Source of the DNA: Seonamhaeicola sp. ML3
GTDB taxonomy: Bacteria; Bacteroidota; Bacteroidia; Flavobacteriales; Flavobacteriaceae
Length of the DNA: 64,000 nt
NCBI RefSeq assembly: GCF_023273855.1
Contig: NZ_CP096884.1
Span: 1,860,001 to 1,924,000 of the forward strand
Direction: 5' to 3'
Part shown: piece after piece, positions 1 to 64,000 of the stretch
Layout: each line of letters starts with the position of its first letter
Numbering within the stretch: the stretch's first letter is position 1
Notes under the pieces: model-generated
The model's input: only the letters and a program-made list of their open reading frames with translations
Told to the model about the DNA's origin: nothing
Database searches by the model: none
Position numbers and translations under genes: made by a program

Positions 1-1
1 T

Positions 2-337
2 GTAGTTACCCAAATGTTTTTTGATAATTCGAAGTATTTTGAATTTGTAAAGATGGCCAAAGAGGCAGGAATTGATATCCCGATTATTCCAGGTATAAAG
101 CCTTTGGCTGTGCAGCGTCATCTTCAACTTTTACCACATGTGTTTAGTATAGATTTACCAGAGGATTTAATAGATGCTGTAGAGAAATGCAAGGACAATA
201 AAGCCATTAGGCAAGTTGGAATAGAATGGGCCATTCAGCAATCTAAAGAGCTTAGGGATTTTGGAGTGCCAGTACTACATTATTATTCTATGGGTAAAAG
301 TGATAATGTTAAGGCAATAGCATCGGCATTGTTTTAA
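2..337 (+). CDS. metF: Methylenetetrahydrofolate reductase, C-terminal part (cut by window edge)
   Basis: The reading frame is already open at the window edge and runs to a TAA at 335-337, so only about the last 111 residues are seen. The fragment has the end of the flavin-binding TIM barrel of MetF: the stretch PIIPGIKPLAVQRHLQLL, then DLPEDLIDAVEKC, and the late motif GVPVLHYYSMG. The enzyme reduces 5,10-methylenetetrahydrofolate to 5-methyltetrahydrofolate for methionine synthesis in the cytoplasm. An internal ATG at 14 is not the real start because the family match continues upstream of it. What lies upstream is not visible. Confidence 0.9.
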   Translation, partial: VVTQMFFDNSKYFEFVKMAKEAGIDIPIIPGIKPLAVQRHLQLLPHVFSIDLPEDLIDAVEKCKDNKAIRQVGIEWAIQQSKELRDFGVPVLHYYSMGKSDNVKAIASALF

Positions 338-344
338 ATTCGTT

Positions 345-352
345 TACATTTG
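345..352 (+). promoter_or_regulatory. Bacteroidota -7 promoter element upstream of the PagL-like gene
   Basis: TACATTTG is an exact match to the TAnnTTTG -7 consensus. It lies 19 bases before the ATG at 372, giving a short leader. A -33 TTG at ideal spacing is not evident; the nearest (329-331) is only 13 bases away. Confidence 0.45.
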
Positions 353-371
353 CGGCACAAGTAAAACCTAT

Positions 372-1469
372 ATGAGGCTTTTTTTAATCGGTGCTTTAAT
401 TCTTTTTTTTAATAGTTCTTTTGCTCAAGATGAGCAGTACTCCTCCTATTTAGATGTTAACTATTTTAAAGGGAATATAGCGCTGCACAACAGTGATATT
501 TTACACCTTATTCAAGGACGTCCCGAAGGTGTTATTATTAGCTGGAACAAGAAAACTTTCGGGTTTAAGGAATGGGAGCAACGCTATAATTTTCCAGATT
601 ACGGTGTGTCTTTTGCTTATCAAAATTTAAAAAACGAGGTGCTTGGAACTAACTATTCCTTGTACGCACATTATAATTTTTACTTCTTTAAGCGACATGT
701 AATGATGCGTATTGGTCAAGGTGTTGCTCTAACCAGCAAACCCTATGATCGAGAGACTAATTTTAGGAATATTGCTTTCGGAACTAAGCTGCTAAGTAGT
801 ACTTATGTTATGCTTAATTACAAAAGGGAGCGGATTTTTGGGCGCTTTGGACTGCAAGGAGGGGTGTCGCTTATTCATTATTCTAACGCTAATGTAAAAG
901 CACCAAATACCAGTTTAAATTCTATGGCCTTTAATTTGGGAATGACCTATAGTCTATCCGATTCTGATCCCGAATATCAGCATACACTTAAGGAAGCAGA
1001 TAATAAATTTACAGAACCTTTAAAGTATAATTTTGTTTTTAGAACCGGCATTAATGAAAGTGATATTATTGGAAGTGGGCAGTTCCCTTTTTATATTTTA
1101 TCAGCTTACGTAGATAAAAGGGTAAATATAAAAAGTGCAGTACAGTTTGGTGTTGATGCCTTTTTTTCAAATTTCTTGAAGGAGCTAATCTATTTTAAGA
1201 GTGTGTCATTTCCAGAAGAAAATGTTGCTGGAGATGAAGATCATAAACGTGTGGCGTTATTCGCTGGTCATGAATTATTTATTAATAAAACGAGCGTAGT
1301 TACACAGTTGGGGTATTATGTGTATTATCCGTTCGATTTTGAAGGAAGGACTTATGTGCGTGTTGGTATGAAACGTTACTTAGGAAAAAAATGGTTTGCT
1401 GCTTTAACTTTAAAATCTCATGGTTTTAAAGCAGAAGCAGTTGAAATTGGAGTAGGTGTTAGATTATGA
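372..1469 (+). CDS. PagL-like acyloxyacyl hydrolase / lipid A deacylase family outer-membrane protein
   Basis: This 365-residue protein has an N-terminal signal peptide (hydrophobic residues 3-16, cleavage near SFAQ at 16-19) and alternating aromatic beta strands typical of an outer-membrane barrel. The segment around residues 163-190 carries H169-Y-S171-N-A followed by PN and a glycine-ended strand, which matches the catalytic His/Ser motif of PagL lipid A 3-O-deacylases. Family knowledge predicts trimming of an acyl chain from lipid A in the outer membrane. The protein is longer than PagL itself (about 150 residues in the mature enzyme), with an extra C-terminal beta-rich half, as is common in Bacteroidota members. 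The stop overlaps the next start by 4 bases (ATGA), indicating translational coupling. Activity is inferred from the motif only. Confidence 0.72.
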   Translation: MRLFLIGALILFFNSSFAQDEQYSSYLDVNYFKGNIALHNSDILHLIQGRPEGVIISWNKKTFGFKEWEQRYNFPDYGVSFAYQNLKNEVLGTNYSLYAHYNFYFFKRHVMMRIGQGVALTSKPYDRETNFRNIAFGTKLLSSTYVMLNYKRERIFGRFGLQGGVSLIHYSNANVKAPNTSLNSMAFNLGMTYSLSDSDPEYQHTLKEADNKFTEPLKYNFVFRTGINESDIIGSGQFPFYILSAYVDKRVNIKSAVQFGVDAFFSNFLKELIYFKSVSFPEENVAGDEDHKRVALFAGHELFINKTSVVTQLGYYVYYPFDFEGRTYVRVGMKRYLGKKWFAALTLKSHGFKAEAVEIGVGVRL

Positions 1470-2212
1470 AAAAGTTAAGTTTAGTATTAATTGTCTTCTT
1501 GGTTTTTGCTTGCAACAGTGAAAACGCTAATGATTGCTTTCAGACTGCAGGAAATATTATTCAAAAAGAATTTTCAGTTGATGTCTTCGACAAAATTTTA
1601 GTAAACAGAGACATTACCTTGATACTTAAAGAAGGTCCAGTAAATAAGGTTGTGGTTGCGACAGGTGAAAATTTACTCAACGATATTTCTGCCCTAGTAA
1701 CTAATGGTCAGTTGATTCTAACAGATGCTAATACCTGTAATTTTGTTCGTGATTACGGTATTACAAAAGTTTATATTACCGCGCCTAATATAAGTCAAAT
1801 TAGGTCTTCTACCCAATACGATATTATTTCTGATGGTATACTAACATACCCTAATTTAACCTTATTATCTGAAGACTTTGGAGTCGATACCGATTTTACA
1901 ACCGGCAATTTCAGATTAGAGATAGATAATGAATCTTTAAGTGTAATATTCAATAACCTTTCTAACTGTTTTGTGGAAGGTCAAACCAATAATTTAAGTG
2001 TTTCGTTCTTTGCTGGAAATAGTAGGTTTGAAGGAGAAAATTTAACAGCTCAGCATGTTGTTGTTTCGCACAGGGGTAGTAATGATATGATAATACACCC
2101 TGTACAGTCTCTAAAAGGTATAATACGAGGAACGGGTAATGTTATTTCTAAAAGCACACCACCCGTTATTGATATCGATGAACTATACCAGGGACGCCTG
2201 GTTTTTGAATAG
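1466..2212 (+). CDS. DUF2807 (head GIN domain) lipoprotein
   Basis: The N-terminus is a lipoprotein signal with lipobox VFAC (Cys16). From residue 35 the protein shows a repeating beta-solenoid pattern beginning with FDKILVNRDITLILKEG and ending in the RGTGNVI motif; these are the hallmarks of the DUF2807 / putative autotransporter adhesin head GIN domain. Function is not established for the family; it is a cell-envelope protein facing the periplasm or surface. It overlaps the PagL-like gene by 4 bases, so the two are probably made together. Its 3' end overlaps the convergent ackA gene by 30 bases (2183-2212). Confidence 0.75.
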   Translation: MKKLSLVLIVFLVFACNSENANDCFQTAGNIIQKEFSVDVFDKILVNRDITLILKEGPVNKVVVATGENLLNDISALVTNGQLILTDANTCNFVRDYGITKVYITAPNISQIRSSTQYDIISDGILTYPNLTLLSEDFGVDTDFTTGNFRLEIDNESLSVIFNNLSNCFVEGQTNNLSVSFFAGNSRFEGENLTAQHVVVSHRGSNDMIIHPVQSLKGIIRGTGNVISKSTPPVIDIDELYQGRLVFE

Positions 2213-3385
2213 TTTTACGGATTGCTTAGCGATTTCTAGCTCCTCATTGGTTGGAATAATCAAGATCTTAACTTTTGTGTTTTCTTTATTGATTTCTCTA
2301 TTTTCACTAGAGCGAGAGGCGTTTTTATCTAGGTCTAAATCGATTCCGAAGTAATCCATGTCTTGGCAAACGAGTTCTCGTATTTTCGCCGAATTCTCTC
2401 CAATACCAGCCGTAAACACAATAGCATCAAGGCCATTCATGATAGCTGCGTAGCTGCCAATATATTTTTTTATACGGTAGGCATTCATTTCTAAGGCTAG
2501 AAGACATTTTTTGTTGCCTTTTTCTGCTTCAGTTTGAATTTCGCGTAAGTCACTATATCCCGTAAGGCCGAGCATACCACTTTGCTTTTGGAGTAAATTG
2601 CTAATCTCCTTAATGTTTAGTCCATGACGTTCAGCTAAATGGAAAATAATTGATGGGTCAACATCACCAGAGCGTGTTCCCATAATTAATCCACCAACAG
2701 GAGAAAAACCTAGTGAATGGTCAATGCTCTTTCCTTCCTGTATTGCGGTCATGCTACAACCGTTACCTAAATGTATGGTGATAATTTTAGAGCTTTTAGA
2801 TCCCAAATACTCGATAGCCTTTTCTGAAACATATTTATGACTTGTTCCATGGAAACCGTATAAGCGTATATGGTGCTTTTCTGAATATTCATTAGGTATC
2901 GCATATTTATACGCATGTTCTGGAATAGATTGATGGAAAGCGGTATCAAAAACGGCTACTTGTACAGCATTATTGAAAATTTCTTCTGCAATTTCTATAC
3001 CTTCTAAGTTTGGCGGGTTATGTAAAGGTGCAAGCGAAGATAATTTTTTGATTTTCTCCTTCACATCTTTATTAATGATGGTGGTGTCGCTAAAATACTT
3101 ACCACCATGAACCACACGATGACCAACAACTTCAATATCGTCTGGAGATTTTATAACCCCTTCGCTTTTATCCAGTAGTTGTTCTGCAACCAACTTTAAT
3201 CCTGCTTTATGATTTTCTACAGGAGTTATTTTTTCAATGGTTTTTTTGTCTGTTTTGAATTTAAAAATAGCATCTTCAAAACCAATGCGTTCAACTTGTC
3301 CAGAGCATATTATGCGTTCTTCCGGCATTGAAAATAACTGGAATTTTAATGATGAACTTCCTGAGTTTAATACTAATACTTGCAT
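2183..3385 (-). CDS. ackA: Acetate kinase
   Basis: The enzyme interconverts acetyl phosphate plus ADP with acetate plus ATP. The start MQVLVLNSGSSSLKFQ is acetate kinase signature 1 (Asn7 binding), and VVGHRVVHGG near residue 86 is signature 2. FDTAFHQSIP, GFHGTSHKYV, HLGNGCSM and TGGIGENS-type (TAGIGENS) ATPase motifs of the ASKHA fold follow in order. The length of 400 residues is normal for the family. It starts 4 bases after the pta stop codon on the same strand, giving the usual pta-ackA overflow operon. Its 3' end overlaps the convergent DUF2807 gene by 30 bases, which is compact but not rare. Confidence 0.97.
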   Translation of the reverse strand: MQVLVLNSGSSSLKFQLFSMPEERIICSGQVERIGFEDAIFKFKTDKKTIEKITPVENHKAGLKLVAEQLLDKSEGVIKSPDDIEVVGHRVVHGGKYFSDTTIINKDVKEKIKKLSSLAPLHNPPNLEGIEIAEEIFNNAVQVAVFDTAFHQSIPEHAYKYAIPNEYSEKHHIRLYGFHGTSHKYVSEKAIEYLGSKSSKIITIHLGNGCSMTAIQEGKSIDHSLGFSPVGGLIMGTRSGDVDPSIIFHLAERHGLNIKEISNLLQKQSGMLGLTGYSDLREIQTEAEKGNKKCLLALEMNAYRIKKYIGSYAAIMNGLDAIVFTAGIGENSAKIRELVCQDMDYFGIDLDLDKNASRSSENREINKENTKVKILIIPTNEELEIAKQSVKLFKNQASLV

Positions 3386-3389
3386 GGGT

Positions 3390-5480
3390 TTATAGTTCTT
3401 GGGCTTGAATAGCGGTTATTATTACGGTGCTGTAAATATCATCAGAAGTACAGCCTCTACTTAAATCATTAACGGGTTTGTTTAGACCTTGAAGCATTGG
3501 TCCAATAGCTAAAGCGCCAGTTTCACGTTGTACGGCCTTGTAAGTGTTATTTCCTGTATTAAGGTCAGGGAAAATTAAAACACTTGCTTGTCCGGCAACT
3601 TCAGAATCAGGGAGCTTACTTTTTCCAATACGCATATCTACGGCTGCATCATACTGGATAGGCCCTTCAATTTTAAGGTCTGGTGCTATGGTCTTTGCGA
3701 TTTCCGTTGCTTTTCTAACCTTATCTACATCTTCACCTTTACCAGAAGCACCCGAAGAGTAAGATAGCATGGCTACTTTGGGTTCAACACCAAAATTTTT
3801 GGCGGTTGCAGCAGAAGATATAGCAATTTCTGCCAGTTGTTCAGCATTGGGGTTTGGATTGATGGCGCAATCTCCAAAAATGGAAACGCGGTCTTCTAAG
3901 CACATAAAGAACACAGACGAAACAATATTGCAACCAGGTTTGGTTTTTATAAATTGAAGCGCAGGGCGTAATGTGTGTTGCGTGGTATGCACTGCTCCTG
4001 ATACCATACCATCGGCATGACCCTTATAAATCATCATGGTTCCAAAATAAGAAACATCAGACATGGTATCTCTTGCAACATCTAAGTTGATTCCTTTATG
4101 TTTTCTTAACTCATAAAATGTGTTAACATAGTCGTCAAAATGAGGAGACTGTGTTGGGAAAACAACGTTTACATCATCTAAATTTAAAGGGATATCGTAA
4201 CGTTCAACACGTTCTTGTATTTTTTCCGGTTCCCCAATTAAAGTAACGTCTACTACATGAGCATTGACCAACCTTGCAGTTGCTCTAAGCACACGTTCGT
4301 CGTAACCTTCGGGCAAAACAATGTGTTTCTTATCTTTTAACGCAGATTGTAACAAGTTGTATTGGAACATTCTGGGAGTAAAAATATCTGACTGGAAGGT
4401 AATTAACCTGTTGGCTAGTTTATCGGTGTCTACATGCTTTTCGAATGTAGCAATAGATACGGCAATCTTTTCGGAGTTTTCGGCGTAGATTCTAGATTTT
4501 ACTTTACCAATAGCATTGGTGACATTAAACGTGCCATCATTTACACTTATAATAGGCACAACACCAGAGAGTCCTTCGATAAGTTTTAAAATTGAATCCT
4601 CAGGAAGCAGGCCGCCTGTTAAAACTATACCCGATATTTTGGGATAGTTTTTAGATACATGTGCCTGTAAGGCGCCTAAGATAATATCTGCACGGTCTCC
4701 TGATGTAATCACTAAAGAACCGTCTTTTAGTTTTGTGATATAGTTTCTTAGCTGCATCACTCCCACACCAGAGTTTAAAACTTGATTGTTTAGCATGTCT
4801 TTGCCAAATAATACTTTGGCATCAAGAGCTTTCACGATTTCTTTTAGAGTTGGGCTCGCAAGACTTTTAATCTTTGGGATAACGGTGATGTCGGTTCCGT
4901 TATTAATACGTTTTTCTAATTTGTCTTTGAGTTCTTCTAAGTCGTCTTCATCTACTTTGTTGGCCATTATGGATAGTACATCGACTTCTTCTTTAAAGGT
5001 ATCGTGAGCCAGTTGTGCACTATCTACAATATCTTTTTTCTTTTTGCGGTCTCCATGAAGAACGATAATTACGGGAAGGCCTAAGTTTTTAGATATTAAC
5101 ATGTTAATATCTAGTTCAAGACTAGAGTTTTCGTGAGAGAAATCGGTGCCTTCGACTAAAACCAAATCAAAACGTTCTTCAAGATATTTGTATTTCTTTA
5201 TAATCTCGTCGATAACATCTCCAGATTTACCTTGGTTGTATAAATCTAAAACCTGGCTACGCGTATATGCGAAAGTTTTTTTGTAGTTAATGTCTATATC
5301 GAAATGCGATATAACCGTATTGATATGGTTGTCCATTTCTCCGGCTTCAACATCTTCAATTATGGGTCTAAAATAACCCACCTTAGCGGTCTTACCTAAA
5401 AGCATGCGCATAAGACCTAGAACCACAACAGACTTGCCGCTATTTGGTTCTATAGTAGCAACGTAAATTCCTTTGCTCAT
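3390..5480 (-). CDS. pta: Phosphate acetyltransferase, long form
   Basis: The 696-residue length and three-part layout are those of long PTA enzymes: an N-terminal P-loop-like dethiobiotin-synthetase-type domain (SGKSVVVLG near residue 15), a central DRTGG domain (about 215-330), and a C-terminal PTA/PTB catalytic domain from about residue 365, including VLPEGYDERVLRA and GDCAINPNP. It converts acetyl-CoA and phosphate to acetyl phosphate. ackA follows after 4 bases, so the pair makes ATP from acetyl-CoA or activates acetate. The long form usually carries regulatory N-terminal domains. The ATG at 5480 gives the expected MSKGIYVATIEP start. Confidence 0.97.
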   Translation of the reverse strand: MSKGIYVATIEPNSGKSVVVLGLMRMLLGKTAKVGYFRPIIEDVEAGEMDNHINTVISHFDIDINYKKTFAYTRSQVLDLYNQGKSGDVIDEIIKKYKYLEERFDLVLVEGTDFSHENSSLELDINMLISKNLGLPVIIVLHGDRKKKKDIVDSAQLAHDTFKEEVDVLSIMANKVDEDDLEELKDKLEKRINNGTDITVIPKIKSLASPTLKEIVKALDAKVLFGKDMLNNQVLNSGVGVMQLRNYITKLKDGSLVITSGDRADIILGALQAHVSKNYPKISGIVLTGGLLPEDSILKLIEGLSGVVPIISVNDGTFNVTNAIGKVKSRIYAENSEKIAVSIATFEKHVDTDKLANRLITFQSDIFTPRMFQYNLLQSALKDKKHIVLPEGYDERVLRATARLVNAHVVDVTLIGEPEKIQERVERYDIPLNLDDVNVVFPTQSPHFDDYVNTFYELRKHKGINLDVARDTMSDVSYFGTMMIYKGHADGMVSGAVHTTQHTLRPALQFIKTKPGCNIVSSVFFMCLEDRVSIFGDCAINPNPNAEQLAEIAISSAATAKNFGVEPKVAMLSYSSGASGKGEDVDKVRKATEIAKTIAPDLKIEGPIQYDAAVDMRIGKSKLPDSEVAGQASVLIFPDLNTGNNTYKAVQRETGALAIGPMLQGLNKPVNDLSRGCTSDDIYSTVIITAIQAQEL

Positions 5481-5689
5481 TATACCTGTTTGTTTTGTAA
5501 AGATACTTTTTTGTGTTTAACCAACACTGGTACCTTCTCCCTTTATTTATAAAATATACGGGCAAAATTAACACCACTTTAGTGTTGTAAAGATGATATT
5601 TGTCATGGTTTTGAGGTAAAAACGAAACCGTGACCTATTTTAAGAGATGACTGTAACGTATAATTCAGACAATCAAGAATTTTAATCGA

Positions 5690-6586
5690 TTAATTAGAGG
5701 TGAGTTCCCTAAATAGATTTTCCAAACTAATATTCTTTTGGTTTAACTGAAGGATTTTAAGTTCATTGTCATGTGCAAAATCAAACACATGTGATCGCAT
5801 ATCCTTAGATGTGGAAAACGTTATTTCATAAACAAAACCATAGGTGTTTTTAACTTCTGTGACTTTGGGCAAACGCTTAAGAAAAGCATCTTCTACACGA
5901 AAGTCAAACTCAACTATTACAGTTTGTTTTTGGTCCTCTCGTAGATCGGAAAGTTTTTTATCGGCGACTATTTCTCCCTTATTGATGATAATAACCCGAT
6001 CGCACATAGCCTCTACCTCTTGCATAATATGAGTAGATAGGAAAACTGTTTTACTTTTTCCAATGGTCTTAATAAGATTTCTTATGTCAATTAATTGGTT
6101 AGGGTCTAGCCCAGTGGTTGGTTCGTCTAGAATTAAAACTTCTGGGTCATGTAACAGTGCATTGGCTAAACCTACTCGCTGGCGATATCCCTTAGATAGC
6201 TGTCCAATCCTTTTATGCTTTTCGGGAGTTAGCCCCGTAAGTTCAATAACGTCCTCTATTCTTTGTTTTGGTACTTTATAGATATTGGCGTTAAAAGCTA
6301 AATATTCTTTAATGTACATGTCTAAATATAAAGGATTATGCTCCGGTAAGTAGCCAATACTTTGTTGTACGTTTTTAGGTTGGTCAAAAATATTATGTCC
6401 GTTGACCAATGCACTACCATTTTCAGGTTTTATATAAGTGGTTAAAATCTTCATCATTGTAGATTTACCAGCGCCGTTTGGACCTAGAAAACCTACAATC
6501 TCTGGGTTGTTTACTTTAAATGAAATATCATTCAAAGCCCTTTGATTTCCGTATAGTTTAGAAATGTTTTTAACCTCTATAGACAT
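5690..6586 (-). CDS. gldA: Gliding motility ABC transporter ATP-binding protein GldA
   Basis: This is a 298-residue ABC ATPase with Walker A GPNGAGKS (near residue 35), signature LSKGYRQRVGLA (about 133-144), Walker B LILDEPT and the D-loop. The sequence is close to GldA, the ATPase that works with the membrane proteins GldF and GldG in Flavobacterium gliding. gldF and gldG are not in this window, which agrees with gldA being unlinked from gldFG in other flavobacteria. It is a single-gene unit between pta (same strand, 209 bases downstream) and the divergent Phe/Tyr operon. A general drug or polysaccharide export ATPase cannot be fully excluded. Confidence 0.85.
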   Translation of the reverse strand: MSIEVKNISKLYGNQRALNDISFKVNNPEIVGFLGPNGAGKSTMMKILTTYIKPENGSALVNGHNIFDQPKNVQQSIGYLPEHNPLYLDMYIKEYLAFNANIYKVPKQRIEDVIELTGLTPEKHKRIGQLSKGYRQRVGLANALLHDPEVLILDEPTTGLDPNQLIDIRNLIKTIGKSKTVFLSTHIMQEVEAMCDRVIIINKGEIVADKKLSDLREDQKQTVIVEFDFRVEDAFLKRLPKVTEVKNTYGFVYEITFSTSKDMRSHVFDFAHDNELKILQLNQKNISLENLFRELTSN

Positions 6587-6691
6587 ATTTTAATTATTTG
6601 AACAAAAATAAATGATTATCTAAAGTAAACGGAATTTTGCTGTAAATTCTTTAAATCTTAAAAAAAAACCTCAAAAAATCAATTCGACAAT

Positions 6692-6721
6692 TTTGATTTT
6701 TTAAAATATTAATTACTTTAG
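6692..6721 (+). promoter_or_regulatory. Promoter of the Phe/Tyr operon leader
   Basis: TTTG at 6692-6695 (-33 element) and TACTTTAG at 6714-6721 (-7 element TAnnTTTG with one mismatch) are separated by 18 bases, within the spacing known for Bacteroidota. A start near 6726-6728 would place the leader-peptide ATG at 6732 only a few bases into the transcript. Confidence 0.45.
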
Positions 6722-6731
6722 CCGCGTAATT

Positions 6732-6791
6732 ATGAGAACAACAGTAATTTATACATATTTTAGCAGCTTTTATTACTTCTTTTTTAGTTAA
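6732..6791 (+). CDS. Phe/Tyr-rich leader peptide of the pheA operon attenuator
   Basis: ATG at 6732 opens a 19-codon frame ended by TAA at 6789-6791. The peptide is MRTTVIYTYFSSFYYFFFS: five Phe (positions 10, 13, 16, 17, 18) and four Tyr (7, 9, 14, 15). Nine of 19 codons are for the two amino acids made by the downstream genes. This is the classical design of an attenuation leader: scarcity of charged Phe- or Tyr-tRNA stalls the ribosome on the control codons. The frame is too short for routine gene callers. The role is inferred from the composition, the position just after a promoter-like site, and the alternative RNA hairpins that overlap it. Confidence 0.85.
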   Translation: MRTTVIYTYFSSFYYFFFS

Positions 6792-6846
6792 AGGAACGAG
6801 GCGTTATATGTATAAATTAAAACAATAAATTTAAATATAAGTCTCG
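6745..6846 (+). promoter_or_regulatory. Ribosome-mediated attenuator: pause hairpin 1:2 and antiterminator 2:3
   Basis: Segment 1 (6745-6758, within the leader frame) is perfectly complementary over 14 bases to segment 2 (6806-6819). Segment 2, extended upstream to 6797-6809, can instead pair with segment 3 (6835-6846) over 12 pairs with one G-T wobble (6801/6842) and one bulged base (6803). The two pairings share 6806-6809 and exclude each other, and 2:3 consumes the 5' arm of the terminator (6841-6846). A ribosome stalled on the Phe/Tyr codons that follow segment 1 would cover it, free segment 2, favour 2:3 and allow read-through into pheA. With charged tRNAs, 1:2 forms and the terminator folds. 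This is base-pairing logic read directly; expression behaviour is inferred. Confidence 0.8.
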
Positions 6847-6868
6847 GTGAAAATCGAGACTTTTTTTT
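6841..6868 (+). terminator. Attenuator terminator in front of pheA
   Basis: GTCTCG (6841-6846), an 8-base loop, CGAGAC (6855-6860) and eight T (6861-6868). Two further A-T pairs extend the stem with 6839-6840. The T-run ends exactly where the pheA ATG begins at 6869, so there is no room for a separate ribosome site between terminator and gene. Confidence 0.85.
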
Positions 6869-7696
6869 ATGATTAAATCGGTAGCCATACAAGGAATAAA
6901 AGGATCTTTCCATCACATTGTTTCAGAGCAATTTTTTAATAAGTCTATTGACTTAATAGAGTGCTTGACTTTTGATGGCGTGGTTGATGCTTTGACTACA
7001 GAATCTTGCGATGCAGCAATAATGGCATTAGAGAATTCTATTGCAGGTTCTATTATTCCAAATTACGCTTTAATCGATAAACACAATTTGCATGTTGTAG
7101 GAGAGCACTATTTAGATATTCAGCATAACTTAATGGCTTTGTCTGGTCAGCGTATTGAGGATATTAAAGAAGTATATTCACATCCTATGGCGTTGTTGCA
7201 ATGTAAAGCGTTTTTTAAAAACTATCCACATATAAAGTTGGTGGAGGATAAAGATACCGCTGAAGTTGCAGAGAGAATTCATAAGAATCAACTTAAAAGT
7301 GTGGGCGCTATAGCTAGTGTTTTAGCCGCTGAGATTTTCGAACTGGACATTCTTGCTAAAAGTATTCAAACAATAAAGCACAATGAAACACGCTTTGCAA
7401 TTGTAAAGCGAACCAATTCTGAAGTTCCTGAAAGTGAGATAAACAAAGCTTCGCTTAAGTTCGAAGCCAATCATAAACGCGGAAGTTTAGCTACCATACT
7501 AAACGTAATGAGCGATTGTAAATTGAATCTAACAAAAATTCAATCGTTGCCAATTATTGAAACACCTTGGAAATATGCATTTTTTGTTGACGTTACTTTT
7601 AATGATTACAGCGATTTTAAAAAAGCAAAGTCTCTAATAGAGATTATGGCAGAAGGATTTAAGGTTTTAGGTGAATACAAAAATGCTAAGTTATGA
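6869..7696 (+). CDS. pheA: Prephenate dehydratase
   Basis: The enzyme converts prephenate to phenylpyruvate in phenylalanine synthesis. MIKSVAIQGIKGSFHH is the usual N-terminus, the PDT signature NETRFAIV lies near residue 170, and a C-terminal ACT domain (about 192-270) suggests feedback inhibition by Phe. The 275-residue length is normal for a monofunctional enzyme without a fused chorismate mutase; the mutase is instead fused to the DAHP synthase three genes downstream. It is the first gene after the Phe/Tyr attenuator, and its ATG directly follows the terminator T-run. It overlaps the aminotransferase gene by 4 bases (ATGA). Confidence 0.95.
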   Translation: MIKSVAIQGIKGSFHHIVSEQFFNKSIDLIECLTFDGVVDALTTESCDAAIMALENSIAGSIIPNYALIDKHNLHVVGEHYLDIQHNLMALSGQRIEDIKEVYSHPMALLQCKAFFKNYPHIKLVEDKDTAEVAERIHKNQLKSVGAIASVLAAEIFELDILAKSIQTIKHNETRFAIVKRTNSEVPESEINKASLKFEANHKRGSLATILNVMSDCKLNLTKIQSLPIIETPWKYAFFVDVTFNDYSDFKKAKSLIEIMAEGFKVLGEYKNAKL

Positions 7697-8838
7697 TTGA
7701 GGTAGCTAAAAGATTGCATAGTGTACAGGAGTACTATTTCTCAAGAAAATTGAGAGAGGTAGGCGCTATGATTGCCGAGGGGAAACCAGTTATCAATTTA
7801 GGTATTGGTAGCCCAGATATGCAGCCACCTCAAAAGGTTATAGATGCTATCTCTGGAAGTCTACAAGATGCCACTGCTCATAAATATCAGAGTTATCAGG
7901 GCTTGCCAGAGTTGCGTGATGCCATAGCATCGTTTTATAAAGAGCACTTTGCCGTAAATGTAAATCCAACTTCCGAAATACTACCCTTAATGGGAAGTAA
8001 GGAAGGTATCATGCATATTTCGATGGCTTACCTAAATCCTGGTGATGAGGTGTTGATTCCTAATCCGGGTTACCCAACCTACCAATCGGTAACAAGGTTG
8101 GTAGAAGCTAAGCCTGTATTTTACAATTTAGATGCCAGCAATAACTGGTTGCCAGATATAGATGCTTTACAAAAGTTAGACCTAAGTAAAGTAAAGCTAA
8201 TGTGGGTAAATTATCCGCATATGCCAACGGGGGCTCAGCCTTCAGAAATAGCTTTTAGAAGTTTAGTGGCTTTTGCTAAGCGAAACAATATTTTAATAGT
8301 TAATGATAACCCTTATAGTTTTGTGCTTAACGATAATCCAACAAGTATTTTAAATGTTGAAGGCGCAAAAGAGGTTTGTTTGGAACTCAATTCGTTGAGT
8401 AAAACCTTTAATATGGCTGGTTGGCGCGTAGGTATGGTTCTGGGAAAAGAAGAGCATATCAAGAATGTGCTAAAGGTGAAGAGTAATATGGATTCTGGTA
8501 TGTTTTATGGAATTCAAAAAGGAGCTATTGAAGCTTTGAAATGCTCAAAGATGTGGTATGTCACTTTAAACAGTGTTTATAAAAGGCGAAGAGATTTGAT
8601 TTGGAAGTTGGCTGAAGCTCTTGGTTGTACATACGATGAAAATGCTACGGGAATGTTTGTATGGGCCAAGTTGCCAGCAGGTATAAAATCTGAAGCGTTT
8701 ATTGATAAGATATTACAAGAAAATCATGTTTTTATTACACCAGGAACCATATTTGGAAGTCAAGGTGAAGGTTATATAAGATTTTCGTTATGTGCTTCGG
8801 CAGATGATATTGAAGCCTGTATAGCAAGAGTAAAATAA
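7693..8838 (+). CDS. Class I/II PLP-dependent aminotransferase, probable aromatic aminotransferase
   Basis: This 381-residue fold-type I aminotransferase has the substrate region LGIGSPDMQPP, the NPGYPTY motif, and the PLP lysine in NSLSKTFNMAGWRVG (Lys about 239). Its position between pheA and tyrA, with a 4-base overlap with pheA, makes it the likely enzyme that converts phenylpyruvate and 4-hydroxyphenylpyruvate to Phe and Tyr. The family also includes aspartate and LL-diaminopimelate aminotransferases, so substrate is inferred from context. Confidence 0.85.
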   Translation: MIEVAKRLHSVQEYYFSRKLREVGAMIAEGKPVINLGIGSPDMQPPQKVIDAISGSLQDATAHKYQSYQGLPELRDAIASFYKEHFAVNVNPTSEILPLMGSKEGIMHISMAYLNPGDEVLIPNPGYPTYQSVTRLVEAKPVFYNLDASNNWLPDIDALQKLDLSKVKLMWVNYPHMPTGAQPSEIAFRSLVAFAKRNNILIVNDNPYSFVLNDNPTSILNVEGAKEVCLELNSLSKTFNMAGWRVGMVLGKEEHIKNVLKVKSNMDSGMFYGIQKGAIEALKCSKMWYVTLNSVYKRRRDLIWKLAEALGCTYDENATGMFVWAKLPAGIKSEAFIDKILQENHVFITPGTIFGSQGEGYIRFSLCASADDIEACIARVK

Positions 8839-8898
8839 GTAAGCAGTTTGCAGTTGTAGAGAGCAGTATAGATAAATTAAGGAATAATAATAACTAAT

Positions 8899-8930
8899 TC
8901 TTCCCTTGGGGAAGATGTCTCTTGGAGACA
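8899..8930. repeat. REP-like double palindrome
   Basis: Two hairpins lie back to back: TCTTCCC/GGGAAGA (8899-8905 and 8909-8915, loop TTG) and TGTCTC/GAGACA (8916-8921 and 8925-8930, loop TTG). The arrangement resembles dispersed palindromic elements often seen between genes in Flavobacteriaceae. It lies inside the Phe/Tyr operon and ends 1 base before an upstream ATG of tyrA. Confidence 0.55.
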
Positions 8931-8937
8931 GATGGGA

Positions 8938-9789
8938 ATGAAGAATATATACTTTATAGGTATTGGTTTAATAGGTGGTAGTCTTGCTAAAGATATCAAG
9001 AAGCTGAATTCAGATTTAGTAATTCATGGTATTAGTAGAAAGGATGTTACACTAGAGGAAGCATTGTCTTTAGGCTTAATTGATAAAAAGGCCACTTTAG
9101 ATGATATTCAGCATGCCGATATGGTTATTGTATCCATTCCGGTTGATGCTACGGTTAAGCTATTGCCAACAATATTAGATAAGGTTTCAGATACTGGATT
9201 GGTAATAGATGCGGGCTCTACCAAAGAGGCCATATGCAAGGTTGTAGAAAACCACCCTAAGCGTAGAAACTTTTTGGCTGCACACCCTATTGCGGGAACT
9301 GAACATTCAGGACCAAGTGCCGCTATTAGTGGATTGTTCGATGGAAAAACAAACATTATCTGTGAAGTAGAAAAAACAGCTTTTAAGTTACAAGAAAAAG
9401 CGCTCGATATGTTTAAGGCTATAGGTATGCGAATTCGTTATATGAACCCTGCGGCCCACGACAAGCATATTGCTTATGTTTCGCATTTGTCACATATCAG
9501 TTCGTTTATGTTGGGAAAAACGGTAATAGAAAAAGAGAAGAACGAACGCGATATTTTTGATATGGCCGGTAGTGGATTTGCATCTACAGTTAGATTGGCT
9601 AAAAGTTCTCCAGAAATGTGGACACCCATTTTCAAGCAGAACAAAGAAAACGTGTTAGAAACTCTTGAAGAGTACATCAATAACTTGAGTCACTTTAAAA
9701 CGTTGATGGAGAATGATGACCTTGAGGCGATATTCAACGAAATGAAAAATGTGAATCACATAAAAGATATTTTAAACGGAATTAAATAA
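8938..9789 (+). CDS. tyrA: Prephenate dehydrogenase
   Basis: The protein has an N-terminal Rossmann motif (IGIGLIGGS, residues 6-14) and the prephenate dehydrogenase motif HPIAGTEHSG near residue 118, with a helical C-terminal dimer domain. It oxidatively decarboxylates prephenate to 4-hydroxyphenylpyruvate for tyrosine. Two in-frame ATGs exist; 8938 (MKNIYFIG) is preferred over 8932 because homologues begin at this point and 8932 abuts the palindromic repeat. No ACT domain is evident, so Tyr control may rest on the operon attenuator or on the downstream synthase. It lies 99 bases after the aminotransferase on the same strand. Confidence 0.93.
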   Translation: MKNIYFIGIGLIGGSLAKDIKKLNSDLVIHGISRKDVTLEEALSLGLIDKKATLDDIQHADMVIVSIPVDATVKLLPTILDKVSDTGLVIDAGSTKEAICKVVENHPKRRNFLAAHPIAGTEHSGPSAAISGLFDGKTNIICEVEKTAFKLQEKALDMFKAIGMRIRYMNPAAHDKHIAYVSHLSHISSFMLGKTVIEKEKNERDIFDMAGSGFASTVRLAKSSPEMWTPIFKQNKENVLETLEEYINNLSHFKTLMENDDLEAIFNEMKNVNHIKDILNGIK

Positions 9790-9853
9790 ACTAAAAATAG
9801 CAAAGACAAATCCCAGCCTTCAAAAATGAAATGGGTACTGAAATTTTATAATT

Positions 9854-10936
9854 ATGGAAAATAAAAAAGAATTGAGAAGTTGGTTAGATGATTTAAAATT
9901 AGATCATCCGTTAGTGATTGCCGGACCATGTAGCGCCGAGACCGAAGAGCAAGTATTAAAAATTGCTCATGAGTTAAAGGACACCGATGTTACTTATTTT
10001 AGAGCCGGTATCTGGAAACCAAGAACAAGACCAGGGAATTTTGAAGGCGTTGGTGCTTTAGGATTAAAATGGTTACAGAAAGTTAAAGAAGAAACCGGAA
10101 TGAAGGTGTGTACCGAGGTTGCCAATGCTGCTCATGTAAAACTAGCTTTAGAGCATGATATTGATATGCTTTGGATTGGGGCGCGTTCTACAGTATCTCC
10201 ATTTATCATGCAGGAAATAGCCGATGCTTTAGAGGGAACAGACAAACCTGTATTAATCAAAAATCCAGTGAATCCAGATTTGGCACTTTGGTTAGGTGGT
10301 ATTGAAAGAATTTATAGTTCTGGAGTTAAAAATATTGGAGCTATTCACAGAGGGTTTTCTACTTACGAAAAAACAAAGTACAGAAACAATCCTAACTGGC
10401 AAATGGCAATCGAATTCCAAAATAAATTCCCAGATATTCCATTAATCAACGACCCATCCCATATTACAGGAAAAAGGGATATGGTTTTTGACGTGTCTCA
10501 AGTTGCATTAGACTTAAATTTTGATGGATTGATGATTGAAACACATTACGATCCAGACAATGCTTGGAGTGATGCATCACAGCAAGTTACGCCTTCTACA
10601 TTAGTGCAAATCATGAAGGATTTAAAAGTAAGAAAAGAAGCTGATCCAGAAGCTGAGTACAATAGCCAATTAAATAATTTGAGAGCACAAATTGATGTGA
10701 TTGATAATCAAATTATTGATATGTTAGGGAAGCGTATGCAGGCTTCAGATGGTATTGGTAAACTTAAAAAGGATAAGAATGTAGCTGTATTACAAAGTAA
10801 ACGATGGAACGAAATTCTTGGAAGAATGGTGCTAGAAGGACAAGAGCACGGTTTAAGCGAAGAATTTATTCTTAAAATGTTTAAAGCAGTTCATCAAGAA
10901 TCCATAAATCACCAAGAGAAGATTATCAATGGATAA
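9854..10936 (+). CDS. Bifunctional 3-deoxy-7-phosphoheptulonate synthase / chorismate mutase
   Basis: Residues 1-260 are a type I-beta DAHP synthase (VIAGPCSAET, FRAGIWKPRTRPG, ACTEVANAAH-type CTEVANAAH, NDPSHITGKRD). Residues about 270-360 are an AroQ chorismate mutase (LRAQIDVIDNQIIDMLGKR). One protein therefore catalyses both entry to the shikimate pathway and the chorismate-to-prephenate step. In related fused enzymes the mutase domain is the feedback sensor. As last gene of the attenuated operon, it links Phe/Tyr supply to entry flux. A strong hairpin terminator follows directly. Confidence 0.95.
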   Translation: MENKKELRSWLDDLKLDHPLVIAGPCSAETEEQVLKIAHELKDTDVTYFRAGIWKPRTRPGNFEGVGALGLKWLQKVKEETGMKVCTEVANAAHVKLALEHDIDMLWIGARSTVSPFIMQEIADALEGTDKPVLIKNPVNPDLALWLGGIERIYSSGVKNIGAIHRGFSTYEKTKYRNNPNWQMAIEFQNKFPDIPLINDPSHITGKRDMVFDVSQVALDLNFDGLMIETHYDPDNAWSDASQQVTPSTLVQIMKDLKVRKEADPEAEYNSQLNNLRAQIDVIDNQIIDMLGKRMQASDGIGKLKKDKNVAVLQSKRWNEILGRMVLEGQEHGLSEEFILKMFKAVHQESINHQEKIING

Positions 10937-10942
10937 TTATAA

Positions 10943-10974
10943 AAATAAGGCCTCACATTTGTGAGGCCTTATTT
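10943..10974. terminator. Bidirectional Rho-independent terminator
   Basis: A perfect 14-base stem (10943-10956 with 10961-10974, loop ATTT) centred on GGCCTCAC/GTGAGGCC with A- and T-rich ends on both sides. It sits between two convergent genes that stop at 10936 and 10977, so it can serve both strands. Confidence 0.85.
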
Positions 10975-10976
10975 AA

Positions 10977-11423
10977 TTACTTATTTCGTTTAAAAATATA
11001 ACGGGTAATGAATATGCCGTTAGGGTCTTTGTCTCCAGCACTTTCAACTGCACTGGTAACAAAAGCTAATTCCCAGCCATTAGATATCATAGTGGTGATT
11101 TTAGAAGAAATTATTGCGTCATTCGAAGCTATATTTTGAAAACGAATACCTCCTAGGTTGTAAAAGTTCAAAAGTTTTGTTTCTTCAAAATCCTTAACAC
11201 GAATTTCTTTTCGTTTAGATTTATTCCTGGTTTGGTCCTCTTCAGATTGTTCCGATGTGAATTCTTCAAAATCTCTGTCGGCTGTGGCTGATATTAACCT
11301 TGAACGCCCTAATCCACTTGGAACTATAGATTCCACACTTGTAATAACTTTATACTCCACTTGGGCGTTTATTTCATTAAGCCCAATTACCGAAATAGCC
11401 AATGCAATTAATAATTTTTTCAT
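10977..11423 (-). CDS. Secreted hypothetical protein with DUF4177-like pattern
   Basis: A 148-residue protein with a signal peptide (residues 1-20, cleavage after INA). The mature part begins VEYKVITSVESIV and later has the segment TTMISNGWELAFVTSA, a pattern like the small DUF4177 fold (start YKV, then NGWEL). A charged, low-complexity stretch (about 50-75: EEFTSEQSEEDQTRNKSKRK) separates the halves. No function can be assigned. It is a single gene that shares the terminator at 10943-10974 with the convergent Phe/Tyr operon. Confidence 0.65.
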   Translation of the reverse strand: MKKLLIALAISVIGLNEINAQVEYKVITSVESIVPSGLGRSRLISATADRDFEEFTSEQSEEDQTRNKSKRKEIRVKDFEETKLLNFYNLGGIRFQNIASNDAIISSKITTMISNGWELAFVTSAVESAGDKDPNGIFITRYIFKRNK

Positions 11424-11497
11424 GTTGTTGATTTTTGTTTAAAAATTTACTCCTCGAATATAGATATATTCTTACCTGTTAAACAATTAATTTAGAT

Positions 11498-11505
11498 TAT
11501 TTTTG
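11498..11505 (+). promoter_or_regulatory. -7 promoter element of rsgA, very short leader
   Basis: TATTTTTG matches TAnnTTTG exactly and ends 8 bases before the rsgA ATG at 11514. The transcript would have a leader of only a few bases. Confidence 0.5.
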
Positions 11506-11513
11506 AATTAAAT

Positions 11514-12464
11514 ATGACAGGACTCGTTTATAAATCTACCGGTAGTTGGTACACTGTTAAAACACAGCTGGGTGAATCTTACCAATGCCGAATTAAAGGA
11601 AAGTTTAGAATAAAGGGCATAAAAAGTACCAATCCTATTGCAGTTGGCGATGTGGTAGATTTTGAGTTGGAGAAAGTAAACGATTTAGAGTCTGGCGTTA
11701 TTTATAATATCCACGACCGTACAAATTTTATTGTTAGGAAGTCTGTAAACCTTTCTAAACAAACCCATATCATTGCCGCTAATCTAGATCAGGTATTTTT
11801 AATGATTACCATAAATAACCCACCTACTCTTACAAGTTTCATAGATAGGTTTCTAGTAACTGCAGAAGCGTATTCCATAAAAACAGTTTTGCTATTCAAT
11901 AAAATAGATACTTATGATGAGGAAACACTTTTAGAGGTTAAGTACTTGGCTCATGTTTATAGAAAAATTGGTTACGAATGTATTGGGATTTCAGCTAAAG
12001 CTGGAAAAAATATAGACAAGGTCAAGGCGTTAATGCAAGATAAAGTAAGCATGTTTTCTGGTCATTCTGGAGTTGGAAAATCAACCCTGGTCAATGCAAT
12101 TCAGCCAAATTTAGATTTAAAAACCAAAGAAATATCAAACCTCCATATGCAAGGACAACACACTACCACATTTGCAGAAATGTTCGATACCGATTTTGGA
12201 GGAAAAATTATTGATACCCCAGGAATAAAGGGTTTTGGTGTGGTAGACATGGACAAAGAAGAAGTGGGCGATTACTTTCCTGAAATATTTGCGTTAAAGC
12301 AACATTGTAAATTCAATAACTGCTTGCATTTAAAAGAACCTAAATGCGCTGTAAAAGCTGCTTTAGAAAATGATGAAATCGCTTATACGAGATACCGAAG
12401 TTATGTTCAGATTTTAGAAGGTGAAGACGAACATTATAGAACCGATAATTGGGATAACGAATGA
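11514..12464 (+). CDS. rsgA: Ribosome small-subunit-dependent GTPase RsgA
   Basis: This is a circularly permuted GTPase: the G4 motif LFNKID (near residue 127) comes before the P-loop GHSGVGKST (about 182-190) and G3 DTPGIKGFG. An N-terminal OB fold precedes it and a C-terminal zinc knuckle with Cys and His (CKFNNCLHLKEPKC) follows. RsgA checks late 30S subunit maturation in the cytoplasm. The 316-residue length is normal. It overlaps dtd by 4 bases, so both quality-control genes are translationally coupled. Confidence 0.96.
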   Translation: MTGLVYKSTGSWYTVKTQLGESYQCRIKGKFRIKGIKSTNPIAVGDVVDFELEKVNDLESGVIYNIHDRTNFIVRKSVNLSKQTHIIAANLDQVFLMITINNPPTLTSFIDRFLVTAEAYSIKTVLLFNKIDTYDEETLLEVKYLAHVYRKIGYECIGISAKAGKNIDKVKALMQDKVSMFSGHSGVGKSTLVNAIQPNLDLKTKEISNLHMQGQHTTTFAEMFDTDFGGKIIDTPGIKGFGVVDMDKEEVGDYFPEIFALKQHCKFNNCLHLKEPKCAVKAALENDEIAYTRYRSYVQILEGEDEHYRTDNWDNE

Positions 12465-12913
12465 AAGTAGTAATTCAACGTGTGTCTCAGGCTAGTGTTA
12501 CTATAAGTGAAGAAGTCGTAGCGAAGATTGATAACGGACTTTTAGTGCTTTTAGGTATTGTTGACGAAGATGCTCTAGAAGATATTACGTGGTTGACTAA
12601 CAAGATTGCTAATCTTCGGATTTTTACAGATGAAAATGGTTTAATGAATACATCTTTAAGAGATATTGGTGGAGATGTAATTGTTGTGAGCCAGTTTACA
12701 CTTCATGCCTTAACCAAAAAAGGAAACAGGCCCAGTTATGTTAAGGCGGCTAAACCAAATATAGCAATTCCGCTCTATGAGTCATTTATAAAACATCTAG
12801 AACAGGATTTAGGACAAAAAGTTCAAACGGGAAAGTTTGGAGCCATGATGCAAGTTGCCCTAATCAACGATGGTCCTGTAACAATAATTATAGACTCCAA
12901 GAATAGAGTTTAG
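12461..12913 (+). CDS. dtd: D-aminoacyl-tRNA deacylase
   Basis: At 150 residues, the protein starts MKVVIQRVSQASV and has both active-site motifs of DTD: the SQFTLHA segment (about 78-84) and the cis-Gly-Pro region (NGLMNTSLRD type, with GNRPSY following). It removes D-amino acids mischarged on tRNA. It overlaps rsgA by 4 bases. A 197-base stretch without recognisable genes follows. Confidence 0.95.
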   Translation: MKVVIQRVSQASVTISEEVVAKIDNGLLVLLGIVDEDALEDITWLTNKIANLRIFTDENGLMNTSLRDIGGDVIVVSQFTLHALTKKGNRPSYVKAAKPNIAIPLYESFIKHLEQDLGQKVQTGKFGAMMQVALINDGPVTIIIDSKNRV

Positions 12914-13110
12914 ATTTCTTCTACTAATCTTGCTTGCTACCTGAATAGAGTATTCCTTTTGTCTAGTTTTATTTATCGATGACCTATTAAAAAAGTGTAG
13001 GATTTTTATTTTTAAAAATAAAATATAATATTTACATCAAAACCTGATTTTTCTCATAAGTTTTAGATGCGAGAAACTATACATTTAACCCAGCTAAACC
13101 ACAATAATTC

Positions 13111-15018
13111 ATGACTATTAAATCTTTCGCAAGCATTTTAATGCTTATGTTATGCGCTGTTGTTTCTTCACAAACCAAGTATAGCAGTCTTACTATACCA
13201 GATGGTCTTAGAGAAAATGTTAATGCGGTAGTTAGGGAATCTAATTTAAATGTAACATTAAGGTCTTCTAATGAAATGCATGTTGTAAAAAAACGGACGA
13301 TAACTGTTCTCAATAAAGAAGGTGATGACAATATAGACGCCGTAGAATATTATGATGACAACAAGAAGATTATCACTTTTCAGGCGACTGTTTTTGATGC
13401 TTATGGTAAGCAAATCAAAAAATTTAAAAAGAAAGATTTCAAAGATGTAAGTGCTGTAGCCGGAGGGACCCTGTATTCAGATTCAAGAGCTAAATATTTA
13501 GAGTATACCCCTATTGGTTACCCCTATACAATTGAGGTGATATGCGAATCTGTTGATAAAAACACCGCTTTTATAGATTCGTTTTACCCTGTTAACGACT
13601 ATTATTTAAGTGTAGAAAATAGTACATATAGCATTAAGTTTCCAACAGATATTTCGGTTCGTACCAAGGAAAACAACTTTGAAGATGTAACATTGGAAAA
13701 AGTGGTATTAGATGGGTTTTTATCGTTTAAGGTAAAAAATATCAAAGCCTTTAAACCTGAAGATTATAGTCCGTCTTTTTCAGCAATGGCACCAAGAGTT
13801 TTGGTGGCTTCAAATCAATTTACCCTTGAAGGTGTTCCCGGGCATGTTGAAAGTTGGGAAGATTTTGGTAAGTGGATGTATCACGATTTAATAAAAGACA
13901 CACAAGATTTACCTGCTAGTACTTTAGCAGAAATTAAAAGTTTAGTTAAACAGGATGCCAGTGATATCGAAAAAGCTAAAGTTGTTTATCAATATGTACA
14001 GGATAAAGTAAGATATATTAGTGTACAAGTAGGTATTGGTGGTTGGAAACCTTTTAATGTGTCTAAAGTCGATGAATTAGGCTATGGTGATTGTAAAGCC
14101 TTAACCAATTATACCATGGCACTTTTAAAAGCGGTTGGGGTAGAATCTCATTTTACAATATTATATGCAAGAAGTTCTCAGAGAAGTTTGGAAAATGACT
14201 TTGCTTCTATGCAAGGAAACCATGCCATACTTAATATCCCACAAGAGGATGGCGAGGATATATGGTTGGAATGTACCAGCCAAAAATTACCATTTGGGTT
14301 TATCGGGGATTTTACAGATGATAGGGATGTTCTTGTTATTACACCAGAAGGAGGCAAAATAGCGCACACAAAAAAATATAAGGTCGAGGAAAGCCTACAG
14401 ACTATTGAAGGTTCTTGTAAAATTTCTAACCAAGGCGATATCCAGGTTGAGGCAAAAGTAGTTTCACAAGGCATTCAATACGATGATAAATATGTTCTAG
14501 AGACTGAAACAGAAAGGGATTTAGACACACATTACAAAGAGCATTGGGGCTATATAAACGGACTGAGTTTAGATGATATGAAAATTGAAAATGACCGGGA
14601 TAACATCAAGTTTATTGAAAGTGTACGTTTTAATGCACCCAACTATGCCAAAATTGTTGGAGAGCGTATGTTGGTTACCGTAAATGCTCTAAATAGAAAT
14701 AAAAATATACCAGATAGGTATAGAAACAGAAGACTTCCTCTTCAGGTTAAGAGAGGTTTTAGAGATGTAGATTCGGTAAAAATCACATTGCCCGAGAATT
14801 TTAAAATTGAGTCGCAACCCGAGAACGTACTTATTGAAAATAAGTATGGTGTTTATAAAATGGAACTCGAAGTGGTTGATGATAGCACTATAATTTACAA
14901 TAGAGAATTCACAATTAATGACGGGAACTTTCAAAAAGAAGACTATAGTGGCTTTAGAAGTTTTTTCAAGGAGGTTTCAAAAAAGGATAACGCAAAAATA
15001 GCTTTAATTAAAAAATAG
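13111..15018 (+). CDS. DUF3857/transglutaminase-like periplasmic protein, copy 1 (catalytic residues kept)
   Basis: A signal peptide (residues 1-21) is followed by a DUF3857 domain (about 50-215) and a transglutaminase-like domain (about 275-400). The cysteine-protease-type residues are in place: Cys328 in GYGDCKA, His371 in GNHAIL and the acidic Glu387 in WLECTS. A beta-rich DUF3858-type tail ends the 635-residue protein. Substrate is unknown for this family; envelope location follows from the signal peptide. Two paralogues follow with spacings of 6 and 0 bases, so the three form one operon. Confidence 0.85.
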   Translation: MTIKSFASILMLMLCAVVSSQTKYSSLTIPDGLRENVNAVVRESNLNVTLRSSNEMHVVKKRTITVLNKEGDDNIDAVEYYDDNKKIITFQATVFDAYGKQIKKFKKKDFKDVSAVAGGTLYSDSRAKYLEYTPIGYPYTIEVICESVDKNTAFIDSFYPVNDYYLSVENSTYSIKFPTDISVRTKENNFEDVTLEKVVLDGFLSFKVKNIKAFKPEDYSPSFSAMAPRVLVASNQFTLEGVPGHVESWEDFGKWMYHDLIKDTQDLPASTLAEIKSLVKQDASDIEKAKVVYQYVQDKVRYISVQVGIGGWKPFNVSKVDELGYGDCKALTNYTMALLKAVGVESHFTILYARSSQRSLENDFASMQGNHAILNIPQEDGEDIWLECTSQKLPFGFIGDFTDDRDVLVITPEGGKIAHTKKYKVEESLQTIEGSCKISNQGDIQVEAKVVSQGIQYDDKYVLETETERDLDTHYKEHWGYINGLSLDDMKIENDRDNIKFIESVRFNAPNYAKIVGERMLVTVNALNRNKNIPDRYRNRRLPLQVKRGFRDVDSVKITLPENFKIESQPENVLIENKYGVYKMELEVVDDSTIIYNREFTINDGNFQKEDYSGFRSFFKEVSKKDNAKIALIKK

Positions 15019-15024
15019 ATTTTC

Positions 15025-17022
15025 ATGAGATTTATACTAACAGTTCTGGTATTGTTTACGGTAAAATGTGTATTGGCGCAAGACTACAAATTTGGAAAAG
15101 TAACAAAAGAAGAGGTTTCAGAAACCGTTTATCCTGAAGATACCATTGCCGATGCGGCGTATCTTTATAAGTACAGAAAAAGTCATTATGTGTTTGTTAA
15201 AGATGAGGGATTTGTATTAAAAACAGATATACATGAACGCATTAAAATCTATAACCAAGAGGGGTTTAATTACGCAACTAAACAGATTAGGCTTTATAAT
15301 GGAAGTAGTGGAGGAGAAAAGATTTCTAGTATCAAAGCCTACACCTATAATTTTGAAAATGGTAAAGTGGTCTCAGAAAAAATAAGTAAAAACGACATCT
15401 TCAAATCCGAGGTTAGTAAATATACCAATCAAGTTAAGTTTACTATGCCAAATATAAAACCGGGTTCTGTAATTGAATATAAGTACGAAATAACATCACC
15501 ATATTGGTCTAATGTAGATGAGTTCGTTTTTCAACATGATATCCCGATAAAGCGTTTGGAGGCCAGTTTCGAAGTGCCAGAGTATTTTAATTTCAAAGTA
15601 AACACTAAAGGGTTTTTACCGCTGGTACCTGAGATTGAAAATCAAACAGGCGTTATTCGCTCTTTTGGAGGGGCGGTTGGGGGTAACCAATCCAGTTCTT
15701 ATAATGTTTCAGAGACAACTTATTTTAAACAAATAAGTAAATATAAATTAGACAATGTGCCAGCTTTAAGAGACGAGCCTTTTGTAAACAGTATAAACAA
15801 TTATAGAGCCTCCGCAAAGTATGAGCTTTCATATACTAATTTTCCAAATTCTACAATTAAGTATTATTCTACCACCTGGGAAGACGTGGTGAATACAGTC
15901 TATAAAAGTTCATATTTTGGAGAAGAACTTGAAAGAACAGGATATTTTAAAAACGATATTGATGCATTACTTGGCTCTAGAACAGATCCAAAAGAGAAAA
16001 TAAGTCTAATATATAACTATGTGAAGTCGCAAGTTAAGTGGAATGGTTATTACGGTTTTTATTCTGATGATGTTAAAAAGGCTTACAAAGATCATGTAGG
16101 AGGTTGTGGTGAAATTAATTTAATGCTAACTGCCATGATGCGCTATGCTGGTTTGGATGCAAATCCAGTTCTAGTAAGTACAAGGTCACACGGAGTGCCT
16201 TTATTTCCAACGCGAGAGGGCTATAACTATGTGGTAACCTTGGTTAAGGTTTCTGGAGATTCTATGGTTTTATTAGATGCTACAGATCCTTATGCGGTTC
16301 CTAATGTATTGCCAATGAGGGCGCTAAATTGGAAAGGTAGAATTGTTGGTGATAATGGAACATCTAGTTTAATAGACTTATATCCTAGAAACAAGTCTAA
16401 AAATGCCATTACCATGATGGTTAAAATTGATGAAGAGGGTACGTTAGAAGGAAGTTGTAGAAGCATAAGAACGAACCACAGAGCTTTATCTTTCAGAAAT
16501 AGGTACAACGATACAGATAAGGAAGAGTTTTTAGAAAAATTGGAAAACAGATATGGCGGTTTGGAAGTGTCTGATTATGAGGTTAAAAACGATAAAGATT
16601 TGTCTAAGCCCGTAATGGAGTCCTATAAATTTGTAAAAGAAAACCAGGCCGATGTTATTGGTGATAAAATGTACTTTTCTCCTCTGTTTTATATGAGAAC
16701 AGATGAAAATCCTTTTAAACTTGAAAATAGAGAGTTTCCAGTAGATTTTGGGTATCCTTCAATAACATCACAACGTATAATTATAAATATACCTGAGGGC
16801 TATAAGATAGACAGCGTACCAGAGGATGTTGCCATAGGTTTACCAGACAACTTGGGCTCTTTTAATTTTAAAATAGTTGGAAGAGGTAACACAATTCAAG
16901 TGTCTGTTGTCTCACAAATAAACGAATCCATCATCTTGCCTGCGCATTACGAGGCTTTGAAAGAGTATTTTAATAAGTATGTACAGAAGGAGGCCGAACA
17001 AGTAGTTTTAACCAGAATATAA
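15025..17022 (+). CDS. DUF3857/transglutaminase-like protein, copy 2 (His replaced)
   Basis: This 665-residue protein has a signal peptide (1-19), DUF3857 domain, transglutaminase-like region and beta-rich tail. Compared with copy 1, the Cys is present (Cys361 in GGCGEIN) and Asp418 (LLDATD) is present, but the His position is a Tyr (Tyr402 in GYNYVV). It may be inactive or use another base. It is much closer to copy 3 than to copy 1: they share FGKV, EFVFQHDIPI, VNSINNYR and HGVPLFPTREGYNYVV. It starts 6 bases after copy 1 and touches copy 3. Confidence 0.83.
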   Translation: MRFILTVLVLFTVKCVLAQDYKFGKVTKEEVSETVYPEDTIADAAYLYKYRKSHYVFVKDEGFVLKTDIHERIKIYNQEGFNYATKQIRLYNGSSGGEKISSIKAYTYNFENGKVVSEKISKNDIFKSEVSKYTNQVKFTMPNIKPGSVIEYKYEITSPYWSNVDEFVFQHDIPIKRLEASFEVPEYFNFKVNTKGFLPLVPEIENQTGVIRSFGGAVGGNQSSSYNVSETTYFKQISKYKLDNVPALRDEPFVNSINNYRASAKYELSYTNFPNSTIKYYSTTWEDVVNTVYKSSYFGEELERTGYFKNDIDALLGSRTDPKEKISLIYNYVKSQVKWNGYYGFYSDDVKKAYKDHVGGCGEINLMLTAMMRYAGLDANPVLVSTRSHGVPLFPTREGYNYVVTLVKVSGDSMVLLDATDPYAVPNVLPMRALNWKGRIVGDNGTSSLIDLYPRNKSKNAITMMVKIDEEGTLEGSCRSIRTNHRALSFRNRYNDTDKEEFLEKLENRYGGLEVSDYEVKNDKDLSKPVMESYKFVKENQADVIGDKMYFSPLFYMRTDENPFKLENREFPVDFGYPSITSQRIIINIPEGYKIDSVPEDVAIGLPDNLGSFNFKIVGRGNTIQVSVVSQINESIILPAHYEALKEYFNKYVQKEAEQVVLTRI

Positions 17023-19038
17023 ATGAAGTATTTAAGTGTATTATTTTTAATATGCATTACGCTTTTTGGTTCGGCTCAGAATTACAAATTCGGAAAAGTT
17101 TCTAAAGAGGAATTAGAAGAGAAAGTTTGTGCTTTAGATTCTACTGCTGGTGCGGAATATTTGTTTAAAAAAAGACATACATTCTATGAATATCACAGGT
17201 CAGATGGGTTTAAACTACACACCGAAATTCACGTGCGTATCAAAATCTATGACCAAAATGGGTTTGATTATGCAACCAAAGAAATAGATTTATACAAAGA
17301 CGGAGGAGGCATGGAGGAGCGGTTAACCGAATTAAAGGCTTACACATTTAATTTGGAAGATGGAAAAGTTGTTCAAACAAAAATAGATAAGAGCGAAGTG
17401 TTTAGAACAGATGCAAGCAAGTACTCAAATGAAGTAAAATTTACAATGCCCGATATAAAACCAGGATGTGTTATAGAATATAAGTATACTTTGGTGTCTC
17501 CATTTATATCTCATGTAGATGAATTCGTTTTTCAACATGATATTCCAATACAAAAGCTAGAAGCTGTTTTTGAAGTACCTGAATACTTTAGTTTTAAGCC
17601 TAGAACAAAAGGGTATTTGATGTTTCAACCTATTGCTGAATCCAAAAAAGATGTTTTAACTTATAAAACTGAGGTACCAATAACTGAAAACACCAAACTA
17701 GATTCAAAAAGCCTTTACAGAACAGGAGAGATTGAATATAATAAGGATATTTATACTTATAATCTTGAGAATATTTCAGCGCTAAAAGAAGAGCCCTATG
17801 TTAATAGTATTAATAACTATAGATCTTCAGTTAAGTACGAACTATCATACACAAAGTTTCCTCATTCAGCAATAGAATATTATTCTACCACTTGGAAAGA
17901 TGTTGTACAAAGAATTTACAAGAGTTCTAGTTTTGGAGACGAACTTGATAAATCTAGTTATTTTAAAGATGATATAGATGCCTTAATAGGTTCGGTTTCA
18001 GAGCCTGTTCAAAAAATGGCATTAATTTTTAACTATGTTAAGGCGCAAGTAAAATGGAATGGGTACTATGGTTTTTATTCTGAGGATATCAAAAAAGCAT
18101 ACAAAGACCATGTAGGGAATACGGGCGATATCAATCTTATGTTAACGGCTATGCTACGCTATGCAGGTTTAAATGCCAATCCGGTTTTGGTGAGTACCAG
18201 AACACATGGCGTTCCTCTATTTCCAACCAGAGAAGGTTATAATTATGTGGTGTCTTGTGTTAAATTTGAAGACGACACTGTAGCTTTATTGGATGCAACA
18301 GACGAATTTTCAATTCCAAACATATTACCATTACGAACATTAAACTGGCAAGGTAGGATTGTTGCCGAAAACGGAGGCTCTAGTCCCATAAATCTGTATC
18401 CTAGAACGAAGTCTAAAGATATGGTCTTTATGATGCTAAAATTAGATGATGAAGGCACAGTACAAGGTAATTACAGAAGTACCAAAACCAACCACAAAGC
18501 ACTTGCATTTAGGAATAATTATATAAGAGCTGACAAGGACGATTATTTAGAAAAGCTAGAAAATAAATATAACGGTATTAAAATAGAGAATTATGAGGTT
18601 AAAAATGCCAAAGATTTATCCAAGCCCATTGTGGAGTCTTACAAGTTCATCAAGGAAAGTCAAGCCGATATTATAGATGACAAAATATACTTTACACCAT
18701 TATTCTATTTAAGTATTAATGAAAATCCGTTTAAACTTGAGAAAAGAGAATTCCCTGTTGATTTTGCATATCCATCAATAACTTCCTATAAAGTGTTAAT
18801 TCATATACCAGAGGGCTATAAAATAGAATACATACCAGAATCTGCGTCTTTTGCTCTGCCAGATAATTTGGGAGCTTTTAGTTATAAGGTTATGGGTAAC
18901 GGCAATTCTATCCAAGTGTCTGTGGACTCACAAATCAATCAATCCATTATATCGCCAATTTATTATGAGGCGTTAAGGGAATATTTTAATACTTTTATCC
19001 AAAAGGAAGCAGAACAAATTGTTTTAACAAAAGTATAA
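17023..19038 (+). CDS. DUF3857/transglutaminase-like protein, copy 3 (Cys and His lost)
   Basis: This 671-residue sister of copy 2 has a signal peptide (1-19) and the same domains. The Cys position is Thr367 (GNTGDIN against GGCGEIN) and the His position is Tyr408, leaving only Asp424. It is therefore a likely pseudo-enzyme with a binding or structural role. The frame is intact over more than 2 kb, which argues for selection rather than decay to a pseudogene. Start and stop abut the neighbours: ATG directly follows the copy 2 stop, and the last base of its TAA is the first base of the MazG-like ATG. Confidence 0.83.
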   Translation: MKYLSVLFLICITLFGSAQNYKFGKVSKEELEEKVCALDSTAGAEYLFKKRHTFYEYHRSDGFKLHTEIHVRIKIYDQNGFDYATKEIDLYKDGGGMEERLTELKAYTFNLEDGKVVQTKIDKSEVFRTDASKYSNEVKFTMPDIKPGCVIEYKYTLVSPFISHVDEFVFQHDIPIQKLEAVFEVPEYFSFKPRTKGYLMFQPIAESKKDVLTYKTEVPITENTKLDSKSLYRTGEIEYNKDIYTYNLENISALKEEPYVNSINNYRSSVKYELSYTKFPHSAIEYYSTTWKDVVQRIYKSSSFGDELDKSSYFKDDIDALIGSVSEPVQKMALIFNYVKAQVKWNGYYGFYSEDIKKAYKDHVGNTGDINLMLTAMLRYAGLNANPVLVSTRTHGVPLFPTREGYNYVVSCVKFEDDTVALLDATDEFSIPNILPLRTLNWQGRIVAENGGSSPINLYPRTKSKDMVFMMLKLDDEGTVQGNYRSTKTNHKALAFRNNYIRADKDDYLEKLENKYNGIKIENYEVKNAKDLSKPIVESYKFIKESQADIIDDKIYFTPLFYLSINENPFKLEKREFPVDFAYPSITSYKVLIHIPEGYKIEYIPESASFALPDNLGAFSYKVMGNGNSIQVSVDSQINQSIISPIYYEALREYFNTFIQKEAEQIVLTKV

Positions 19039-19364
19039 TGGATATAGCAAACGCTCAAAAAGAGGTAGATAACTGGATAAAAGAACATGGCGTACGTTAC
19101 TTTAACGAGCTTACCAATATGGCACAACTTACCGAAGAGGTTGGTGAAGTAGCAAGGATTATTGCCAGAAGGTATGGTGAGCAAAGTGAAAAAGAGAGCG
19201 ACAAGGATAAAGATTTGGGCGAGGAACTGGCTGATGTTTTGTTCGTACTATTATGCTTAGCAAATCAAACAGGAACAGACTTACAAGAGGCGTTCGATAA
19301 GCGCATGAACAAGAAAGCTAAACGCGACCATGATAGGCATCATAATAATGAAAAGTTAAAATAA
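19038..19364 (+). CDS. MazG-like nucleotide pyrophosphohydrolase
   Basis: A 108-residue all-alpha NTP pyrophosphohydrolase with the paired metal-binding motifs EEVGEVARIIARR (about 37-49, ExxE type) and DLGEELADVLF (about 64-74, ExxD type). Small single-domain members hydrolyse (d)NTPs to monophosphates, often as house-cleaning enzymes. It overlaps the third DUF3857 gene by one base (TAATG), so it is co-translated with it, although no functional tie is known. Confidence 0.85.
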   Translation: MDIANAQKEVDNWIKEHGVRYFNELTNMAQLTEEVGEVARIIARRYGEQSEKESDKDKDLGEELADVLFVLLCLANQTGTDLQEAFDKRMNKKAKRDHDRHHNNEKLK

Positions 19365-19451
19365 TTCCAGTCTTCATAAGCTTTTACACTTAGGTTAATC
19401 CTCAGATTAAAAAAAGACACAAGTTTCGTAGCATTAATCTCTATGATCCAG

Positions 19452-19459
19452 TAAATTTG
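19452..19459 (+). promoter_or_regulatory. -7 promoter element of aroA
   Basis: TAAATTTG is an exact TAnnTTTG match, 29 bases before the aroA ATG. No clear -33 TTG was seen at 17-20 bases upstream. Confidence 0.4.
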
Positions 19460-19488
19460 CTGCTCGTTTAAAAACAGGTATTGGTAGT

Positions 19489-20712
19489 ATGCAATTAACA
19501 CTTCATAAATCTGAAGTACTCAAAACATCTTCAGTAAAAATTACAGGGTCAAAGAGTGAATCGAATAGGTTGTTGCTTTTAAAAGCATTGTACCCTGTTT
19601 TTAATCTTGAAAATGTATCGAATTCAGACGATAGTAACTTAATGACTAAGGCATTGGTTTCTGATGAAAGTATTGTCGATATTCATCATGCGGGAACAGC
19701 CATGCGTTTTTTAACCGCATTCTTTTCAATACAAGAAGGTAGAACGGTTACGCTTACTGGTTCTAAGCGAATGAAAGAGCGCCCAATTAAAATTTTGGTA
19801 GAAGCATTAAAGGAACTGGGAGCAGATATAGCGTATGTTGAAAATGAGGGTTTTCCACCCTTAAAAATTAAAGGAAAAAAGCTAACTAATAATAAAGTAT
19901 CTCTAGCGGCTAATGTAAGCAGCCAGTATATTTCGGCGTTATTGCTCATAGCCTCTAGATTGGAAAAAGGTTTAGAACTTACCCTCGATGGAGAAATAAC
20001 ATCGGTGCCTTACATAAAAATGACGCTAAGTCTTCTTGAAGAAATTGGAATAGAAACCTCTTTTGAAGGTAATGTTATTAGCGTAAAACCATCCACTAAC
20101 AATCAAGAGGCTCAAACTTTGGTGGTAGAATCAGATTGGTCTTCGGCATCGTATTATTTTAGTATTGTGGCCTTGAGCCATATTGGTACAGAAGTCACCT
20201 TATCTTCTTACAAAAACGAATCATTACAAGGCGATTCTGTTTTAGTGGAGATTTATAAACATTTTGGTGTAGAAACTGTTTTTGGTGAACATACCATGAC
20301 GCTTAAAAAAGTAAGGTTAAATGTGGCGCCATTAGAATTGGATCTAAAGAATGCTCCAGACATAGCCCAAACCATTGCAGTAACCTGTTTTGTCATGGGC
20401 ATTTCTTGCGATTTAACGGGACTTCATACTCTAAAAATTAAGGAAACAGACCGTTTGGTCGCTTTAAAAACAGAAATAGAAAAGCTAGGTGGTGTAGTTG
20501 AAATTACAGATAAGTCATTACACTTAAAACCTTCAGACTCTATTAATGAAATGGTGCCTATTGCAACCTATAACGACCATAGAATGGCTATGGCATTTGC
20601 ACCGGTAGCACTTAAAGCACCTGTGGTCATCGAAGATGCTATGGTGGTTTCCAAGTCGTACCCTACGTTCTGGGAAGACCTGAAAACTATAGGTTTTAAA
20701 ATATCTGAATAA
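19489..20712 (+). CDS. aroA: 3-phosphoshikimate 1-carboxyvinyltransferase (EPSP synthase)
   Basis: The protein joins shikimate 3-phosphate with phosphoenolpyruvate in chorismate synthesis. KSESNRLLLLKAL near the start, HHAGTAMRFLTAFF (about 65), KETDRLVALKTE (about 318) and YNDHRMAMAFAP (about 363) are the conserved motifs. The 407-residue length is slightly below the roughly 430 of enterobacterial enzymes, as usual in Bacteroidota. It stands apart from the Phe/Tyr operon with its own promoter-like site. Confidence 0.95.
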   Translation: MQLTLHKSEVLKTSSVKITGSKSESNRLLLLKALYPVFNLENVSNSDDSNLMTKALVSDESIVDIHHAGTAMRFLTAFFSIQEGRTVTLTGSKRMKERPIKILVEALKELGADIAYVENEGFPPLKIKGKKLTNNKVSLAANVSSQYISALLLIASRLEKGLELTLDGEITSVPYIKMTLSLLEEIGIETSFEGNVISVKPSTNNQEAQTLVVESDWSSASYYFSIVALSHIGTEVTLSSYKNESLQGDSVLVEIYKHFGVETVFGEHTMTLKKVRLNVAPLELDLKNAPDIAQTIAVTCFVMGISCDLTGLHTLKIKETDRLVALKTEIEKLGGVVEITDKSLHLKPSDSINEMVPIATYNDHRMAMAFAPVALKAPVVIEDAMVVSKSYPTFWEDLKTIGFKISE

Positions 20713-20727
20713 TAATTCCGGAATTAC

Positions 20728-20759
20728 TTGACAACCCCTATTTGCAGATTGTATATTTG
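20728..20759 (+). promoter_or_regulatory. Promoter of queA
   Basis: TTG at 20728-20730 and TATATTTG (exact -7 element) at 20752-20759, 21 bases apart. The predicted leader to the ATG at 20843 is about 80 bases. Confidence 0.45.
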
Positions 20760-20842
20760 CAACTTTGTAAAAATATTTGCAGAAGGCAGTTTGCCCTTCT
20801 GTAGTTTTTAAAATAGACTACTAAAAACTAAAACAGAACTAC

Positions 20843-21892
20843 ATGAAATTATCTAACTTCGGCTTTGATCTACCAAGCGAACTTTTAGCAGAATATCCAT
20901 CAGAAAACAGAGATGAATCGCGCTTAATGGTATTGAATAGAAAGGAACAAACCATAGAGCATAAACTGTTTAAAGATATAATAGATTATTTTGATGAAGA
21001 TGATGTACTTATCTTAAACAACACAAAAGTTTTTCCTGCAAGACTGTATGGTAATAAAGAAAAAACTGGAGCTAGAATCGAGGTGTTTTTATTAAGAGAA
21101 CTTAACGAAGAACAACGCCTTTGGGATGTTTTGGTAGACCCTGCAAGAAAGATAAGAATTGGTAATAAACTTTACTTTGGTGAAGATGAAACGTTGGTTG
21201 CTGAAGTTATCGATAATACAACGTCAAGAGGAAGAACATTACGTTTCTTATATGATGGGTCTTATATAGACTTTAGAAGAAAATTACAAGAATTAGGAGA
21301 AACACCTTTGCCAAAATATATTAAGCGAGATGTAGAGCCAGAAGATGAAGATAGATACCAAACCATATACGCAAAAAATGAAGGTGCAGTAGCGGCGCCA
21401 ACAGCGGGGCTTCACTTTTCTAAACACCTATTAAAGCGTTTGGAAATTAAAGGTGTAAATTTTGCCGAGGTAACGTTACATGTAGGTTTGGGAACTTTTA
21501 ATCCGGTAGAAGTTGAAGACCTTTCAAAACACAAAATGGATAGTGAAGAAATAAGTATCGATTCGTTGGCTGTAGATACTGTAAATACTGCTATTAAAAA
21601 GAGAAAGCGCATATGTGCTGTGGGAACAACGGCGATGAGAACCATTGAAAGTTCTGTGTCCTCTGGAGGTCTTCTTAACGAAATGGACGGATGGACCAAC
21701 AAGTTTATATTCCCACCTTACGATTTTAGTATTGCAAACTGTATGATTACTAATTTCCACACACCAAAATCTACATTGCTAATGATGGTTTCTGCATTTG
21801 CTGGGCACGATTTTATTATGAAAGCCTATGAAGAAGCAGTAAAAGAAAAGTATAGATTTTACAGTTACGGAGATGCTATGTTAATTATTTAG
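20843..21892 (+). CDS. queA: S-adenosylmethionine:tRNA ribosyltransferase-isomerase
   Basis: QueA transfers and isomerises the ribosyl part of SAM onto preQ1 in tRNA to make epoxyqueuosine. [19 protein letters not shown] is the typical start; [25 protein letters not shown] (about 185) and [19 protein letters not shown] (about 305) are conserved motifs. The length of 349 residues is normal. Confidence 0.96.
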
Positions 21893-21905
21893 TTAAAAAG
21901 AATTT

Positions 21906-21961
21906 CCCCTATGCTTGCATCGGGGTTTCCGTTGAAATTGTCATTCCCGTGAAAACGGGAA
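21906..21961. repeat. Dispersed palindromic repeat (TCATTCCCGT type)
   Basis: Two stems: CCCC..ATGC/GCAT..GGGG at 21906-21925 and TTCCCGT/ACGGGAA at 21944-21961 with a GAAA loop. The core GTCATTCC recurs at 29991-30000 and, in weaker form, at 23284. This looks like a flavobacterial intergenic repeat family. Confidence 0.5.
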
Positions 21962-22084
21962 CCTAAAATCAAGAATTTCGATTTTTGACATAAATCCAAA
22001 ATGAAACCATGAAATACTACCTTAGCTTACCTTGAGGATAGTTGGTTTAAAGAAATTCTTTATTTATACATTGAAACTAAATAT

Positions 22085-22111
22085 AAAAGCCTCGTTTTCG
22101 AGGCTTTTTTT
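22085..22111 (+). terminator. Rho-independent terminator between queA and rlmN
   Basis: AAAAGCCTCG (22085-22094), loop TTTT, CGAGGCTTTT (22099-22108) and a T-run to 22111. It lies about 190 bases after the queA stop, so it ends either a long queA transcript or an unannotated short RNA. Confidence 0.8.
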
Positions 22112-22211
22112 ATGAGTTTGGATTTAAGATGAGTTCTGTAGGTAACCTACAACGAAATGATGTCATTCTGTAATTCCCAAGTCAAAAATCGTATATAGCA
22201 TTTGCTTTCGT

Positions 22212-22219
22212 TATTTTTG
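22212..22219 (+). promoter_or_regulatory. -7 promoter element of rlmN, very short leader
   Basis: TATTTTTG, an exact -7 match, ends 8 bases before the rlmN ATG at 22228. Confidence 0.5.
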
Positions 22220-22227
22220 CATAATCT

Positions 22228-23268
22228 ATGACAGACAAGAAAAGAGACATTAGAGCCTTAACAAAAGAAGAGTTACGAGATTTCTTTATCCAAGAAGATG
22301 ATAAGGCGTTTCGTGGCAATCAAGTTTATGAGTGGTTATGGCAAAAATCGGCACATAACTTTGATGATATGACAAACATATCTAAAAGTACGCGACAAAT
22401 GCTCGAGGATAATTTTGTTATAAACCATGTTGAGGTCGATACCATGCAGCGAAGTAGCGATGGTACCGTAAAAAATGCGGTAAGGCTTCACGACGGATTA
22501 ATTGTTGAGTCTGTTTTAATTCCAACAGAAACAAGAACTACTGCCTGTGTGTCTAGCCAAGTGGGGTGTAGCTTAGATTGTAAGTTTTGCGCAACAGCTC
22601 GCTTAAAGCGTATGCGTAATCTAAACCCAGACGAGATTTACGACCAAGTTGTGGTCATAGACAAAGAAAGTAGGTTATATCACAACAGGCCTTTGAGCAA
22701 TATTGTATTTATGGGTATGGGAGAACCGCTCATGAATTATAAAAATGTGCTTCAGGCCATAGATAAAATTACCTCGCCTGAAGGTTTGGCTATGTCTCCA
22801 AAGCGTATTGTTGTGTCTACCTCTGGAGTGCCAAAAATGATAAATAAAATGGCAGACGATGGTGTTAAGTTTAAACTGGCAGTGTCTTTACACTCGGCCA
22901 TCGATGAGGTTCGAAACACTATGATGCCCTTTAATAAAACCTTTCCGCTTAAAGATTTAAGGGAAGCTCTGGAATATTGGTACGAAAAGACCAGAAATAG
23001 AATCACCTACGAATATGTGGTGTGGAAAGGAATAAACGACAAAAGAAAGGATGTTGACGCTTTGGTGAAGTTTTGCAAATTTGCACCAAGTAAAGTAAAT
23101 TTAATAGAATACAACCCCATAGATGATGGCGAGTTTCAACAAGCCAGTTCAGAAGCCATAGATATGTATCAAAATGTTCTTGAGGCCAATAACATAACCG
23201 TTACCATTAGAAGAAGTCGAGGTAAGGATATCGATGCTGCTTGTGGCCAACTGGCTAATAAAACCTAA
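22228..23268 (+). CDS. rlmN: 23S rRNA (adenine2503-C2)-methyltransferase RlmN
   Basis: A radical-SAM enzyme of 346 residues with the CxxxCxxC cluster in GCSLDCKFC (about 112-120). MGMGEPLMNY (about 163) and the final DIDAACGQL carry the second conserved Cys used for the methyl transfer. It methylates A2503 of 23S rRNA and A37 of some tRNAs. The N-terminal helical domain (LTKEELRDF, AFRGNQVYEWLW) is complete. Confidence 0.96.
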   Translation: MTDKKRDIRALTKEELRDFFIQEDDKAFRGNQVYEWLWQKSAHNFDDMTNISKSTRQMLEDNFVINHVEVDTMQRSSDGTVKNAVRLHDGLIVESVLIPTETRTTACVSSQVGCSLDCKFCATARLKRMRNLNPDEIYDQVVVIDKESRLYHNRPLSNIVFMGMGEPLMNYKNVLQAIDKITSPEGLAMSPKRIVVSTSGVPKMINKMADDGVKFKLAVSLHSAIDEVRNTMMPFNKTFPLKDLREALEYWYEKTRNRITYEYVVWKGINDKRKDVDALVKFCKFAPSKVNLIEYNPIDDGEFQQASSEAIDMYQNVLEANNITVTIRRSRGKDIDAACGQLANKT

Positions 23269-23283
23269 GCCGAAAATATTTTT

Positions 23284-23310
23284 TGTCATTACCGCGAAGG
23301 CGGCAATCTA
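23284..23310. repeat. Degenerate dispersed palindrome (TGTCATTaCCGC type)
   Basis: TTGTCATTACCGC, then GAAG, then GCGGCAAT: a short stem ATT.CCGC/GCGG.AAT at 23288-23307 after a GTCATT core. It resembles the stronger copies at 21944 and 29991. Confidence 0.35.
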
Positions 23311-23355
23311 TTCCCCTAAATAAGTTTTATATTTGATGTTTCTTAAAATAGCACC

Positions 23356-24333
23356 TTGAAAGTAGTAGAACAAATAAAACAGCCCATTGCTTTTGAAATG
23401 GACCTTTTCGAACAAAAGTTTCAGCTTTCCATGTCGAGTAAGGTGGCTCTGTTAAATCGTATCACACACTATATAGTAAACCGAAAAGGGAAACAAATGC
23501 GCCCAATGTTCGTGTTCTTGGTTGCCAAAATGGTTTCTAATGGCGAGGTGCGTGAGCGTACTTACAGAGGTGCTTCGGTAATAGAGTTAATACATACAGC
23601 ATCTTTAGTTCATGATGATGTGGTCGATGATAGTAACCGCCGTCGTGGGTTTTTCTCTGTAAATGCGCTTTGGAAAAACAAAATAGCAGTCTTAATAGGT
23701 GATTTTTTACTATCTAAAGGGATGTTGCTCTGTATCGATAATGACGATTTCGATTTACTTAAAATCATATCTGTAGCCGTTCGTGAAATTGTAGAGGGCG
23801 AATTACTTCAAATCGATAAAGCCAGAAAGTTAGATATCACCGAGGCGGTTTATTACGAGATTATCCGTCAGAAAACAGCGACCCTTATTGCGGCATGCTG
23901 TAGTTTAGGAGCGGCTTCTGTAAAACCGAACTCTGATCATGTTGAAAAGATGCGTAAATTCGGGGAACTCATTGGTATGGCATTTCAAATAAAGGACGAT
24001 TTATTCGATTATGGAGACACGGCTATCGGCAAACCTACCGGAATAGACATTAAGGAACAAAAAATGACCCTGCCTTTAATATATGTTTTGAATAACGCCA
24101 ATAAAAAAGATAAGAGTTGGCTAATAAATTCGGTAAAAAACCATAACAAAGACAAAAAACGCGTAAAAGAAGTTATTGCTTTTGTAAAAGACAATGGTGG
24201 TTTGGAATATGCCGTAACCAAAATGAAGGCATTTCGTGAAGAAGCCTTGACTTTGCTTAACGATTACCCGGACTCGGAGTTTAAAAGTGCTTTAGAGCTT
24301 ATGGTTAATTATGTTATTGACAGGAAGAAGTAG
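23356..24333 (+). CDS. Polyprenyl (trans-isoprenyl) diphosphate synthase
   Basis: A 325-residue all-alpha prenyltransferase with both Asp-rich motifs: LVHDDVVDDS (about 92) and QIKDDLFDYG (about 213). It builds long-chain polyprenyl diphosphates, probably for menaquinone side chains. The start is a TTG at 23356 giving MKVVEQIKQPIA, which matches the usual N-terminus of flavobacterial homologues. An ATG at 23398 (codon 15) is the alternative but would drop conserved residues. Downstream lies an accessory insertion zone. Confidence 0.9.
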   Translation: MKVVEQIKQPIAFEMDLFEQKFQLSMSSKVALLNRITHYIVNRKGKQMRPMFVFLVAKMVSNGEVRERTYRGASVIELIHTASLVHDDVVDDSNRRRGFFSVNALWKNKIAVLIGDFLLSKGMLLCIDNDDFDLLKIISVAVREIVEGELLQIDKARKLDITEAVYYEIIRQKTATLIAACCSLGAASVKPNSDHVEKMRKFGELIGMAFQIKDDLFDYGDTAIGKPTGIDIKEQKMTLPLIYVLNNANKKDKSWLINSVKNHNKDKKRVKEVIAFVKDNGGLEYAVTKMKAFREEALTLLNDYPDSEFKSALELMVNYVIDRKK

Positions 24334-24378
24334 AGAAGTAGTAAAGAGGTGTTTTTCGTTTAGCGTGTTTGTGTAGGA

Positions 24379-24400
24379 TAGTTGCGTGATTAAGCAACTA
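24379..24400. repeat. Inverted repeat TAGTTGC/GCAACTA
   Basis: Seven-base perfect arms (24379-24385 and 24394-24400) with an 8-base loop GTGATTAA, in the 179-base gap between the polyprenyl synthase and the orphan gene. No T-run follows, so it is not a standard terminator. It may mark a mobile or dispersed element end. Confidence 0.35.
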
Positions 24401-24512
24401 ACTTGACAAAAATGGAACTAACCAGAAGGAAATTCATATGATTTTCCGAGTAGGCAAGAAACGGGCAATTATTTTTATATGTTGTTTGCTAACGTTTTAT
24501 TTTTTATTACTG

Positions 24513-25421
24513 TTACTTAAGTCGTACTTTATAGTATCGCGAGTTGCCATTGATTTTTTCAATATATCCCTCATTTTTTTTGTTTAATCTTAATCTATAG
24601 TATTTAATAAAAGACTCAGAAGAAGTTGTTATCATACAATATTTATTGATGCTGTTTTCTATGCAAATTTCCGACTGACTTTTACTCGGGATTATTATAT
24701 CTAATTTTGAGTTCTTTTCTAGTTTATATACTTTGCCGTTTATAGTAACCAAAATGGCATTCTTTGTTTCATTTTTGGATTCTCTAAATAAAACAATTTT
24801 AGAAGAATCTTTGTTACTATTATTTGGTTCTAGTGAATTATTTTTAAATTTTCTTGAATTATAATTGTTTATTAATTTTAAAATTTCTGGTAATTCATCT
24901 TTTCTTTTAGTACTTTCTAACTTTTTAAGGGCTATATTATCATCAGATAATACTTTTTTAAGAATATTTCGGTTTGAGATATAATAATGTACTGGACGTA
25001 GACCAAAATGACTATTAGAAACACCAGAACTAAAAACTTTTTCAAATAAAGTGTCTTTTTCGATATACCATTCGGCAAAAAGGTGATCAACTGAATACAT
25101 CCCACTCCCTGAGCTAATTAAGGAAGTACTATTATTAATTAACCCTCTGTATAATTTAATATCTCCATCTATGATAAGTTCAACAAATACATTTTTATTT
25201 TCATAAAACGCATTATTATTATATCTGTAAAAGCCCTTGATTTTATCAAGTTCGATTTCTATATTTATTTTTGAATCAGCGGGTTTATATTTAAATTTGT
25301 CTTTAGAAATAGAAAAGTTTTCTGTAAATGTGGTGTCATTTTCTTTAGTGACAAAAAAGGACTGACCGTAAATATTTAAGGACATACAGATGAATGCCCA
25401 AATTGAAAATTTTAATCTCAT
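24513..25421 (-). CDS. Orphan AT-rich secreted protein
   Basis: This 302-residue protein starts at ATG 25421 (MRLKFSIWAF), which gives a clean signal peptide ending near YGQS (19-20). An upstream TTG at 25454 would spoil it. The mature protein is rich in Lys, Asn and Ser, with predicted beta strands (YKPADSKINIEIELDKIKG) and no motif I recognise. Base composition is lower in GC than the flanking housekeeping genes. It lies reversed between the polyprenyl synthase and the broken sprT copy, consistent with acquired DNA. Function is unknown. Confidence 0.6.
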   Translation of the reverse strand: MRLKFSIWAFICMSLNIYGQSFFVTKENDTTFTENFSISKDKFKYKPADSKINIEIELDKIKGFYRYNNNAFYENKNVFVELIIDGDIKLYRGLINNSTSLISSGSGMYSVDHLFAEWYIEKDTLFEKVFSSGVSNSHFGLRPVHYYISNRNILKKVLSDDNIALKKLESTKRKDELPEILKLINNYNSRKFKNNSLEPNNSNKDSSKIVLFRESKNETKNAILVTINGKVYKLEKNSKLDIIIPSKSQSEICIENSINKYCMITTSSESFIKYYRLRLNKKNEGYIEKINGNSRYYKVRLK

Positions 25422-25530
25422 TTTTTTAATGTTTACTAACTTAAGGATATGCAATGTTTCAATGTCTCATACCCAACGCTTAACAAATCTAGTTGAATTT
25501 TCTGATAAAACCAAGTGCGTTTACTACGGA

Positions 25531-25740
25531 GAATTCCTTTATTTTTGCGGTAATGCAAACCCAAATTCAAGAGTACATTCCTAAATCTGCGGTATTTCAA
25601 GTTCTAAAACTTTTAGAGCACGATAACTTGGTGGTAAAAATCAAAAAGGAACGTAAAACAAGGCATGGCGATTATATGCGCTTACCCAATGGAAAACACC
25701 AAATAACGGTAAATGCTAATTTGAATACCTACCGTTTTTT
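25531..25740 (+). repeat. Direct repeat, left copy (sprT promoter and 5' end)
   Basis: These 210 bases match 26554-26763 with only 4 differences (206 of 210). The match covers the -7 element, the 5-base gap, the ATG and the first 63 codons of sprT. Weaker similarity continues upstream to the shared ACCCAAC at about 25470 and 26487. Confidence 0.9.
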
Positions 25741-25756
25741 TAGTAACTTTAATTAA
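25553..25756 (+). pseudogene. Truncated, frameshifted 5' copy of the SprT-like gene
   Basis: The ATG at 25553, with its own TATTTTTG box at 25540-25547, begins the same 63 residues as the intact gene at 26576 (two substitutions). One extra T in the run at 25735-25741 (7 T against 6) shifts the frame, which then ends at TAA 25754-25756 after 67 codons. If the extra T is ignored, the next codons read LVTLIN against LITLIH of the intact gene, after which similarity stops. The copy therefore breaks off at the HExxH zinc motif and cannot be active. Confidence 0.88.
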
Positions 25757-25889
25757 CATCAACTCTCGTGTTTCTCTTTTATTTTTAGAAAATTTAAAGC
25801 TGTTAAGACAAGCTTTCACAATAATAAAAAGAGGATTGCCTTATGATGAAAACTTTGTTTTTTAACTCAGTTCTTATTGGAGGTAGTTT

Positions 25890-26189
25890 TTATTCGGTTA
25901 GTCTTCTTTTTAAATCCATTCTACCGTGTAAAATTCTAGTAATTTCTATTGGTTCACTATCCAAATTCCTGTAAAATATGATATGCCTGTTCGCCTTAAG
26001 TCCAAATAAATCTTTTTGAATTCCATCGTAATTTTTTCCGATTTCAGGATTTTTAGCAATTTCTTTACAAAGTTCCATTATTTGAAAGTAATACTTCTCA
26101 GCTTGCTTTTCAGACCATTTGTCAAAGGTGTAGTTCCAAATCTCATTTAAATCCTCAACAGCTTTGTTGGTCAGTTGAAATTTAGCCAT
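25890..26189 (-). CDS. parE: ParE/RelE-family toxin
   Basis: A 99-residue protein with the ParE toxin layout: FQLTNKAVEDLNEIWNYT at the start, KNPEIGKNYDGI in the middle, and the late strand pair FGLKANRHIIFYR and ITRILHGRMDL. ParE toxins poison DNA gyrase, and the related RelE cut mRNA; the subfamily points to ParE. It overlaps the antitoxin gene by 8 bases downstream of it. The pair is oriented against sprT and lies between the two direct-repeat copies. Confidence 0.85.
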   Translation of the reverse strand: MAKFQLTNKAVEDLNEIWNYTFDKWSEKQAEKYYFQIMELCKEIAKNPEIGKNYDGIQKDLFGLKANRHIIFYRNLDSEPIEITRILHGRMDLKRRLTE

Positions 26190-26433
26190 TTACTCGTTTT
26201 TCCGCTTTTAACGCTTTTAAGTTTTGTTCCCAGTCAAAGTCGTGAGCAATTCCACTGTCAATTCCGTCTTGAATAGCATTTTTTAGAGCAATTACTTTAC
26301 TTTCTTCATTTTCCAAAAGTCGAAGACCAGCTCTTATTACTTCGCTTACGTTTTTATATCTTCCAGCTGAAACTTGATTGCTGACAAATTGGTCAAAATA
26401 ATTTCCGAGTGATATAGATGTATTTTTACTCAT
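26182..26433 (-). CDS. parD: ParD-family ribbon-helix-helix antitoxin
   Basis: An 83-residue antitoxin with the N-terminal ribbon-helix-helix segment (MSKNTSISLGNYFDQFV), the motif GRYKNVSEVIRAGLRLLE and a flexible acidic C-terminus that would wrap the toxin (IAHDFDWEQNLKALKAE). It should bind its own promoter and neutralise the toxin encoded directly after it. The promoter region faces the sprT promoter; the two genes are divergent over 142 bases. Confidence 0.88.
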   Translation of the reverse strand: MSKNTSISLGNYFDQFVSNQVSAGRYKNVSEVIRAGLRLLENEESKVIALKNAIQDGIDSGIAHDFDWEQNLKALKAEKRVNG

Positions 26434-26553
26434 TTTAAAATTCTTTTCGTAAAAATACCAATTTTTGGTAATTATTGCAAATTACACCCAACTTAAGAAT
26501 GTTAAACGATTTTAGCTGAACTTTAAGATAAAGCCAAGTGTTTTTACCTCAAA

Positions 26554-26763
26554 GAATTCTTTTATTTTTGCGGTAATGCAAACCCAAATTCAAGAGTACA
26601 TTCCTAATTCTGCGGTATCTCAAGTTCTAAAACTTTTAGAGCACGATAACTTGGTGGTAAAAATCAAAAAGGAACGTAAAACAAGGCATGGCGATTATAT
26701 GCGCTTACCCAATGGAAAACACCAAATAACGGTAAATGCTAATTTGAATACTTACCGTTTTTT
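26554..26763 (+). repeat. Direct repeat, right copy (sprT promoter and 5' end)
   Basis: Partner of 25531-25740. This copy is continuous with the full-length gene, and the ParDE module lies between the two copies. Confidence 0.9.
26563..26570 (+). promoter_or_regulatory. -7 promoter element of sprT, apparently leaderless
   Basis: TATTTTTG is an exact match and ends only 5 bases before the ATG at 26576. Transcription starting about 5-6 bases after the element would begin at the A of the start codon. Confidence 0.5.
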
Positions 26764-27187
26764 GATAACCTTAATCCATGAAATTGCGCATTTCGAGGCT
26801 TATAAAACTTATGGGCGGTTTATTAAACCTCACGGTATAGAGTGGAAACGCACTTTTCAACATTTAATGTTGCCGTTTATAAACCCAAATATTTTCCCTA
26901 ACGATTTATTACCACTTTTAGCAAAGCATTTTAAAAACCCAAAAGCAAGTAGCGATACCGATACAGATTTAACTTTAGCTTTAAAACAATTTGATGAGCC
27001 CAATGGTAAAACCTATATATTTGATGTACCTTTAGGTCATAGTTTTAAACTCTATAACGGAAAGGTGTTTTTAAAAGGGAAAAAGCGTGTTAAACGTTTT
27101 GAATGTTTAGAAGTTAAAACAGGAAAACTATATTTATTTAACCCCAACGCAGAAGTTGAATTACTAGAAAACAACCATGAACAGTAA
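26576..27187 (+). CDS. SprT-like zinc metalloprotease-fold protein
   Basis: The 203-residue protein has the SprT zinc motif HEIAH (about 69-73, in LITLIHEIAHFEAY) followed by KPHGIEWKRTFQHLML, the usual second segment. Related domains occur in SPRTN, which cleaves DNA-protein cross-links; bacterial SprT is poorly characterised. A frameshifted partial copy with its own promoter lies 1 kb upstream. It overlaps the mannose-1-phosphate guanylyltransferase gene by 11 bases, so the two are co-expressed in spite of unrelated roles. Confidence 0.83.
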   Translation: MQTQIQEYIPNSAVSQVLKLLEHDNLVVKIKKERKTRHGDYMRLPNGKHQITVNANLNTYRFLITLIHEIAHFEAYKTYGRFIKPHGIEWKRTFQHLMLPFINPNIFPNDLLPLLAKHFKNPKASSDTDTDLTLALKQFDEPNGKTYIFDVPLGHSFKLYNGKVFLKGKKRVKRFECLEVKTGKLYLFNPNAEVELLENNHEQ

Positions 27188-28250
27188 CTATTACGCTATT
27201 TTAATGGCAGGAGGAGTAGGTTCAAGATTTTGGCCGGTAAGTACCCAAGATTTCCCTAAGCAATTTCATGATATGTTAGGTACGGGCGATACCTTAATCC
27301 AAAAAACATTTCAAAGATTATCGCGTTTAATCCCAAAAGAAAATATTTTCATTCTTACCAACGCACGCTATAACGATTTGGTCTTAGAGCAGTTGCCAGA
27401 AGTGGAACAACGACAAGTCCTCTTGGAGCCAGCCATGCGTAATACGGCACCTTGTATTTTATACGCCTCTTTAAAAATCCAAAAAGAAAATCCTAATGCT
27501 GTAATGATTGTTGCGCCCAGTGACCATTGGATTGAAGACGAAACGACCTTTGCTAAAAATGTACAAACAGCATTCGATTATTGCTCTAATAACAAGGCTT
27601 TAATGACTCTTGGTATAAAACCTACGTTCCCCAATACAGGCTACGGATATATAGAGTACGATAAAAATACTTCTGAAACGGTAAAGTCGGTAGACCAATT
27701 CAGGGAAAAACCAGACTATGAAACAGCAAAAGCATTTATTAGCGCAGGTAATTTTCTTTGGAATGCCGGGATTTTTATGTGGAGTGCAGCAACCGTTATA
27801 GAGGCTTTCAAGAGGAATCAACCCGAATTATATGAGCTTTTTGAATCTGGTATATCGGCTTACAATACACCAGATGAAAATGAGTTTATATTAGAAAATT
27901 ATCCAAAAGCAGAGAACATTTCGGTAGACTATGCCATAATGGAAAAATCTTCGAATGTACATGTAATTGGTGCCGAATTCGATTGGAACGATTTAGGAAC
28001 CTGGGGAAGTTTATACGACAAGCTAGATAAAGATAAGCATAGTAATGCTATTTTAAACGCTAAAAGTTTAGTCGAAAATGCCGAACGTAACATCGTAAGG
28101 GCACCTAAAGGAAAACTAGTGGTCATCGATGGATTAAACGATTATATTATTGTAGATCACGATAACACCTTGTTAATTTATCCTAAAAGCAAAGAACAGG
28201 ATATAAAACAAATCCAACAACGTTTAAAAAACAAGTACGGAAAGAATTAA
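27177..28250 (+). CDS. manC: Mannose-1-phosphate guanylyltransferase
   Basis: A 357-residue nucleotidyltransferase with AGGVGSRFWPVS (about 10-21) and FPKQF for GTP and sugar-phosphate binding. VAPSDHWI (about 103) and FREKPDYETA follow, and a left-handed beta-helix type tail ends the protein without the phosphomannose isomerase domain of longer ManC. It makes GDP-mannose for surface polysaccharides. It overlaps sprT by 11 bases. Confidence 0.92.
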   Translation: MNSNYYAILMAGGVGSRFWPVSTQDFPKQFHDMLGTGDTLIQKTFQRLSRLIPKENIFILTNARYNDLVLEQLPEVEQRQVLLEPAMRNTAPCILYASLKIQKENPNAVMIVAPSDHWIEDETTFAKNVQTAFDYCSNNKALMTLGIKPTFPNTGYGYIEYDKNTSETVKSVDQFREKPDYETAKAFISAGNFLWNAGIFMWSAATVIEAFKRNQPELYELFESGISAYNTPDENEFILENYPKAENISVDYAIMEKSSNVHVIGAEFDWNDLGTWGSLYDKLDKDKHSNAILNAKSLVENAERNIVRAPKGKLVVIDGLNDYIIVDHDNTLLIYPKSKEQDIKQIQQRLKNKYGKN

Positions 28251-28445
28251 AGAGTTTTTTAGTAGCTATTCTGTAAAGTATTTGAGCTGAATTCCTTTCT
28301 AAAAAAGAGCAAGGACGTAAAGTATTTAAGGCATAATATGTAAAATACGATTGTGACTGGACACTGCGACTGAAAACTAAATAATGTAACTTTTTCCAAA
28401 AAATATTGTCTATATTGGTGTGCATAAGTTAATCCAAACCCATTT

Positions 28446-29909
28446 ATGGAAGAAAGTAAATTTAACTTCACCGAAGACGACCCTGCAAATAAAGAACAAG
28501 TTGCCCAAAGTAAGGAAGCTGTAAAAAAAGATGCTCAAGGACTTTTTCAAAGTATAAGAACTTTTTTGAGTGAGTTATTGGCATTTCGTGAAGATACCGA
28601 CCGAGAAGCCACAATCAAAGCTATTAAGGGCGATATTGCGTTTAAAGGTGCCACAGCGTGGATTCTTATTTGTTCCATATTTGTGGCGTCTGTTGGACTA
28701 AATGCCGATTCTACAGCTGTGGTTATCGGAGCCATGTTAATTTCGCCGTTAATGGGGCCTATTTTAGGAGTTGGGCTATCTATAGCTATTAACGATATAG
28801 ATACTTTAAGGCGCTCTTTAATAAACTTAGCGACTATGATTGTGCTGAGTTTAATTACTGCATTTTTATTCTTTTGGTCGTTTCCGTTGAGTGATGAAAC
28901 CTCAGAGCTTTTCGCAAGAACAAAACCAGATATTCGCGATGTGCTTATTGCCTTTTTTGGAGGTTTAGCACTTATAATAGCGCGAACAAAAAAAGGGACG
29001 ATAGCTTCTGTAATTTTTGGTGTAGCCATTGCAACTGCCTTAATGCCACCGCTTTGTACGGCGGGTTATGGTTTAGCAAAAGGTAATTGGGAATTTTTTC
29101 TGGGTGCCATGTACTTATTCACCATCAATACAATTTTCATTGCTTTGGCAACTTTTATTGTACTGAAGGTGTTACGCTTCCCAATGCTTAAGTATGTGAA
29201 TTCCAAAAAGCGAAGTAGAATCTCCAAAATAGCTACGCTATTAGCTATAGTGGTCATGATTCCTGCGGTATGGACATTTATAAGTGTGTTAAAAGAAAGT
29301 AGGTTTGAAAGTGATGCTGAACGTTTCATTAAAACAGAGTTGAGTACTTTGCCTAATGCAAATTATATTCAAAAGAATGCTTCACATACCTATAATCCAG
29401 ATGGGGAATCCATCATAGAGTTAATTCCATTTGGAACCGATGAAATTCCTGATTCTACAAAAGATATTTTAGAGCAACGCCTTCTAAATTATACTGCTTT
29501 AAGCAATACAAAACTGTACATCAATCAAGTTAAGAATAGGCATATCAATAACTTGGAGTACATGGAGGAGCTGCGTACCCGAGATTCTTTGGATTTATTA
29601 TCTCAAAGCCAAAAAATAGCATTTTTGGAAGATAAAGTTTTACAGCTTTCCAAACTAGAAAAAAATAATATCGCTTTCGAGGCACTTACTAAAGAAGTGA
29701 AAATAAATTATCCGAACATAGAAAGGATGTCTTTCTCTAATGTTGTAGCATCTAATTTTACAAAAATTGATACCGTTTCGGTTTTTGAGGTGAAATGGAT
29801 AGATTCCTTAACCAATGATGATGCAAGAACATTAGAAATCCAAAAGCTAGAAGCGTGGTTTAAGTCAAAATTTAAACTCGATTCTTTAGTTGTGAAGAGG
29901 ATGAATTAG
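28446..29909 (+). CDS. DUF389 integral membrane protein
   Basis: The 487-residue protein has a charged N-terminus (1-60). A membrane core follows, with about seven hydrophobic segments between residues 70 and 290, including the DUF389 motif NADSTAVVIGAMLISPLMGP (about 93-112) and TALMPPLCTAGYGLA. A long soluble C-terminal part (about 300-487) has a coiled-coil-like stretch. The function of DUF389 proteins is unproven; transport or membrane stress roles have been proposed. It is a single gene followed by a repeat-bearing intergenic region. Confidence 0.85.
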   Translation: MEESKFNFTEDDPANKEQVAQSKEAVKKDAQGLFQSIRTFLSELLAFREDTDREATIKAIKGDIAFKGATAWILICSIFVASVGLNADSTAVVIGAMLISPLMGPILGVGLSIAINDIDTLRRSLINLATMIVLSLITAFLFFWSFPLSDETSELFARTKPDIRDVLIAFFGGLALIIARTKKGTIASVIFGVAIATALMPPLCTAGYGLAKGNWEFFLGAMYLFTINTIFIALATFIVLKVLRFPMLKYVNSKKRSRISKIATLLAIVVMIPAVWTFISVLKESRFESDAERFIKTELSTLPNANYIQKNASHTYNPDGESIIELIPFGTDEIPDSTKDILEQRLLNYTALSNTKLYINQVKNRHINNLEYMEELRTRDSLDLLSQSQKIAFLEDKVLQLSKLEKNNIAFEALTKEVKINYPNIERMSFSNVVASNFTKIDTVSVFEVKWIDSLTNDDARTLEIQKLEAWFKSKFKLDSLVVKRMN

Positions 29910-29990
29910 TTTTTTATTTTCAAGCTGAAGGTTAAAGACCTGTAATTCTGCTATAGTTACTTTAGTTTCTGTGAGTTGTTATCAATCGAT

Positions 29991-30057
29991 TTGTCATTCC
30001 GCACTTGTTGCGGAATCTAGTTTTTCTCTTGGATTCCTGCCTTCGCAGGAATGACAA
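29991..30057. repeat. Dispersed palindromic repeat with outer 10-base inverted ends
   Basis: TTGTCATTCC (29991-30000) and its reverse complement GGAATGACAA (30048-30057) bracket two inner hairpins: ATTCCGCA/TGCGGAAT (29996-30016) and ATTCCTGC/GCAGGAAT (30033-30051). It is the most complete of three related copies in this window. It sits between convergent genes and could also terminate transcription. Confidence 0.65.
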
Positions 30058-30094
30058 TTTAGCGTTGAAAAAGAATTTTATGCTGTTGGTTAAA

Positions 30095-30117
30095 ACTATG
30101 AATTTCAAATTCATAGT
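30095..30117. terminator. Possible terminator between DUF389 and MlaF-like genes
   Basis: ACTATGAATTT (30095-30105) and AAATTCATAGT (30107-30117) form a long AT-rich stem, flanked by TAAA on the left, which reads as TTTA on the minus strand, 16 bases after the MlaF-like stop. The T-run is short. Confidence 0.4.
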
Positions 30118-30133
30118 GCTTTATTTAAAAGAA

Positions 30134-30901
30134 TTATTCGTTTTCTTCTAGATACATTTGCCTAACTTTTTTAAACAGATTTGAAGAGTAAACAAAGTCG
30201 GTTACAGAGTCGTTGTCGGTTTTGAAAATAGTTTTATTGGAGCCTTCCCAAGCTTTCAAGCCTTTTTTTAAGAACACTATTTTTTCACCAATTTCCATTA
30301 CAGAGTTCATATCGTGAGAATTAATAACTGTTGTTATTTGGTACTCATCAGTAATTTCCTGAATAAGGTTGTCGATAACAATTGCTGTTTTAGGGTCTAA
30401 ACCCGAGTTAGGCTCGTCACAAAATAAATATTTGGGATTGTTAACAATGGCACGAGCAATAGCTACTCGTTTTTGCATACCCCCGGAGGCTTCACTAGGC
30501 ATTTTATGATGCGCTTCAGGAAGATTAACACGCTTAAGTACAAAATCAGCCCTGTCTTCCATTTCACTCTTGCTCATTTTTGTAAACATTTGTAAAGGGA
30601 ACATCACATTTTCGGCAATGGTCATAGAATCGAATAAAGCACTACCTTGAAATACCATACCTATTTCTGCCCGAAGGTCTCGTTTTTGGTCTTCACTTAA
30701 TTCTGTGAAAATTTTTCCATCGTAAGATATGGTACCTTGTTCGTAATCAAACAAACCTAAAAGGCACTTGAGGAAAACTGTTTTCCCCGAGCCACTCTGT
30801 CCAATAATCAAGTTGGTCTTTCCTTTATCAAAAGTGGTGCTAATGCCCTTTAGAATATCGGCATCGCCAAACGATTTATGTAAATTTTTAACTTCAATCA
30901 T
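30134..30901 (-). CDS. ABC transporter ATP-binding protein, MlaF-like
   Basis: A 255-residue ATPase with Walker A GQSGSGKT (about 36-43), signature ASGGMQKRVAIA (about 136-147) and Walker B YLFCDEPNSGLDP. The short Q-loop region and the ATPase features match the Mla/Mkl group, which powers phospholipid or lipid exchange between the membranes. The start is ATG at 30901, which overlaps the permease stop by one base (TAATG) and gives the normal MIEVKNLHKSF; an upstream ATG at 30961 lies inside the permease gene. The MCE-domain subunit MlaD is not adjacent. Confidence 0.88.
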   Translation of the reverse strand: MIEVKNLHKSFGDADILKGISTTFDKGKTNLIIGQSGSGKTVFLKCLLGLFDYEQGTISYDGKIFTELSEDQKRDLRAEIGMVFQGSALFDSMTIAENVMFPLQMFTKMSKSEMEDRADFVLKRVNLPEAHHKMPSEASGGMQKRVAIARAIVNNPKYLFCDEPNSGLDPKTAIVIDNLIQEITDEYQITTVINSHDMNSVMEIGEKIVFLKKGLKAWEGSNKTIFKTDNDSVTDFVYSSNLFKKVRQMYLEENE

Positions 30902-31638
30902 TAGCCAAGCATTATTCCTGTTAGTACATAGTTTAATAGAATGATAACCACCGAAGTCCATACAAAGGCCGTTGTACTCGCTTTACCAACTTCAAGAGCG
31001 CCACCTTTCATGTAATAACCGTAAAACGATGGTATAGTAGCCAACACAAAGGCAAAAACAAAGGTCTTTATAAACGAATAGGTAACATGAAATCCGTCAA
31101 AGTCAGTTTGTAAACCAAGAATATAATCCTCTAAGCTCGTGTAGCCTCCAAAGACGCAGGCTGCCATACCGCCTAGAATACCTAAAAACATGCCAATCGC
31201 TATCGCAAATGGATAAAGCGTTAGCGCAATGGTTTTCGGGAAAACCAGATAGTTTAAAGAATTGATACCCATAACTTCTAGGGCATCGATTTGTTCTGTA
31301 ACACGCATGGTTCCTATACTGGAGGTTATAAAAGACCCAACTTTACCAGCCATAATAACCGAGGTGAACGTAGGTGCAAATTCTAAAATAACCGACTGTC
31401 TTGTAGCAAACCCGACCAAATATCTGGGTATTAATGGGTTTTCGATATTTAATGCAGTTTGTATGGTAACAACACCTCCAACAAAGAACGATATAAAGGC
31501 AATGATTCCTAAAGACCCAATAATCAAATCGTCTATATCCTTTAGTATTAATGAACGCATTACAGACCACTTCGTGGGCTTTTTAAACATTTCAGCAATC
31601 ATTAAAAAATACCGACCAATATTGTGAAGATATCTCAT
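30901..31638 (-). CDS. ABC transporter permease, MlaE-like
   Basis: The 245-residue membrane protein has the MlaE family features: the SLGIIAFISFFVGGVVTIQT stretch, EFAPTFTSVIMAGKVG (about 83-98) and the EIDALEVMGINSL-type motif (EQIDALEVMGINSLNYLV). Five or six membrane helices are visible. It pairs with the overlapping ATPase gene in a lipid-transport complex of the inner membrane. Confidence 0.9.
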   Translation of the reverse strand: MRYLHNIGRYFLMIAEMFKKPTKWSVMRSLILKDIDDLIIGSLGIIAFISFFVGGVVTIQTALNIENPLIPRYLVGFATRQSVILEFAPTFTSVIMAGKVGSFITSSIGTMRVTEQIDALEVMGINSLNYLVFPKTIALTLYPFAIAIGMFLGILGGMAACVFGGYTSLEDYILGLQTDFDGFHVTYSFIKTFVFAFVLATIPSFYGYYMKGGALEVGKASTTAFVWTSVVIILLNYVLTGIMLG

Positions 31639-31861
31639 AGAAAAATTTCTTAATGCTAAAGTAAAAAAACTTAGTGGTATTTAGCTCTTATTTCGAATAT
31701 TGATACGTTAAAGAAGTCAACTCATAGAATGGCAATAGTTCTAAAACCTTTAATAAAAAGGTAATCAGTATTAAGTTATACAATAGCAAAACCCTGATAG
31801 CCTAAGTTGTCTAGATTGTTGTAAATCATATTTTTTGAATACAATATTTAAAAAAAATTCC

Positions 31862-31883
31862 AAATGTTAGCTGTCTAACATTT
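31862..31883. repeat. Inverted repeat upstream of the giant repeat protein
   Basis: AAATGTTAG (31862-31870), loop CTGT, CTAACATTT (31875-31883): nine perfect pairs, 54 bases before the ATG at 31938. No T-run follows directly, so an operator or 5'-leader hairpin is more likely than a terminator. The rest of the 299-base gap shows nothing else clear. Confidence 0.45.
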
Positions 31884-31937
31884 TATGTTTTCTCTTGAAC
31901 ATAATTTTACCAAACTTAATTAATTAATCGTTTTATT

Positions 31938-34900
31938 ATGAAAAAAGAAAGACTATTACAGTTCACTTTGTCAAAATTTTGGCATGGAGTGAATGCGTTT
32001 TTGTTTGTTATCTTTTTGCTGATTTCTCAAAGCACTTTGGCCCAAACGGAAAAGGGTATTATTAAAGGAGGCGAGATTAGTACAAAAGACGATACAACAA
32101 TTTGCCTTGATGGAAATTCAAAACCTATTGAAGTTTATTTAATAGGAGCAGAAGGAAAACTCCAGCAATGGATTATCACAGATTACAATAATAATATTTT
32201 AGGTTTACCGGAGAATCCCCCTTTTAGTTTTGAAGGTGCTGGTGCTGGTATTTGCAAAATATGGAGTGTCTCCTATAAAGATATATTTAATCTTGAAGTA
32301 GGTGTGAATTTGTCCGATTTAGAAGGATGGTATGAATTATCTAATGCTATTGAAGTTGTCAGAAACCAGCCTGACGCCGGAACGTTAGTTGGCGGCCCAT
32401 TCGAGTTCTATGTTGGAGACGGCGAGGCCGACCACATTGACGAAGGTGCCATAACGATAGACGGCGGAGGCGTGGGCGCCAATGCACAATGGGTAGTGAC
32501 GGATGACCAAGGGAACATCCTAGGTCTACCACCAAGCCCATATGCGGTTAACTTCAACGGTGCAGGCGAGGGAACCTGTTTGGTATGGTACCTACGTTAT
32601 GATGGCGAACTTAGCGGAGCCGCAGTAGGTAACAATGCTTCTGATTTAGAAGGCTGTTTCGACCTATCCAATCCAATAGAAGTAGTTAGGAAGTATCCAC
32701 CGGTATCCGGAGGAACGATTACAGGAGGTCCATTTGAGTTCTGTGTAGGCGACGAGGTTGCAGACAATATACCAGAGGGCGCCATAACGATAGAAGGCAG
32801 TTCGGGACTTAACTCACAGTGGGTAGTAACGGACGACCAAGGGAACATCCTAGGTCTACCACCAAGCCCATACGTAGTAAACTTCGACGGCGCAGGCGCA
32901 GGAACCTGCTTGGTGTGGTACTTAAGATATAACGGTGAACTTAGCGGAGCCGAGGTAGGCAATAACGCATCGGGTTTATCTGGAGATTTTTCATTGTCCA
33001 ATCCTATTGAAGTTGTTAGAAACCAGCCTGACGCCGGAACTTTGGTTGGCGGACCATTCGAGTTCTATGTAGGAGACGGAGAGGCCGACCACATTGACGA
33101 AGGGGCAATCACGATAGACGGCGGAGGTGTAGGCGCCAATGCACAGTGGGTGGTAACAGACGACCAAGGTAACATCCTAGGCCTTCCACCAAGCCCATAT
33201 GCGGTTAACTTCGACGGTGCAGGCGAGGGAACCTGTTTGGTATGGTACCTGCGTTATGATGGCGAACTTAGCGGAGCCGCAGTAGGTAACAATGCTTCTG
33301 ATTTAGAAGGCTGTTTCAATCTATCCAACCCAATAGAAGTAGTTAGGAAGTATCCACCGGTATCCGGAGGAACGATTACGGGCGGTCCATTTGAGTTCTG
33401 TGTAGGCGACGAGGTTGCAGACAATATACCAGAGGGCGCCATAACGATAGAAGGCAGTTCGGGACTTAACTCACAGTGGGTAGTAACGGACGACCAAGGG
33501 AACATCCTAGGTCTACCACCAAGCCCATACGTAGTAAACTTCGACGGCGCAGGCGCAGGAACCTGCTTGGTGTGGTACTTAAGATATAACGGTGAACTTA
33601 GCGGAGCCGAAGTAGGCAACAACGCATCGGATTTATCCGGAGATTTTTCATTGTCGAATCCTATTGAAGTTGTTAGAAACCAGCCTGACGCCGGAACGTT
33701 GGTTGGCGGTCCATTCGAGTTCTATGTAGGAGACGGCGAGGCCGACCACATTGACGAAGGGGCAATCACGATAGACGGCGGAGGTGTAGGCGCCAATGCA
33801 CAGTGGGTGGTAACAGACGACCAAGGTAACATCCTAGGCCTTCCACCAAGCCCATATGCGGTTAACTTCGACGGTGCAGGCGAGGGAACCTGTTTGGTAT
33901 GGTACCTGCGTTATGATGGCGAACTTAGCGGAGCCGCAGTAGGTAACAATGCTTCTGATTTAGAAGGCTGTTTCAATCTATCCAACCCAATAGAAGTAGT
34001 TAGGAAGTATCCACCGGTATCCGGAGGAACGATTACGGGCGGTCCATTTGAGTTTTGTGTAGGCGACGAGGTTGCAGACAATATACCAGAAGGCGCTATA
34101 ACGATAGAAGGCAGTTCGGGACTTAACTCGCAGTGGGTGGTAACCGACGACCAAGGTAACATCCTAGGTCTACCACCAAGCCCATATGTAGTGAACTTCG
34201 ACGGCGCAGGCGCAGGAACCTGTTTGGTATGGTACCTAAGATATAACGGTGAGCTTAGCGGAGCCGAAGTAGGCAATAACGCATCGGGTTTATCTGGAGA
34301 TTTTTCATTGTCCAATCCTATTGAAGTTGTTAGAAACCAGCCTGACGCCGGAACTTTGGTTGGCGGACCATTCGAGTTCTATGTAGGAGACGGAGAGGCC
34401 GACCACATTGACGAAGGGGCAATCACGATAGACGGCGGAGGTGTAGGCGCCAATGCACAGTGGGTGGTAACAGACGACCAAGGTAACATCCTAGGCCTTC
34501 CACCAAGCCCATATGCGGTTAACTTCGACGGTGCAGGCGAGGGAACCTGTTTGGTATGGTACCTGCGTTATGATGGCGAACTTAGCGGAGCCGCAGTAGG
34601 TAACAATGCTTCTGATTTAGAAGGCTGTTTCAATCTATCCAACCCAATAGAAGTAGTTAGGAAGATGCGCCCTGTAGATGTATGTGAAGTTGATGGTGGC
34701 TGGTTAAAGCCAGGTGGAATCTACCTTTTCTGTGAGGGAGATGGTATTGAAGATTATGCTACAGGTATAAAACTTAGTAAAAACAAGGGCAGTTACTCAC
34801 AATGGGTTGTAACTGACGTTGAGGGTAATATTTTAGGATTACCTTCTGATCCAGCAGAGGTGAATTTTGATGGTGCTGGACCGGGAGTATGTTTAATATG

Positions 34901-35342
34901 GCACTTAAGTTTTGATGGTGAGATTTCTGGAGCAACACCTGGAAGTAATGCCTTTACAGGACTTAGCGGATGTTATGATTTATCAAATCCTATCCCCGTG
35001 TTTAGACTTCCTTCCGATAGTGGATTATGTGAAATCCTTAAATATAGTAAAGGACACCTTTTAAGTGATAACAATGTGCCTAATCAAGCGAATATTTCAA
35101 TGTTCCCTAATCCAGCGAAGCATCATGTTAAAATAGATTTATCTAATTCTTCTTTGGAAAATGTAACAATTAGGATACACAGTTTTTCTGGAAGTGAAGT
35201 TTATAACAAATCTGTTAAGCTAAGCGGAAATAGGTTGTTTGATGTAAAAGTTGAAGACTTTGCTCAAGGGCTTTATTTAATAAGTATTACAGACAATGAA
35301 ACACGTTCTGTTCGAACCATAAAGAAATTATTGGTTGAATAA
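31938..35342 (+). CDS. Giant tandem-repeat surface protein with type IX secretion sorting domain
   Basis: The 1134-residue protein has a long signal peptide (1-35, ending TLAQ) and a diverged first repeat (about 40-142). Seven near-identical repeats of about 110 residues alternate as A-B-A-B-A-B-A (about 143-909), followed by one diverged repeat (about 910-1040). The C-terminal type A sorting domain (about 1052-1134) begins with SMFPNPAKHH and ends with KKLLVE. Each repeat carries QWVVTDDQGNILGLPPSP, VNFDGAGxGTCLVWYLRY and LSNPIEVVR. The T9SS domain means export and attachment to or release from the cell surface; an adhesin or surface-layer role is an inference. The repeat DNA is clearly richer in GC than the two ends of the same gene. 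Confidence 0.88.
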   Translation: MKKERLLQFTLSKFWHGVNAFLFVIFLLISQSTLAQTEKGIIKGGEISTKDDTTICLDGNSKPIEVYLIGAEGKLQQWIITDYNNNILGLPENPPFSFEGAGAGICKIWSVSYKDIFNLEVGVNLSDLEGWYELSNAIEVVRNQPDAGTLVGGPFEFYVGDGEADHIDEGAITIDGGGVGANAQWVVTDDQGNILGLPPSPYAVNFNGAGEGTCLVWYLRYDGELSGAAVGNNASDLEGCFDLSNPIEVVRKYPPVSGGTITGGPFEFCVGDEVADNIPEGAITIEGSSGLNSQWVVTDDQGNILGLPPSPYVVNFDGAGAGTCLVWYLRYNGELSGAEVGNNASGLSGDFSLSNPIEVVRNQPDAGTLVGGPFEFYVGDGEADHIDEGAITIDGGGVGANAQWVVTDDQGNILGLPPSPYAVNFDGAGEGTCLVWYLRYDGELSGAAVGNNASDLEGCFNLSNPIEVVRKYPPVSGGTITGGPFEFCVGDEVADNIPEGAITIEGSSGLNSQWVVTDDQGNILGLPPSPYVVNFDGAGAGTCLVWYLRYNGELSGAEVGNNASDLSGDFSLSNPIEVVRNQPDAGTLVGGPFEFYVGDGEADHIDEGAITIDGGGVGANAQWVVTDDQGNILGLPPSPYAVNFDGAGEGTCLVWYLRYDGELSGAAVGNNASDLEGCFNLSNPIEVVRKYPPVSGGTITGGPFEFCVGDEVADNIPEGAITIEGSSGLNSQWVVTDDQGNILGLPPSPYVVNFDGAGAGTCLVWYLRYNGELSGAEVGNNASGLSGDFSLSNPIEVVRNQPDAGTLVGGPFEFYVGDGEADHIDEGAITIDGGGVGANAQWVVTDDQGNILGLPPSPYAVNFDGAGEGTCLVWYLRYDGELSGAAVGNNASDLEGCFNLSNPIEVVRKMRPVDVCEVDGGWLKPGGIYLFCEGDGIEDYATGIKLSKNKGSYSQWVVTDVEGNILGLPSDPAEVNFDGAGPGVCLIWHLSFDGEISGATPGSNAFTGLSGCYDLSNPIPVFRLPSDSGLCEILKYSKGHLLSDNNVPNQANISMFPNPAKHHVKIDLSNSSLENVTIRIHSFSGSEVYNKSVKLSGNRLFDVKVEDFAQGLYLISITDNETRSVRTIKKLLVE
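32364..34664 (+). repeat. 657-bp coding tandem repeat, 3.5 copies
   Basis: The same word AACCAGCCTGACGCCGGAAC begins at 32364, 33021, 33678 and 34335 (last base C or T variants), giving an exact period of 657 bases (219 codons) three times. Each period holds one A and one B unit; the fourth copy ends after A. Copies differ by only scattered bases, which suggests recent amplification or ongoing gene conversion. Such an array may expand or contract and may collapse in short-read assemblies. Confidence 0.93.
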
Positions 35343-35365
35343 ACTAGTTTAGATTTTTAATTTAG

Positions 35366-35405
35366 AAAGGGGTGTTTTGAAATTTTCAAAATACCCCTTT
35401 TTTTT
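35366..35405 (+). terminator. Rho-independent terminator of the repeat protein gene
   Basis: A 15-base stem, AAAGGGGTGTTTTGA (35366-35380) with TCAAAATACCCCTTT (35386-35400), one G-T wobble, followed by a run of T to 35405. It begins 24 bases after the stop codon. Confidence 0.88.
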
Positions 35406-35445
35406 CTCGTAGATAAAGACTTGTAAATATCGTTTTAAAATTAAT

Positions 35446-36414
35446 TTAATTAAACGGATGAGAAGACAATGGTAACTTGGCAAACGGATGATAATCCTCA
35501 GATAAACTCGAAACCTTGGCGTGTCTTAATTGGTGTGCCAATTGTATTGATTTTAGGGATTCATTAACGGTAAAGCCTTTTCCATCAATTATCTTTTGGT
35601 AGGATTCTGTATGCAAATCTGTAAAACCAGAACTGAACTCTAATTCTTCATCGTTGATGGTAATGGTTCTAAATGTACGTTGCCCAGATTGCTTTATTTT
35701 TTCTGGTAATGTCTCACTATTAATAGAAAGGAACCACCTAATGTTAGCATGTTGTAACTGTAAGACTCCTGAGGCTCTATCGTGCTCCATAACATGTACT
35801 GTACTATTTTTAACGTCCCCAAAAATCCAAATAAGCATATCAAAAAAATGAATACCAATGTTGGAACAGATACCACCAGATTTTTCGATAAAACTCTTCC
35901 AAGAGGCATAGTACCAATTACCGCGCGAGGTAATATAGGTTAGGTCAATATCGTAAACTTTGTCTTTGGGTGCTTGGTCTATTTTATGCTTTAGTGCAAT
36001 GATACTGGGATGTAACCTAAGCTGCAGTATGGTATTAATTTTATTGGAATACTGTTCTTCTAACTTAATGAGCTTCTCTGCATTCCAAGGATTAAGCACC
36101 AACGGTTTTTCACAAATAGCATCTGCTTCATTTCTTAATGCAAATCTTATATGCGCATCGTGAAGATAGTTGGGAGTGCATATAGAAACATAATCAATGG
36201 AATTAGTGTTTTCTTCAATTCTTAATTTCTCTAAATGCCGGTCAAAGCGCTCAAATTCAGTAAAGAAATGCGCTTCAGGAAAATAGGAATCTATAATGCC
36301 CACGCTATCATTTGGGTCGAAAGCTGCGACTAATCTGTTGTTCGTTTCTTTTATAGCTTTTAAATGTCTTGGAGCTATGTAGCCAGCAGCTCCCATAAGG
36401 GCAAAATTTTTCAA
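35446..36414 (-). CDS. WbpB-like UDP-N-acetylglucosaminuronate 3-dehydrogenase (Gfo/Idh/MocA family)
   Basis: The 322-residue oxidoreductase starts KNFALMGAAGYIAPRHLKAI, and DPNDSVGIIDS follows at about 33. This N-terminus is characteristic of WbpB-type enzymes, which oxidise the 3-position of UDP-GlcNAc-uronate. The EKP motif (CEKPLVLNPWNAE, about 96) is the usual Gfo/Idh/MocA lysine-proline. The start is a TTG at 36414, 2 bases after the acetyltransferase stop; an ATG at codon 7 would cut the dinucleotide fold. Function is a family-based inference. Confidence 0.78.
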   Translation of the reverse strand: MKNFALMGAAGYIAPRHLKAIKETNNRLVAAFDPNDSVGIIDSYFPEAHFFTEFERFDRHLEKLRIEENTNSIDYVSICTPNYLHDAHIRFALRNEADAICEKPLVLNPWNAEKLIKLEEQYSNKINTILQLRLHPSIIALKHKIDQAPKDKVYDIDLTYITSRGNWYYASWKSFIEKSGGICSNIGIHFFDMLIWIFGDVKNSTVHVMEHDRASGVLQLQHANIRWFLSINSETLPEKIKQSGQRTFRTITINDEELEFSSGFTDLHTESYQKIIDGKGFTVNESLKSIQLAHQLRHAKVSSLSEDYHPFAKLPLSSHPFN

Positions 36415-36416
36415 TT

Positions 36417-36998
36417 CTAAAGCGGTATTATTGTATTGTTCTCAAGTTTATATTTATCGCCACTTTCTATACAAATAGCTGTGTTATTGCTATCAAAATT
36501 TAGTTTATGGCCATGTTTGCTTACCCATCCCACCTGTTTTCCGGGATTTCCAATTACTAAGGCATAAGGTAAAACAGGCTTCGTAATAACTGTTCCTGCT
36601 CCAATCATTGCGTAAGCTCCAATTCTATTGCCACAGACTATAGTGGCATTGGCTCCTATTGTGGCGCCTTTTTCGACATAAGTTTCCTTAAATTCCTCTT
36701 TTCGCACAATAAAACTTCTTGGATTGATAACATTAGTAAAAACCATGGAAGGTCCAAGAAAAACGTCATCTTCGCAAATTACACCAGTGTATACAGAAAC
36801 GTTATTTTGAATTTTAACACCATTGCCTATTCTTACTTTTGGAGATATCACTACGTTCTGTCCTACATTACATCGTTCACCTATTTCAGAGTCCTCCATA
36901 ACATGGCTAAAATGCCAGATTTTGGAATGGGCACCTATTTTTGCGTTCTTATTAATCACGGCACTTGGGTGTGCAAAAAAATCGAATTCTTCTTTCAA
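36417..36998 (-). CDS. WbpD-like hexapeptide N-acetyltransferase
   Basis: A 193-residue left-handed beta-helix acyltransferase with many [LIV]-G-x-x repeats (KIGAHSKIWHFSHV, EIGERCNVGQNV, TIGANATIVCG). The typical nucleotide-sugar acetyltransferase insert NPRSFIVRKEEF is present. It resembles WbpD, which acetylates the 3-amino group of UDP-GlcNAc(3NH2)A. The start is TTG at 36998, because an in-frame stop lies 16-18 bases upstream and no ATG is near. It is followed after 2 bases by the WbpB-like gene. The aminotransferase of the same pathway is not here. Confidence 0.78.
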   Translation of the reverse strand: MKEEFDFFAHPSAVINKNAKIGAHSKIWHFSHVMEDSEIGERCNVGQNVVISPKVRIGNGVKIQNNVSVYTGVICEDDVFLGPSMVFTNVINPRSFIVRKEEFKETYVEKGATIGANATIVCGNRIGAYAMIGAGTVITKPVLPYALVIGNPGKQVGWVSKHGHKLNFDSNNTAICIESGDKYKLENNTIIPL

Positions 36999-37080
36999 AA
37001 TATAATCAATAAGTCATTATCGAAACAATGCGTTGCGCACTGTGCCCATAAAAGTACGGAACTTTAATAAAACTTATTAC

Positions 37081-38268
37081 CTAAAGATCTTGGTATATTT
37101 TTATAAACTGTTTGTCGGCTTTTTTACTGTAAAGTTCTAGCAAAGATTTTCTTCCATTTTTGCCTAATGTCGCTCTTAGTTTCGGGTTTTCTAATAACTG
37201 TACTAGTTGTTTTTTGAAATCGTCTTGATCTTCATATAACAAACCGCAGTCAGATGTTTCAATTAAATCTTGTTGCGCTTTACACTTGGTTGCCAAAATA
37301 GGTATTTGTCCATACATATATTGGAACAGCTTATTCGCAACACCAGAATCATGCTGTTTATTAACTTGAAATGGTGCCAATCCTATGGCGATTTTTTTTA
37401 AGTATGCAGGAAGATATTTTACGTCTGACCAAGGGATATAGGTAACACATTGTTTTAGTACAGGGGAATTGAGGTATCCATTGAAACTATTTTTATCTGC
37501 CTTATCTACTGGACCAATTATAAGCAAATGAAGTTTATTGCCTTCTTCCACAAGTTCTTTTATCCATGGTAGAATGTCTATAATACCTCTACGCTTGGCA
37601 ACAACACCAAAATAGAACAAAGTGGTGACGTTAGATTGAAAATTTACAGTAAACTCATTTTGTTCGAAAGCCTTGAAACTTTCAAAGTCAGGCATATTAG
37701 GATGTGTGTATATGGGCTTCGTTTTAAGCTCTGGAAATCTAGAAATTAAATCTGTTTTGAAGTATTCGCTAAGAACAATAATAGCGTTGGCATAATTTAA
37801 ATAAGTACTTTCTTTTGAGTACCATTTTCTAGGTTGTACAACAAATTTCCGCCACCCTTTTATTGCCCATTGATAGGAATTTATCGCTGCTGGATAGTTT
37901 TCATGTAAATCAAGAATTAGAGGGATATTGTGCCTGGATGTATCAATACCTTTTCGTCCTGCTTTAGACATGTATAAGTCGTGCACATGAAGGGCTTCTA
38001 AATTGTTCTGGTCAATAAATTTTGCGATGTTTTTTTGCCATAAATACCTGTAAAATATAAAGTTAGTGCTAAGTAATACAAATAAATCTCTGACCTTTTT
38101 GGGGATTTTAACTCTTGTAACATCGAAATCTTCATAGGATTTATAAGATTTTCCAAAATTGAAACAGAGCACAGATATATTGTGACCTTCAGCAAGGAGA
38201 AGACGGATTTCTTTCTGGACCCTATGGTCGTTATCAAATTCGTTATCTACTACTATTCCAATATTCAT
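37081..38268 (-). CDS. Glycosyltransferase family 4 protein
   Basis: A 395-residue GT-B fold enzyme. The N-terminal half holds VCFNFGKSYKSYEDFDVTRV and HVHDLYMSKAGRKG; the C-terminal half has the nucleotide-sugar region VVAKRRGIIDILPWI, GLAPFQVNKQHDSGVANKLFQYM (the GT4 acidic/lysine-type patch) and a final LGKNGRKSLLELYS. It transfers a sugar onto a growing glycan; donor and acceptor are unknown. It lies between the methyltransferase and acetyltransferase genes on one strand. Confidence 0.82.
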   Translation of the reverse strand: MNIGIVVDNEFDNDHRVQKEIRLLLAEGHNISVLCFNFGKSYKSYEDFDVTRVKIPKKVRDLFVLLSTNFIFYRYLWQKNIAKFIDQNNLEALHVHDLYMSKAGRKGIDTSRHNIPLILDLHENYPAAINSYQWAIKGWRKFVVQPRKWYSKESTYLNYANAIIVLSEYFKTDLISRFPELKTKPIYTHPNMPDFESFKAFEQNEFTVNFQSNVTTLFYFGVVAKRRGIIDILPWIKELVEEGNKLHLLIIGPVDKADKNSFNGYLNSPVLKQCVTYIPWSDVKYLPAYLKKIAIGLAPFQVNKQHDSGVANKLFQYMYGQIPILATKCKAQQDLIETSDCGLLYEDQDDFKKQLVQLLENPKLRATLGKNGRKSLLELYSKKADKQFIKIYQDL

Positions 38269-38320
38269 TTGGCTTCTACTATTTATCTAAAGCTGTTTTA
38301 AAGATAAGACCAGCCTTAAT

Positions 38321-38845
38321 TTATATCCTTTCAGCATAAATAATGTAATATCTTGGTGTGAACCATCGAAGAATAGGTCTGAAGCCTATTTTTTTTGTTG
38401 GGTTGGTCCATTTTTTTTTGTCAATTATTTTCCAGCCTGCTTTTTCCAAAAGCCAATCGAATTGCCAATCCTCAAATTCGTGAAAATGCCTATCGCGAAT
38501 ATCTGTTTTGCTTCTGTAAGCTGAAGAAAACCATAATCGTAGAGGGATGCTGGCAACTAGTTTATTTGCTTTTATGGATTGTAAAACAGTAAATGGAGAC
38601 AGTAAATGTTCAAAAATTTCGAAAGCCGTAACGACATCTGTATCCGTGTTTTCTATTGTCGTTTTATCAATGTCTAAATCTTCACCTAGGGTGTTTTTAA
38701 CTTGGTACCCTTGTTTAATCATTATTTCAGAAAGCGGGTTTTCAACACCTAGGTCGAGAATCGATTCGGAATTAGAAATGTGTTTTTTCAAGAATTCAAC
38801 AGTAAGTCTATAACGTTTCTTGGGGTAGATATTTTTATTTGACAT
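38321..38845 (-). CDS. Small class I SAM-dependent methyltransferase-like protein
   Basis: A 174-residue protein with a shortened class I methyltransferase core: SILDLGVENPLSEIM (motif I, DLG rather than DxGxGxG), an acidic DVVTAFEIFEHLLSP (motif II/III) and a C-terminal aromatic-rich segment (GFRPILRWFTPRYYIIYAE). The glycine-rich loop is incomplete, so SAM binding is not certain. It lies 2 bases after the KAS III-like gene, pointing to a shared pathway. Confidence 0.62.
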   Translation of the reverse strand: MSNKNIYPKKRYRLTVEFLKKHISNSESILDLGVENPLSEIMIKQGYQVKNTLGEDLDIDKTTIENTDTDVVTAFEIFEHLLSPFTVLQSIKANKLVASIPLRLWFSSAYRSKTDIRDRHFHEFEDWQFDWLLEKAGWKIIDKKKWTNPTKKIGFRPILRWFTPRYYIIYAERI

Positions 38846-38847
38846 TC

Positions 38848-39906
38848 TTAGTATTTATAAACAATGGCATTTATATGCATGCCAGCACCAACACTTGCAA
38901 AAATAACCACATCGCCTTTAGATAGACTGTGATTTTTCATTTTATTGTTTTTTACCAAATCGAAAAGTGTTGGGACCGTTGCCACTGAGCTATTTCCTAA
39001 AGTTTGAATGCTCATTGGCATAATGTGCTCAGGAATTTTTGTTTTATAAAGTCTATAAAAACGTTTAAGAATGGCTTCATCCATTTTTTCATTAGCTTGA
39101 TGAATGAATATTTTTTTCACATCTTTTATATCGACTCCACTATTGTCCAAACAGGTTTTCATTGCTTTTGGGACGTTAACTAGAGCAAATTCGTAAATTT
39201 TACGCCCTTCCATTTTTATGTAACGCGTATCCCTGCATAAATCTTGGTTGTTGGAGTTTCCAAAAAACAAAAAATAGGCTTCGTCGTAGGTGAAACTGGC
39301 TGTTTCATGAGATAAAATACCGCCTTCTTCATCAGATGCTTCTACTATTGTTGCGCCGGCACCATCAGAAAAAATCATAGCATCTCTATCATGCTTGTCA
39401 ACTACTCTAGAAAGTGTCTCTGTTCCAATAACCAAACAACGTTTTGCCATTCCAGATTTAATGAAAGCCTTTGCCTGAATAACGCCTTCGACCCAGCCCG
39501 GGCATCCAAACAGTAAATCGTAAGCAATACATTTTGGGTTTTTAATTCTAAGACTATGTTTAATTCGAGAAGCTAAAGAAGGTAGCATATCACTTTGAAT
39601 GGTGTTGTGCTTAACATCTCCAAAATTATGAGCAACGATAATGTAATCAATAGTTTCAGGGTCTATTTTGGCATCTTCGATTGCTTTCTCGGCAGCAAAA
39701 AAACCAAGATCTGATGAATCGTGATGATGTTTGGCATAACGACGTTCAGCGATACCCGTAATGGCTTTAAACTTTTCTACGATAACTTCGTTTGGCGAGT
39801 TAATTGAAGACCCGTCGGTATTTAAAAACTCATGGTTATGAAAGTTTTCGTTTTTCTCGATGGTATCAGGTATATAACTTCCTGTGCCAGTTATTTTAAT
39901 ATTCAT
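38848..39906 (-). CDS. 3-oxoacyl-ACP synthase III family protein
   Basis: A 352-residue thiolase-fold enzyme with Cys135 in FGCPGWVE, the His in IHQANEKM (about 270) and the Asn in LGNSSVATVPT (about 305), the full Cys-His-Asn set of KAS III. The ITGIAERRYAKHH segment is the usual N-terminal signature. It carries out a decarboxylating Claisen condensation or an acyl transfer to an unknown acceptor. It is the first gene of a five-gene minus-strand cluster with methyltransferase and glycan genes, so it is unlikely to be the housekeeping FabH. Confidence 0.85.
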   Translation of the reverse strand: MNIKITGTGSYIPDTIEKNENFHNHEFLNTDGSSINSPNEVIVEKFKAITGIAERRYAKHHHDSSDLGFFAAEKAIEDAKIDPETIDYIIVAHNFGDVKHNTIQSDMLPSLASRIKHSLRIKNPKCIAYDLLFGCPGWVEGVIQAKAFIKSGMAKRCLVIGTETLSRVVDKHDRDAMIFSDGAGATIVEASDEEGGILSHETASFTYDEAYFLFFGNSNNQDLCRDTRYIKMEGRKIYEFALVNVPKAMKTCLDNSGVDIKDVKKIFIHQANEKMDEAILKRFYRLYKTKIPEHIMPMSIQTLGNSSVATVPTLFDLVKNNKMKNHSLSKGDVVIFASVGAGMHINAIVYKY

Positions 39907-40012
39907 AGAATTAGTTTTATGCTTAATTGCTTATGTTGAATGACTAATATAGTAGCTTTAGTTACATGTTAATGTAAATTCAAACTTGTATTACGATGTT
40001 CAACAGCTTAAA

Positions 40013-42862
40013 TTAAGCTTCTGCATAGGCTTCAATTGGAGCACAAGAACAAACTAAATTTCTGTCACCAAAGGCATCATCTACACGCCTAACCGAAGGC
40101 CAGAACTTATTGTTTTTGATATACTCAAGAGGAAATGAGGCTTGTTTTCTAGAATAAGGGAAGTCCCAAGTTTCTGCAGTAATCATCTCTAAGGTATGCG
40201 GTGCATTTTTCAAAACATTATTAGTGTCTTCCTTAGACACATTGTCAATTTCATGTTTAATGGAAATCATGGCATCGCAAAACCTATCAAGCTCTTCCTT
40301 GCTCTCACTTTCAGTAGGTTCAATCATAAGAGTTCCAGCGACTGGAAAAGATACCGTAGGCGCATGAAAACCATAATCCATCAATCGTTTTGCAATATCG
40401 GTGACTTCAATACCATGAACTTTAAATGGTCTACAATCTATAATCATTTCGTGGGCAGCTCTTCCGTTTTCACCAGAGTATAAAGTACTGTAGTAACCAT
40501 CCAGCCTATGCTTAATGTAATTGGCATTTAAAATAGCAACTCGGGTTGATTCTGTTAATCCTTCAGCACCTAACATTTTAATATAACCATAGGATATTAA
40601 GCATGCCAAAGCCGAACCGTATGGTGCCGCAGAAATAGCAGAAATGGCCTTATCCCCACCTGTTTTAAGTATCGGGTTTCCGGGTAAGAATGGCACAAGT
40701 TGTTCTGCAACGCAAATGGGGCCAACTCCTGGGCCTCCACCACCGTGTGGTATTGCAAATGTTTTGTGAAGGTTTAAGTGACAGACATCGGCGCCAATAT
40801 TCCCTGGGTTGGTGAGTCCAACCTGAGCATTCATGTTAGCACCATCCATATAAACCTGTCCGCCATTGTCATGTATGATTTTGGTGATTTCTTTGATTGC
40901 CGATTCATAAACCCCGTGAGTGGAAGGGTATGTAACCATTAGAGCTGATAGATGGTCTTTGTGTTCTATGGCTTTGGCTCTTAGGTCATCTATGTCTATG
41001 TTGCCTTCTTCTGTTGCTTTTGTTACTACGACTTTCATGCCGGCCATAACTGCACTTGCAGGGTTTGTGCCATGGGCAGAGGAAGGTATCAAACAAATAT
41101 TTCTGTGGTCATCACCTCTAGATTCATGGTATGCTTTTATAACCATTAGTCCGGCAAACTCACCTTGCGCCCCAGAATTGGGTTGTAATGACGTAGCTGC
41201 AAAACCTGTAATTTCGGTTAATTGGTCTTCGAGTTCTTTAAGAACTGTTCTGTACCCTCTAGCTTGCTTCTTAGGAGCGTATGGGTGAATATTCCCCCAT
41301 TTAAACCAACTTAACGGTAACATTTCTGAAGCAGCATTTAATTTCATGGTACACGAGCCCAAGGAAATCATGGAATGGTTTAAAGATAGGTCTTTGCGTT
41401 CTAAAGACTTTATGTAACGCATTAACTGGGTTTCAGAATGGTATTGGTTAAAAACATCTAGTTCTAAAAACGATGATGTTCTTTTAACAGAAGCCTCTAT
41501 GTTGTCGGCAGTAGGGACTTCAGTTATTGTCACTTTTGGAACATCTGCTGCTTCTGCAAAAACTGAAATCAAATAATTGATATCTCTAATCGAAGTCGTT
41601 TCGTTAATAGAAATGGTAACCGTATTCTTATCTGGATAGCAAAAGTTCACCTTTTTCTTGGTAGCTATCTTTTTAATTTTCTTTGCATTCGTTTTTATTT
41701 GTAGGGTATCAAAAAACGAAGTATTAACTTGCTTGTATCCAAAATTCTCCAGGATTTCAGCGAGTTTTGAAGCTTTATTATGTACTTTATTAGCTATAAA
41801 TTTTAGACCCTTTGGACCATGAAATACAGCATACATACCAGCCATGACTGCCAAGAGCACCTGAGCAGTACAAATATTGGAAGTGGCTCTATCTCTTTTA
41901 ATATGCTGTTCTCTAGTCTGTAGAGCCATTCGTAACGCTCTATTGCCATTAGCGTCTTTTGTAACACCGATAATTCGTCCGGGAATATCTCTTTTATAGG
42001 CCTCTTTTGTAGCGAAATATGCGGCATGAGGACCACCATAACCCATAGGAATCCCAAAACGTTGTGTGGTACCAATTACGACATCGGCTCCAAATTTACC
42101 AGGAGCTTCAAGTTTTACTAAACTTAGAATATCTGCAGCAATGGCAACTTTTATACTAGCGTCATTTGCTTGTTCTATAAATCCTTTAATGTCTGTTATT
42201 TGGCCATCTCTTCCAGGATATTGCAATATAGCCCCAAAAAACTCTGAAGAGAAATCAAAATTTTCTTCATTATCAACAACCAATTCAATCCCTATTGGTG
42301 TTGCTCGAGTTTCTAGTAAGGATAATGTTTGTGGTAGAATATTTTCTGAAACGAAAAACTTATTAACCCCAGCTTTCTTTTGGGCGCGGTCCCTAACCGA
42401 ATAAAGTAAACTCATGGCCTCTGCCGCTGCTGTTCCTTCATCAAGTAAAGAGGCATTAGCTAATTCCATTCCAGTCAGTTCTATAATCATGGTTTGGAAA
42501 TTTAAAAGTGCTTCTAGTCTTCCTTGGGCAATTTCAGCTTGGTAAGGAGTATAAGCCGTATACCATCCCGGGTTTTCTAAAATGTTGCGCTGTATAACTG
42601 CTGGCATTACAGTGGGGTGGTATCCTAATCCGATGTATGTTTTGTAAGCTTTATTGGTTTTTGAAAGATCATGAATATGAAGTAAATACTCATGTTCGGT
42701 CATTGGTTCTGCTAAGTTAAGCGCTTTCTTTAAACGGATATCTGATGGAATGGTTTCATCTATTAAAGTGTCGAGGGAATCCAAACCGATAGCGTTTAAC
42801 ATCAGTTTTTTATCTTTTTCGTTAGGTCCGATATGACGCAATGCAAAAGCGTTAGTATTCAT
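40013..42862 (-). CDS. gcvP: Glycine dehydrogenase (aminomethyl-transferring), P-protein of the glycine cleavage system
   Basis: The 949-residue protein is a fused single-chain P-protein with two homologous halves. The PLP lysine is in [17 protein letters not shown] (about 698), and [27 protein letters not shown] and [10 protein letters not shown] are typical. It decarboxylates glycine and passes the aminomethyl group to GcvH. The ATG at 42862 ([12 protein letters not shown]) is chosen; the farther ATG at 42889 lies inside an exact -7 promoter element. gcvH and gcvT are not in the window. Confidence 0.97.
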
Positions 42863-42886
42863 GTCGTTACAATTTTTTTGAAACAT

Positions 42887-42894
42887 CAAAAATA
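42887..42894 (-). promoter_or_regulatory. -7 promoter element of gcvP
   Basis: Read on the minus strand, TATTTTTG is an exact TAnnTTTG match, 24 bases upstream of the ATG at 42862. It overlaps the alternative ATG at 42889 and so rules against it. Confidence 0.5.
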
Positions 42895-42968
42895 CGCATT
42901 ATTTAAAGTTGATTAATTCCTAAAAGAGAAAGTTTTTAACCATTTAAACACGTTATTAACAGTTTATT

Positions 42969-42976
42969 TATTTTTG
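42969..42976 (+). promoter_or_regulatory. -7 promoter element before the UbiA-like gene
   Basis: TATTTTTG is an exact -7 match ending 4 bases before the GTG start at 42981, which suggests a leaderless message. Confidence 0.45.
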
Positions 42977-42980
42977 TTTG

Positions 42981-43814
42981 GTGGATAGTATAAAACGCTT
43001 ACTTAATTTTTATATAAATAGTAGTGTACATGTTGCTTTGGCGGTAGTTTCCTTAGTCTCTGTAAGCTTTTTGGAATTTGCATTGGAGTTGGAAGAAGAA
43101 CTTTTACTTTTTGTTTTTTTTGCATCGGTTACAGGGTATAATTTTGTTAAGTACTTTGGCATTGCAAAGTTTCATCATAGAAGCCTTACCAATTGGTTAA
43201 AAACTATTCAGGTCTTTTCATTTTTCGCTTTTCTGCTCATGTTATTTTACGCTGTAAAGCTTCCTGTGAGAACATTACTTTTCTTTGCCGGTTTTGGTTT
43301 AGTTACATTCTTCTATGCTATTCCATTTTTGCCTAAGCACTTCTTTGTAGATAAAAAACAAAATTTAAGAAGTATAGGAGGGTTAAAAATTTATTTAATT
43401 GCTTTGGTTTGGAGTGGGGTAACAGTATTAGTTCCCGTTTTAAATGCGAATATGCAAATAGAACAAGATGTGATCATTACACTTTTGCAACGTTATATTT
43501 TCGTAATCGTTTTAATGTTTCCTTTTGAAATTAGGGATTTGCGCTTCGACAATCTTAAACTTTCAACCATACCTCAACGCATAGGCGTTAAAAAAACTAA
43601 GATTATAGGCACCGTGTTGGTAGTGCTTATTGTTCTATTAGAGTTTATGAAAGACGATATGCAAATTGCCATGGTGATACCACTAATTTTAATAAGTATT
43701 ATAACCACCATTTTTATATGGTTGGCTAATACAAATCAAAGTAAATATTATAGTGCTTTATGGGTTGAAGGGATACCCATTTATTGGCTGGCGTTAATCT
43801 TAATGTTTAGATAG
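42981..43814 (+). CDS. UbiA-like integral membrane protein with degenerate prenyltransferase motifs
   Basis: A 277-residue protein with eight or nine hydrophobic helices in the UbiA arrangement. The place of the first Asp-rich motif reads GYNFVKYFGIA instead of NDxxDxxxD. The second site keeps acidic residues (FEIRDLRFDNLKLSTIPQRIG), followed by the usual T-x-P-x-R-x-G pattern. The start is GTG 42981 (or TTG 42978); no ATG lies near. It could be a divergent prenyltransferase or an inactive relative. It overlaps the convergent small gene by 15 bases at its 3' end. Confidence 0.7.
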   Translation: MDSIKRLLNFYINSSVHVALAVVSLVSVSFLEFALELEEELLLFVFFASVTGYNFVKYFGIAKFHHRSLTNWLKTIQVFSFFAFLLMLFYAVKLPVRTLLFFAGFGLVTFFYAIPFLPKHFFVDKKQNLRSIGGLKIYLIALVWSGVTVLVPVLNANMQIEQDVIITLLQRYIFVIVLMFPFEIRDLRFDNLKLSTIPQRIGVKKTKIIGTVLVVLIVLLEFMKDDMQIAMVIPLILISIITTIFIWLANTNQSKYYSALWVEGIPIYWLALILMFR

Positions 43815-44054
43815 CTCTTCCTTGAATTTAGACTCCATGGCTTCGCGTTCCTTTGGGTCTAGGCAGTTCGCCTTAGAAGACTCCATAACATCGGTAAGTT
43901 TGTTGTTACGTTTATAGTATGCTTTTGTTACTTTACACCATGAAAGTCTTATGTTTAGCTCAATTCTTTCCCAAAATCCTGCTTCGTCATATTGTGCTTT
44001 ATCGCAAATATGTTGAGCTTCTTCACAGCTTATAAATAAAAAACCTTTTTTCAT
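43800..44054 (-). CDS. Small anti-sigma-like protein with degraded zinc motif
   Basis: This 84-residue soluble protein starts at ATG 44054 (MKKGFLFISCEEAQHICDKA), 2 bases after the sigma factor stop. It aligns by eye with small zf-HC2 anti-sigma proteins (pattern isCxxAxxlI...ERixLxxRLxxCxxx), but two usual zinc ligands appear changed: Arg where His is expected and Thr in place of the second Cys of CxxC (RLSWCKVTKAYYKR). It likely binds or modulates the sigma factor encoded before it, an inference from gene order. In related genomes such genes may carry misleading names, so annotation by transfer should be avoided. Confidence 0.6.
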   Translation of the reverse strand: MKKGFLFISCEEAQHICDKAQYDEAGFWERIELNIRLSWCKVTKAYYKRNNKLTDVMESSKANCLDPKEREAMESKFKEELSKH

Positions 44055-44056
44055 TA

Positions 44057-44608
44057 CTAAAACCAATTTGTTTCAAGGCAATCGGCCATTGCAGTTCTTG
44101 CTCTATGAATGATTACCCAAAGGTTAGACGGTGTAATATTTAGTTCATTACAAATAGCTTCAGTTTCATAGTTTAAAATAGTTTTCATTTTAAAAACATC
44201 GGCTTGTTTTTCAGGTAATTTGCCTAAACAATTATGTATGGCGTCACCCAACTCACGGTTTTGCATATTGTCTTCGGCTGTTTTATCGAACGGATCGGCA
44301 ACACGTTCTTCTAGCCAGTCACCTTCAGATTCGTCGTCCCTATAGTTAATTCTAACTTCGGCTTTTCCCTTGTTAGAATTTATTTTCCTGTAGTAATCAA
44401 TAATCTTCCTTTTAAGAATAGAGATGAGCCATGTACGCTCGCTCGCTTCACCCTTAAAGTTGTTCATTGATTTTAGGCCAGCCAAGAAAGTGTCTTGCAC
44501 CAAATCTTGTGCAATATCCCTGTCGCTAACTCTACTAATGGTATAGTTGAAAAGATAATCGGAATAAAGAGCTATCCAATTATTGGGATCGATTTGATGA
44601 TTGGGCAT
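44057..44608 (-). CDS. ECF-type RNA polymerase sigma factor
   Basis: A 183-residue protein with region 2 (about 12-80, including DIAQDLVQDTFLAGLKS and RTWLISILKRKIIDYYRK) and region 4 (about 120-178, LPEKQADVFKMKTILNYET and the HTH NELNITPSNLWVIIHRARTA). The linker between them is long and acidic. It redirects RNA polymerase to unknown targets. A small anti-sigma-like gene follows after 2 bases. The 212 bases downstream of its start, up to the M3 peptidase stop, hold no supported gene. Confidence 0.88.
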   Translation of the reverse strand: MPNHQIDPNNWIALYSDYLFNYTISRVSDRDIAQDLVQDTFLAGLKSMNNFKGEASERTWLISILKRKIIDYYRKINSNKGKAEVRINYRDDESEGDWLEERVADPFDKTAEDNMQNRELGDAIHNCLGKLPEKQADVFKMKTILNYETEAICNELNITPSNLWVIIHRARTAMADCLETNWF

Positions 44609-44820
44609 TGACCTGCTATTGTTTATTCGCTCAAAAATAGAACAAAAAAATGAATAATTAAATAGCTTTAGAGTATGATCTTGTTATAAGGTGCCTTTTT
44701 CTACGCTTACAGAAGAACCATCTACTAAATATGTGGAAATATGTTTCATGTTTTTAAAGTTATTAGGTAAAAGTTTAAGTAATCTATTATCAATAAATAA
44801 TTCATGGGTTTTTAAGGTTT

Positions 44821-46860
44821 TTATTTCAACAACCCAGCACGTTTTAACAAAGCCTCAGGTTTTGGCCCCTGACCTCTGAAGCGCTTGTACAAAGTCATTG
44901 GGTTTTCGGTACCACCAACAGATAAAATGTTGTCTTTAAACTTAGTTGCTACAGTTTTGTTGAAAATGCCTTTTTCTTTAAAAAATTCAAACGCATCGGC
45001 ATCTAGCACTTCTGCCCATTTGTAACTATAGTACCCAGAGGAATAACCGCCCTGAAAAATATGTGCAAAAGCGGTACTCATACAGTTTTCAGAAACATCA
45101 GGATAGAGTGTGGTTGAGGCAAATGCTTTAGATTCATGCGTTTTCACACTATCAATAGTCTCTAGTGATTCACCAGCATGCCAGCTCATATCCAATAAAC
45201 CAAAACTTAATTGACGAAGCGTTTGCATGCCTTCATGAAATGTAGATGACTTTTTTATTTTTTCTACTAAGTCCATCGGAATGACTTCTCCCGTCTCATA
45301 ATGTGTTGCAAAAAGCTCTAAGGCTTCTTTCTCATAACACCAATTTTCCATTATCTGACTTGGCAACTCCACAAAATCCCAAAACACACTAGTTCCTGAC
45401 AAACTAGGGTAGGTGGTGTTGGCCAACATGCCATGTAGTGCATGTCCAAACTCATGGAAAAGTGTAGTGACCTCATTAAATGTTAATAATGATGGTTTTG
45501 TTTTTGTAGGCTTTGTAAAGTTGCAGACTACAGAAATATGAGGTCTGCTATTTTCTCCGTTTTTAACGTATTGAGGTTTGTAAACGGTCATCCATGCACC
45601 GTTGCGTTTTCCTGGTCTTGGAAAATAGTCTGCATATAGGATAGATACAAAATTTCCTTTAGAATCGGTTACTTTATAAGTTAACACATCTTGGTGGTAT
45701 TTATCGATAGTGTTAATTTCTTCAAACTGTAAATCGAATAATTTCTCGGCTATTTTGAAAGAGCCATCAATTACGTTTTCAAGTTTGAAATATGGTTTTA
45801 ATTTTTCATCATCTAAACTAAATAACTTCTGTTTTAGCTTTTCAGAATAATAAGCACCATCCCATTTTTGTAGTTGGCTAATACCGTCTAAATCTTTTGC
45901 GAAGTTTTGCAGATTCGTAAATTCTCTCTCAGCTGCAGGTTTGGCTTTCTCTAAAAGTTCGTTTAAGAAACTCTCAACTTTAGCGGGAGTTTCTGCCATG
46001 CGTTCCTCTAACACAAAGTGCGCATGTGTCTTGTAACCTAGTAGGTTGGCGCGCTCATGCCTTAGTTTTACTATGTCTAGAACGATATCTTGATTGTCTA
46101 ATTCGTCATTTTTAAAACCTTTGCTTCCAAATGCTAAAGACATTTTCTGTCTCAGTTCTCGGTTATCGGCGTAAGTTACAAAAGGTATATAACTTGGGTA
46201 GTCTAGAGTAAATAACCACCCCTCTTTATCTTTTGCCTCAGCTAGTTGTTTAGCAGCTTCTTTAGTGCCTTCAGGTAATCCGGCTAAATCATTTTCATTG
46301 GTTACGAGCATTTCAAACTTATTGGTTTCGGCCAAAATATTTTCTCCGAATTTAAGTTTCAGCTTACTTAGTTTTTTATCAATTTCCCTAAGTTGTTCTT
46401 TTTTGCTGGCTTCTAGATTTGCGCCATTTCTTGAGAAGCTTTTGTATTTTTTTTCTAATAGAGTCAGCTGCTCTGTATTAAGCTGTAAAGCATCTCTTTT
46501 GTCAAAAACAGATTTTACTCTTTTAAATAAATCTTCGTTTAGTGTGATATCGTTACTAAATTCAGATAATAAAGGAGATACTTCTTGTGCAGTTTTTTGA
46601 ATGGTATCGTTGGTCTCGGCGGAATTTAAATTAAAGAATATGCTCGATAACCTATCTAAATGTTCACCAGAGAAATCAAGAGCCTCAATGGTATTTTCAA
46701 AAGTTGGAGTCTCTACGTTATTTATGATCTGGTCAATCTCTAATTTTGCTTTAGTAATGGCATCTTTAAAAGCAGGAAGGAAATAGCTGTCTTTTATTTT
46801 TGAAAAAGGAGCAGTTGTATATGGTGTATCGAAGGTTTTGAGTAATATTTTGTACGACAT
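44821..46860 (-). CDS. M3 family oligopeptidase (dipeptidyl carboxypeptidase / oligopeptidase A type)
   Basis: A 679-residue zinc peptidase with H469-E-F-G-H473 in TLFHEFGHALHGM and a downstream Glu in SQIMENW (about 503-509) as third ligand. The C-terminal substrate region (GGYSSGYYSYKWAEVLDADAF) is typical of Dcp/PrlC-like enzymes. No signal peptide is seen, so it probably degrades peptides in the cytoplasm. It begins 147 bases downstream of purE on the same strand, with a possible small RNA on the other strand in between. Confidence 0.92.
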   Translation of the reverse strand: MSYKILLKTFDTPYTTAPFSKIKDSYFLPAFKDAITKAKLEIDQIINNVETPTFENTIEALDFSGEHLDRLSSIFFNLNSAETNDTIQKTAQEVSPLLSEFSNDITLNEDLFKRVKSVFDKRDALQLNTEQLTLLEKKYKSFSRNGANLEASKKEQLREIDKKLSKLKLKFGENILAETNKFEMLVTNENDLAGLPEGTKEAAKQLAEAKDKEGWLFTLDYPSYIPFVTYADNRELRQKMSLAFGSKGFKNDELDNQDIVLDIVKLRHERANLLGYKTHAHFVLEERMAETPAKVESFLNELLEKAKPAAEREFTNLQNFAKDLDGISQLQKWDGAYYSEKLKQKLFSLDDEKLKPYFKLENVIDGSFKIAEKLFDLQFEEINTIDKYHQDVLTYKVTDSKGNFVSILYADYFPRPGKRNGAWMTVYKPQYVKNGENSRPHISVVCNFTKPTKTKPSLLTFNEVTTLFHEFGHALHGMLANTTYPSLSGTSVFWDFVELPSQIMENWCYEKEALELFATHYETGEVIPMDLVEKIKKSSTFHEGMQTLRQLSFGLLDMSWHAGESLETIDSVKTHESKAFASTTLYPDVSENCMSTAFAHIFQGGYSSGYYSYKWAEVLDADAFEFFKEKGIFNKTVATKFKDNILSVGGTENPMTLYKRFRGQGPKPEALLKRAGLLK

Positions 46861-46915
46861 TCTTAGAAAATATTTGGTTTTTTACATTTATTATGTGTGC
46901 ATAATAAATTTTTTG

Positions 46916-46923
46916 TAAATTTG
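46916..46923 (+). promoter_or_regulatory. -7 promoter element of a candidate small RNA
   Basis: TAAATTTG on the plus strand is an exact match in a region where both annotated neighbours are on the minus strand. No clear -33 TTG was found. Confidence 0.35.
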
Positions 46924-46928
46924 CTTTA

Positions 46929-47009
46929 CAAAATTTTAGAGTGACTAACTCATTATAGTATTACTATGTTAATAGAGAAAGCCTTGAGAACTACTCAGGG
47001 CTTTTTTTT
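46929..47009 (+). ncRNA. Candidate small RNA opposite the purE-M3 peptidase intergenic region
   Basis: A -7 element at 46916-46923 and a terminator at 46978-47009 enclose about 80 bases on the plus strand. No protein-coding gene lies downstream in this orientation; the transcript would end inside the purE stop codon on the other strand. A 16-codon frame from 46966 runs through the hairpin and does not look selected. A role in purine or peptide metabolism is guesswork. It could instead be a relic leader. Confidence 0.38.
46978..47009 (+). terminator. Plus-strand Rho-independent terminator
   Basis: AAAGCCTTGAG (46978-46988), loop AACTA, CTCAGGGCTTT (46994-47004; one G-T wobble) and a run of eight T to 47009. 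The minus strand lacks a T-run after the stem, so it acts on plus-strand transcripts. Confidence 0.75.
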
Positions 47010-47490
47010 ATTTTAAATCTTTAGCTGATTCATGGACTTTGATTTTTAGTCCCTCTTTATAGGCTATAACTTTATCTAGAACACATGTGTCGCTAGCTCC
47101 TATAATCTGTGCAGCTAAAATTCCGGCATTTTTAGCACCATCAAGAGCAACTGTAGCAACAGGTACCCCACCAGGCATTTGTAAAATAGAAAGTACAGAA
47201 TCCCAACCATCAATAGAATTACGGCTTTTAACAGGAACGCCTATTACAGGTAAAGGCGATAATGAAGCTACCATGCCAGGAAGATGGGCAGCACCACCAG
47301 CTCCTGCAATGATTACAGTTAACCCACGTGTATGGGCATGTTTTCCATAATCGAATAATTTTTCTGGTGTTCGGTGAGCCGAAACAATATCAACTTCAAC
47401 CTCAATATCAAATCCTCTTAAGATGTCTATAGCATCTTGCATTACAGGAAGGTCACTTTTACTTCCCATGATAACACCTACTTTGCTCAT
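47008..47490 (-). CDS. purE: N5-carboxyaminoimidazole ribonucleotide mutase
   Basis: The 160-residue PurE class I enzyme has VGVIMGSKSDLPVMQDA (about 4-20), the motif SAHRTPEKL with the catalytic His and IAGAGGAAHLPGMVAS. It converts N5-CAIR to CAIR in purine synthesis and needs PurK, whose gene lies 88 bases upstream on the same strand. The gap includes an AATTCCAAATT-type repeat. Confidence 0.96.
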   Translation of the reverse strand: MSKVGVIMGSKSDLPVMQDAIDILRGFDIEVEVDIVSAHRTPEKLFDYGKHAHTRGLTVIIAGAGGAAHLPGMVASLSPLPVIGVPVKSRNSIDGWDSVLSILQMPGGVPVATVALDGAKNAGILAAQIIGASDTCVLDKVIAYKEGLKIKVHESAKDLK

Positions 47491-47578
47491 AACTTTATTT
47501 TAAATTTCAAATTCTAATAATTCAAATTCCAAATTTTAGGGGCTTCTTTTTGGAAGTTGCTATCTGTTTAATTATGCT

Positions 47579-48733
47579 TTAAGCACTTATAACCTCAATA
47601 ACTTTTTTTACCTCTTCAGCAATACGTCTGGCTTCATTAAGATCTTCATTCACTATAGTTACATGTCCCATTTTCCTGAAAGGCCTTGTTTGTTTTTTTC
47701 CATAAATATGTGGTGTTACACCGTCCATATTCATAATGGTTTCAATGTTTTTATAAACCACATTTCCTGTGTGGCCTTCTGCACCGACAAGATTAACCAT
47801 TACGCCTCCAACTTTGCTGTCGGTTCTTCCCAAGGGTAAATCTAAAATAGCTCTAATGTGTTGTTCGAACTGCGATGTGTAACTGGCCTCGATAGTTTGA
47901 TGACCAGAATTATGAGGTCTAGGCGCCACTTCGTTAACTAATATCTCGTCATTTTCTGTTTGGAACATCTCTACGGCCAGTAACCCTACATGATTAAACG
48001 CTTTAGAGACCTGAAGAGCAATTTCTTCGGCTTTCTTAGCGACTTCATCATCAATACGCGCAGGGCAAATTACATACTCCACTTGATTGGCCTCTGGGTG
48101 AAATTCCATTTCAACAACAGGATAGCTTTTTATTTCTCCTGAAGCACTTCTGGCTACTATTACCGCAAGCTCGTTTTTAAAGGGTATTAAATTTTCTGCA
48201 ATGCATTCTACATTTGGCAACCCCTCTAAATCGTTTATGGTACGTACAATTTTAACGCCTTGTCCGTCATAACCAAATTGGGTGCTTTTCCAAACAAATG
48301 GTAGAGACAGGCCACCGTTATTTATAGCCTCTTTAATTTCAGAAGTGTACGCAAAGCGAGAGAATGGTGCCGTTGGAATATTGTTGTCTACGTAAAATAG
48401 TTTTTGTTTTCCTTTGTTTTGAATCGTTCTTAATGTGTTGGCCGAAGGATAAACATTAATACCTTCTTTCTCTAAAGCTTCTAAGGCATCAACATTAACA
48501 TTTTCAATTTCTATGGTTAAAACATCTACCTGTTTTCCAAAGTTGTAAACGGCATCGTAGTCCATTAAATCACCTAAAGTAAATGTATTGCAAGCAATTT
48601 TGCTGGGCGCTTCGTTACTGGCATCAAGAACGCTTGTGTGTATATCGAATTTTCTGGTGTTGTAGAGTAGCATTTTACCCAGTTGTCCACCACCTAAAAT
48701 CCCTAGTTTAAAGTCGGAAGAAAAATAATTCAT
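47579..48733 (-). CDS. purK: N5-carboxyaminoimidazole ribonucleotide synthase
   Basis: A 384-residue ATP-grasp enzyme: LGILGGGQLGKML at the start, PFVWKSTQFGYDGQGV in the ATP-binding domain, and EVAPRPHNSGHQTIEA (about 267). It makes N5-CAIR from AIR, bicarbonate and ATP. It is transcribed with purE and divergently from the HPRT-adenylate kinase gene, so two purine-related units share a 130-base control region. Confidence 0.96.
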   Translation of the reverse strand: MNYFSSDFKLGILGGGQLGKMLLYNTRKFDIHTSVLDASNEAPSKIACNTFTLGDLMDYDAVYNFGKQVDVLTIEIENVNVDALEALEKEGINVYPSANTLRTIQNKGKQKLFYVDNNIPTAPFSRFAYTSEIKEAINNGGLSLPFVWKSTQFGYDGQGVKIVRTINDLEGLPNVECIAENLIPFKNELAVIVARSASGEIKSYPVVEMEFHPEANQVEYVICPARIDDEVAKKAEEIALQVSKAFNHVGLLAVEMFQTENDEILVNEVAPRPHNSGHQTIEASYTSQFEQHIRAILDLPLGRTDSKVGGVMVNLVGAEGHTGNVVYKNIETIMNMDGVTPHIYGKKQTRPFRKMGHVTIVNEDLNEARRIAEEVKKVIEVISA

Positions 48734-48763
48734 CTAAGTATTTTCAACAGTTTTAAGATGAAG

Positions 48764-48771
48764 CAAAAATA
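48764..48771 (-). promoter_or_regulatory. -7 promoter element of purK
   Basis: Read on the minus strand, TATTTTTG lies 30 bases before the purK ATG (48733). The divergent fusion gene has its own exact -7 element 63 bases away. Confidence 0.45.
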
Positions 48772-48834
48772 CACTTAAATATGAAAAATACTTTCTAAAT
48801 CGTAATTCAAAATCGTAAAAGTAAATCATTTGGT

Positions 48835-48842
48835 TATCTTTG
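48835..48842 (+). promoter_or_regulatory. -7 promoter element of the HPRT-adenylate kinase gene
   Basis: TATCTTTG is an exact -7 match. It contains the TTG (48840) that a naive gene call would use as start, so the true start must be downstream, at GTG 48864. Confidence 0.5.
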
Positions 48843-48863
48843 CACTTCAAAAATAGGTTTAGG

Positions 48864-49973
48864 GTGATAAAACTACACGATAAATATTTTAAGCCGTTTA
48901 TCTCTGCAGAAAAAATTGACGAGGCTATCGATGTCTTGGTGGATGAAATAGCTAACGATTTAGGAGATGAAATTCCTGTATTCGTAGGGATTTTAAATGG
49001 TTCTTTCATGTTTGCTAGTGACTTTGTTAAGAAATATCCCAAGCCATGTGAAATCACTTTTATAAAGCTAGCATCATACGAAGGACTGAAATCTTCCGAA
49101 GATATCCAACGCCTTATAGGTATAACTCAAGATTTAACAGGTAGAACGGTAATTATTCTTGAGGATATTATCGATACTGGCAAAACCTTGGCCGAGGTTC
49201 ACCGTATTTTTAAGAATGAAAAAGTAAAGACACTTAAAATTGCTACCCTGTTTTACAAACCAGAGGCTTATAAGAAAGACTTTAAATTACATTATGTAGG
49301 TATTGAAATTCCAAACAAATTTATTGTTGGTTATGGTCTAGACTATGACAACTTAGGAAGGGATTTACCAGAAATATATCAACTAAAAGAAACACAACAC
49401 ATGACAAACTTAGTGCTATTTGGACCTCCAGGAGCCGGGAAAGGAACACAGGCAGAATTTTTAAAAGAAAAATATAACCTTGTACACATTTCAACAGGAG
49501 ATGTTTTTAGGTACAATATAAAAAATGAAACTGCTTTGGGAATGTTGGCTAAATCTTATATGGATAAAGGAGAACTTGTTCCAGATCAAGTTACTATAGA
49601 TATGTTGAACGCTGAAGTAGAGAAAAATGCCGATGCCAATGGTTTTATTTTTGATGGTTTTCCTCGTACCAACGCACAAGCTAAGGCGTTGGGAGAGCTA
49701 ATGGACTCTAAAGACTCAGCTATTAGCGCCATGATTGCACTAGAGGTAGATGATGAGGTTTTAGTACATCGTTTATTGGAAAGAGGAAAAACAAGTGGTA
49801 GGTCTGATGATGCAGATGAATCTATCATTAGAAACCGAATTAAGGAATACTACAATAAAACAGCTATTCTAAAAGACTTTTACTCTGCACAAGATAAATA
49901 TTATGGTGTTGATGGAGTTGGTAGTATAGAAGATATTACAGAACGATTAAGTACGGTAATAGATAGCCTGTAA
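48864..49973 (+). CDS. adk: Fused hypoxanthine phosphoribosyltransferase - adenylate kinase
   Basis: One 369-residue open frame carries two enzymes. Residues 1-175 are a purine phosphoribosyltransferase with the PRPP loop ILEDIIDTGKT (about 98-108) and GYGLDYDNLGRDLPEIY near the end. Residues 180-369 are a short-lid adenylate kinase: MTNLVLFGPPGAGKGTQAEF (P-loop 187-194), FDGFPRTNAQA and RNRIKEYYNKT. HPRT salvages hypoxanthine or guanine to nucleotides and Adk balances AMP, ADP and ATP. The GTG start gives the usual HPRT beginning IKLHDKYFKPFIS. Methionine at the domain joint could in principle allow internal initiation of Adk alone. obg follows after 60 bases. Confidence 0.93.
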   Translation: MIKLHDKYFKPFISAEKIDEAIDVLVDEIANDLGDEIPVFVGILNGSFMFASDFVKKYPKPCEITFIKLASYEGLKSSEDIQRLIGITQDLTGRTVIILEDIIDTGKTLAEVHRIFKNEKVKTLKIATLFYKPEAYKKDFKLHYVGIEIPNKFIVGYGLDYDNLGRDLPEIYQLKETQHMTNLVLFGPPGAGKGTQAEFLKEKYNLVHISTGDVFRYNIKNETALGMLAKSYMDKGELVPDQVTIDMLNAEVEKNADANGFIFDGFPRTNAQAKALGELMDSKDSAISAMIALEVDDEVLVHRLLERGKTSGRSDDADESIIRNRIKEYYNKTAILKDFYSAQDKYYGVDGVGSIEDITERLSTVIDSL

Positions 49974-49980
49974 TTTTTTT

Positions 49981-50028
49981 AAAGTTAAAAGTGACAACCT
50001 TCACTTTTAACTTATCACTTTTAACTTT
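49981..50028. repeat. Alternative hairpins from one left arm and two right arms
   Basis: AAAGTTAAAAGTGA (49981-49994) can pair with TCACTTTTAACTT (50001-50013) or with TCACTTTTAACTTT (50015-50028). A run of T precedes it. The element fills the gap between the fusion gene and obg. Confidence 0.55.
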
Positions 50029-50033
50029 AAAAC

Positions 50034-51032
50034 ATGACCGAAGGTAATTTTGTAGACTATGTTAAGGTATATGTGGCCTCCGGAAACGGTGGTAAAGGCT
50101 CTGTACACTTACATAGAGAAAAGTACATCACAAAAGGTGGTCCTGATGGTGGTGATGGTGGACGCGGAGGACACGTCATTATTCGTGGAAACGCCAATAT
50201 GTGGACGCTTTATCATTTAAAATTCAAAAAGCATTTTAGGGCAGGCCATGGAGGTCATGGCAGTAGCAGTAGAAGTACTGGTGCAGATGGTGAGGATATC
50301 TATATCGATGTGCCCTTAGGAACGGTTATTCGCGATACCGAGACTAATGATATTGTTTTTGAAATTACAGAAGACAAAGAAGAACGCATTATAGTAAAAG
50401 GAGGCAAGGGCGGACTGGGAAACTGGCACTTTAAATCTTCAACAAACCAGACGCCAAGATATGCACAACCCGGATTACCTCTAGAGGAAAGGCACGTTAC
50501 CATAGAGCTAAAACTTCTGGCTGATGTTGGACTAGTTGGGTTCCCAAATGCCGGAAAATCTACATTATTATCTGTAATAACATCTGCCAAGCCCAAAATA
50601 GCAGATTATGAGTTTACGACGCTAAAACCTAATTTAGGAATTGTTGAGTACAGGGATTACCAATCTTTTGTTATGGCCGATATTCCTGGAATTATTGAGG
50701 GGGCTGCAGAAGGAAAAGGGTTGGGTCATTATTTTCTAAGGCATATTGAACGCAATTCGGTGTTGTTGTTTTTAATCCCCGCCGATGCCGATGATATTAA
50801 GAAACAATACGATATTCTTCTTGACGAGCTAAGACGTTATAACCCCGAAATGTTAGATAAAGAAAGGCTTATAGCTATTTCTAAAAGCGACATGTTAGAT
50901 GATGAACTAAAAGAAGAATTAAAGACCGAGTTGGATAACGAATTACCAATACCTTACCTTTTTATTTCATCGGTAGCACAGCAGGGTATCACGCCTCTTA
51001 AAGATGCCCTATGGAAAATGCTCAACGATTAA
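50034..51032 (+). CDS. obg: GTPase Obg
   Basis: A 332-residue protein with the glycine-rich Obg fold at residues 1-158 ([36 protein letters not shown]). A GTPase domain follows: GFPNAGKST (about 167), a G3 DIPGIIEGA, and SKSD as G4. Obg works in ribosome assembly, growth control and stress signalling. It follows the adenylate kinase gene, a common order in Bacteroidota. The C-terminal OCT extension found in some Obg proteins is missing. Confidence 0.96.
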
Positions 51033-51093
51033 TATAATGCCCACTTTATTCATGGAATAATTTTTGATTAACTTTAATCAAAAATTGCAAAAC

Positions 51094-51615
51094 ATGAAAT
51101 CTACTAAATTCCTATTGCTCGTTTTCCTTTTTGTGAGTTGCGCTTCTATTCGCGTGAATTACGATTACGATAGAACTACAAATTTTTCAAATTATAAGAC
51201 CTACCAGTATTACAGCAATATGAATACGAGTTTAAGCACTTTAGATACTAAGCGCTTGCTGGATGCCATAGATGCTAAAATGACCTTACTAGGGTTAAGC
51301 ATTTCAGAAACACCCGATTTTTTAATTGACATACGTAGTGTAGAATTTCAAGGAAATTCGAATAACACCATAGGGGTTGGCCTTGGTGGAGGAGGACGAA
51401 ATGTTGGAGGGGGAGTGTCTGTTGGGATTCCTATTGGAGCACCCAATGTAAATAGACAAATCACCATAGATTTTGTAGATGAAAAAGGAAGCGGTTTGTT
51501 TTGGCAAGCAATAAGCGAGTCCGGTTTTAATCCCAATGCCGCTCCCGAGAACCGTGAAGCACGGATTAAAGCTATTGTTGACAAGGTTTTATCGGGCTAT
51601 CCGCCAAAGCCATAA
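51094..51615 (+). CDS. DUF4136 lipoprotein
   Basis: The 173-residue protein starts at ATG 51094 with a lipoprotein signal; the lipobox is LFVSC (Cys16). An upstream TTG would add a useless tail. The mature domain begins VNYDYDRTTNFSNYKTYQYY, the standard DUF4136 opening. It has a glycine-rich loop (about 87-110) and ends with AREARIKAIVDKVLSGYPP-type sequence. The function is unknown; it is an outer-envelope protein. Confidence 0.85.
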   Translation: MKSTKFLLLVFLFVSCASIRVNYDYDRTTNFSNYKTYQYYSNMNTSLSTLDTKRLLDAIDAKMTLLGLSISETPDFLIDIRSVEFQGNSNNTIGVGLGGGGRNVGGGVSVGIPIGAPNVNRQITIDFVDEKGSGLFWQAISESGFNPNAAPENREARIKAIVDKVLSGYPPKP

Positions 51616-51717
51616 TATGGTTCGAGAGTTTTTGTTTATAGAGGCCTAAATCTTATGTCATCACAAATCTTATTAAAAAAGAGTAATGTTTAACTTAGCG
51701 TTTTCGACAGATATGCT

Positions 51718-52674
51718 ATGAATAAATTAATATACCTAGTACTATTCCCAGTTTTAGCTTTTGGTCAATTAAATGTTGGTAAAGCAAAAGCACTTCTAGC
51801 TGAAAAAAAGTTTTACGAAGCCGAAAAGATTTTATCTCCCTATGTAAAAAATAATTCTAACGATATCGCAGCACTAGAAATGCTAGGTGATGCCTATGCG
51901 CACCAAAAAAAGTGGGATGAGGCAATTGCGATTTTTAAAAGGTTGGTGGCTCATGATTCTAATAACGCGAATTATCAATATAAGTATGGTGGTGTTTTAG
52001 GGATGAAATCGCTAGCCGTTAGTAAGCTAAAGGCACTAGGTATGATTGGAGATGTGAAAGAAGCCTTTTTAAATGCCGCACGATTAGATCCAGAGCATAT
52101 AGATGCCAGGTGGGCCTTAGTAGAGTTATATATGCAACTTCCAGGTATTATTGGAGGCAGTAAGTCTAAATCCTTACAATATGCCGGCGAACTGGAAAAA
52201 CTTTCTTTAGTAGATGGTTACCTTGCTAAAGGATATATTCATGAGTACGACGAAGAACCAGAACTTGCCGAAAAATATTATAAGCTCGCTTTGAGTTTGG
52301 GTGGTTCTGTAACCTGTTTTGATAAGCTCTCACATTTTTATGAAAATCAGAATCAACCCGATAAAGCTATTGAAACCATAGAGCATGCTTACGATAAGCA
52401 CAATAAAAACTCGTTGCATTACCAAATAGGTAAAGTTTGTGCAGATTACAATGTTCAACTAGAAAAAGGAGAGCGCTGTTTAAAGATGTTTATTAGCAAT
52501 CATTCTGTAAAGGATGGTGTGCCTATAGAATGGGGTTATTTTAGGTTAGCTCAAATAAACAAGAATAGACAAGATAAAATAGAGGCCTTAAAGTGGATAA
52601 ATAAAGCGTTGTCTACAAGGGCTGATTTTTATCAGGCAAAGGAAGAAAAAGAAAAAATACTCAAATTAAGGTAG
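51718..52674 (+). CDS. Periplasmic tetratricopeptide-repeat protein
   Basis: A 318-residue protein with a signal peptide (1-17, ending FGQ) and at least five TPR-like helix pairs, such as AALEMLGDAYAHQKKWDEAI (about 52-71), PDKAIETIEHAYDKH and KIEALKWINKALSTRA. TPRs bind partner proteins; the partner is unknown. The gene stands alone between the DUF4136 gene and mpl. Confidence 0.78.
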   Translation: MNKLIYLVLFPVLAFGQLNVGKAKALLAEKKFYEAEKILSPYVKNNSNDIAALEMLGDAYAHQKKWDEAIAIFKRLVAHDSNNANYQYKYGGVLGMKSLAVSKLKALGMIGDVKEAFLNAARLDPEHIDARWALVELYMQLPGIIGGSKSKSLQYAGELEKLSLVDGYLAKGYIHEYDEEPELAEKYYKLALSLGGSVTCFDKLSHFYENQNQPDKAIETIEHAYDKHNKNSLHYQIGKVCADYNVQLEKGERCLKMFISNHSVKDGVPIEWGYFRLAQINKNRQDKIEALKWINKALSTRADFYQAKEEKEKILKLR

Positions 52675-52735
52675 ATTCTTGTTTTATGATTTGCTTTCAA
52701 AGTGAATTAATTTCTTTAGTTCTGAAATCTTCATT

Positions 52736-52775
52736 GTAATAATTTGGAATTTGATTTTTGGAATTTGATATTTGT
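52736..52775. repeat. AATTTGGAATTTGA dispersed motif
   Basis: AATTTGGAATTTGA at 52741-52754 and a variant at 52758-52771. The same 14-mer occurs inverted at 47522-47535 between purE and purK. It looks like a simple intergenic repeat. Confidence 0.4.
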
Positions 52776-52789
52776 TACAAAGCACTGTA

Positions 52790-54142
52790 ATGAACGTACA
52801 TTTTATAGCTATTGGTGGGGCTGCAATGCATAATTTGGCATTGGCACTACATAACAAGGGATACCGAGTAACGGGAAGTGATGATACCATTTTCGAGCCT
52901 TCTAAGTCAAGATTAGAAACCAAAGGTTTATTGCCAAACGAGTTTGGATGGTTTCCCGAAAAAATCACTCAAGATTTAGATGCGGTAGTGCTAGGTATGC
53001 ATGCTAAAGAAGATAACCCAGAGTTACTTAGAGCTCAGGAATTGGGGGTCAAAATTTATAGCTATCCAGAGTTTTTGTATGAACAATCTAAAGAAAAAAC
53101 CAGAGTAGTTATTGGTGGTAGCCATGGTAAAACAACAATAACATCAATGATTTTACATGTTATGCATTATCATGATAGAGATGTAGATTACATGGTAGGA
53201 GCACAGTTGGAGGGGTTTGATGTTATGGTTAAACTAACAAAAGAGAACGATTTTATTGTTTTAGAAGGGGACGAGTACTTGAGTTCTCCAATAGACAGGC
53301 GACCAAAGTTTCATTTATACAAACCTAATATAGCCTTATTAAGCGGTATTGCTTGGGATCATATTAATGTTTTTCCAACTTATGAAAACTATGTAGAACA
53401 ATTCAGCATATTTGTAGATTCTATTGTAAGCGGGGGTAGCATAAATTATAATGAAGAAGACCCTGAAGTAAAACGTGTGGTTGAGAATAGTGAGAACACT
53501 ATTAGAAAGTTACCCTATAAAACTCCAGAATACAGTGTTTTTGATGGAGAGACACTTCTTGAAACACCCGAGGGCGAGTTGCCTATTGAAATTTTCGGAA
53601 AGCATAATCTTAATAATTTAGCAGGTGCCAAATGGATTTGCCAACATATGGGTGTTCAAGAAGATGAGTTTTACGAAGCTATTGCTACTTTCAAAGGCGC
53701 AAGTAAACGCTTGGAAAAAATAGCTGAGCGTTCTAATGCTATTATTTATAAAGATTTTGCGCATTCTCCAAGTAAAGTAGAGGCTACCACAAAAGCGGTA
53801 AAAGAGCAATACCAAGATAGGGTATTGTTGGCTTGCTTAGAATTGCATACTTATAGTAGTTTAAATTCAGAATTCTTAAAAGAGTATAAAGGTGCCTTAG
53901 ATGCTGCCGATGTAGCTGTTGTTTTCTACTCTCCCCATGCAGTTGAAATTAAGAAGTTAGATGCCATCTCTCAAGAGCAGATAGCCAAGGCTTTCGAACG
54001 AGAAGATTTAATCATATACACTAACCCTGATGATTTTAAATCCTTCTTGTTTTCTCAAAGTTTTGAGAATAAATCGGTCTTACTTATGAGCTCAGGTAAT
54101 TACGGTGGTTTAGATTTAGATGAGGTAATCGGCTTGTTATAA
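52790..54142 (+). CDS. mpl: UDP-N-acetylmuramate:L-alanyl-gamma-D-glutamyl-meso-diaminopimelate ligase
   Basis: A 450-residue Mur ligase starting at ATG 52790 (MNVHFIAIGGAAMHNLALAL); a TTG 18 bases upstream is rejected. The ATP loop is GGSHGKTTITSM (about 107-118), with the Mur motif EGDEYLSSPIDRRPKF and KDFAHSPSKVEATT later. Mpl joins recovered tripeptide to UDP-MurNAc, so it recycles cell-wall peptide. The dedicated Mpl assignment over MurC rests on the DEYLSSP and AHSPSK motifs. Confidence 0.9.
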   Translation: MNVHFIAIGGAAMHNLALALHNKGYRVTGSDDTIFEPSKSRLETKGLLPNEFGWFPEKITQDLDAVVLGMHAKEDNPELLRAQELGVKIYSYPEFLYEQSKEKTRVVIGGSHGKTTITSMILHVMHYHDRDVDYMVGAQLEGFDVMVKLTKENDFIVLEGDEYLSSPIDRRPKFHLYKPNIALLSGIAWDHINVFPTYENYVEQFSIFVDSIVSGGSINYNEEDPEVKRVVENSENTIRKLPYKTPEYSVFDGETLLETPEGELPIEIFGKHNLNNLAGAKWICQHMGVQEDEFYEAIATFKGASKRLEKIAERSNAIIYKDFAHSPSKVEATTKAVKEQYQDRVLLACLELHTYSSLNSEFLKEYKGALDAADVAVVFYSPHAVEIKKLDAISQEQIAKAFEREDLIIYTNPDDFKSFLFSQSFENKSVLLMSSGNYGGLDLDEVIGLL

Positions 54143-54147
54143 GGTGG

Positions 54148-54600
54148 TTATAGCCCAAATTGTCTCAAATGGTGATCCAGGTGTTTATATTGTGCTTTTC
54201 CCCATTGATCTGCTGTAAAATTCCCAAAAAGAGGGTGTGCTACCCAATCGGTTTTGTCTTTAAGTTTATTGAACTCATTGACCAAATCAATTAAAGCTAC
54301 TTTTTCAGTTTTAAATTCCGGTTGGTCTCTTACAACATATTCTGGAGCAGTAGGTATGCTTTGTTTCCATGGGCGATCATTGTAAAGACTGGATTTAAAG
54401 AGCTTAAACACCATTTTTTTCATAAATCCAATATTTGCGTTTAATTGTTCTTTACCCATGGCTACTTTTATGGGGCCTTGGCAGTGTTTAACCATTTGGT
54501 TGGCGTTCATGGTGCCCCATTTGGCTTTTGAAGTGCTTTTTAATGCATTAATTCTTTGTAGAATATCTTGATGAGCCTCTGTCTCAAATAATGATTTCAT
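54148..54600 (-). CDS. DUF1569 (DinB-like) protein
   Basis: The 150-residue protein starts at ATG 54600 (MKSLFETEAHQDILQRI); an ATG 48 bases upstream adds a non-conserved tail. Motifs: WGTMNANQMVKHCQGPIKVAMG near residue 27 and HPLFGNFTADQWGKAQYKHLDHHLRQFG at the end. His residues H38, H135-type and the HLDHHL cluster could bind a metal as in DinB folds. Function unknown. It converges with mpl, with only 5 bases between the stops. Confidence 0.78.
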   Translation of the reverse strand: MKSLFETEAHQDILQRINALKSTSKAKWGTMNANQMVKHCQGPIKVAMGKEQLNANIGFMKKMVFKLFKSSLYNDRPWKQSIPTAPEYVVRDQPEFKTEKVALIDLVNEFNKLKDKTDWVAHPLFGNFTADQWGKAQYKHLDHHLRQFGL

Positions 54601-54824
54601 AGTGGTGCGACATTTAAAATACCCAATGAAAGTACAATTTTTAAGCATAAAATGACCTTAACGGCCTAATGTTTTTTTAATACAAAAAGTAAGAAAAAAG
54701 CACTCTATTGTGTAAGTTTGAAGTTTTTTTGGAAGAAAAAACACCTTATTTAGTATGTTTTTATCGTCGAAATGTATTTTTTTACGATAAAATACGTATA
54801 TTGCCTATCCCTAAATTTACAACC

Positions 54825-55952
54825 ATGAAAATATTCCAACATTCACTTAGTGAAAATGAGTGGAAGAATACCATCATATCAATCGATTCTAAAATCGATT
54901 TGTTCATTCTTTTCATTTCACCAGATTTTCCTCAAAAATCAGAAGTTTTAAAGCTTATTAAACAAGAGTATCCAACTGCAATTGTTATTGGGTGTTCAAC
55001 AGCCGGAGAGATATCTGGAACTACAGTTAAAGATAATTCTATTTCTTTAACAGCGGTCCATTTCGAGAAAACGACACTAAAGAAGTTTGCCAAACCAATA
55101 AACGATATGAACTGTAGTTATAAGGCGGGGCAGGAAATCGCTAATACATTAAGAAGTGATGACTTAAAACACATTCTTGTACTAAGCGATGGTTTGAATG
55201 TTAATGGAGCAGAATTGGTTTCTGGATTAAAATCTGAGATTCCCAATGTTAGTATTACTGGAGGCTTAGCGGCCGATGGGGCAGATTTTAACGATACCTT
55301 CATAATTAATGGAGATGAGGTTACTAATAAACTAATTATTGGTCTCGGTTTTTACGGGAATCACCTAAAGATAGGCTGTAGTTCAAAAGGCGGATGGGAC
55401 AGCTTTGGTATAGAAAGATTAGTTACCAAGTCTGAAAAGAATGTACTTTATGAGTTAGACGGTAAACCAGCCTTAAAGATTTATAAATCGTTTCTTGGAG
55501 AAGAGGCAAAGAATTTGCCAGGTTCTGGGTTGTTGTTCCCTCTTAGTATGAGAAATAGTGACACTAGTGATCCTGTTGTGAGGACTATACTGAGCGTTTC
55601 TGAAGAAGACCAAAGTTTAACGTTTGCAGGTAATATTCCCGAAGGGTCTTATGTTCGATTAATGAAGGCCAATATAGATAGGTTGATAAACGGGGCAAAA
55701 GACTCTGCAGATTCTGCAGCAGAATTTTTAAACGAAGAATCTCAACTGGCCATATTGATTAGTTGTGTAGGTAGACGCTTGGTTTTGAAACAGCTGGTTG
55801 AAGAAGAAGTTGAGGCAGTACGTGAGGGTATTGGCGACAAATCATATATCACAGGGTTCTATTCTTATGGCGAGATAGCACCTTTTGGAGAGTTTTCGCC
55901 ATGCGAATTACATAATCAAACCATGACAATAACAACACTTGCAGAATGTTAG
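54825..55952 (+). CDS. FIST domain sensor protein
   Basis: The 375-residue soluble protein starts at ATG 54825 (MKIFQHSLSENEW). The upstream frame to 54708 is low-complexity and not conserved-looking. It has an N-terminal FIST domain (about 20-215: VIGCSTAGEISG, GGLAADGADFNDTFII) and a FIST C-terminal domain (about 225-360: NVLYELDGKPALKIY, GFYSYGEIAPFG). FIST domains are thought to bind small ligands and feed signalling systems. The gene overlaps the next one, a hybrid histidine kinase, by 7 bases, so it is the likely input partner. Confidence 0.88.
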   Translation: MKIFQHSLSENEWKNTIISIDSKIDLFILFISPDFPQKSEVLKLIKQEYPTAIVIGCSTAGEISGTTVKDNSISLTAVHFEKTTLKKFAKPINDMNCSYKAGQEIANTLRSDDLKHILVLSDGLNVNGAELVSGLKSEIPNVSITGGLAADGADFNDTFIINGDEVTNKLIIGLGFYGNHLKIGCSSKGGWDSFGIERLVTKSEKNVLYELDGKPALKIYKSFLGEEAKNLPGSGLLFPLSMRNSDTSDPVVRTILSVSEEDQSLTFAGNIPEGSYVRLMKANIDRLINGAKDSADSAAEFLNEESQLAILISCVGRRLVLKQLVEEEVEAVREGIGDKSYITGFYSYGEIAPFGEFSPCELHNQTMTITTLAEC

Positions 55953-57691
55953 AAATTAACTCACATAGATTGTTAAAGCGGCAACTTCAAAAGGCTAATT
56001 TAGAATATTTAAGTAGTGACCCAAATTTCACTAAATTTTTGGAATTTGTAAATACCGCATATTTTAGTTTTGATAAGGATATTCAGCTCATAGAGAATAC
56101 TTTAGAGGAAAGTTCTAAAGAGCTTTTTGTTGCCAATCAAAAGCTCACCATAGAAAGAGATAAAACTAAAACCAAATTAACAAATTTAGTCGATAATATT
56201 GGTGGTGTTATTTTTGAAACCGACCCTGTTGGGAACTTTACGTTTTTGAATAGTGCCTGGGAAGAGTATTCTGGACATTCCATAGAAACCTCATTGGGAA
56301 AAAACTTCTTAGATTTTCTAAAGGAAGAGGATATCGATGGTGAAAAAGGTCTCAAAGATATTTTTGGAAAAAGACAAAATAGGATAAAGTTTATTTTCAA
56401 GCATAAAAACAAAGGCAAAACATTGTGGTTTGAAGTAAAATCTAAACCTATAAACAACAAGGACGGAAAGTTTGTTGGCTATATTGGTACGATTTCAGAA
56501 GTAACTAACTTGAAGGAGACCGAAATAGAACTTCAAAAAGCTAGTAAGTCTAAGGATGTTTTTCTATCTACAATGTCTCACGAGATTAGAACACCATTGA
56601 ATGCAGTTACAGGTTTAACGAACATTCTATTAATGGAAAATCACCTGCCGGATCAGCTAGAAAACTTAAAAGCACTTAAGTATTCTGGAGAGCATTTGTT
56701 GGGTCTGATAAACGATTTATTGGATTTCGATAAGATCAAGTCTGGAGAATTAAAGGTTAATGAAAAGGATTTTGATTTAAATTATTTCCTCGAAAACATA
56801 AAGTCTCATTTTATTTTGAGAGCAGAAAAGAAAGGTATCATCTTTAATGTTATCAAAGAAAATGATATTCCTAATAATATAATCGGTGACAAACTTAAGT
56901 TAACTCAAGTTGTAAAAAACCTTTTAAGTAACTCGTTAAAGTTTACAGAACACGGTAGTATCATACTTAGCGTTAAAAAAGTTGGTGTTCAGAACAATAA
57001 GGTAGAACTAAGATTTAAAGTTATAGATACCGGAATAGGAATTTCAAAAGAAAAGCAGAATTCTATTTTCGAAAGTTTTGTTCAGGCAGATTCTGATATT
57101 TCTGTTAAATATGGAGGTACTGGTCTGGGACTTGCCATTAGTAAAAAATTACTGGGACTTCAAAATAGTGAGTTGAAAGTTAAGAGCACGTTAGGTAAAG
57201 GTGCTACATTTTCTTTCAATATTAAGTATAAGTTGAGCAACAGGTTAAGTCAGTATGAACCTGAGATGATTAAAATGCATCCTCAGTACAGTCCTTTAGA
57301 TATTAAAGTTTTAGTTGCTGAAGACAATAAGATGAACATCTTAATCATAAAAAAAATTCTTTCTAAGTGGAATGTAGATTTTAAAATTGCTGAAAACGGA
57401 CATGAAGTTCTTGATTTGGTTCAAGAAGAAGATTTTGATTTGGTTTTAATGGATTTACAAATGCCCTTGCTAGATGGGTATGAGACCACACAGAAGATAA
57501 GAGCTTTTTCTAATCCCCAGAAAGCTTCTGTTCCTATCATAGCACTTACTGCATTTGCGCAAACTGATATCAAGGAAAAAGCAAAACTTTATAAAATGAA
57601 TGGTTTTATGGGTAAACCTTTTGATCCTTCTAAACTTTATACCCTGTTGCAATTCTATTCGCTAAAGTCTGCTTCAGCTAAGTGTATTTAA
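55946..57691 (+). CDS. Soluble hybrid histidine kinase (PAS-HisKA-HATPase-REC)
   Basis: The 581-residue protein has no membrane segment. In order: an N-terminal coiled coil (about 45-80), a PAS domain (about 78-190, GGVIFETDPVGNFTFLNSAW), a dimerisation helix with phospho-acceptor His212 (STMSHEIRTPLNAV) and an ATPase domain (QVVKNLLSNSLKFTEHG, GTGLGLAISKKLLG). The receiver domain has Asp503 in LVLMDLQMPLLDGYE and Lys557. The final output is unknown; no separate DNA-binding regulator lies next to it. The 7-base overlap with the FIST gene suggests the FIST protein gives the signal. Confidence 0.93.
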   Translation: MLEINSHRLLKRQLQKANLEYLSSDPNFTKFLEFVNTAYFSFDKDIQLIENTLEESSKELFVANQKLTIERDKTKTKLTNLVDNIGGVIFETDPVGNFTFLNSAWEEYSGHSIETSLGKNFLDFLKEEDIDGEKGLKDIFGKRQNRIKFIFKHKNKGKTLWFEVKSKPINNKDGKFVGYIGTISEVTNLKETEIELQKASKSKDVFLSTMSHEIRTPLNAVTGLTNILLMENHLPDQLENLKALKYSGEHLLGLINDLLDFDKIKSGELKVNEKDFDLNYFLENIKSHFILRAEKKGIIFNVIKENDIPNNIIGDKLKLTQVVKNLLSNSLKFTEHGSIILSVKKVGVQNNKVELRFKVIDTGIGISKEKQNSIFESFVQADSDISVKYGGTGLGLAISKKLLGLQNSELKVKSTLGKGATFSFNIKYKLSNRLSQYEPEMIKMHPQYSPLDIKVLVAEDNKMNILIIKKILSKWNVDFKIAENGHEVLDLVQEEDFDLVLMDLQMPLLDGYETTQKIRAFSNPQKASVPIIALTAFAQTDIKEKAKLYKMNGFMGKPFDPSKLYTLLQFYSLKSASAKCI

Positions 57692-57770
57692 TTGGGAGAT
57701 TGTAAGGCTTTTTTTAATTAGTATTCATTAGGCTATTGATTTCTATTTGAGTTATAGTTACCTTTATCCA

Positions 57771-58469
57771 ATGCAGGAAAAAAACGGCTCGTTTTCAATT
57801 AAAAATTGGTCACAAGATGACCAGCCTCGAGAGAAACTTCTAAATAAAGGAAAAACTACGCTAAGTGATGCCGAATTGGTAGCTATTCTTATTGGTTCGG
57901 GTAATAAAGATGAGAGTGCTGTAGCTTTATGTAAGCGTATATTGAATACGGTCGGGAATAATTTAAATGAATTAGGAAAGTTGTCTATCAAGCAACTAAT
58001 GAGCTTTAAGGGAATAGGTGAGGCAAAAGCCATTTCCATAACTGCAGCTTTAGAGCTAGGACGACGACGAAGGTCTGAAGAAGCTTTGGATAAAAAGAAA
58101 ATCACCTCCAGCACCTCGGTATTTGAACTTATGCAACCCATAATAGGTGAGCTCAACCATGAAGAATTTTGGATTATTTATTTAAATAATTCTAACAAAG
58201 TAATTACTAAAAGCCAGTTGAGTAAAGGTGGCATTACTGGCACTCTAGTAGATGTTAGGCTAGTTCTTAAAACTGCTCTCGAAGTAGGGGCTACTAGCCT
58301 AGTTTTAGCACATAATCATCCCTCTGGAGCATTAACTCCAAGTGAGGCCGATAAACAAATTACCCAAAAACTAAAAAATGCAGCCAATACTTTAGATGTA
58401 CGTGTCTTAGATCATTTGATCGTTACAGAGAAATCTTATTTTAGTTTTGCAGACCAATCCATTTTATAG
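57771..58469 (+). CDS. radC: RadC family protein (JAB/MPN+ domain)
   Basis: The 232-residue protein starts at ATG 57771 (MQEKNGSFSIKNW). A helix-hairpin-helix region (LSIKQLMSFKGIGEAKAISITAALELG) precedes a JAB metallo-domain with H-x-H and Asp in LVLAHNHPSGALTPSEADKQ (about 175-194). Despite its name, a direct role in DNA repair is doubtful. The next gene begins at the base after its stop. Confidence 0.93.
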   Translation: MQEKNGSFSIKNWSQDDQPREKLLNKGKTTLSDAELVAILIGSGNKDESAVALCKRILNTVGNNLNELGKLSIKQLMSFKGIGEAKAISITAALELGRRRRSEEALDKKKITSSTSVFELMQPIIGELNHEEFWIIYLNNSNKVITKSQLSKGGITGTLVDVRLVLKTALEVGATSLVLAHNHPSGALTPSEADKQITQKLKNAANTLDVRVLDHLIVTEKSYFSFADQSIL

Positions 58470-59771
58470 ATGCTCTTAGTTTATACACATAAAATATCTC
58501 CACGTATTAAATATGCTTTCAAGCACATCTGTACGAGAATTTTAAGAGTAGATGTTGGTTTTACTACAAAAATAGAGGAGTTCATAGCGCATGAAAGTTT
58601 AAAAATGTCTTACACTAAGCAACAGCTCGGTAATGAGTTTTTTATTAAAAGTCATGATATCATGTTTGAGCAAGGTGTTTCAGATATTGATATTAATGTT
58701 CAAGATTGGGACGATACAAAGGCATTCTTTTATGTAGGTGATAAGTGTGGTGTGCCATTCGATATATTTGCGGCATCTTTTTATTTGTTATCTCGATATG
58801 AAGAATATTTACCACATGTAAAAGATGAGTATGGTAGGTTTATGGCTTCAGAAAGTTTAGCGTACAAAAATGATTTTTTGAAAATCCCTGTTATAGATAT
58901 TTGGGCTTACAAATTCAAAGAGGCAATACAAAATCAATTTCCGGATTTTGATTTCCCAGAAAGGACCTATAGAATTAAACCTATTATTGATGTACCGACA
59001 GCCTACCGTTATAAATCTAAAGGATTGGTTCGAACTGTAGGAGGGCTGTTCAAGGAATTCTTTCAATTTAGATTTAAAAGTATATATCTAAGAATTGTAG
59101 TGCTTTTAGGTCTTAAACATGATCCATACGATACATTCAAGTATCTTATAAATAGACAAAAATCTAGTAAGGGTAAGTTTTTGTTTTTCTTTCTTATAGG
59201 GGATTATTCCACATACGACAAGGGCATCAATATTAATAAGAAGAGTTTTGTTTCGCTCATAAAACATGTTGCAGACTATTGTAAGGTTGGATTGAAAGTT
59301 TCTTTTTTTGCTGCAGATAATATAACTGTTACAAAAAAGGAGAAGATTAAAATGGAGGAGGTAATCAACAGGCCGCTAATTGCATCCAGGCAGTCTTACT
59401 CTAGGCTTAATTTGCCAGAGACCTACAGGAATCTTGTTGATTTGGAAGTAAAAGAGGATTACACCATGGGTTATGTAAAGCATGTTGGGTTCCGTGCAGG
59501 GACATGTACACCATTTTACTTTTACGATTTGGATTATGAGATACAGACGCCACTTAAAGTCTACTCCTATCAGCTAATGGATTTTGCTCTTCTCAAAAAT
59601 AAATCGCTTTTAGATAAAAAGAAGGTTTTGAATGAATTGATAAGAGAAGTGAAAAAGGTTAAGGGAGAATTAATTCCTGTATTTCATAATTATACTTTTT
59701 CAGGTTCTCCCCGTTGGGTGGGATTTAAGGAATTGTTCAATGTCATAATAGAATCTGCAAATGAACAATAA
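58470..59771 (+). CDS. Polysaccharide-deacetylase-like protein with changed metal ligands
   Basis: The 433-residue protein has an N-terminal DUF7033-like part (about 1-150, with FDIFAASFYLLSRYEEYL) and a deformed NodB-type domain (about 165-430, starting RIKPIIDVPTAYRY). In active deacetylases the first motif is D-x-D or T-x-D-D, and a later H-x-x-x-H binds metal. Here the second Asp is absent, and the place of the HPSY-type motif reads ASRQSYSRLNLP, with Arg for the His. It is probably inactive or changed in activity. It overlaps the phosphatase gene by 11 bases. Confidence 0.66.
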   Translation: MLLVYTHKISPRIKYAFKHICTRILRVDVGFTTKIEEFIAHESLKMSYTKQQLGNEFFIKSHDIMFEQGVSDIDINVQDWDDTKAFFYVGDKCGVPFDIFAASFYLLSRYEEYLPHVKDEYGRFMASESLAYKNDFLKIPVIDIWAYKFKEAIQNQFPDFDFPERTYRIKPIIDVPTAYRYKSKGLVRTVGGLFKEFFQFRFKSIYLRIVVLLGLKHDPYDTFKYLINRQKSSKGKFLFFFLIGDYSTYDKGININKKSFVSLIKHVADYCKVGLKVSFFAADNITVTKKEKIKMEEVINRPLIASRQSYSRLNLPETYRNLVDLEVKEDYTMGYVKHVGFRAGTCTPFYFYDLDYEIQTPLKVYSYQLMDFALLKNKSLLDKKKVLNELIREVKKVKGELIPVFHNYTFSGSPRWVGFKELFNVIIESANEQ

Positions 59772-60447
59772 TATAAAAGATGTTTTTTTCGATTTAGATC
59801 ACACACTTTGGGATTTCGATAGAAACTCGGGCCTTACATTTAAAAAGATTTTTGAAATCAATAATTTAGAAGTAGATATCGAAAGATTTTTATTTCACTA
59901 CGAACCAATAAATTTAGAGTATTGGAAATTATACAGAGAAGAACAGATAGATAAGCCATCCTTACGGTTTGGAAGACTCAATGATGCTTTTTTAGAGTTA
60001 GGTAAAGCGCTGGAAAAGGACTTTATTCTTAAACTTTCTAACGACTATATAGAACATCTAGCAACATATAATTACTTGTTTGATAATACAATAAGTATAT
60101 TAAATTATCTTAACAAGCGTTATAACTTACACATAATCACTAATGGGTTTGAAGAAATTCAGCATAAGAAAATGTATAAGTCTAACATTGTGCACTTTTT
60201 TAAAACAGTAACCAATTCGGAAATGGTAGGTGTTAAAAAGCCTAACCCGAAAATTTTTAAGTTTGCTTTAAGTCTTGCTCAAGCCAATGTTAATACCAGT
60301 ATTATGATTGGAGATAGTTATGAAGCTGATATATTAGGTGCAAAAAATGTTGGAATGGATACCATTCTTTTTGATCCCAAAAATCATTTTTCAGAAAATA
60401 ACCAGAAAAAGATTCAGAATTTAAATCAATTACGTGATATTTTGTAA
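59761..60447 (+). CDS. YjjG-family noncanonical pyrimidine nucleotidase (HAD superfamily)
   Basis: The 228-residue HAD hydrolase has motif I FFDLDHTLWDFDRN (nucleophile Asp10), motif II ITNGFEEIQHKKM (about 127), Lys in GVKKPNPKIF and motif IV IGDSYEADILGAKNVGM. The DHTLWDFDxN start is typical of YjjG enzymes, which remove phosphate from unusual pyrimidine nucleotides. It overlaps the upstream gene by 11 bases. Confidence 0.88.
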   Translation: MNNNIKDVFFDLDHTLWDFDRNSGLTFKKIFEINNLEVDIERFLFHYEPINLEYWKLYREEQIDKPSLRFGRLNDAFLELGKALEKDFILKLSNDYIEHLATYNYLFDNTISILNYLNKRYNLHIITNGFEEIQHKKMYKSNIVHFFKTVTNSEMVGVKKPNPKIFKFALSLAQANVNTSIMIGDSYEADILGAKNVGMDTILFDPKNHFSENNQKKIQNLNQLRDIL

Positions 60448-60497
60448 TATCTAAATTTACTATGTTTACAAAACCAAATATTAACCTACTTAGACAA

Positions 60498-61025
60498 ATG
60501 AAAAAACAGTTTTTAATAGGATTGTCGTTTTTGCTTTTTTTGTGCATTGCTTGTACAAAGGATATTGATTTTGAACAGGCAAAAAACATCGAAATTTCTC
60601 CAACTATTGAATCCAGTATTATCTTCTTTGAAGCTCAAGCACCCGGTTTTATTGAAAATGGGGTGGAGGTTCCTGTAACGGGAGATTTTATAGAAGTAGA
60701 TGTTTTTAACAGTTCTTTTATTAATGATAACTTGACTAAAGTTGATTTGGTGTTTGAAACTGAAAATTCGTTACCTCGAGATTTTCATTTCGATTTAAAC
60801 TTTGTAAGCGAATCAGGAGACATACTAGATAATTTTTCTTTTTTAACCTCAGAGTCATCAACACATACAAAAACTTTTGAAGGAGATGCATTAGATGTTC
60901 TGAAAAATACTTCAATATTAGCGTTTACACTTACCATGCTTCCGGGAGATGCAATAAATATTTCTACTACAGGTAGTATTGGTTTAAAGTCTAGAGGTGT
61001 GTTTTACTTTAATATTGAGAGTTAG
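60498..61025 (+). CDS. Lipoprotein of unknown function
   Basis: The 175-residue protein starts at ATG 60498 (MKKQFLIGLSFLLFL). The lipobox is CIAC (Cys19), followed by an acidic beta-rich domain (SPTIESSIIFFEAQ, NLTKVDLVFETENSLP). An ATG 36 bases upstream is rejected because it lengthens the signal unnaturally. Its stop comes 1 base before the DUF5723 start. I do not recognise a named domain; it may be a partner of the DUF5723 protein. Confidence 0.72.
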   Translation: MKKQFLIGLSFLLFLCIACTKDIDFEQAKNIEISPTIESSIIFFEAQAPGFIENGVEVPVTGDFIEVDVFNSSFINDNLTKVDLVFETENSLPRDFHFDLNFVSESGDILDNFSFLTSESSTHTKTFEGDALDVLKNTSILAFTLTMLPGDAINISTTGSIGLKSRGVFYFNIES

Positions 61026-61026
61026 T

Positions 61027-62445
61027 ATGAAGCGTGGTATAATTTCATTTTTATTTATAGTGTTTGTTAATTTTGGTTTTACACAAAATAAACAACTACT
61101 TTATGGTTTTTCAGAACTACCGCAATCCTTATTACAAAACCCAGGAGGGAAGATAGACAATTATTGGTATTTTGGAGTTCCTCTCTTATCCCATATCCAT
61201 TTTAATGCAGGTTCGTCGGGGATTACTGTTTACGATTTATTTGCGGAAAATGATATAGATTTTACTGAAAAGCTTAGACGGGCAATTTATAGTATGACTT
61301 CTCGAGATTTTTCAACATTTACTCAGCAGTTGGAAATTTTTTCAGGTGGTTTTGCTTATGGTAATTCTTTTGAAAAGGATAAGTATATAAGCTTTGGACT
61401 TTATCAAGAAACAGATTTTATTGGATACTTTCCTCAAGATTTTGCTATCCTAGCTTATGAAGGTAACTTCAATAATAGAAATAGATTATTTCAAGCCGAT
61501 CATTTTAATATTAGTGCAGAATTAATCTCCGTACTTCATGTAGGTTTTAATAAAAAGGTAAATGAGAAATTTACTTTTGGAATAAGAGGGAAGATTTATT
61601 CGAGTGTTGTTAATATAAATTCAACACGTAATAAAGGTGGATTTGTCACTCAGGCAGGTGAAAACAATTTACTTCAACACGTGTTTAATCTCGATTTGGG
61701 TGTCAGGACTTCAGGTATTGCAACAATGCTTAATGATGACAACTCAGATGTCTCAGAGGATGTTAAAACATTAAGAAAACAGTTTCTGTTTGGAGGTAAT
61801 TTAGGCTTGGGTGTGGATTTGGGTGTCACACATCAAATCAACGACCAGTGGCACATAGATGCCTCTCTCTTAGATATTGGTTTTATTCGTCATAAAAAAG
61901 AAGTAGAAAATTATCAGGTGCAGGGTGATTATGTTTATGAGGGTATTGATCCTCTTTTTGCTAGTGCTCAAGGTCAGACTGCAGATGGCTATTGGAGTGA
62001 CATTGAAGACGATTTTGAGGAATTATTTGAAGTCGACACCATACGCACTGCCTACACTACAATGAGGCCTATAAAGTTTAACGCATCTTTAAATTATTCT
62101 TTTGGAAAGAAAAAGCTAAAAGAATGCAATTGTACAAATGAAGATGAAGGGTATTTAAATGCTGTAGGTTGGCAATTATATGCTATCAATAGACCCAAAG
62201 CACCGCAGCTTGCTTTAACCGCCTATTATTACAGAAGATTGCTTAACGGCCTGGATATTAAAGCTGCTTATACAATCGATTCTTATTCCTTCAGTAATTT
62301 AGGTTTAGGGATTTCTGCAAGTTTGCTAGGGCTCAATATATATGCTATGGCAGATAATTTACTTAGCTTAAATAACGTATACGACGCTCAAAGTGTATCT
62401 TTACAATTAGGTATTAATTATGTATTTAAAAAAGATGAAAATTAG
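61027..62445 (+). CDS. DUF5723 family outer-membrane protein
   Basis: The 472-residue protein has a signal peptide (1-20, FGFTQ) and the opening LPQSLLQNPGGKIDNYWYFG, then the PLLSHIHFNAGSSGITVYDLF segment of DUF5723. It continues as beta strands and ends with an aromatic-rich strand (LQLGINYVF), as for a barrel. Location should be the outer membrane; function is unknown. The start ATG 61027 is preferred over an upstream frame extension. It overlaps the next gene by 11 bases. Confidence 0.8.
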   Translation: MKRGIISFLFIVFVNFGFTQNKQLLYGFSELPQSLLQNPGGKIDNYWYFGVPLLSHIHFNAGSSGITVYDLFAENDIDFTEKLRRAIYSMTSRDFSTFTQQLEIFSGGFAYGNSFEKDKYISFGLYQETDFIGYFPQDFAILAYEGNFNNRNRLFQADHFNISAELISVLHVGFNKKVNEKFTFGIRGKIYSSVVNINSTRNKGGFVTQAGENNLLQHVFNLDLGVRTSGIATMLNDDNSDVSEDVKTLRKQFLFGGNLGLGVDLGVTHQINDQWHIDASLLDIGFIRHKKEVENYQVQGDYVYEGIDPLFASAQGQTADGYWSDIEDDFEELFEVDTIRTAYTTMRPIKFNASLNYSFGKKKLKECNCTNEDEGYLNAVGWQLYAINRPKAPQLALTAYYYRRLLNGLDIKAAYTIDSYSFSNLGLGISASLLGLNIYAMADNLLSLNNVYDAQSVSLQLGINYVFKKDEN

Positions 62446-63253
62446 GTTTCTAGTATTGGCAGTTGTTCTGTTCTATGTCTCTTCATTTTATGCGCAGTCA
62501 AGTTTAGATGGTTACAAATATATTATTGTGCCTAATAAATTTGATTTTTTAAGTGAAAAGAATAAATATCAATTAAATGGTTTAACGCACTTTTTATTTA
62601 ATAAGAATGGATTTAAAGCAATAATTGAAGGAGAAGATTATCCCAAAGATTTAATTAATAACCGTTGTTTAGCATTAAGATCTAATGTTTTGAGGGAGCC
62701 TGGAATGTTTAAAACAAAACTGAAATTAGAGTTTAAAGATTGTAATGATAAAGTTGTTTATGTTTCCCCAGTAGGAGAGAGTAGGGAAAAGGAATATAAG
62801 AAAGCCTATCATGCAGCAATTAGAACCGTTTTCGAACATTTAAAAAAGTTGAATTATTCCTTTAAGCCTAGTAATAGTTTAACGCTTACTACAGAAGCAT
62901 ATTCTGAACCTATTGATGCTATTAAAAGTGATGAGTCTGTTAAGCCTGAGCAACAGATTCAAGAAGTAAAAAGTAAAGTTGAAAATAGGAGTAAGGTTTC
63001 AAAGCCAAAACATGATGAGTCTGATAAATTAAAAAAATCCACTTCACGGCTCTACGCTCAACCAATAGAAAACGGTTTTCAGCTAGTTGATACATCACCT
63101 AAGGTTTTGTACAGAATAAAGAATACTGGGTTGACTGATGTGTTTCTAGTGGAGCATTTAAATGGTGTTATCTACAAAAAAGCAGGTGATTGGATTTTGG
63201 AATATTACGATGGAGAGACCTTAGTAAAACAGGTTTTAGACTTGAAGTTTTAA
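62435..63253 (+). CDS. Secreted hypothetical protein
   Basis: The 272-residue protein starts at ATG 62435 (MKIRFLVLAVVLFY) with a signal peptide ending FYAQ (near residue 20). The N-terminal domain (about 22-142) is conserved-looking (DGYKYIIVPNKFDFL, CLALRSNVLREPGMF). A Lys/Glu/Ser-rich linker (about 160-205) leads to a small C-terminal domain (LYAQPIENGFQLVD to the end). It is read with the DUF5723 gene through an 11-base overlap, so an envelope role is likely. No domain recognised. Confidence 0.7.
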   Translation: MKIRFLVLAVVLFYVSSFYAQSSLDGYKYIIVPNKFDFLSEKNKYQLNGLTHFLFNKNGFKAIIEGEDYPKDLINNRCLALRSNVLREPGMFKTKLKLEFKDCNDKVVYVSPVGESREKEYKKAYHAAIRTVFEHLKKLNYSFKPSNSLTLTTEAYSEPIDAIKSDESVKPEQQIQEVKSKVENRSKVSKPKHDESDKLKKSTSRLYAQPIENGFQLVDTSPKVLYRIKNTGLTDVFLVEHLNGVIYKKAGDWILEYYDGETLVKQVLDLKF

Positions 63254-63259
63254 GTTGTC

Positions 63260-63267
63260 TATTTTTG
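63260..63267 (+). promoter_or_regulatory. -7 promoter element before the last lipoprotein gene
   Basis: TATTTTTG is an exact -7 match, 29 bases before the GTG start at 63297. It lies inside the TTG-started frame extension from 63255, arguing against that longer start. Confidence 0.42.
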
Positions 63268-63296
63268 TTTTCAAACTGAAAAAAAAACATCATTTA

Positions 63297-63926
63297 GTGA
63301 GATTTAAGATATTACTTTTTTGTGTATTATCGTTTTTGATGATGAGTTGTGGTCACTCAAAACGGAAATCTGACCTAATAGCGAATTATGAAAAACATTC
63401 AGCCGAAATTCAAGAATTAACTAGTTATTTTACTAAAATCGTTCCAAAAAATTATATAGTACAAATTCGTTATGAATCCTCGGACGAAATTAACTTAGAA
63501 GTATATGAAAAGCTTCATGATTCTCTGGATAATGAGTTGCTGTTTCGGAAATGGGATATCGATATTGATAATTATATTGAGGAGCCACAAACTAACTACG
63601 AAGAGAAATATCACGGAAAGACCAATTCGTTTAAATTGGCTAAAAACAAATTAAACTGGACGAATGAAACTATCGAAAAACTTTATAATAAACTGGAATC
63701 TGTAAATTGTATTGGAATATCTAATTGGAAACCAATGGAAATTGAATATGGTAACAATGCTCTCGGTGTATATTCCTATAAGATTTTCGAAAAAGGGTTA
63801 AGTGAAGAGCAAATCAAAAAGTACAACGATGGTTGTAACAATATATATCTTGAAGATAATGTTGTACTATCGTATTCTGGAGGAGCAATAGGAATGCAAT
63901 GCTTTGAAGATTATTACAAAAAATAA
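63297..63926 (+). CDS. Lipoprotein of unknown function
   Basis: The 209-residue protein with start GTG 63297 gives MRFKILLFCVLSFLMMSC, a clean lipoprotein signal with lipobox MMSC (Cys18). The mature part is rich in Glu, Asn, Lys and Tyr and has no known motif; the end contains paired Cys (NDGCNN, GMQCFEDYY). A longer TTG start at 63255 is rejected because it overlaps a -7 element. The last 74 bases of the window show nothing definable. Confidence 0.65.
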   Translation: MRFKILLFCVLSFLMMSCGHSKRKSDLIANYEKHSAEIQELTSYFTKIVPKNYIVQIRYESSDEINLEVYEKLHDSLDNELLFRKWDIDIDNYIEEPQTNYEEKYHGKTNSFKLAKNKLNWTNETIEKLYNKLESVNCIGISNWKPMEIEYGNNALGVYSYKIFEKGLSEEQIKKYNDGCNNIYLEDNVVLSYSGGAIGMQCFEDYYKK

Positions 63927-64000
63927 AGTCATTCTAAATAACTATAGCTTATTGAGGTGAAGTTTCTAATCGATATTCACTACAGTTTACTGTTTTTGGC

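Follow-up and report, generated by a model that had tools for sequence, protein, structure and literature searches.

The 137 bases immediately 5' of pheA in Seonamhaeicola sp. ML3 (6732-6868 of the window, the whole 64-kb stretch of DNA analyzed in the present study) very probably act as a ribosome-mediated transcription attenuator of the classical type. Our comparisons show that this putative attenuator is widely conserved in Flavobacteriaceae and is also present in several other families of Bacteroidia. The region had originally been predicted to be a ribosome-controlled Phe/Tyr attenuator, and its anatomy, conservation, covariation, spacing, and operon content all support that reading. As judged from these sequence features, the leader would be translated and would respond to tRNA charging.

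All of the parts lie on the + strand. The leader (6732-6791) encodes the peptide MRTTVIYTYFSSFYYFFFS, in which 9 of the 19 codons specify Phe or Tyr. Its stop codon occupies 6789-6791, and its start codon is preceded by A at -3. Arm 1 (6745-6758) is located inside the leader and is the exact reverse complement of 6806-6819 within arm 2 (6797-6819), giving a perfect 1:2 stem of 14 bp. The clamp CGAGGC (6797-6802) at the beginning of arm 2 pairs with arm 3 (6828-6846), the antiterminator partner. The resulting 2:3 antiterminator comprises 12 pairs (6797-6809/6835-6846) with one bulge (6803) and one G-U, and 6 further pairs extend it on the inside (6813-6818/6828-6833). Bases 6841-6846 of arm 3 (GTCTCG) double as the 5' arm of the predicted intrinsic terminator (6839-6868), which consists of the stem 6839-6848/6853-6862 and the T8 tract 6861-6868, adjoining the pheA ATG at 6869. 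The leader, both stems, the terminator ahead of pheA, and the claim that the stems are mutually exclusive, with 2:3 consuming the terminator arm, had been part of the original prediction, and each was confirmed at these positions.

Folding of the RNA, which had been proposed as a check, gave a z-score of -4.43, and none of the 200 shuffles were equally stable. A perfect inverted repeat of at least 14 bases arose in 2 of 2,000 dinucleotide shuffles, and an ATG-initiated ORF equally rich in Phe/Tyr codons also arose in 2 of 2,000. Given its conservation, this attenuator-like arrangement of sequence elements is beyond chance. When the window was screened for an aromatic ORF with a terminator, 5 of 794 overlapping chunks were positive, and these corresponded to two places, the pheA leader and position 46838 (+ strand). 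The latter has a TTG start and is probably a chance match.

The gene that follows the terminator is pheA (6869-7696), which encodes prephenate dehydratase (PF00800, 188.5 bits). It is the first of four genes, all on the + strand with gaps of less than 100 bases. The others encode a class I/II aminotransferase (7693-8838; PF00155, 209.8 bits), the prephenate dehydrogenase TyrA (8932-9789; NF006307, 379 bits, above the cut-off; PF02153), and a bifunctional DAHP synthase/chorismate mutase (9854-10936; PF00793 and PF01817). We infer that the four genes form one operon. This operon would produce Phe and Tyr, the two amino acids that the leader would sense.

We initially compared near relatives. A search with one genome per species was restricted to the best 80 of 570 loci, and a genus search covered 7 Seonamhaeicola genomes, including the present one. 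A script detected a leader and terminator in 85 of 87 near sequences, window included, and the leader was nonetheless visible in the two that it missed (L030 and L088). Removal of identical sequences left 79. Their leaders contain 8-11 Phe/Tyr/Trp codons, with Trp occurring in 39 of the 79. Read in the leader frame, the share of aromatic codons was 0.448, compared with 0.131 and 0.203 for the remaining frames. Since the near set was picked by its open ORF and terminator pattern, the open frame and the presence of the terminator are not independent evidence. The proportion of cells paired was 89.2% for 1:2, 89.3% for 2:3, and 100% for the terminator, for which the sequences had been selected. 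The sequences of arm 2 and the terminator are strongly conserved. Two-sided changes were found at three pairs of 1:2 and three of 2:3; the terminator and the outer helix of 2:3 showed none, their variation being confined to one side. When arms were swapped between sequences, the own partner was better than a foreign partner for 1:2 and for 2:3 (0/2,000 permutations each). The 1:3 control showed no own-partner advantage (422/2,000), nor did the nearly invariant 3:4, for which the swap is uninformative (1,963/2,000). Five near sequences (L014, L021, L027, L029, and L037) carry a second hairpin, CCTCAATGAAGATTGAGG or similar, between the terminator and pheA; in these and in other relatives, pheA apparently starts at TTG.

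Because the near alignment contained few double changes, we sampled distant genera. pheA was present in 130 of 149 genomes of the family and 39 of 149 genomes of the class, the own genome included. Upstream regions numbered 120, from 100 of the 129 other family genomes and 20 of the 35 genomes outside Flavobacteriaceae. A region was called positive when it contained a terminator and an ORF in which 5 or more codons in 8 were aromatic. This was the case for 110 of the 120 regions, namely, 97 of 100 in Flavobacteriaceae and 13 of 20 in other Bacteroidia families; the screen did not find a leader and terminator upstream of pheA in the other 3 and 7, respectively. Seven of the 110 were weaker positives, with an equally good ORF in 1-2 of 40 shuffles. 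In one region (L206), the ORF lies approximately 250 bases before the terminator. Two regions, L143 (genome G078) and L145 (G042), have leaders nearly the same as those of the near relatives of the window, even though PheA identity is only 66-67%. The PheA of G078 groups with genomes bearing a different leader type. An exchange of the leader or the gene is possible in these cases.

Arm 3 was definable in 103 of 111 rows, window included. An upstream complement to arm 3 matched at 6/6 positions in 69 of the 103 (7% by chance), at 5/6 in 33, and at 4/6 in one. Our first swap of 2:3 in the distant set was biased because arm 2 had been chosen as the best complement of its own arm 3. The test was redone with an unselected arm 2, and also with a register blind to the tested position. 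With the unselected arm 2, the energy of 2:3 across 103 genomes was -13.14 kcal/mol for own versus -10.13 kcal/mol for foreign partners; the corresponding values for 1:2 were -16.36 and -11.96 kcal/mol, and neither difference was reached in 2,000 permutations (0/2,000 each). The 1:3 control showed a slight own-partner excess in this set (27/2,000). Core position 4 was examined in a register set without it, and 84 of the 103 rows passed the filter for pairing elsewhere, while 19 failed. The pairs at this position (arm 3:arm 2; n=84) were T:A in 39, C:G in 43, T:G in one, and C:T in one. Arms 2 and 3 vary in concert. Paired compensatory changes in Flavobacteriaceae had been named as a check on the attenuator, and they were found at core position 4, where only two of the 84 rows are exceptions, one of them a T-G wobble. 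Its author had also accepted that a lack of conservation of the leader frame or of both alternative stems would count against it; the frame and both stems were conserved in near and distant pheA regions. On a tree of 61 PheA proteins, 50 rows were scored and 11 were excluded, one for a mismatched arm 2 and the others because arm 2 could not be clearly defined. There were approximately five changes in arm 3 and four to five in arm 2. Only two independent switch pairs fall on branches with good support; both agree in almost every pairing but are too few for significance.

A primary promoter was predicted at 6692-6721 (+ strand), with TTTG at 6692-6695 and the -7 box TACTTTAG at 6714-6721. This box has one mismatch to TAnnTTTG, and similar boxes recur 5' of the leader in near relatives. 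According to the portion of PMC6847099 available to us, the spacing between the -7 box and the transcript start in Flavobacterium johnsoniae is 4-5 nt, and A at -3 is a favorable base. With this spacing applied to the -7 box, the predicted transcript start is 6726-6727, 5-6 nt before the leader ATG. A start downstream of 6745 was the other finding that would have spoken against the attenuator; the predicted box and start are both upstream of that position. The leader had also been claimed to begin very near the transcript start. This claim applies to the window, as predicted, and to 56 of the 79 near sequences, in which the distance from the box to the ATG implies a 5' UTR of approximately 5-7 nt. 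However, it is not general: the median 5' UTR implied in the distant set was approximately 13 nt (box found in 97 of 111 rows), and we rejected a near-leaderless start as a family-wide rule.

We propose the following mechanism. Transcription would begin approximately 5-6 nt ahead of the leader ATG. When Phe-tRNA and Tyr-tRNA are plentiful, the ribosome would reach the stop codon (6789-6791) with its leading edge over the clamp (6797-6802), and after its release, the 14-bp 1:2 stem would sequester arm 2. Arm 3 would then form the terminator, and transcription would end immediately ahead of pheA. Under a shortage of Phe or Tyr, the ribosome would stall on the Phe/Tyr codons and occupy arm 1, leaving arm 2 free. 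The 2:3 stem would form, depriving the terminator of its 5' arm, and transcription would continue into the pheA-aminotransferase-tyrA-DAHP synthase operon.

The position of arm 2 relative to the codons is consistent with this mechanism. Spacing was counted between the first nucleotide of the final aromatic codon and the point where arm 2 begins. The last Phe codon of the window is F18 (first base 6783), and arm 2 begins 14 nt later. The same 14 nt separated the two in 77 of the 79 near sequences, and the spacing was 13-14 nt in 72 of 102 distant sequences. The distance from the start codon to arm 2 varied more. In 88 of the 102 distant sequences, the stop codon lay at least 6 nt beyond the start of arm 2. 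A scan at fixed offsets, in which arm 2 was not selected, for at least 5/6 pairs with arm 3 was positive at offset 13 in 31 of 103 rows and at offset 14 in 44, and at each of 12 other offsets in no more than 6. When arm 2 was taken at 13-14 nt throughout, 74 of 103 rows paired at 5/6 or better with their own arm 3, but a mean of 63.7 and a maximum of 70 in 2,000 permutations did so with foreign arms. The high level of pairing with foreign partners presumably reflects the tolerance of common changes by G-U pairs. The ribosome spans about 12 nt downstream of the A site, and the spacing of 13-14 nt is about its reach. The spacing could also be kept by common descent.

We also folded the RNA with a ribosome mask, for which a footprint of -14 to +12 was assumed. 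In the window, placing the A site at any of codons 3 to 16 gave 2:3 a probability of 0.82-1.0; the value was 0.11 at F17 and 0.01 at F18, with 1:2 favored at the latter two. Therefore, the last two Phe codons may be non-regulatory in the window. The probability was 0 at the stop codon and without a ribosome. Among the 79 near sequences, a ribosome stalled on the final four aromatic codons gave 2:3 above 0.5 in 76, and one at the stop codon did so in 0. Unlike in the window, 2:3 was favored at equilibrium without a ribosome in 53 of the 79. This result does not fit the simplest expectation for the long-leader relatives, namely, that the operon is off without translation; however, it describes equilibrium only, and 1:2 is made first in the cell.

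Leaders differ in length. In 70 of the 79 near sequences, the leader runs past the stop codon of the window, typically ending in FFFSKRNEALYV, so that arm 2 is encoded by its final codons. The early stop was found in the other nine: the window, L003-L006 of the same genus, the Aestuariivivens sequences L020, L038, and L042, and Psychroserpens L082. The two remaining Seonamhaeicola genomes of the seven (L007 and L008) carry the longer leader. For the five early-stop Seonamhaeicola sequences, the energy of 1:2 was -17.2 to -20.4 kcal/mol and the probability of 2:3 without a ribosome was 0 to 0.03, whereas the latter was 0.15 to 0.81 in the other four. Early-stop and late-stop leaders differed in 2:3 without a ribosome (0.25 versus 0.66, p 0.0018) and in 1:2 energy (p 0.033), with relatedness ignored in both comparisons. 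An early stop as a general correlate of a stronger 1:2 was rejected; it holds in the five Seonamhaeicola sequences and not clearly in the other four. A joint account would be that the pheA attenuator is old in Bacteroidia, that the ribosome sets a ruler of 13-14 nt, that the end of the leader encodes arm 2 in most genera, that the leader is translated without a Shine-Dalgarno site, and that the early stop and stronger 1:2 of Seonamhaeicola shift the off state from a ribosome sitting on arm 2 to 1:2 formed after release. We regard this account, taken as a whole, as evenly poised between right and wrong.

Other explanations for the hairpins need to be weighed. The hairpin may be a plain terminator that only stops a short RNA or shields pheA, with the small ORF a by-product of A+T-rich sequence; the A+T content is very high here, and Phe/Tyr codons are T-rich. 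However, the leader, alternative stems, and spacing are retained in 110 of 120 distant pheA regions. Moreover, the gldA-like gene upstream of the leader is divergent; therefore, there is no incoming transcript in need of termination, and we consider a plain terminator very improbable. It is just as improbable that another sensor, such as an uncharged-tRNA T-box, a small-molecule riboswitch, or an RNA-binding protein, acts on the same hairpins. The strong conservation of arm 2 and the terminator in near relatives may be expected of such a sensor, but the feature that is kept is the aromatic-codon frame, and arm 2 varies with arm 3. Furthermore, no Rfam family was found at the gathering score in the whole window, and all scores in a permissive search near the locus were below the cut-off.

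Because the terminator abuts the pheA ATG in the window, it may also impede the initiation of pheA translation, and a hairpin placed directly before the ATG may suggest a switch acting mainly on that step. We consider such a switch unlikely since the U tract of the hairpin is complete and since, among the distant sequences, the end of the hairpin precedes the PheA match by 0 to 338 nt, and often by tens of bases. It is scarcely credible that the nascent leader peptide senses free Phe or Tyr through a TnaC-like arrest. TnaC-like control induces at a high amino acid level, the opposite of what a biosynthetic operon requires. Near relatives share a similar C-terminal tail, SKRNEALYV; however, this tail encodes arm 2, is absent from the leader of the window and from four more sequences of the genus, and differs by arm 3 type (GTGLL and AGRTL tails). 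Ribosome-mediated transcription attenuation remains the reading that we prefer.

The E. coli leaders trpL, pheL, and hisL are ribosome-mediated attenuators of amino acid operons. The pheA leader resembles them in having a leader ORF with regulatory codons, here Phe/Tyr codons for the product of the operon; mutually exclusive 1:2, 2:3, and 3:4 stems, with 2:3 barring the terminator as indicated by pairing and covariation; and, on the basis of sequence and folding, an intrinsic terminator ahead of the structural genes of the matching pathway. In contrast to the E. coli type, it has a Bacteroidota-type promoter with a predicted 5' UTR of 5-6 nt, has no Shine-Dalgarno site, as is usual in Bacteroidota, and encodes arm 2 in the last leader codons of 70 of 79 near sequences. 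A comparative study was reportedly made by Lopatovskaya and others in 2010. The type of switch is already known and has been mentioned in part before; the comparative evidence, the spacing rule, and the variation in leader length are what the present analysis adds. We make no claim of novelty for the pheA attenuator across the class.

Few attenuators had been thought to be described in Bacteroidota. The present example is less of a first than this implied. Bacteroid-trp (Rfam RF01692) is listed as a leader RNA of Bacteroidota in the excerpt of PMC2864571 at hand. The parts of a 2021 transcriptome study of Flavobacterium psychrophilum that we consulted (PMC9723704) describe strong indications that operons for amino acids are attenuated through leader peptides, and they name a 5' element of pheA that lacks an Rfam hit and recurs in further genera of Flavobacteriaceae. 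That element and the pheA leader share the gene, the family, and the lack of an Rfam hit, and we infer that they are the same element. However, section 19 of PMC9723704 gives no structure, leader sequence, or covariation for it. In addition, sORFs reminiscent of leader peptides were noted in Bacteroides thetaiotaomicron in the available text of PMC7366714. In the accessible parts of the open-access literature examined, no structure, covariation, or spacing rule for a pheA leader was found. Bacteroid-trp is also a Bacteroidota leader, but has Trp codons and precedes a trp gene; RF01692 had no match in the 64-kb window and none near the pheA leader at E up to 10. Phe_leader (RF01859) is likewise a leader of a phe operon, yet scored 21 bits at the locus against a gathering score of 55, below the level for membership.

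If the pheA leader has been read correctly, the coupling of leader translation to termination is a standing control of aromatic amino acid synthesis in Bacteroidota, where Shine-Dalgarno sites are mostly lacking. The leader would be suitable as a reporter of translation near the 5' end and of the reach of the ribosome in Bacteroidota. Moreover, because attenuation requires a ribosome close behind the polymerase, transcription-translation coupling would become testable in these bacteria.

Similar leaders were found elsewhere in the same genome. Three Trp codons occur in a trp leader, MKNNLNNTWWWCSRN, that is followed by a terminator directly before trpE (L210:1323-1446); this leader matches Bacteroid-trp RF01692 with 64.3 bits (cut-off 49). 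A his leader, MTFIQLHHHFHICSQAK, with a terminator precedes hisG (L209, reverse complement, approximately 1191-1303). On the reverse complement of L275, six consecutive Thr codons were read by eye in a small ORF, ending in FIGTTTTTTLWGC, approximately 180 bases before the start of one homoserine dehydrogenase gene. It is a possible thr leader, as suggested by its codons, and the screen detected no terminator at this ORF. The trp and his leaders and the Thr-rich ORF together indicate that amino-acid-coded leaders are common to several operons of this genome. The screen showed no leader and terminator before ilvD. A match to the SAM-II riboswitch (RF01726; 48.5 bits, cut-off 44) is located near ilvD on the other strand (L212:643-745, minus).
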